The notes under the pieces are model-generated. The model had not been told where the DNA came from. It ran no database searches and was given only the letters and a program-made list of their open reading frames with translations. From Candidatus Izemoplasmatales bacterium (GTDB lineage Bacteria; Bacillota_I; Bacilli_A; Izemoplasmatales; Hujiaoplasmataceae), in NCBI GenBank assembly GCA_028699855.1, contig JAQVTV010000011.1, positions 1 through 14,659 on the forward strand: 14,659 nt of DNA, in the 5' to 3' direction. Positions 1 through 14,659 of the stretch are shown here, in pieces (position 1 is the first letter of the stretch; each line of letters opens with the position of its first letter). A program made the position numbers and the translations under genes.

Positions 1-579
1 ACGATCCCGCCCACAACCGATGCGCCCACAACCCAGATAACCGACAGCTATTCTGTGACATTGTCCTATGACAAAGTCACAGAAGCGGACCTTCATGTCG
101 ACTTCACGGAAACGGATTTCACGGTAGTGGCAATCCTCACAGTATCTGGCACACCGCTTTTTGAAGGCGATGGTGAAGTCACCGATACGGGAATCGTGTT
201 GTACGTTTCTTTCCTAGAAGCCCATCAAGTCGGGAAACACTATTATCTTTTGGAAACGACGAACGGCATCATGGAGTTATGGCTTGATATCGTCGACACG
301 CGCAAACCGGAACTGATCGGCTCCAACACCATCACTTATGAAGCGGGTGTCGATCTTGTGTTGACATTTGAATTATATGAAGGCAGTATTTACGGGGCTT
401 CGGGTAATGGGATCACTCAGAATGACTATCAGGTCATGGAAAATGTCGTGACAATCGACATCGACTTCATCGAAATGAAGTTTATTGAAACACCAGAACG
501 CCAAGCTTTGATCGTCAGCGTCACATTGCTCTATCCAGAAGGTGTGATTGCGGCGTATATCTATATCTATCAACCTTGA
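1..579 (+). CDS. 3' part of a secreted (lipo)protein with Thr/Pro stalk and two X2-like repeats
   Basis: The frame is open from base 1, so the gene begins upstream and the GTG at 55 is not its start. The visible 192 residues open with a Thr/Pro-rich stretch (TIPPTTDAPTT), the kind of stalk that follows a lipobox in Gram-positive lipoproteins. Two beta-strand-rich repeats of about 85 residues follow, at roughly 17-102 and 108-192. Each runs from a hydrophobic strand near a Tyr (LSYDK, TITYEAG), through a turn and a strand ending in an F-L/I step (YVSFLEAHQVG, IDIDFIEMKF), to a final I/L-rich strand (MELWLDI, IAAYIYI). This order resembles X2-type immunoglobulin-like modules of cell-surface and glycanase proteins, but that is a pattern judgement rather than a search hit. 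The small lipoprotein at 5119 has the same architecture with one repeat. It probably sits outside the membrane; the function is unknown. Confidence 0.75.
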   Translation, partial: TIPPTTDAPTTQITDSYSVTLSYDKVTEADLHVDFTETDFTVVAILTVSGTPLFEGDGEVTDTGIVLYVSFLEAHQVGKHYYLLETTNGIMELWLDIVDTRKPELIGSNTITYEAGVDLVLTFELYEGSIYGASGNGITQNDYQVMENVVTIDIDFIEMKFIETPERQALIVSVTLLYPEGVIAAYIYIYQP

Positions 580-597
580 TCGTCGATCATATGACAG

Positions 598-635
598 AGG
601 ATCTGAAAGCGATGCTTTTGGATCCTTTTTGTTTT
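598..635 (+). terminator. Rho-independent terminator after the first lipoprotein gene
   Basis: AGGATC (598-603) pairs with GATCCT (621-626), and inside it AAAGC (606-610) pairs with GCTTT (614-618) around a GAT loop, with a symmetrical TG/TG mismatch between the stems. The second arm runs directly into a T-rich tract (625-635). It lies 19 bases after the stop at 579 and separates that gene from the TetR operon. Confidence 0.85.
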
Positions 636-662
636 GACAAGCAGAATCACACATGATATACT
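634..662 (+). promoter_or_regulatory. Sigma-A type promoter of the TetR-ABC operon
   Basis: The -35 is the consensus TTGACA (634-639). A 17-base spacer separates it from TATACT (657-662), one base off consensus. Transcription should start near 669, inside the inverted repeat 666-693. The -35 overlaps the T-tract of the preceding terminator. Confidence 0.85.
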
Positions 663-665
663 ATC

Positions 666-693
666 TGTGACTGTTTTTATATAATTAGTCACA
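666..693 (+). promoter_or_regulatory. Inverted repeat, probable TetR-family operator
   Basis: TGTGACT (666-672) and AGTCACA (687-693) are perfect 7-base inverted repeats separated by 14 AT-rich bases. The 28-bp element starts just after the -10, covers the expected start of transcription and ends at the ribosome site of the TetR gene. TetR proteins typically bind palindromes in this place and repress their own operon. That this TetR binds here is inference from position and symmetry. Confidence 0.65.
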
Positions 694-704
694 AGGAGGT
701 AGTT

Positions 705-1307
705 ATGCCAAAAGCATTCACAAAACCACAAAAGGAAATGATCGAAGCACAGCTCATTCAGGCGACCATGGTTCGGCTCAACCGTTTGGATGAGGAAAAG
801 TTGACAGTGGATCAATTGGTACGGGATGTGGGAATATCCAAAGGCGCTTTCTATCTCTTTTTCGATTCAAAAGAGGCTTTGATCTTTCGTACCATCGTTT
901 CGATTCACGATCGTGTGGAAGGCGAAATGCTTTCATTGATACATGAAAATCACACACAAGATCAAAAGGCTCAATTCATCGACATCATGAATACCTTGTA
1001 TGCTTCCGTTCAAGAAGCGCCATGGCTTTTGAAACTTGAGGGTACGATGTATCAGGATCTCGTCAAAAAAGTCGACCATAATGCATTGGATGCACATCTG
1101 GAGAGAGATCAGGAAATGACACGACGTCTCATGGATAACTTTGGAATCAAAGACTGTGATGAAGCCATCTTGTCCGCGCATATGCGAGCGATATTCATGT
1201 TGCTGCTACACAAAAAAGAAATCGGGGAAGCCTATTTTGACATCGTCGTCTCTCAACAAATTTCCTGGCTTGCAGATGCACTTTTCGGGAGGAAATCAGA
1301 TGATTGA
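705..1307 (+). CDS. TetR/AcrR-family transcriptional regulator
   Basis: This 200-residue protein is of normal TetR length. The N-terminal DNA-binding region holds the family helix-turn-helix at about 33-52 (LTVDQLVRDVGISKGAFYLF), followed by FDSKEAL, the usual TetR continuation. The C-terminal two thirds is helical and is the expected ligand-binding and dimer part; it does not point to a ligand. The start is set by AAGGAGG (693-699), five bases before the ATG. The stop overlaps the ATPase start at 1300 by eight bases, so the genes are translationally coupled. It most likely represses this operon through the inverted repeat at 666-693 and is released by a compound that the transporter exports. 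The target and ligand are inferred. Confidence 0.92.
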   Translation: MPKAFTKPQKEMIEAQLIQATMVRLNRLDEEKLTVDQLVRDVGISKGAFYLFFDSKEALIFRTIVSIHDRVEGEMLSLIHENHTQDQKAQFIDIMNTLYASVQEAPWLLKLEGTMYQDLVKKVDHNALDAHLERDQEMTRRLMDNFGIKDCDEAILSAHMRAIFMLLLHKKEIGEAYFDIVVSQQISWLADALFGRKSDD

Positions 1308-2169
1308 TATCCGTGGACTGAATTTCAGTTATCACAAAACACCTGTCATCAAAGACATGAATCTCACGATTCATACAGGTGAGATTTTCGGACTTCTCGG
1401 GCCTTCAGGCGCAGGTAAGAGCACAGTCCAACGCATCATGATCGGATCGTTACGGACATATGAAGGTTCTGTCCGGCTTTTCGACAAGGAAGCCAGGGAT
1501 TTACGGGATCGGGACTATCATCAGATTGGCGTTCAACCTGAAGTGCCGCAGTTTTATACTAAATATACCGCCATGGAAAACCTCACGTTTTTTTCATCCA
1601 TGTATCAAGCGGTAGAGGTGGATATCCCATATTGGGTAAAGCGTGTGGGGTTGGAGGCGGATATCCACAAGCGTGTCAGCGATTATTCCAAAGGCATGAA
1701 GACACGGCTCAATTTCATTCGCGCACTGCTCCATCATCCGATCATCCTGTTTTTGGATGAACCGACGAGCGGTCTGGATCCCATCAATCAGAAAATCATC
1801 AAAGACATCATCCATGAGATGAATGCCTTGGGAGTCACGATCGTCATCACGACCCATAACATGAAAGACGTGGAAGATTTGTGCCACAGCATCGCGTTTA
1901 TCAACCATGGAAAAATCTTGGCTCAAGGGCCGATCCATGAGTTTCTTCATACCTCGCCTGTACACCACATCCGCGTGGTGGTTGAAGCGGGCGGGTCGTT
2001 CAAGACTGAAGTAGTGGAACTGAGACAACTGTTTACAGATAAATACAAAGATTTATCCGAGCAGCACATGATCCGTTTGATCCAATCGGATTCTTCGAGT
2101 CTGAATGATGTCTTCATTCGCTTGGCGGGAGAAGGAGATGATGAGGGTGCTCAAAAATCTGAAGAATGA
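1300..2169 (+). CDS. ABC transporter ATP-binding protein (export/ABC-2 type)
   Basis: This 289-residue nucleotide-binding subunit would drive the two following membrane proteins. Visible motifs are Walker A GPSGAGKST (34-42), a Q-loop at Q79, the signature region YSKGM (129-133, a relaxed LSGGQ typical of ABC-2 exporters), Walker B ILFLDEPTSGLDP (149-161) and an H-loop His at 186. A C-terminal extension of about 100 residues follows, common in drug, antibiotic and lipid exporters. The start at 1300 is chosen over an in-frame ATG at 1141 because GGGAGGA (1287-1293) sits six bases before it and because residue 1 onward matches the family. It overlaps the regulator upstream and the permease downstream. 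The substrate is not readable; similar TetR-ABC-permease sets are annotated as drug (fluoroquinolone-like) exporters. Confidence 0.93.
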   Translation: MIDIRGLNFSYHKTPVIKDMNLTIHTGEIFGLLGPSGAGKSTVQRIMIGSLRTYEGSVRLFDKEARDLRDRDYHQIGVQPEVPQFYTKYTAMENLTFFSSMYQAVEVDIPYWVKRVGLEADIHKRVSDYSKGMKTRLNFIRALLHHPIILFLDEPTSGLDPINQKIIKDIIHEMNALGVTIVITTHNMKDVEDLCHSIAFINHGKILAQGPIHEFLHTSPVHHIRVVVEAGGSFKTEVVELRQLFTDKYKDLSEQHMIRLIQSDSSSLNDVFIRLAGEGDDEGAQKSEE

Positions 2170-2824
2170 TTTTCGCTTTTTCTATCAGTATCGCATTTTG
2201 CATGTGTATGTCCTCATTCTGCTTTTCTATTGGTTTCTGCTTTCCATCTTCGATGGCGAGATGCTCGTGATCCTCAAACGTGCGCTTCTGTTCAGCGAAC
2301 CCATCGTCCTCGGTTTCTTCTTTATGGGCGGTATCTATTTGATAGAAAAGCAAGAGGGCATCATCGACATGATGTTGGTGACGCCGAGAAAGATATTCCA
2401 TTACTTTCTCGCCAAACACCTCGCATTTCTGTGTGTCGGCATCGTCCTGGGCACGATCATCAGCCTCATCCGCACCCGTGATTTCTCATTCGGTCTGATC
2501 TTGACCTTGTTTTTGGCCAACGTGCTTTTCACATCGTTCGGAATCTTGGTTTCGCTCAAAGCGCAAAACGTCAATCAATACATTATCCTCAGTCTCGGCT
2601 TTTCGTTCCTGCTTGTGATTCCCTTCGTGTTGATGATTCTCTTGGGCAATCCATTCTATCTGATCTACCATCCCTTTGGGCTCATTTACTTGCTGGCGAT
2701 TCATCCGTTTGTCGTTATTCCGTATGCGGAGGGATGGTTATGGCTCTTGTTGGCATCACAAGTGGTTGTGATGTTTCTTTTGATCTATCGCATCTTTTCA
2801 AGACATGTGAGGTTCGGAAGATGA
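2138..2824 (+). CDS. ABC-2-like transporter permease 1
   Basis: This protein of about 228 residues is very hydrophobic, with about six membrane spans: near LHVYVLILLFYWFLL, the VLGFFFMGGIYL segment, FLCVGIVLGTIISL, LILTLFLANVLF, a long LGFSFLLVIPFVLMILL and a final WLWLLLASQVVVMF. The EKQEGIIDMMLVTP stretch after the second span is the cytoplasmic segment seen in fluoroquinolone-export-type permeases, where it contacts the ATPase. ATG codons at 2138 and 2141 both follow the purine-rich GGGAGAAGGAG (2127-2137); either may be the start. The gene overlaps the ATPase end by about 30 bases, and its stop is shared as ATGA with the next gene. It should form a heterodimeric channel with the next protein. 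Confidence 0.85.
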   Translation: MMRVLKNLKNDFRFFYQYRILHVYVLILLFYWFLLSIFDGEMLVILKRALLFSEPIVLGFFFMGGIYLIEKQEGIIDMMLVTPRKIFHYFLAKHLAFLCVGIVLGTIISLIRTRDFSFGLILTLFLANVLFTSFGILVSLKAQNVNQYIILSLGFSFLLVIPFVLMILLGNPFYLIYHPFGLIYLLAIHPFVVIPYAEGWLWLLLASQVVVMFLLIYRIFSRHVRFGR

Positions 2825-3534
2825 GCACCGTCAGGATATTCATCAACCATTCCATCAGAATGATTTTCAAAGATCCCATGTTGATCCTGCTCCTTGTGTG
2901 TCCGTTGCTGATTGCCTTTGTCTTCAAGGCGGGAAATGAGATTTTGGCACCTGTTTTGATGGATGCCTATGCTTTTGATCTGAGCCCATACCATGCATTC
3001 ATTGATTTCTTTGTCCTGTTTCTCGGCAGCATGATGATGGGTGTCGTGACCAGTTTTGTGTTGATTGATGAGAATGACGAGGGCGTGAGTCGCTATTATG
3101 AGATTACCCCGCTGGGCAAGAAGCGTTATCTCATGTATCGCATCGGTATCCCGTGGATGATCTATACCATCGAGTTCTGTCTGATTTCCGTTTTCGGGTT
3201 GCTTGTTCGGCCGAGCTTCGGAGAAATCTTCTTGCGTTATCTTTTCGCGATATCACAACTTCTTTTTTGCGGGCTTCTTGTTTTGGCGCTTGCTAAAAAC
3301 AAGTTGGAAGCCTTGGTGGTTGCGAAGCTGGTAGGGCTCATGGTGGTTCCTCTCATTGTTCCTTTGTTCATCGAAGCACCCATCACCTATGCTTTGATCC
3401 CGTTCCCGGGATTTTGGCTGGGAAAGGGTCTGCTTCTTGAGGCGGATGATTATCTTCTATATGCGTTGATCATGGGAACGATGTTGTCCTTATGCTATGC
3501 GTGGGTCCTCTATCGGAGGGCCTTTCGTAGCTAG
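2821..3534 (+). CDS. ABC-2-like transporter permease 2
   Basis: This 237-residue membrane protein begins at an ATGA overlap with the previous stop, which argues for coupled translation and equal amounts. About six spans are visible, including MLILLLVCPLLIAFVF, the FFVLFLGSMMMGVV segment, a span around YTIEFCLISVFGLLV, LLFCGLLVLALA and the C-terminal ALIMGTMLSLCYAW. Between spans two and three, DENDEGVSRYYEITPLGKKRY parallels the EKQEG...TP loop of permease 1, so the two are paralogous halves of one exporter. A longer frame opening at 2734 lies inside permease 1 and is rejected. No clear terminator follows; the toxin-antitoxin operator begins nine bases after the stop. Confidence 0.85.
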   Translation: MSTVRIFINHSIRMIFKDPMLILLLVCPLLIAFVFKAGNEILAPVLMDAYAFDLSPYHAFIDFFVLFLGSMMMGVVTSFVLIDENDEGVSRYYEITPLGKKRYLMYRIGIPWMIYTIEFCLISVFGLLVRPSFGEIFLRYLFAISQLLFCGLLVLALAKNKLEALVVAKLVGLMVVPLIVPLFIEAPITYALIPFPGFWLGKGLLLEADDYLLYALIMGTMLSLCYAWVLYRRAFRS

Positions 3535-3542
3535 GTAAAAAA

Positions 3543-3556
3543 GTTACAATTGTAAC
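3543..3556 (+). promoter_or_regulatory. 14-bp perfect palindrome, likely antitoxin operator
   Basis: GTTACAATTGTAAC is a perfect palindrome lying nine bases before the -35 of the toxin-antitoxin promoter. The downstream antitoxin has an MqsA-like HTH, and MqsA-type antitoxins repress their own operons from palindromes near the promoter. The symmetry is seen; the binder is inferred. Confidence 0.55.
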
Positions 3557-3565
3557 CAAAAACAC

Positions 3566-3594
3566 TTGATAATCGTCGATATGTGGTGTATAAT
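3566..3594 (+). promoter_or_regulatory. Sigma-A type promoter of the toxin-antitoxin operon
   Basis: TTGATA (3566-3571), a 17-base spacer, then the consensus TATAAT (3589-3594). Transcription should start near 3601, about 22 bases before the toxin ATG at 3623. Confidence 0.8.
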
Positions 3595-3622
3595 GTAATC
3601 ATATTTGATGAGAGGTAAGATA

Positions 3623-3961
3623 ATGCCTGACCCTGTGGTTACTTTTCTCACGAGAACAAAACGGCTCATTCGTCTGGGTCGATGCCGTTTTGAGAGCCGT
3701 CAATATCCAGACGGCAGGGATTACTTAACCGTTCTTACGGAAGATTTCATGATTACTGTCGCACATGCTTGGGAGCAGATATCTCGTTTGACACAACACC
3801 TAGTTGTGTGTGACGGAAAGCCGGATTATGAAAAGGATGCGGATACATATGTATTCAAGAAAACAATTAACAGCGTCGTGGCATATATAAAGATAAAGAT
3901 CGAACATGACAGCCATGGAGAAGTAGTTGTAGTGATCTCATTTCATAAAGATGATTATTGA
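3623..3961 (+). CDS. MqsR-like type II toxin (predicted mRNA interferase)
   Basis: This 112-residue protein has the MqsR/RelE-like layout: an N-terminal helix (FLTRTKRLIRLGR, 8-20), a middle LTEDF (38-42), a strand block and a C-terminal YIKIKI (88-93) followed by VVVISFH (102-108). E. coli MqsR has the matching YLK and IVSF strands, and Y88 here aligns with its catalytic Tyr81; its Lys56, Gln68 and Lys96 are not clearly kept (SFHK here versus SFKE there). The family cuts mRNA; the cut site cannot be read here. The start at 3623 is chosen over TTG/ATG at 3605/3608 because GAGAGGT (3610-3616) lies six bases before it. The antitoxin follows after 21 bases, and toxin-first order matches mqsRA. 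The family is likely, the activity inferred. Confidence 0.7.
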   Translation: MPDPVVTFLTRTKRLIRLGRCRFESRQYPDGRDYLTVLTEDFMITVAHAWEQISRLTQHLVVCDGKPDYEKDADTYVFKKTINSVVAYIKIKIEHDSHGEVVVVISFHKDDY

Positions 3962-3982
3962 TCTGTAGGAAGGTATAAGAGG

Positions 3983-4951
3983 ATGAACGAAATAGTATAT
4001 TGCGATATTTGTCACGAGCGGACAGATTCTTTTGTTACAACAATATTGCAGGAATTTCATATCAATAAACAATCGATAACAGTCCCGATCCCGGGCCGTT
4101 TTTGCTCGATATGCCATAGTAGAGTGTATGATTCCGAGCTTGATCAAGCCGCAAGTGAAGCTGTCATTTCCGCATACGGAGAGAAGTTTGGATTATCGGG
4201 TTCGGACATCGTTCGTTTTCGCAAGAAGTACAAGCTGAGTCAGGATATGCTTTGTAAATTCATCGGAATTGCCAAAAAGACATTGATCAGCTATGAGAAG
4301 AATCAAGCGTTGCCGAATGCCCATTATCGTCAATTACTCAAGTCGGTCATTGAGAATCCTGATATCTTATTCACGTTCGCCAAAAACACGGATATCCCGT
4401 TAACAACCAAGGAAGAGAAGAAACTGGAAGATATCCAGGAAATGGAGACGAGTTCTCAACCAGAAATCAACCAATATACGGGTTATACAGCATTCTCTTT
4501 ACCTAAATTGACACAGATGATTCTTGCCTTATCGTCGAAAAAGATTTCTTTGACGCGACTCAACAAAGGCCTGTTTTTCGCGGACTTCAATTATTATCAT
4601 GATACTGGCAGATCAATTACAGGAAATCAATATTATCGATATGACCACGGTCCGATTAACACAGATTTATATCAAGTCATGACGAAGCTCGTCGAAGACG
4701 GGTGGGTGAATGTAGAGAAAGTTGCATTTCATGGAGAGATGATCTCGATGTATGAAGCGGCGGATTATCCGGATTATTCATTGTTTTCCGAGACCGAGAA
4801 GCGGATCATCAAGGCGGTTGCGCGTTATATCAGGAATAATAACGCGGAGCAGGTTTCTGATGCCTCGCATCAAGAGATTGCATGGACGGACACTGAACCC
4901 TACGCGCCCATATCTTATGAATATGCCAAGAATATCAAAATGACTTTTTAA
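3983..4951 (+). CDS. Hybrid antitoxin: MqsA-like zinc finger + HTH + SocA/Panacea domain
   Basis: This protein has 322 residues in three parts. Residues 1-50 hold two CxxC pairs (C7/C10 and C41/C44), the zinc-binding layout of MqsA/YgiT-type antitoxins. Residues 75-125 are an Xre-type helix-turn-helix (IVRFRKKYKLSQDMLCKFIG, then SYEKNQALP). After a charged linker, about 170-310 is a SocA-like/Panacea (DUF4065) domain, with LTRLNKGLFFADF and YYRYDHGPINTDLYQVM as its recognisable core. Panacea domains are known to neutralise several unrelated toxin families; MqsA domains bind MqsR and DNA. The expected role is to bind the toxin at 3623 and repress the operon via the palindrome 3543-3556. AGGAAGG (3967-3973) is nine bases before the ATG. 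Base composition is notably AT-rich. Which domain neutralises the toxin is not readable. Confidence 0.85.
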   Translation: MNEIVYCDICHERTDSFVTTILQEFHINKQSITVPIPGRFCSICHSRVYDSELDQAASEAVISAYGEKFGLSGSDIVRFRKKYKLSQDMLCKFIGIAKKTLISYEKNQALPNAHYRQLLKSVIENPDILFTFAKNTDIPLTTKEEKKLEDIQEMETSSQPEINQYTGYTAFSLPKLTQMILALSSKKISLTRLNKGLFFADFNYYHDTGRSITGNQYYRYDHGPINTDLYQVMTKLVEDGWVNVEKVAFHGEMISMYEAADYPDYSLFSETEKRIIKAVARYIRNNNAEQVSDASHQEIAWTDTEPYAPISYEYAKNIKMTF

Positions 4952-5056
4952 GACGCATCAAAATGTTACATCACGAGGTTTTTTTCTTTGCTGATACATT
5001 CGTTCAGGCAATGATAGATCAAAACTCAATAATTATCTATACATGTTGATAAAAAG

Positions 5057-5065
5057 TGATACAAT
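5057..5065 (+). promoter_or_regulatory. Possible extended -10 promoter for the small lipoprotein
   Basis: TGATACAAT fits an extended -10 (TGn followed by TACAAT). No good -35 stands 16-18 bases upstream. A transcript from here would start inside the left arm of the hairpin at 5069-5099, which makes the call doubtful. Confidence 0.3.
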
Positions 5066-5068
5066 TAT

Positions 5069-5106
5069 CCTGAACTCAGTTATACTTCATGAGTTCAGGC
5101 TTTTTT
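5069..5106 (+). terminator. Perfect 10-bp hairpin with T-tract; terminator or attenuator
   Basis: CCTGAACTCA (5069-5078) pairs perfectly with TGAGTTCAGG (5090-5099) around an 11-base loop, and CTTTTTT follows (5100-5106). It stands 117 bases after the antitoxin stop and ends directly at the GGGAGG ribosome site (5107-5112) of the next gene. It is the only convincing terminator for the toxin-antitoxin transcript, yet it also sits in the leader of the lipoprotein gene, so an attenuator role is possible. Confidence 0.7.
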
Positions 5107-5118
5107 GGGAGGCACATC

Positions 5119-5691
5119 ATGAAACACATCAAAGCATTGCTCATCATCATCCTGTGTGTGATTGCGATCATGGCATGTTCGGCGCAAACGACAGATTGGA
5201 CGAACTCACCCACTTCGTCCACCACGACCATCAATTTGACTATCTCGTCTAGTCAAGATCATCAAAGTCTGTCTCCCAGCACCCTCGGGCCTACCGTGAC
5301 GATGGCTCCGACCGATGATGGAACCGATGCCCGCACGAGTTCTCCGACATCGACGCTTTTACCGCCGATTCTGACATCAGTTCCCTTACCCGAAACTGCC
5401 ACTATTCCTTCTGGAATGACACCAACGACTGCGCGGTACCACTTTTCGTATGCGATTGTGATTCCTGCGCTTGAAGACGTGATTCTGGATTTGAGCACGA
5501 CCGAATCCGTCATCTTCGAATTGATTGATTATTCGGGGATGAATGTGCATCCTGCATTCTACCAGATTTCCGGAACGAACGTCACCTTGACGGCCATATT
5601 TTTGTCGCTACATCAAATTGAAACGTATATCTATTACCTCGGAACTGATCGGGGAACCATCCAAATTGATTTGTCTTTCGTCGGAGAATAG
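5119..5691 (+). CDS. Small lipoprotein with Ser/Thr/Pro stalk and one X2-like domain
   Basis: This 190-residue protein has a lipoprotein signal peptide: Lys-rich N-terminus, hydrophobic core (LLIIILCVIAI, 7-17) and a lipobox MAC with the lipidated Cys at 20. Residues 21 to about 100 are a low-complexity Ser/Thr/Pro/Asp stalk. The last 85 residues are beta-strand-rich (YHFSYAIVIPALEDVILDL ... GTNVTLTAIFLSLHQIETYIYYL ... GTIQIDLSF) and follow the same strand order as the two repeats of the gene ending at 579, suggesting a shared X2-like fold. It should be anchored on the outer face of the membrane. The start at 5119 has GGGAGG six bases before it; the longer frame from 5089 would spoil the signal peptide. 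Partner and function are unknown; the similarity is judged by eye. Confidence 0.8.
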   Translation: MKHIKALLIIILCVIAIMACSAQTTDWTNSPTSSTTTINLTISSSQDHQSLSPSTLGPTVTMAPTDDGTDARTSSPTSTLLPPILTSVPLPETATIPSGMTPTTARYHFSYAIVIPALEDVILDLSTTESVIFELIDYSGMNVHPAFYQISGTNVTLTAIFLSLHQIETYIYYLGTDRGTIQIDLSFVGE

Positions 5692-5699
5692 ACTTTTTT
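5673..5699 (+). terminator. Weak terminator overlapping the lipoprotein stop
   Basis: GTCT (5673-5676) pairs with AGAC (5690-5693), with a one-base bulge, then TTC (5677-5679) pairs with GAA (5686-5688), closing a six-base loop. Six T follow (5694-5699). The stem is short, so efficiency may be modest. Confidence 0.5.
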
Positions 5700-5746
5700 C
5701 TCTTATGCGTCTTGTCTGATCACGGGTGACACACCGCTAGAAGCGA

Positions 5747-5775
5747 TTGTGTTTCTTGATGCCCTGTGTTAGAAT
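5747..5775 (+). promoter_or_regulatory. Promoter of the corrinoid activator gene
   Basis: TTGTGT (5747-5752), a 17-base spacer and TAGAAT (5770-5775), preceded by TG one base upstream (an extended -10, TGtTAGAAT). The transcript would start near 5782, giving a leader of about 20 bases, too short for a cobalamin riboswitch. Confidence 0.65.
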
Positions 5776-5801
5776 ACGTTTTGGAATGAAGGGGTGCCAA
5801 G

Positions 5802-7820
5802 ATGAAAGATATACTTAGAGAATTTCTCAACGAACACGCATTCACATTCGCCTTTTTTGATCCGAAAGACGTCATTTTTCGTTTGGAATATAGAGAAAAA
5901 TGTGCGATGAATGTATGCGGTCGCTACAAGACATCCTGGTCGTGTCCGCCTGCGATCGAATCGGCAGAATCCATGATTCGTCGACTTCAGAGTTATCCTG
6001 AAGCCTTGGTGTTTTCCAAAGTCTATCCTTTGGAAGATCCATATGATTATCCTTCCATGGAAAAAGCGCTTCAAGATATCATGAAGCAGACGCTCATGCT
6101 GCAAGAGCGTTTGGTTCACGAACACTTGCGAGGTCAATATGAGATCCTCGCTTCCGGTAGTTGTATGATTTGTGCCAAATGCACGTATCCGGATCAACCG
6201 TGCCGTTTTCCCGATAAGATGCTCATTTCCATGCAAGCGCTCGGACTAGATGTGGCGGATTTGGCCAATAAAGTCCAGATGACGTATTATCAAGGACCCA
6301 AGACAATCACGTATTTTGTGACGGTTTTCTTTCACCCCGAAGGCATGATTCCAGTAGAAGTGATTCATGAACAGACCCGCACATGGCTTTTTGGCGAACG
6401 AGACCAGACCATTCTTGATTTGCTTCAGAGGAACCGCTATTTCATCGAAAGCCCGTGTGGTGGAAGAGGTGTATGCGGCAAATGTGATGTCATCGCAGAC
6501 GGTGTCGTCGTCAAAGCCTGTCAGACCCAGATAAGGCCGAAGCAAGTCTTGCATACAAAGAAGGCTGCGGCTTATGGCATCACCGATTTTGGCAATGAAT
6601 CATGGACTGGAAAAAAGCAGAAGGGATTTGGACTTGCCCTTGATTTGGGTACGACCACCCTGGCCTTTTACCTCGTCGATTTGGAAAAACAACGCGTCAT
6701 CGATGTCACCTCCATCCAAAACGACCAAAGCATCTACGGCGCGGATGTCATTTCGCGAATCAAGGCGGCGATTTCCGGACATCGCGAAGATTTGCACCAA
6801 AGGATCATCCAACAGATTGAACACATCATATCGCTTTTTTGCACGAAGCATCCAATCATGACCTTATCCCGCCTCGCAGTGACGGGGAATCCGACGATGC
6901 TCTATCTATTGCTCAATCTCGATCCCTCATCTTTGGGCTATGCGCCATACCACGCCCCTTTCCAAAAGTTTGATCCGGTCTCGGGGAGGAGTTTGGGTTT
7001 ATCCGTTCAGACAGTCCAGGTGGCACCGATCCAAAGCGCCTTTATCGGATCCGATGTCGTCATGGGCGTCATCGCTTCAGGGATGACAGAGGATAAAAGT
7101 GCGTTATTGATCGATTTGGGCACGAATGGCGAGATCGTCCTCACACATCGAGACGCATGGTTCGCCACATCCGCTGCCACGGGGCCCGCGTTTGAAGGAG
7201 CCACGATTGAAATGGGCATGGGCGGTGTTGACGGAGCGATCAATGCTTTGATGCAAGACGCGGGACGCCTGTCCTATACCACTGTCAGTGGCGAAGCCAA
7301 AGGCATCAGCGGTTCGGGATTGGTGGACTTCATGGCAATATTGATCCAAAACGGGATGGTCGATGAGAGCGGGGCGATTACCCCACAAACACATCCCGAT
7401 ATCCGATTCTCCGATGATAAAGTTTATATTACAAAAGAAATTTATATCACTCAAAAGGACATCCGCCAGTTTCAACTGGCCAAAGCGGCGATTCACGCCG
7501 CGATATTGCGGATTTTGGAGCATGCAAATTGCGATGTCGATGCGATCGAGCGCGTGTATCTCGCCGGCGGCTTCGGCTTCTATTTGAATCAGGATCACGC
7601 CTGCATCACCGGGTTACTCCCGCGAACATTCAAAGGAAAAATCGTCTCGGTCGGCAACACTTCTGGCAAAGGCGCGATCCAGCTCCTCATCGATCCCGAT
7701 CGCATGTCGTTGGCAGAAGCACTCTGCGACCGGATACAATCGATCGATCTGGCACAGGATGTGAGATTTTCACAGATGTTTGTGGATCAGATGGGCTTTA
7801 CAGCAGAAGGAGATGAATAA
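5802..7820 (+). CDS. RACo-like reductive activator of corrinoid proteins with N-terminal DUF2284 domain
   Basis: This 672-residue fusion protein has three parts. Residues 1 to about 185 are a Cys-rich DUF2284-type predicted metal-binding domain: C34, C39 and C48 in the CGRYKTSWSCPP region, plus a ferredoxin-like set C121-x2-C124-x2-C127-x6-C134. Residues about 195-250 are a plant-type [2Fe-2S] ferredoxin site, C219-x5-C225-x2-C228-x11-C240. From about 275 to the end is the ASKHA ATPase fold of RACo proteins, with the phosphate loops DLGTTT (281-286) and LIDLGTNGE (around 440), GPAFEGA, SGSGLVD and a late AGGFGFY. RACo uses ATP and low-potential electrons to reduce inactive Co(II) corrinoid to Co(I). 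AAGGGGTG (5789-5796) precedes the ATG by five bases. A corrinoid protein is encoded two genes downstream, supporting the role. The extra DUF2284 part may be a second electron entry (inference). Confidence 0.88.
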   Translation: MKDILREFLNEHAFTFAFFDPKDVIFRLEYREKCAMNVCGRYKTSWSCPPAIESAESMIRRLQSYPEALVFSKVYPLEDPYDYPSMEKALQDIMKQTLMLQERLVHEHLRGQYEILASGSCMICAKCTYPDQPCRFPDKMLISMQALGLDVADLANKVQMTYYQGPKTITYFVTVFFHPEGMIPVEVIHEQTRTWLFGERDQTILDLLQRNRYFIESPCGGRGVCGKCDVIADGVVVKACQTQIRPKQVLHTKKAAAYGITDFGNESWTGKKQKGFGLALDLGTTTLAFYLVDLEKQRVIDVTSIQNDQSIYGADVISRIKAAISGHREDLHQRIIQQIEHIISLFCTKHPIMTLSRLAVTGNPTMLYLLLNLDPSSLGYAPYHAPFQKFDPVSGRSLGLSVQTVQVAPIQSAFIGSDVVMGVIASGMTEDKSALLIDLGTNGEIVLTHRDAWFATSAATGPAFEGATIEMGMGGVDGAINALMQDAGRLSYTTVSGEAKGISGSGLVDFMAILIQNGMVDESGAITPQTHPDIRFSDDKVYITKEIYITQKDIRQFQLAKAAIHAAILRILEHANCDVDAIERVYLAGGFGFYLNQDHACITGLLPRTFKGKIVSVGNTSGKGAIQLLIDPDRMSLAEALCDRIQSIDLAQDVRFSQMFVDQMGFTAEGDE

Positions 7821-7823
7821 TCG

Positions 7824-9122
7824 ATGAATGTGCGCGTCAGTCCCTATGCGTTGAGTCAAGTCCTCGATTTGAAGGATCTCGAACAGTTGTTCAGCCATTT
7901 CGCGAACCTGACAGGAATCGATGTGTCGCTCCATGACACGGAAGGCGAAGAAATCCTCGCCTATCGCATCCAAGGCGACAACAACATTTGCGAACTCGTG
8001 AAATCACGCCAATCCAACTGCAATCTGCAGATGAAATATGCCGGGTTTAAAGCCGCTGAACTTGGGGATGCGTATATTTTTCAATGTGGTACGATGGTCA
8101 AATGTTCTGTCCCAATCCTGTTTGAAGAACGCTATCTCGGATCGGTTGCCTGTGGACCTGTTCTGCTTTGGGAAGCTGACGAAATCGCCCGGAACGACCT
8201 CGTGCGGTTCGCGGCGAACTACGATATCTCTGAAGCGAAGGCGTATGAGATTCTTGAATGCGTGAAGGAACTCACACCCGAAAACATGCGCAGTGCAGCG
8301 CAAATGCTTCAGGTCATGGTCTCGTACATGTGTAAAGAGGAGAGCATTTTCCTGCAACAGCGCGCGAAGATCTCGACCCAACAAAACAAGATCGCCGATC
8401 TGATGGCGGAGCGGAGAATCACTGCGCAGTCGATCGAGACGCTCGAGAAGCGCAACAAGTTCAAGAAATACCCCTTCGAACTTGAAAAGGAACTGATCGC
8501 GTTTTTGCAAACGGGCGATACGAAGAAAGCCATGGAAATTCTGAATTCGCTCTTAGGAGAGATTTTTCCCCTTTCTTCGGGGAATCTCGACATCATCAAA
8601 GCCAACATCTACGAGTTGACGGCCGTGTTGATGCGTGCCGGCGTCGATGCGGGCGTATCCTTGACAGAAATGAGTCAGATTCTCAAAAAAGTCACGATCA
8701 TTCTCGCGGAAACGACGCAGTACGACGAAGTCTGTCTCTTGACGACCGAAGTCATGGAAGAGATCAACCGCGTCATTTCCAATAACCGTTTCACGAAGAA
8801 AAGCAATGAGAACCTCATCAACGCGATCAGTTATATCCGCAACAACTATCAACACGATTTGAGCTTGGACACCGTCGCGAAATCCGTCTTCGTCAGCAAC
8901 TACTATTTGTCCCACCTCTTTCGCGACGAACTGAACATGACGTTCAGCGACTATGTGAACAAAGTCAGAATGGATGAAGCGATCAAACTGATGAAGGCAT
9001 CCGGACGAAGCATCCAAGAGATCGCCCAACGTTCGGGATTCGCGGATGCCAGTTATTTCACGAAAATCTTCAAGAAATATCACGGTATTACGCCCAAGAA
9101 GTATATGAGTCTCTATTTTTGA
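7824..9122 (+). CDS. PocR-domain AraC-family transcriptional regulator
   Basis: This protein has 432 residues. Residues about 10-165 form a PocR-type sensor domain (starting LDLKDLEQLFSHFANLTGID), with Cys at 56, 66, 88 and 94 in the usual Cys-rich core and CSVPILFEERYLGSVACGP as a family-like signature. Residues 170-215 are Gln/Lys/Glu-rich, probably a coiled-coil linker. The last 100 residues carry two AraC helix-turn-helix motifs (LDTVAKSVFVSNYYLSHLFR and IQEIAQRSGFADASYFTKIF). PocR is named after the propanediol/cobalamin regulator of Salmonella; related regulators often sit beside B12-dependent pathways. It begins three bases after the activator stop, with GAAGGAG at 7806-7812, and is followed by a terminator. 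The likely target is the promoter at about 9208, which lacks a -35 and so should need an activator. The ligand is unknown. Confidence 0.88.
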   Translation: MNVRVSPYALSQVLDLKDLEQLFSHFANLTGIDVSLHDTEGEEILAYRIQGDNNICELVKSRQSNCNLQMKYAGFKAAELGDAYIFQCGTMVKCSVPILFEERYLGSVACGPVLLWEADEIARNDLVRFAANYDISEAKAYEILECVKELTPENMRSAAQMLQVMVSYMCKEESIFLQQRAKISTQQNKIADLMAERRITAQSIETLEKRNKFKKYPFELEKELIAFLQTGDTKKAMEILNSLLGEIFPLSSGNLDIIKANIYELTAVLMRAGVDAGVSLTEMSQILKKVTIILAETTQYDEVCLLTTEVMEEINRVISNNRFTKKSNENLINAISYIRNNYQHDLSLDTVAKSVFVSNYYLSHLFRDELNMTFSDYVNKVRMDEAIKLMKASGRSIQEIAQRSGFADASYFTKIFKKYHGITPKKYMSLYF

Positions 9123-9123
9123 C

Positions 9124-9149
9124 AAAAGCCGGGTCAACGGCTTTTTTTT
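9124..9149 (+). terminator. Rho-independent terminator after the regulator gene
   Basis: AAAAGCCG (9124-9131) pairs perfectly with CGGCTTTT (9138-9145) around a six-base loop, and the T-run continues to 9149. It begins two bases after the stop at 9122 and splits the activator-regulator unit from the corrinoid-methyltransferase unit. Confidence 0.88.
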
Positions 9150-9160
9150 AACAAAATAGT

Positions 9161-9184
9161 CGGGTTTTAAGACAAAAAACCCCG
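9161..9184 (+). promoter_or_regulatory. Imperfect inverted repeat upstream of the corrinoid-protein promoter
   Basis: CGGGTTTT (9161-9168) is mirrored by AAAACCCCG (9176-9184) with one extra C. It ends 23 bases before the -10 at 9208, a usual place for an activator site, and has no T-tract after it on this strand. A binding site for the PocR/AraC regulator is possible, although AraC proteins more often use direct repeats. Confidence 0.35.
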
Positions 9185-9207
9185 TAGAATGTGAAAGCGT
9201 TTTTATG

Positions 9208-9213
9208 TATACT
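9208..9213 (+). promoter_or_regulatory. -10 element of the corrinoid/methyltransferase/sugar transporter unit
   Basis: TATACT (9208-9213) stands 34 bases before the start at 9248. No -35-like hexamer is found 16-18 bases upstream (TAGAAT at 9185-9190 is at the right distance but unlike consensus). This fits an activator-dependent promoter, which agrees with the adjacent AraC-type gene. Confidence 0.5.
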
Positions 9214-9247
9214 ATGGACATAGACCCATGAAAAGGATGGTTTAATC

Positions 9248-9883
9248 ATGATCTTGGAAGAAATCAGTCAACTCTTACAAAAAGGCAAAGCCAAAGACGT
9301 CAAACTGCTGGTTCAAGAAGCTTTGGACCAAAATATTGCGCCTCAGGCGATCTTGAATGATGGCTTGATCAAAGGCATGAGCGTGATCGGCGGCAAGTTC
9401 AAAAACAACGAAGTTTTTGTCCCCGAACTGCTCGTGGCGGCAAGAGCGATGAACTTCGGTCTTGAGATTCTTCGGCCGGCGTTAGTCTTGGCGGGAAACA
9501 AATCTTTGGGTAAAGCATTGATCTGCACCGTGATGGGCGATTTGCACGATATCGGAAAAAACCTCGTCAAGATGATGCTCGAAGGCAGCGGGATCGAAGT
9601 CCTCGATCTGGGCGTCGATGTCAATCCTGAAACGATCATCAACCATATCAATTCCGAGCAACCCGATCTTCTGTGTCTCAGCGCACTGCTCACGACGACG
9701 ATGATGAATCAAAAGATCATCATCGACGCCATCACCCAATCGGGATTGCGCGACAAAGTCAAGATATTGATCGGTGGCGCACCGGTCACGGACAATTATG
9801 CTCGTGAAATCGGCGCGGACGGATATGCGCCGGATGCCGCGAGCGCTGCGGAGATGGCACTCGCGATGTTGGGAGCGAAATAA
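9248..9883 (+). CDS. Corrinoid (B12-binding) protein of a methyltransferase system
   Basis: This 211-residue protein has the usual size of MtaC/MtbC/MtgC-type methyl carriers. Residues 1 to about 85 are the helical cap domain (KGMSVIGGKFKNNEVFVPEL is its hallmark). Residues 88-211 are the Rossmann-like cobalamin domain with DLHDIG (98-103), where His100 is the lower cobalt ligand, then SALLTTTM and GGAPV as the Ser/Thr and Gly-rich cobalamin contacts. It carries a methyl group on cobalt between a substrate methyltransferase and an acceptor methyltransferase in the cytoplasm. AAAGGATGG (9232-9240) precedes the ATG. The methyltransferase starts one base after the stop, a strong sign of partnership; the activator at 5802 would keep its cobalt active. 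The substrate is not given by the sequence. Confidence 0.95.
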   Translation: MILEEISQLLQKGKAKDVKLLVQEALDQNIAPQAILNDGLIKGMSVIGGKFKNNEVFVPELLVAARAMNFGLEILRPALVLAGNKSLGKALICTVMGDLHDIGKNLVKMMLEGSGIEVLDLGVDVNPETIINHINSEQPDLLCLSALLTTTMMNQKIIIDAITQSGLRDKVKILIGGAPVTDNYAREIGADGYAPDAASAAEMALAMLGAK

Positions 9884-9884
9884 G

Positions 9885-10964
9885 ATGTTTCGCGATATCC
9901 ACGACTATAAACCTGATATCGACCAAGCCTTCAAAGCCAATCACGATCTCTATGAGGCCGCATGGAAGAAACAGACCGGAAACATCAGTTTTCGGGTTTT
10001 GCCTCCATCGGATGTTTCATTCTATCAAGAAATCGACTTGACGAGCTTCACCTTCCCCCAGGATATTGAACGCTATGCCGCGACACTGATCGACAAGTTG
10101 GACCAATCATACATGGCACGCCGAACCATCGATGACAACTGCCTGCCGGCAGTGTTTCCGATTTTGGGCATCGGCGATTACAGCGCTTTCGTTGCCGGCG
10201 ACATCATCTTCAAACCCGATACCAGCTGGGGACAACATGTCCTGAAAGACATTGATGATTGGCGGAATTTACCGCCTCTTGGCACGAGCAAGTGGTATCA
10301 GTTGTTTCTGGACATCTCCGAAGCTTTGATCATTCTGAGCAAAAAGCAAGGGATTCCCTATATGCGCGGATTTTTCTCGCCTTTGGATCTGGCGCATGCT
10401 TTGCGGGGGGAAGATATCTACTATGATTTTTATGATGAGCCGGAGAAACTTCATGAGCTCCTGAATTATTGCGCAGACGCGACGATCCATTTCGCAGAAT
10501 CGATTTATGCGTTGGTGCGAAAACACTATCATGATACGCCTTACGGCACGTGGTACACGCGCAATCAGATCAATATGTCCGAAGATATCGCATGCATGAT
10601 CAGCGCTGATACGTACCGTGAATTCTGCCGTCCGCATACCCAACGCGTCATCAATCACTTCGGGTCGGGCTATATGCATTGCCATTCACGGGCGATGTAT
10701 CTCGTCAAAGAGATCTGCGACTTGGACAATGTCGTCCATCTTTGGCTGGCGACCGATCCCAATCAACCCCGGCCGATGGATCATATCGAGATGTTGCAAG
10801 CAGCGTCGAACGGTGCCGTCATCGCGATCGATTGCGATTCTTTTTCGGAGATTGAAACGCATTATGCCTCTTTGAAAAAAGGCAACTTTTCTCTGTGCCT
10901 TCCGGTGGCTTCGATCGAAGAAGGCGAAGATATGGTTCAACGTTTCAAGCGACTGAACGACTGA
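9885..10964 (+). CDS. UroD-family cobamide-dependent methyltransferase, atypical
   Basis: This 359-residue protein has the uroporphyrinogen-decarboxylase fold as used by MtaA/CmuA-type methyltransferases; the SEDIACMISADTYREFCRPH segment (232-251) and the C-terminal GNFSLCLPVASIEEG (333-347) are the clearest family marks. True UroD is unlikely because the N-terminal UroD catalytic motif is absent and the gene sits directly behind a corrinoid protein. The classical MtaA zinc motif HxC is not exact: here H265-C266-H267 occupies the place, with C317 and C338 later as possible metal ligands. It could take the methyl group from an O-methyl substrate or pass it from cobalt to an acceptor; no second methyltransferase is present to decide. 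The start at 9885 follows GGGAG (9871-9875); the longer frame from 9774 lies inside the previous gene. Confidence 0.82.
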   Translation: MFRDIHDYKPDIDQAFKANHDLYEAAWKKQTGNISFRVLPPSDVSFYQEIDLTSFTFPQDIERYAATLIDKLDQSYMARRTIDDNCLPAVFPILGIGDYSAFVAGDIIFKPDTSWGQHVLKDIDDWRNLPPLGTSKWYQLFLDISEALIILSKKQGIPYMRGFFSPLDLAHALRGEDIYYDFYDEPEKLHELLNYCADATIHFAESIYALVRKHYHDTPYGTWYTRNQINMSEDIACMISADTYREFCRPHTQRVINHFGSGYMHCHSRAMYLVKEICDLDNVVHLWLATDPNQPRPMDHIEMLQAASNGAVIAIDCDSFSEIETHYASLKKGNFSLCLPVASIEEGEDMVQRFKRLND

Positions 10965-10989
10965 TCATCCTATGTAAGGAGCGATTGAT

Positions 10990-13308
10990 ATGAAGCGTGT
11001 GTGTCTATTGTTCATCACCGTGATCCTGTGTGGTTTTTTTGCCATGGGTACACGGGCGCACGCAGAAGAGACACCGCATCTACGCATCTGGTTCTCGCAA
11101 TATGAAGCTGAAAACGAAGCATTGAGACGCATCGCCTCGGACTATGAGGCGTTGACGGGTGTTTCAGTCGAAGTCGTTTCGCGCATCAACATCTTCAATG
11201 CCGTGAGCGACCTCGTGAACAACGCGACGTTGGACACGAGGCCGGATATCGTCTTCATGCAGGCTCCGGATATCGGCACTTTGGTGGCGAGCGGGTATCT
11301 CGAACCCTTGACGCCTATGATCGATCAAGATATCAGAGACCGTTTCACGGAAGTGGCATTATCCGCTTTTCGTCTCGATGGCGAAATATATGGTGTCGGG
11401 TATTCCGTGGATTCATATGGTTTGATCTATAACAAAGATATCATTTCAGAAAGCGAATTGCCCGAGACGTGGGCCGACTTCTTTGCTTTAGCGGCCGAGA
11501 AGACGGTTTTCGATGGGGCGACTCCCGTCATTCACGGGGCATTGCTCAACGCCCGTGACATGTGGTTCAACTACCCCATCATCCGCAACTATGGCGGCTA
11601 CTATTATGGCACGTATCCCAACGGTGATTACAATCCCTATGATGTCGGCTTGGATCAGGCGGGGATGTTGGATTATGTAGCGAAAATGCAAGAGGCGATG
11701 GCGCAAGGAATCGTTTTGACCAACCGGATCCATGGCGAAAGCGAGATCGTATCCCGATTCGCCAACGGCAAAGTCGGGATGATGATCTATGGCTTGTGGT
11801 ACGCATCGATACTTCAGGAGCGGGGAATCGATTACGGACTCGCCTCGCTTCCGGATCAGGATGATGGCACGACGTCACGCGCATTGACAACGGTCCAAGG
11901 ATTCGTCGTCAATCGTTTCTCCCTTCAGCAAGCCCAAAGCCTCGATTTTCTGGAATACATCCTTGAAGATGCGAACCAACAGCTCTTGATCGAAGCGGGT
12001 AATGACCACGACAGAAAGCTCGGGACGCGCAACCCCGCGAACATCGCGGTCAGCCAAAGCGATTATATCCAATCCTCGGAGATTCTCTCGTCGTTGAGCG
12101 CGCTGAACGACGAAACCGAACCCTTCCCGAATCTGCCCGAGGGCCCCATTTGGTACAATTACACGACCACCGTCTTCCAATCGATCTTCTTCCCCTTGAG
12201 TGGTGCGGTCGATCCCGAGGCCAAACTCGGAGAACTCGCAGAGAAAATCAGAGATGATGTCCGCTTGATGAATCTGCAGGTCGAACGAATCGAAATCCCT
12301 TCCTACGTCTACATGATCATCTGTTTATTGATCGTCACCGGGTTGATCATCTATATCATCCGTGGTCGGATCCAAAACAAGAGATGTCCGAGTTATCTGC
12401 AAAAACCGCGTTGGAAACAGACATTGCTGGCTTGGGGACTCATCCTTCCCTTGATGGTGTTGTTGCTGGTGTTTTACGTCTATCCCATCTTCCATAACAT
12501 GTATCTTTCCTTGACCGATTACAGCGGCATCAATCTGAGAGAATACGGTCTCATCGGCTTCGCCAATTACCGCGATATCTTCGTCAAGGGTTTCCAAGGC
12601 TTGGTATCGATGAGTGTGTGGACGTTGAGTTTCGCGACCTGCGTCGTCGTGGTGTCGTTCATCTTGGGCGTGTTGATCGCCTTTATGCTCAAACAGTCGC
12701 ATGTGAAGATTGCGAAGATCTACCGCATCATCTTCATATTACCGTGGGTCATCCCCACGGTGATCACCTTGCTCATGTGGCAAGGACTACTGGAAACCGA
12801 AAATGGACTCGTCAACCAGATCCTATCCCTGATCGGTATTCCCCACATCCCCTGGCTTTCCCATCCATGGATTGCGAAAGTGTCCACGATCATGGTGATG
12901 ACGTGGTTTTCCTTCCCGTATTTCATGGTTATTGCCAGCGGTTTGATCCAGGCGATTCCCAAAGATTATTACGATGCGGCGAAAGTCGATGGCGCGAATG
13001 CGTTCTATACGTTCTTCTCGATCACTCTGCCCCTCGTCTTTCGGGCGATGATTCCCACGTTGATCATGTCCTTCATCATGCAGTTCAACCAGTTTGGCGT
13101 CTATATCCTGACCGGCGGCGGTCCGGCAGCCGATAAAATTGGCGATCCCGGAGCCACGGATTTGTTGATCACCTATGTCTTTAACACCGCCTTCAACACG
13201 AACCGCTACGCGGTGGCGGCGGCGTACTCCGTCTTGATCTTCGTGTTCATCGCGATCTTTGCCCTTCTGTCCATCAGAATCACGAGAAAGGTGGCGGATA
13301 ACGGATGA
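10990..13308 (+). CDS. Fusion of sugar-binding protein and MalF-type ABC permease
   Basis: This 772-residue protein starts with a signal peptide (residues 1-25, ending AHA before EE; no lipobox). Residues about 28-430 form a family 1 extracellular solute-binding domain (MalE-like: PDIVFMQAPDIGTLVASGYL, YGLIYNKD, WADFFALAAEKT). A membrane span at about 437-455 is followed by RGRIQNKR, so its C-side is cytoplasmic. Residues about 478-770 are a MalF/UgpA-type permease with about six spans and the EAA loop YYDAAKVDGANAFYTFFSITLP (around 660-681), which contacts the ATPase. Separate binding proteins are usual; a MalE-MalF fusion is described in Bdellovibrio. AAGGAG (10977-10982) precedes the ATG, 25 bases after the methyltransferase gene. 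The ligand is probably an oligosaccharide, inferred from family and from the glycosidase downstream. The ATPase is not in the window. Confidence 0.92.
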   Translation: MKRVCLLFITVILCGFFAMGTRAHAEETPHLRIWFSQYEAENEALRRIASDYEALTGVSVEVVSRINIFNAVSDLVNNATLDTRPDIVFMQAPDIGTLVASGYLEPLTPMIDQDIRDRFTEVALSAFRLDGEIYGVGYSVDSYGLIYNKDIISESELPETWADFFALAAEKTVFDGATPVIHGALLNARDMWFNYPIIRNYGGYYYGTYPNGDYNPYDVGLDQAGMLDYVAKMQEAMAQGIVLTNRIHGESEIVSRFANGKVGMMIYGLWYASILQERGIDYGLASLPDQDDGTTSRALTTVQGFVVNRFSLQQAQSLDFLEYILEDANQQLLIEAGNDHDRKLGTRNPANIAVSQSDYIQSSEILSSLSALNDETEPFPNLPEGPIWYNYTTTVFQSIFFPLSGAVDPEAKLGELAEKIRDDVRLMNLQVERIEIPSYVYMIICLLIVTGLIIYIIRGRIQNKRCPSYLQKPRWKQTLLAWGLILPLMVLLLVFYVYPIFHNMYLSLTDYSGINLREYGLIGFANYRDIFVKGFQGLVSMSVWTLSFATCVVVVSFILGVLIAFMLKQSHVKIAKIYRIIFILPWVIPTVITLLMWQGLLETENGLVNQILSLIGIPHIPWLSHPWIAKVSTIMVMTWFSFPYFMVIASGLIQAIPKDYYDAAKVDGANAFYTFFSITLPLVFRAMIPTLIMSFIMQFNQFGVYILTGGGPAADKIGDPGATDLLITYVFNTAFNTNRYAVAAAYSVLIFVFIAIFALLSIRITRKVADNG

Positions 13309-14138
13309 AGAAGTCACATCCTTTAGTCAAAAAAATATGTGTGCACACTTTTCTGATCTTTCTTGCCATCGTCACCATCACGCCGTTTGCCTACATCGTC
13401 ATGATCGCTTTTGGCAAGAACATCGTCGGCACGAGCGCAACGATTCCCAAAGAATTCACTTTGGCCAATTTTCAACGCTTGTTCCGCGAAACGGCTTTCC
13501 TCGACTGGATCAAGAACTCCTTGTGGATCGGACTCGTGACGATGATCATCTCCGTCGTTTTCGTGAGCATCACCGTCTATGCGTTCTCCCGCTTGCGTTT
13601 TCACGGCAAGCAGAAGTTGTTCCAGTTCATCCTTTTAGTGCAAGTCTTCCCGTTGACCTTGTCGATGGTCTCGATTTTCCGCATCTTCGTGACACTTGGC
13701 ATCCTCAATGATATCAAGGGTCTGATTATTGTCAATTCGACGTTGGCATCGGCCGGACTTGTGCTCCTGGCCAAGGGATATTTTGACACCATTCCATTCG
13801 AAATCGACGAAGCGGCGATGGTTGACGGAGCATCGCGACTGCAAACCCTGATCCATGTGATTCTGCCTTTGGCGAAACCCATGCTCGCTGTCGTCGCGAT
13901 CCAAAGCTTCGTCATCGCGTATAACGAATACGTCATTGCGTCGACCGTGATGACCCAAGGCCTCGACACGATGCCTTTGGCTGTAGGTCTCCAATCGATG
14001 ATCACAGGACAATACGGCACCAATTGGAGCATGTATTGCGCTGCGGCCTTGCTCGGTTCGTTACCGATGATCGTCTTGTTCTATTCATTGCAGAAGTATT
14101 TTATTGGCGGTATGACCGAAGGGTCGGTCAAGCTATGA
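13305..14138 (+). CDS. MalG-type sugar ABC transporter permease
   Basis: This 277-residue permease has six expected spans (TFLIFLAIVTITPFAYIVM first, MIVLFYSLQKYFIGGM last) and the EAA loop EIDEAAMVDGASRLQTLIHV, followed by ILPLAKP. The N-terminal FGKNIVGTSATIPKEFTLANFQRLF segment is typical of MalG/carbohydrate permeases. Its start overlaps the fusion-protein stop by four bases (ATGA), which implies coupled translation. It pairs with the MalF half of the preceding protein to form the membrane channel; the energising ATPase must be encoded elsewhere, as with shared MsmX-type ATPases of Bacillota. Confidence 0.93.
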   Translation: MKKSHPLVKKICVHTFLIFLAIVTITPFAYIVMIAFGKNIVGTSATIPKEFTLANFQRLFRETAFLDWIKNSLWIGLVTMIISVVFVSITVYAFSRLRFHGKQKLFQFILLVQVFPLTLSMVSIFRIFVTLGILNDIKGLIIVNSTLASAGLVLLAKGYFDTIPFEIDEAAMVDGASRLQTLIHVILPLAKPMLAVVAIQSFVIAYNEYVIASTVMTQGLDTMPLAVGLQSMITGQYGTNWSMYCAAALLGSLPMIVLFYSLQKYFIGGMTEGSVKL

Positions 14139-14148
14139 GGAGGGTGAT

Positions 14149-14649
14149 ATGATGGACACCTATATGATCATGCATCAACCCTACGGCCTCGATGCCTATG
14201 CCGTCTCATCCGATACGCTTCATATCCGATTGCGGGCGAAAAAGAGTGCATTCTTGCAGGTCGTCATCCATTATAAAAATCTATATGACCACACAAGTCC
14301 GCCCAAAGAAAAAGCCATGGACATCCTCTTGGATGATGGCGACAGTGTCCTTTATGAAGTCGCGATCCAAGTTCCCGAAAAGCATTTCAAATACTATTTC
14401 TCCCTCCATCGATCCATGCAAGAGCCTGTCTGTTTTACGGCTGATGGCATCATGAAAGCTGCATTGCCTTCCAACTATTTCTATTATCCGCAAATCAATG
14501 ATGATGATGTCATTTCGCTGCCTGAATGGGCAGAAGGTGCTTTAATCTATCAAATCCTCGTGGACCGGTTCTATGATCAAGACTCCCGAAACAACCCGCC
14601 CCACATTATTTTACATCTGACATCCATAAACAATTTCGGTGTGGTTTGA
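14149..14649 (+). CDS. N-terminal part of a GH13 neopullulanase/cyclomaltodextrinase-like enzyme, disrupted or cut
   Basis: The first about 120 residues look like the N-terminal beta domain (CBM34-like) of neopullulanase/cyclomaltodextrinase enzymes, which cut maltodextrins or cyclodextrins in the cytoplasm. The catalytic barrel then begins with LPEWAEGALIYQILVDRFYD (124-143) and QDSRNNP, matching the family pattern of Trp, YQI, DRF and a D/N-rich loop. After the CCCC run (14599-14602) the frame no longer looks like the family and stops at 14647-14649, although such enzymes usually exceed 500 residues. The window ends ten bases later, so a frameshift, a sequence error at a contig end or a chimeric end are all possible. 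AGGAGG (14138-14143) precedes ATGATG; the start may be 14149 or 14152. The gene follows the permease by 10 bases and should act on the imported sugar. Confidence 0.75.
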   Translation: MMDTYMIMHQPYGLDAYAVSSDTLHIRLRAKKSAFLQVVIHYKNLYDHTSPPKEKAMDILLDDGDSVLYEVAIQVPEKHFKYYFSLHRSMQEPVCFTADGIMKAALPSNYFYYPQINDDDVISLPEWAEGALIYQILVDRFYDQDSRNNPPHIILHLTSINNFGVV

Positions 14650-14659
14650 CAAATCGTCG

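Follow-up and report, generated by a model that had tools for sequence, protein, structure and literature searches.

A conserved cassette of corrinoid methyltransferase, oligosaccharide import and GH13 genes suggests O-demethylation of methylated alpha-glucans

A gene cassette common to several groups of uncultured, oxygen-avoiding bacteria brings together a corrinoid methyltransferase system, an oligosaccharide importer and a GH13 enzyme, and its gene content suggests that the bacteria feed on methylated sugar chains by removing their methyl groups. We understand it, with a probability of about 0.62, as a catabolic unit for O-methylated alpha-glucan that would couple import, corrinoid O-demethylation and, more tentatively, transfer of the methyl group to a thiol. 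The steps, in the order that we infer, would be the following. A surface lipoprotein with starch-binding-like modules would hold the glycan, and a fused MalE/MalF protein together with MalG would import oligosaccharides, using an ATPase encoded elsewhere; the GH13 enzyme, acting inside the cell, would cut alpha-glucosidic bonds; with sugar methyl ethers as donors, UroD1 (and probably UroD2 as well) would methylate the Co(I) of the corrinoid protein, RACE keeping that protein in its reduced state; UroD3, whose part would fall to a UroD-thioredoxin fusion in other lineages, would pass the methyl group on, most likely to a thiol, and the demethylated sugar would be fermented.

Gene layout in the window and beyond its end

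The window, by which we mean the whole stretch of DNA analysed, covers 14,659 nucleotides of a single contig (JAQVTV010000011.1, assembly GCA_028699855.1) from a Candidatus Izemoplasmatales bacterium (Hujiaoplasmataceae). The cassette starts upstream of position 9248, and the window ends within the GH13 gene, the cassette being carried onward by another contig of the same genome, C182. The features are:

5802–7820, + strand: RACE, reductive activase of the corrinoid protein (PF14574, 3e-65; PF17651, 5e-40; PF10050, 7e-39)
7824–9122, + strand: PocR-domain AraC-family regulator (PF10114, 3e-27; HTH_18, 1.8e-23)
9124–9149, + strand: hairpin followed by a U run in the gap between the regulator and corrinoid protein genes (stem 9124–9131/9138–9145, −11.1 kcal/mol)
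9248–9883, + strand: corrinoid protein (PF02607, B12-binding_2; PF02310, B12-binding)
9885–10964, + strand: UroD1, proposed methyl:corrinoid protein methyltransferase (MTI; weak URO-D match, E 1.4e-6)
10990–13308, + strand: MalE-type binding protein and MalF-type permease fused in one chain (SBP_bac_8, 1e-31; BPD_transp_1, 1e-17)
13305–14138, + strand: MalG-type permease (BPD_transp_1; NCBIfam MalG PRK10998, 1.5e-44, below cut-off)
14149–14605, + strand: 5′ portion of a gene for a cyclomaltodextrinase/neopullulanase-type GH13 enzyme (PF02903, Alpha-amylase_N, 2.5e-19)
14480–14605, + strand: overlap with the start of C182 (126 identical bases, same-genome contig match)
14606–14659, + strand: contig tail of 54 bases without match to C182, creating an apparent GH13 stop

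An earlier note on this DNA had placed the corrinoid protein, the UroD-like methyltransferase (here UroD1), the sugar-binding/permease fusion, a second permease and a GH13-like gene in that order on the same strand, with gaps of 1, 25, −4 and 10 bases. Re-reading the window gave the same layout, the figures assuming that UroD1 starts at the ATG at 9885 and not, as in the ORF list, at the GTG farther upstream (9774). The accompanying claim that no terminator separates the genes holds for the gap between UroD1 and the fusion (10964–10990), where a simple pattern scan found neither a terminator-like nor a promoter-like site, and where AAGGAG lies ahead of ATG and folding is little better than in shuffles (z −0.84). 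Against it, the same scan lists terminator-like patterns (9976–9995 and 10821–10838) and a promoter-like one (10038–10067) within the UroD1 gene. Over the whole window the scan gives 23 terminator-like sites where shuffled sequences lead one to expect 13.2; for promoter-like sites the count is 22 and the expectation 22.1. Upstream, the regulator gene begins 3 bases after that of RACE and is followed by the hairpin at 9124–9149 (z −2.58, with 4 of 200 shuffles equally good), which by its predicted fold is likely to be a terminator; it is absent from the list of the simple scan.

RACE comprises DUF2284, a 2Fe-2S region, a RACo middle domain and the RACo C-terminal ASKHA domain, and is split into two adjacent ORFs in most relatives. 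The translation of the corrinoid protein contains DLHDIG (9539–9556), which fits the cobalt-ligand motif DxHxxG; its NCBIfam matches, MtgC_2 (1.7e-62) and the cognate corrinoid family TIGR02370 (2e-57), are both below cut-off, and in the PDB it matches 1y80 (5e-61), 7xcn and 3ezx. Judged from sequence, a two-domain corrinoid protein with DxHxxG and a RACE encoded alongside are the predicted parts of a corrinoid-dependent system.

On the sugar side, the fusion matches PDB chains of MalF (1e-43) and of the maltose-binding proteins MalE1 (4e-34) and MalE2 (7e-33). The GH13-like gene of the earlier note is indeed there, but of its protein the window encodes only the N-terminal Alpha-amylase_N domain and the first part of the catalytic one. 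The continuation on C182 (L108:3-1355) matches Alpha-amylase (1.9e-60) and, below cut-off, the NCBIfam cyclomaltodextrinase model (2.5e-87), and carries the motifs YRLDVADE, IGEIW and GSHDT; the enzyme thus pairs an N-terminal Alpha-amylase_N domain with a catalytic domain that has Asp/Glu/Asp. Read by eye, it has no obvious signal peptide. The stop at 14647–14649 probably marks the end of the contig and not of the gene, since it sits in the last 54 bases, which mismatch C182; truncation by a genuine stop was rejected on that ground. Sought in the loci fetched to that point, the tail was not found, and it may be an assembly branch or a strain variant.

On C182 the catalytic part of GH13 is followed by the lipoprotein, UroD2, UroD3 and the start of an esterase. 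The lipoprotein has Pfam matches below cut-off only. Its model, made from the protein of a relative (locus L017, pLDDT 86.4) and not from the window genome's own, resembles the starch-binding modules of SusF, X25 Sca5, SusE and pullulanase X25. The similarity is confined to individual modules, so that whole-length TM-scores are low and do not exceed 0.28 when taken by query length. The predicted fold thus resembles the starch-binding surface type (SusE/SusF/X25), and the sugar side is narrowed to a probable alpha-glucan.

Conservation of the cassette among genomes

A GTDB scan produced 32 loci, in records of Bacillota, Tenericutes and Thermotogota, with UroD1 identities of 48–73%. The pairing of the UroD-like protein with a sugar transporter, on which the earlier note had made its case depend, is conserved in them: in 31 of them UroD1 is the gene immediately before the fused transporter, and in the remaining one it belongs to the same cluster. 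All 27 loci extending past the fusion gene have MalG and GH13. Of 29 GH13 sequences, a set that excludes shorter matches and eight of the listed loci, 6 fail a coarse motif pattern; when read, all six have the region-II Asp and region-III Glu, and five the region-IV Asp. The sequence without the latter, at locus L025, is cut by a contig end.

The corrinoid protein lies within the fetched locus in 16 of the 32 loci and RACE in 15, the genes being elsewhere farther off or on another contig. Genome-wide, RACE was found in 32 of the 33 carrier genomes; one carrier (G048) shows neither corrinoid protein nor RACE, and another (G059) has a weak corrinoid protein match only. Among 34 genomes of the family, one and the same set of 8 carries UroD1, RACE and a close corrinoid protein, a coincidence of probability 1/C(34,8) = 5.5e-8 if kinship is ignored. 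A close transporter (at least 61%) occurs in this family only in those 8 genomes and in G028. The latter carries part of the cassette.

The gene before UroD1 in other loci is TrmB-like (12) or LacI-like (4), each call resting on similarity to one Pfam-scanned member. A 13th locus, L039, has a TrmB-like gene located elsewhere.

The UroD paralogues and the fate of the methyl group

UroD1 scores above the Pfam gathering score of the UroD superfamily (PF01208) and has the predicted UroD fold, with a single weak NCBIfam match. Its invariant residues are H265 (10677–10679), H267 (10683–10685) and D291 (10755–10757), and the H-x-H motif is kept in all 121 relatives. In three joint alignments this motif stands opposite the H-x-C of UroD2 and UroD3, with a gap at the third Cys. 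C338 (10896–10898), near the third-ligand position and Cys in 92 of 121 relatives, was rejected as the third Cys ligand on account of that gap. UroD1 appears therefore not to be of the His-Cys-Cys type. UroD-type O-demethylases likewise have zinc ligands other than His-Cys-Cys, or no zinc, a permissive feature and no proof. Profile comparison links UroD1 to UroD3 with 91.5% probability and to UroD2 weakly (2.5%); in disagreement with the three joint alignments, the comparison with UroD3 shifts the ligand motif by one residue, C266 falling on the Cys. Against the PDB, the UroD1 profile had no match at E 0.001 and only unrelated chains when relaxed to 10, leaving CdmB (9rui), which is in the set, unmatched; among the best 50 structural matches there was no characterised O-demethylase or CdmB, an absence that does not count as evidence. 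A plasmid search gave one distant UroD match (30.6%). By its sequence, UroD1 is too distant from any characterised UroD enzyme for its substrate to be named; we would expect it to bind zinc and to act on a sugar methyl ether.

The ligand positions of UroD2 are, like those of UroD1, altered as compared with the MtaA type, so that neither keeps the S-type set. The UroD2 profile had no PDB match at E 0.001 and a marginal one to MtaA (E 0.0017) when relaxed. UroD3 carries the S-type His-Cys-Cys ligands; it resembles the soluble CoM methyltransferases MtaA and MtbA in this ligand pattern and in its best PDB match, 4ay7, a good MtaA match, and differs from them in that its NCBIfam matches to MtaA/MtbA-type models fall below the cut-offs. 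UroD3 or the UroD-thioredoxin fusion is present in 11 of the 19 loci with more than 9 kb fetched on the right, and genome-wide in 31 of the 33 carriers.

Where, then, would the methyl group go? A CODH/ACS match exists in one of the 33 carriers and in none of the other 32; PF00809 is present in 13 and absent in 20, and a folate route by way of an MtrH-type (PF02007) methyl-THF transferase is conceivable. On these counts an acetogenic fate was set aside, and the methyl sink is likely not acetogenic; more tentatively, the methyl group would be transferred to a thiol acceptor.

Candidate donors of the methyl group and what a glucan would mean

The proposal of the earlier note, that an O-methylated sugar or glycoside loses a methyl group after import, is partly supported and remains the best reading: the transporter pairing is conserved, the gap 10964–10990 shows no terminator-like or promoter-like site, the corrinoid protein and RACE co-occur with UroD1, and the glycan is probably an alpha-glucan. 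The known UroD-type O-demethylases MtvB, OdmB, VdmB and MtoB have methoxylated aromatics as substrates in the available parts of PMC13222342 and PMC8630106, and those of related UroD systems are, in the portions seen, haloalkanes or sulphur and selenium compounds. The cassette shares with the former a UroD-fold MTI, a two-domain corrinoid protein and an ATP-dependent activase and, with the Mto operons as far as the accessible text of PMC8630106 describes them, transporter genes nearby. It is conceivable, if unlikely, that the methyl donor is not a sugar but an aryl methyl ether, betaine or methanol, and that the corrinoid system and a plain maltodextrin operon have only their regulation in common. 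The aromatic substrates just named would fit this, as would the best model of the corrinoid protein, the glycine-betaine MtgC (below cut-off), and the regulator in the window, which has a PocR sensor and not one of sugar type. Against this, UroD1 keeps its place directly before the sugar transporter in 31 of the 32 loci from Bacillota, Tenericutes and Thermotogota records, with TrmB-like or LacI-like genes ahead of it in part of them; no MttB- or MtaB-type gene appears among the annotated recurrent neighbour families, many single ORFs being unannotated; and CODH/ACS has a match in one of the 33 carriers. From the aromatic systems, which include a methyl-folate transferase, the cassette differs in having a maltodextrin-type importer, GH13 and a starch-binding-like lipoprotein in place of aromatic transporters, and in that 20 of the 33 carriers have no PF00809 match and 32 none to CODH/ACS.

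Rather less probable is a role in methyl-sulphur or methyl-selenium metabolism, the sugar genes supplying energy only. The type 1 mlp cluster of C. ljungdahlii, in the part of the account available (PMC10418091, Kountz and Balskus 2023), has three Mlps, a corrinoid protein and RACE, which is the inventory found here: several UroD paralogues, one of them (UroD3) with His-Cys-Cys, one corrinoid protein and one RACE. The three Mlps of such a cluster are related to SCMTs and have that site, whereas here only UroD3 keeps it and matches MtaA well, the neighbours are glycan genes, with the glucan-binding-like lipoprotein and GH13 recurring, and no methionine, sulphur or selenium gene is among those annotated. 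Slightly more doubtful still, UroD1 could be another TIM-barrel enzyme that acts on a sugar and is no methyltransferase, leaving the corrinoid system to UroD2 and UroD3; its great divergence fits this, as does its position beside transporter genes in all 32 loci when the corrinoid protein is there in only half of them. That chance alone assembled these neighbours around an ordinary maltodextrin operon, of which GH13, MalE/F/G and a starch-binding lipoprotein are ordinary parts, is very improbable and was set aside given the gene order conserved at such UroD1 divergence and the distribution of the close transporter.

Demethylation of an alpha-glucan thus remains our preferred reading. Like maltodextrin and cyclodextrin operons (MalEFG with GH13), the cassette has an importer, GH13, a starch-binding-like surface protein and, in many loci, a TrmB- or LacI-like regulator; unlike them, it fuses the binding protein to MalF and builds in corrinoid methyltransferase genes. 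Searches of the open-licence literature found no report of corrinoid or anaerobic demethylation of sugars and, for Izemoplasma with corrinoids, Mesotoga or Izemoplasma with methylated polysaccharide, and methylated glucan use, nothing on the cassette. Directed at alpha-glucan, it would add carbohydrate methyl ethers to the substrates of UroD-type corrinoid O-demethylases.

The known oxygen-dependent route uses cytochrome P450; the cassette would offer an oxygen-free removal of a protecting group from polysaccharides. As the cassette also occurs in small genomes without a CODH/ACS match, the corrinoid methyl system may be a deblocking step and not part of C1 metabolism. That anaerobic glycan breakdown has this form, corrinoid O-demethylation deblocking methylated alpha-glucans and the methyl group being discarded onto a thiol instead of feeding folate or acetyl-CoA synthesis, we put forward as a tentative and rather doubtful proposition. 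By analogy, a candidate substrate for such deblocking would be the mycobacterial 6-O-methylglucose lipopolysaccharide (MGLP), which has an alpha-1,4 backbone, 6-O-methyl and terminal 3-O-methyl groups and short-chain acyl esters: the backbone would suit GH13, the two methyl positions the two O-type UroD proteins, and the esters the PF00756 and SASA esterases.

Gene layout and continuation beyond the contig end

The assembly holding the window amounts to 1.34 Mb in 242 contigs, is 68.5% complete, and has the window as its entire contig C20. The genes that concern us are these:

5802-7820, RACE-type corrinoid activase (RACE)
7824-9122, PocR-AraC regulator
9248-9883, corrinoid protein (CorP)
9885-10964, forward strand, UroD-like protein, proposed methyltransferase (UroD1)
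10990-13308, MalE-type binding protein fused to a MalF-type permease
13305-14138, MalG permease
from 14149, GH13 protein

The earlier note had described corrinoid, UroD, transporter and GH13 genes separated by 1, 25, -4 and 10 bases, and reading of the sequence together with Pfam finds them so arranged; the activase and the regulator, both upstream, belong to the same gene set. Because a hairpin and a U run part the regulator from the corrinoid-protein gene, a new transcription start would probably precede 9248 and serve the remaining cassette genes. Uninterrupted reading from UroD1 into the transporter, also proposed there, agrees with the 25-base gap, which contains a ribosome-binding sequence and where pattern scan and folding found nothing resembling a terminator or promoter; inside the UroD1 gene, the pattern scan does list such sites.

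The GH13 reading frame ends 10 bases short of the contig end. Positions 14480-14605 (126 bases) are identical to the start of contig C182 of the same genome, which continues through the GH13 catalytic domain and carries, closely spaced or overlapping, GH13, a lipoprotein, two further UroD proteins (UroD2, UroD3) and the beginning of a PF00756 esterase gene. As this overlap is accompanied by identical gene order in relatives, the contigs can be joined, and the full cassette would, as read from sequence, be RACE - PocR/AraC - CorP - UroD1 - MalE/MalF fusion - MalG - GH13 - lipoprotein - UroD2 - UroD3 - esterase. The final 54 bases (14606-14659) diverge from C182 beyond the overlap, and may reflect an assembly branch, a variant strain or an insertion that some of the population carries.

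Conservation and co-occurrence

A pattern scan across the GTDB genomes recovered 32 loci with 48-73% identity to UroD1, all from records labelled MAG or uncultured, seven being contigs also recovered by the family search. Named proteins among the nearest relatives of UroD1 come from Candidatus Izemoplasmatales. Carrier records are labelled Izemoplasmatales/Izimaplasma, Acholeplasmataceae, Mollicutes/Tenericutes, Haloplasma(taceae), Thermotogae/Kosmotogaceae, Clostridia and other Bacillota. The pairing of methyltransferase and importer noticed in the window holds in these relatives, and is a conserved system: the fusion gene lies directly 3' of UroD1 in 31 of the 32 loci, and in the exception, L039, UroD1 sits within the same cluster, between MalG and GH13. 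Five contigs stop within the fusion gene (L028, L030, L033, L034, L041); all 27 loci extending past it have MalG and GH13. Where the sequence runs on for more than 7 kb to the right, 20 of 21 loci have the lipoprotein; where it exceeds 9 kb, 17 of 19 have UroD2 (two weak, 35% and 26%) and 11 of 19 have UroD3 or a UroD-thioredoxin fusion. UroD1 mostly follows directly on a gene for a corrinoid protein or for a sugar-type regulator, with L026 and L039 as exceptions and L038 and L046 starting too near to judge; where the left flank exceeds 1 kb (27 loci), the nearest recognised 5' gene is CorP (11), TrmB-like (11), LacI-like (3), MalG (1) or glycogen phosphorylase (1). The distances obtained for UroD1, for the fusion, for MalG and for GH13 are correlated (r 0.69-0.91, n=24, eight incomplete or rearranged loci being omitted), values that kinship alone could produce. 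The fused chain (10990-13308 in the window) is kept in most cassettes, and appears as two ORFs in L028, L036, L039 and L043.

Eight of the family's 34 genomes, spread over 5 of 11 genera, carry UroD1, and exactly the same eight have RACE, a strong corrinoid-protein match (E below 1e-60) and the full-length fusion; weaker B12-binding-like matches occur in all 34, the best E outside the eight being 3e-14. Genome G028 holds an 82% fusion fragment alongside MalG, GH13, lipoprotein and UroD2 on a 5,940-base contig broken at both ends, so that the absence of UroD1, CorP and RACE there probably reflects incomplete sequence. Among the 33 carriers, 32 possess a corrinoid protein (31 strong, G059 weak) and 32 possess RACE, G048 having neither. 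Inside the fetched locus itself, they are present in 16/32 and 15/32, respectively; in G053 and G065 both share a contig with UroD1, at distances of about 12 and 14 kb.

Substrate and methyl acceptor

Since UroD1 adjoins the importer in 32 of 32 loci, sugar O-demethylation is our main reading for the cassette, with a probability of about 0.6. The earlier proposal that an imported methyl sugar is demethylated is partly borne out: the importer pairing holds, and the enzymatic step is one that we infer. That the methyltransferases belong instead to methyl-sulfur or methyl-selenium metabolism seems improbable; the third ligand position of UroD1 has no assigned residue, which tells slightly in favour of this rival and slightly against the main reading.

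The sugar handled is most likely an alpha-glucan. A SASA-type carbohydrate esterase lies between GH13 and lipoprotein at L035:14875-16170 and L047:13567-14862 (Pfam on L035), and a PF00756 esterase at the cassette end or nearby in other loci, which suggests that the glycan is acylated. MGLP, as outlined in PMC4555173, is an intracellular polymer of alpha-1,4 glucose/6-O-methylglucose with a 3-O-methylglucose end and short-chain acyl esters; this natural polymer would fit all parts of the cassette, as a speculative candidate substrate. At one Firmicutes locus, a GH38 alpha-mannosidase (L040:4306-7428) lies 5' of the cassette, with another UroD gene.

The methyl acceptor may be a thiol, given UroD3 and the lack of a CODH/ACS match in 32 of the 33 carriers; this is the weaker step in the argument. 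The one exception is G061, the genome of L043, where contig C212 also encodes a further RACE and a protein of PF00809. UroD followed by a C-terminal thioredoxin-like domain with CxxC occurs at L027:10647-12032 (Pfam on this member), L029, L035, L047 (the L035 and L047 copies incomplete), L067-L073 and L075-L077, in several loci close to a corrinoid protein and RACE. This protein is MtaA-like, with F-x-C replacing H-x-C, and may act at the methyl acceptor stage, using redox thiols that it carries itself.

Other genes of the window

Four further features precede the cassette:

1-579, surface-type protein with Thr-rich stretches and a weak CBM_X2 match (8e-5, below cut-off)
705-3534, exporter by appearance: TetR regulator, then overlapping reading frames for an ABC ATPase and two membrane proteins (Pfam scan of all but the second membrane protein)
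3605-4951, toxin-antitoxin-like pair by appearance: 118-aa ORF without Pfam match, then an MqsA-like (below cut-off) and SocA/Panacea protein
5089-5691, surface-type protein with Thr-rich stretches, without CBM_X2 match
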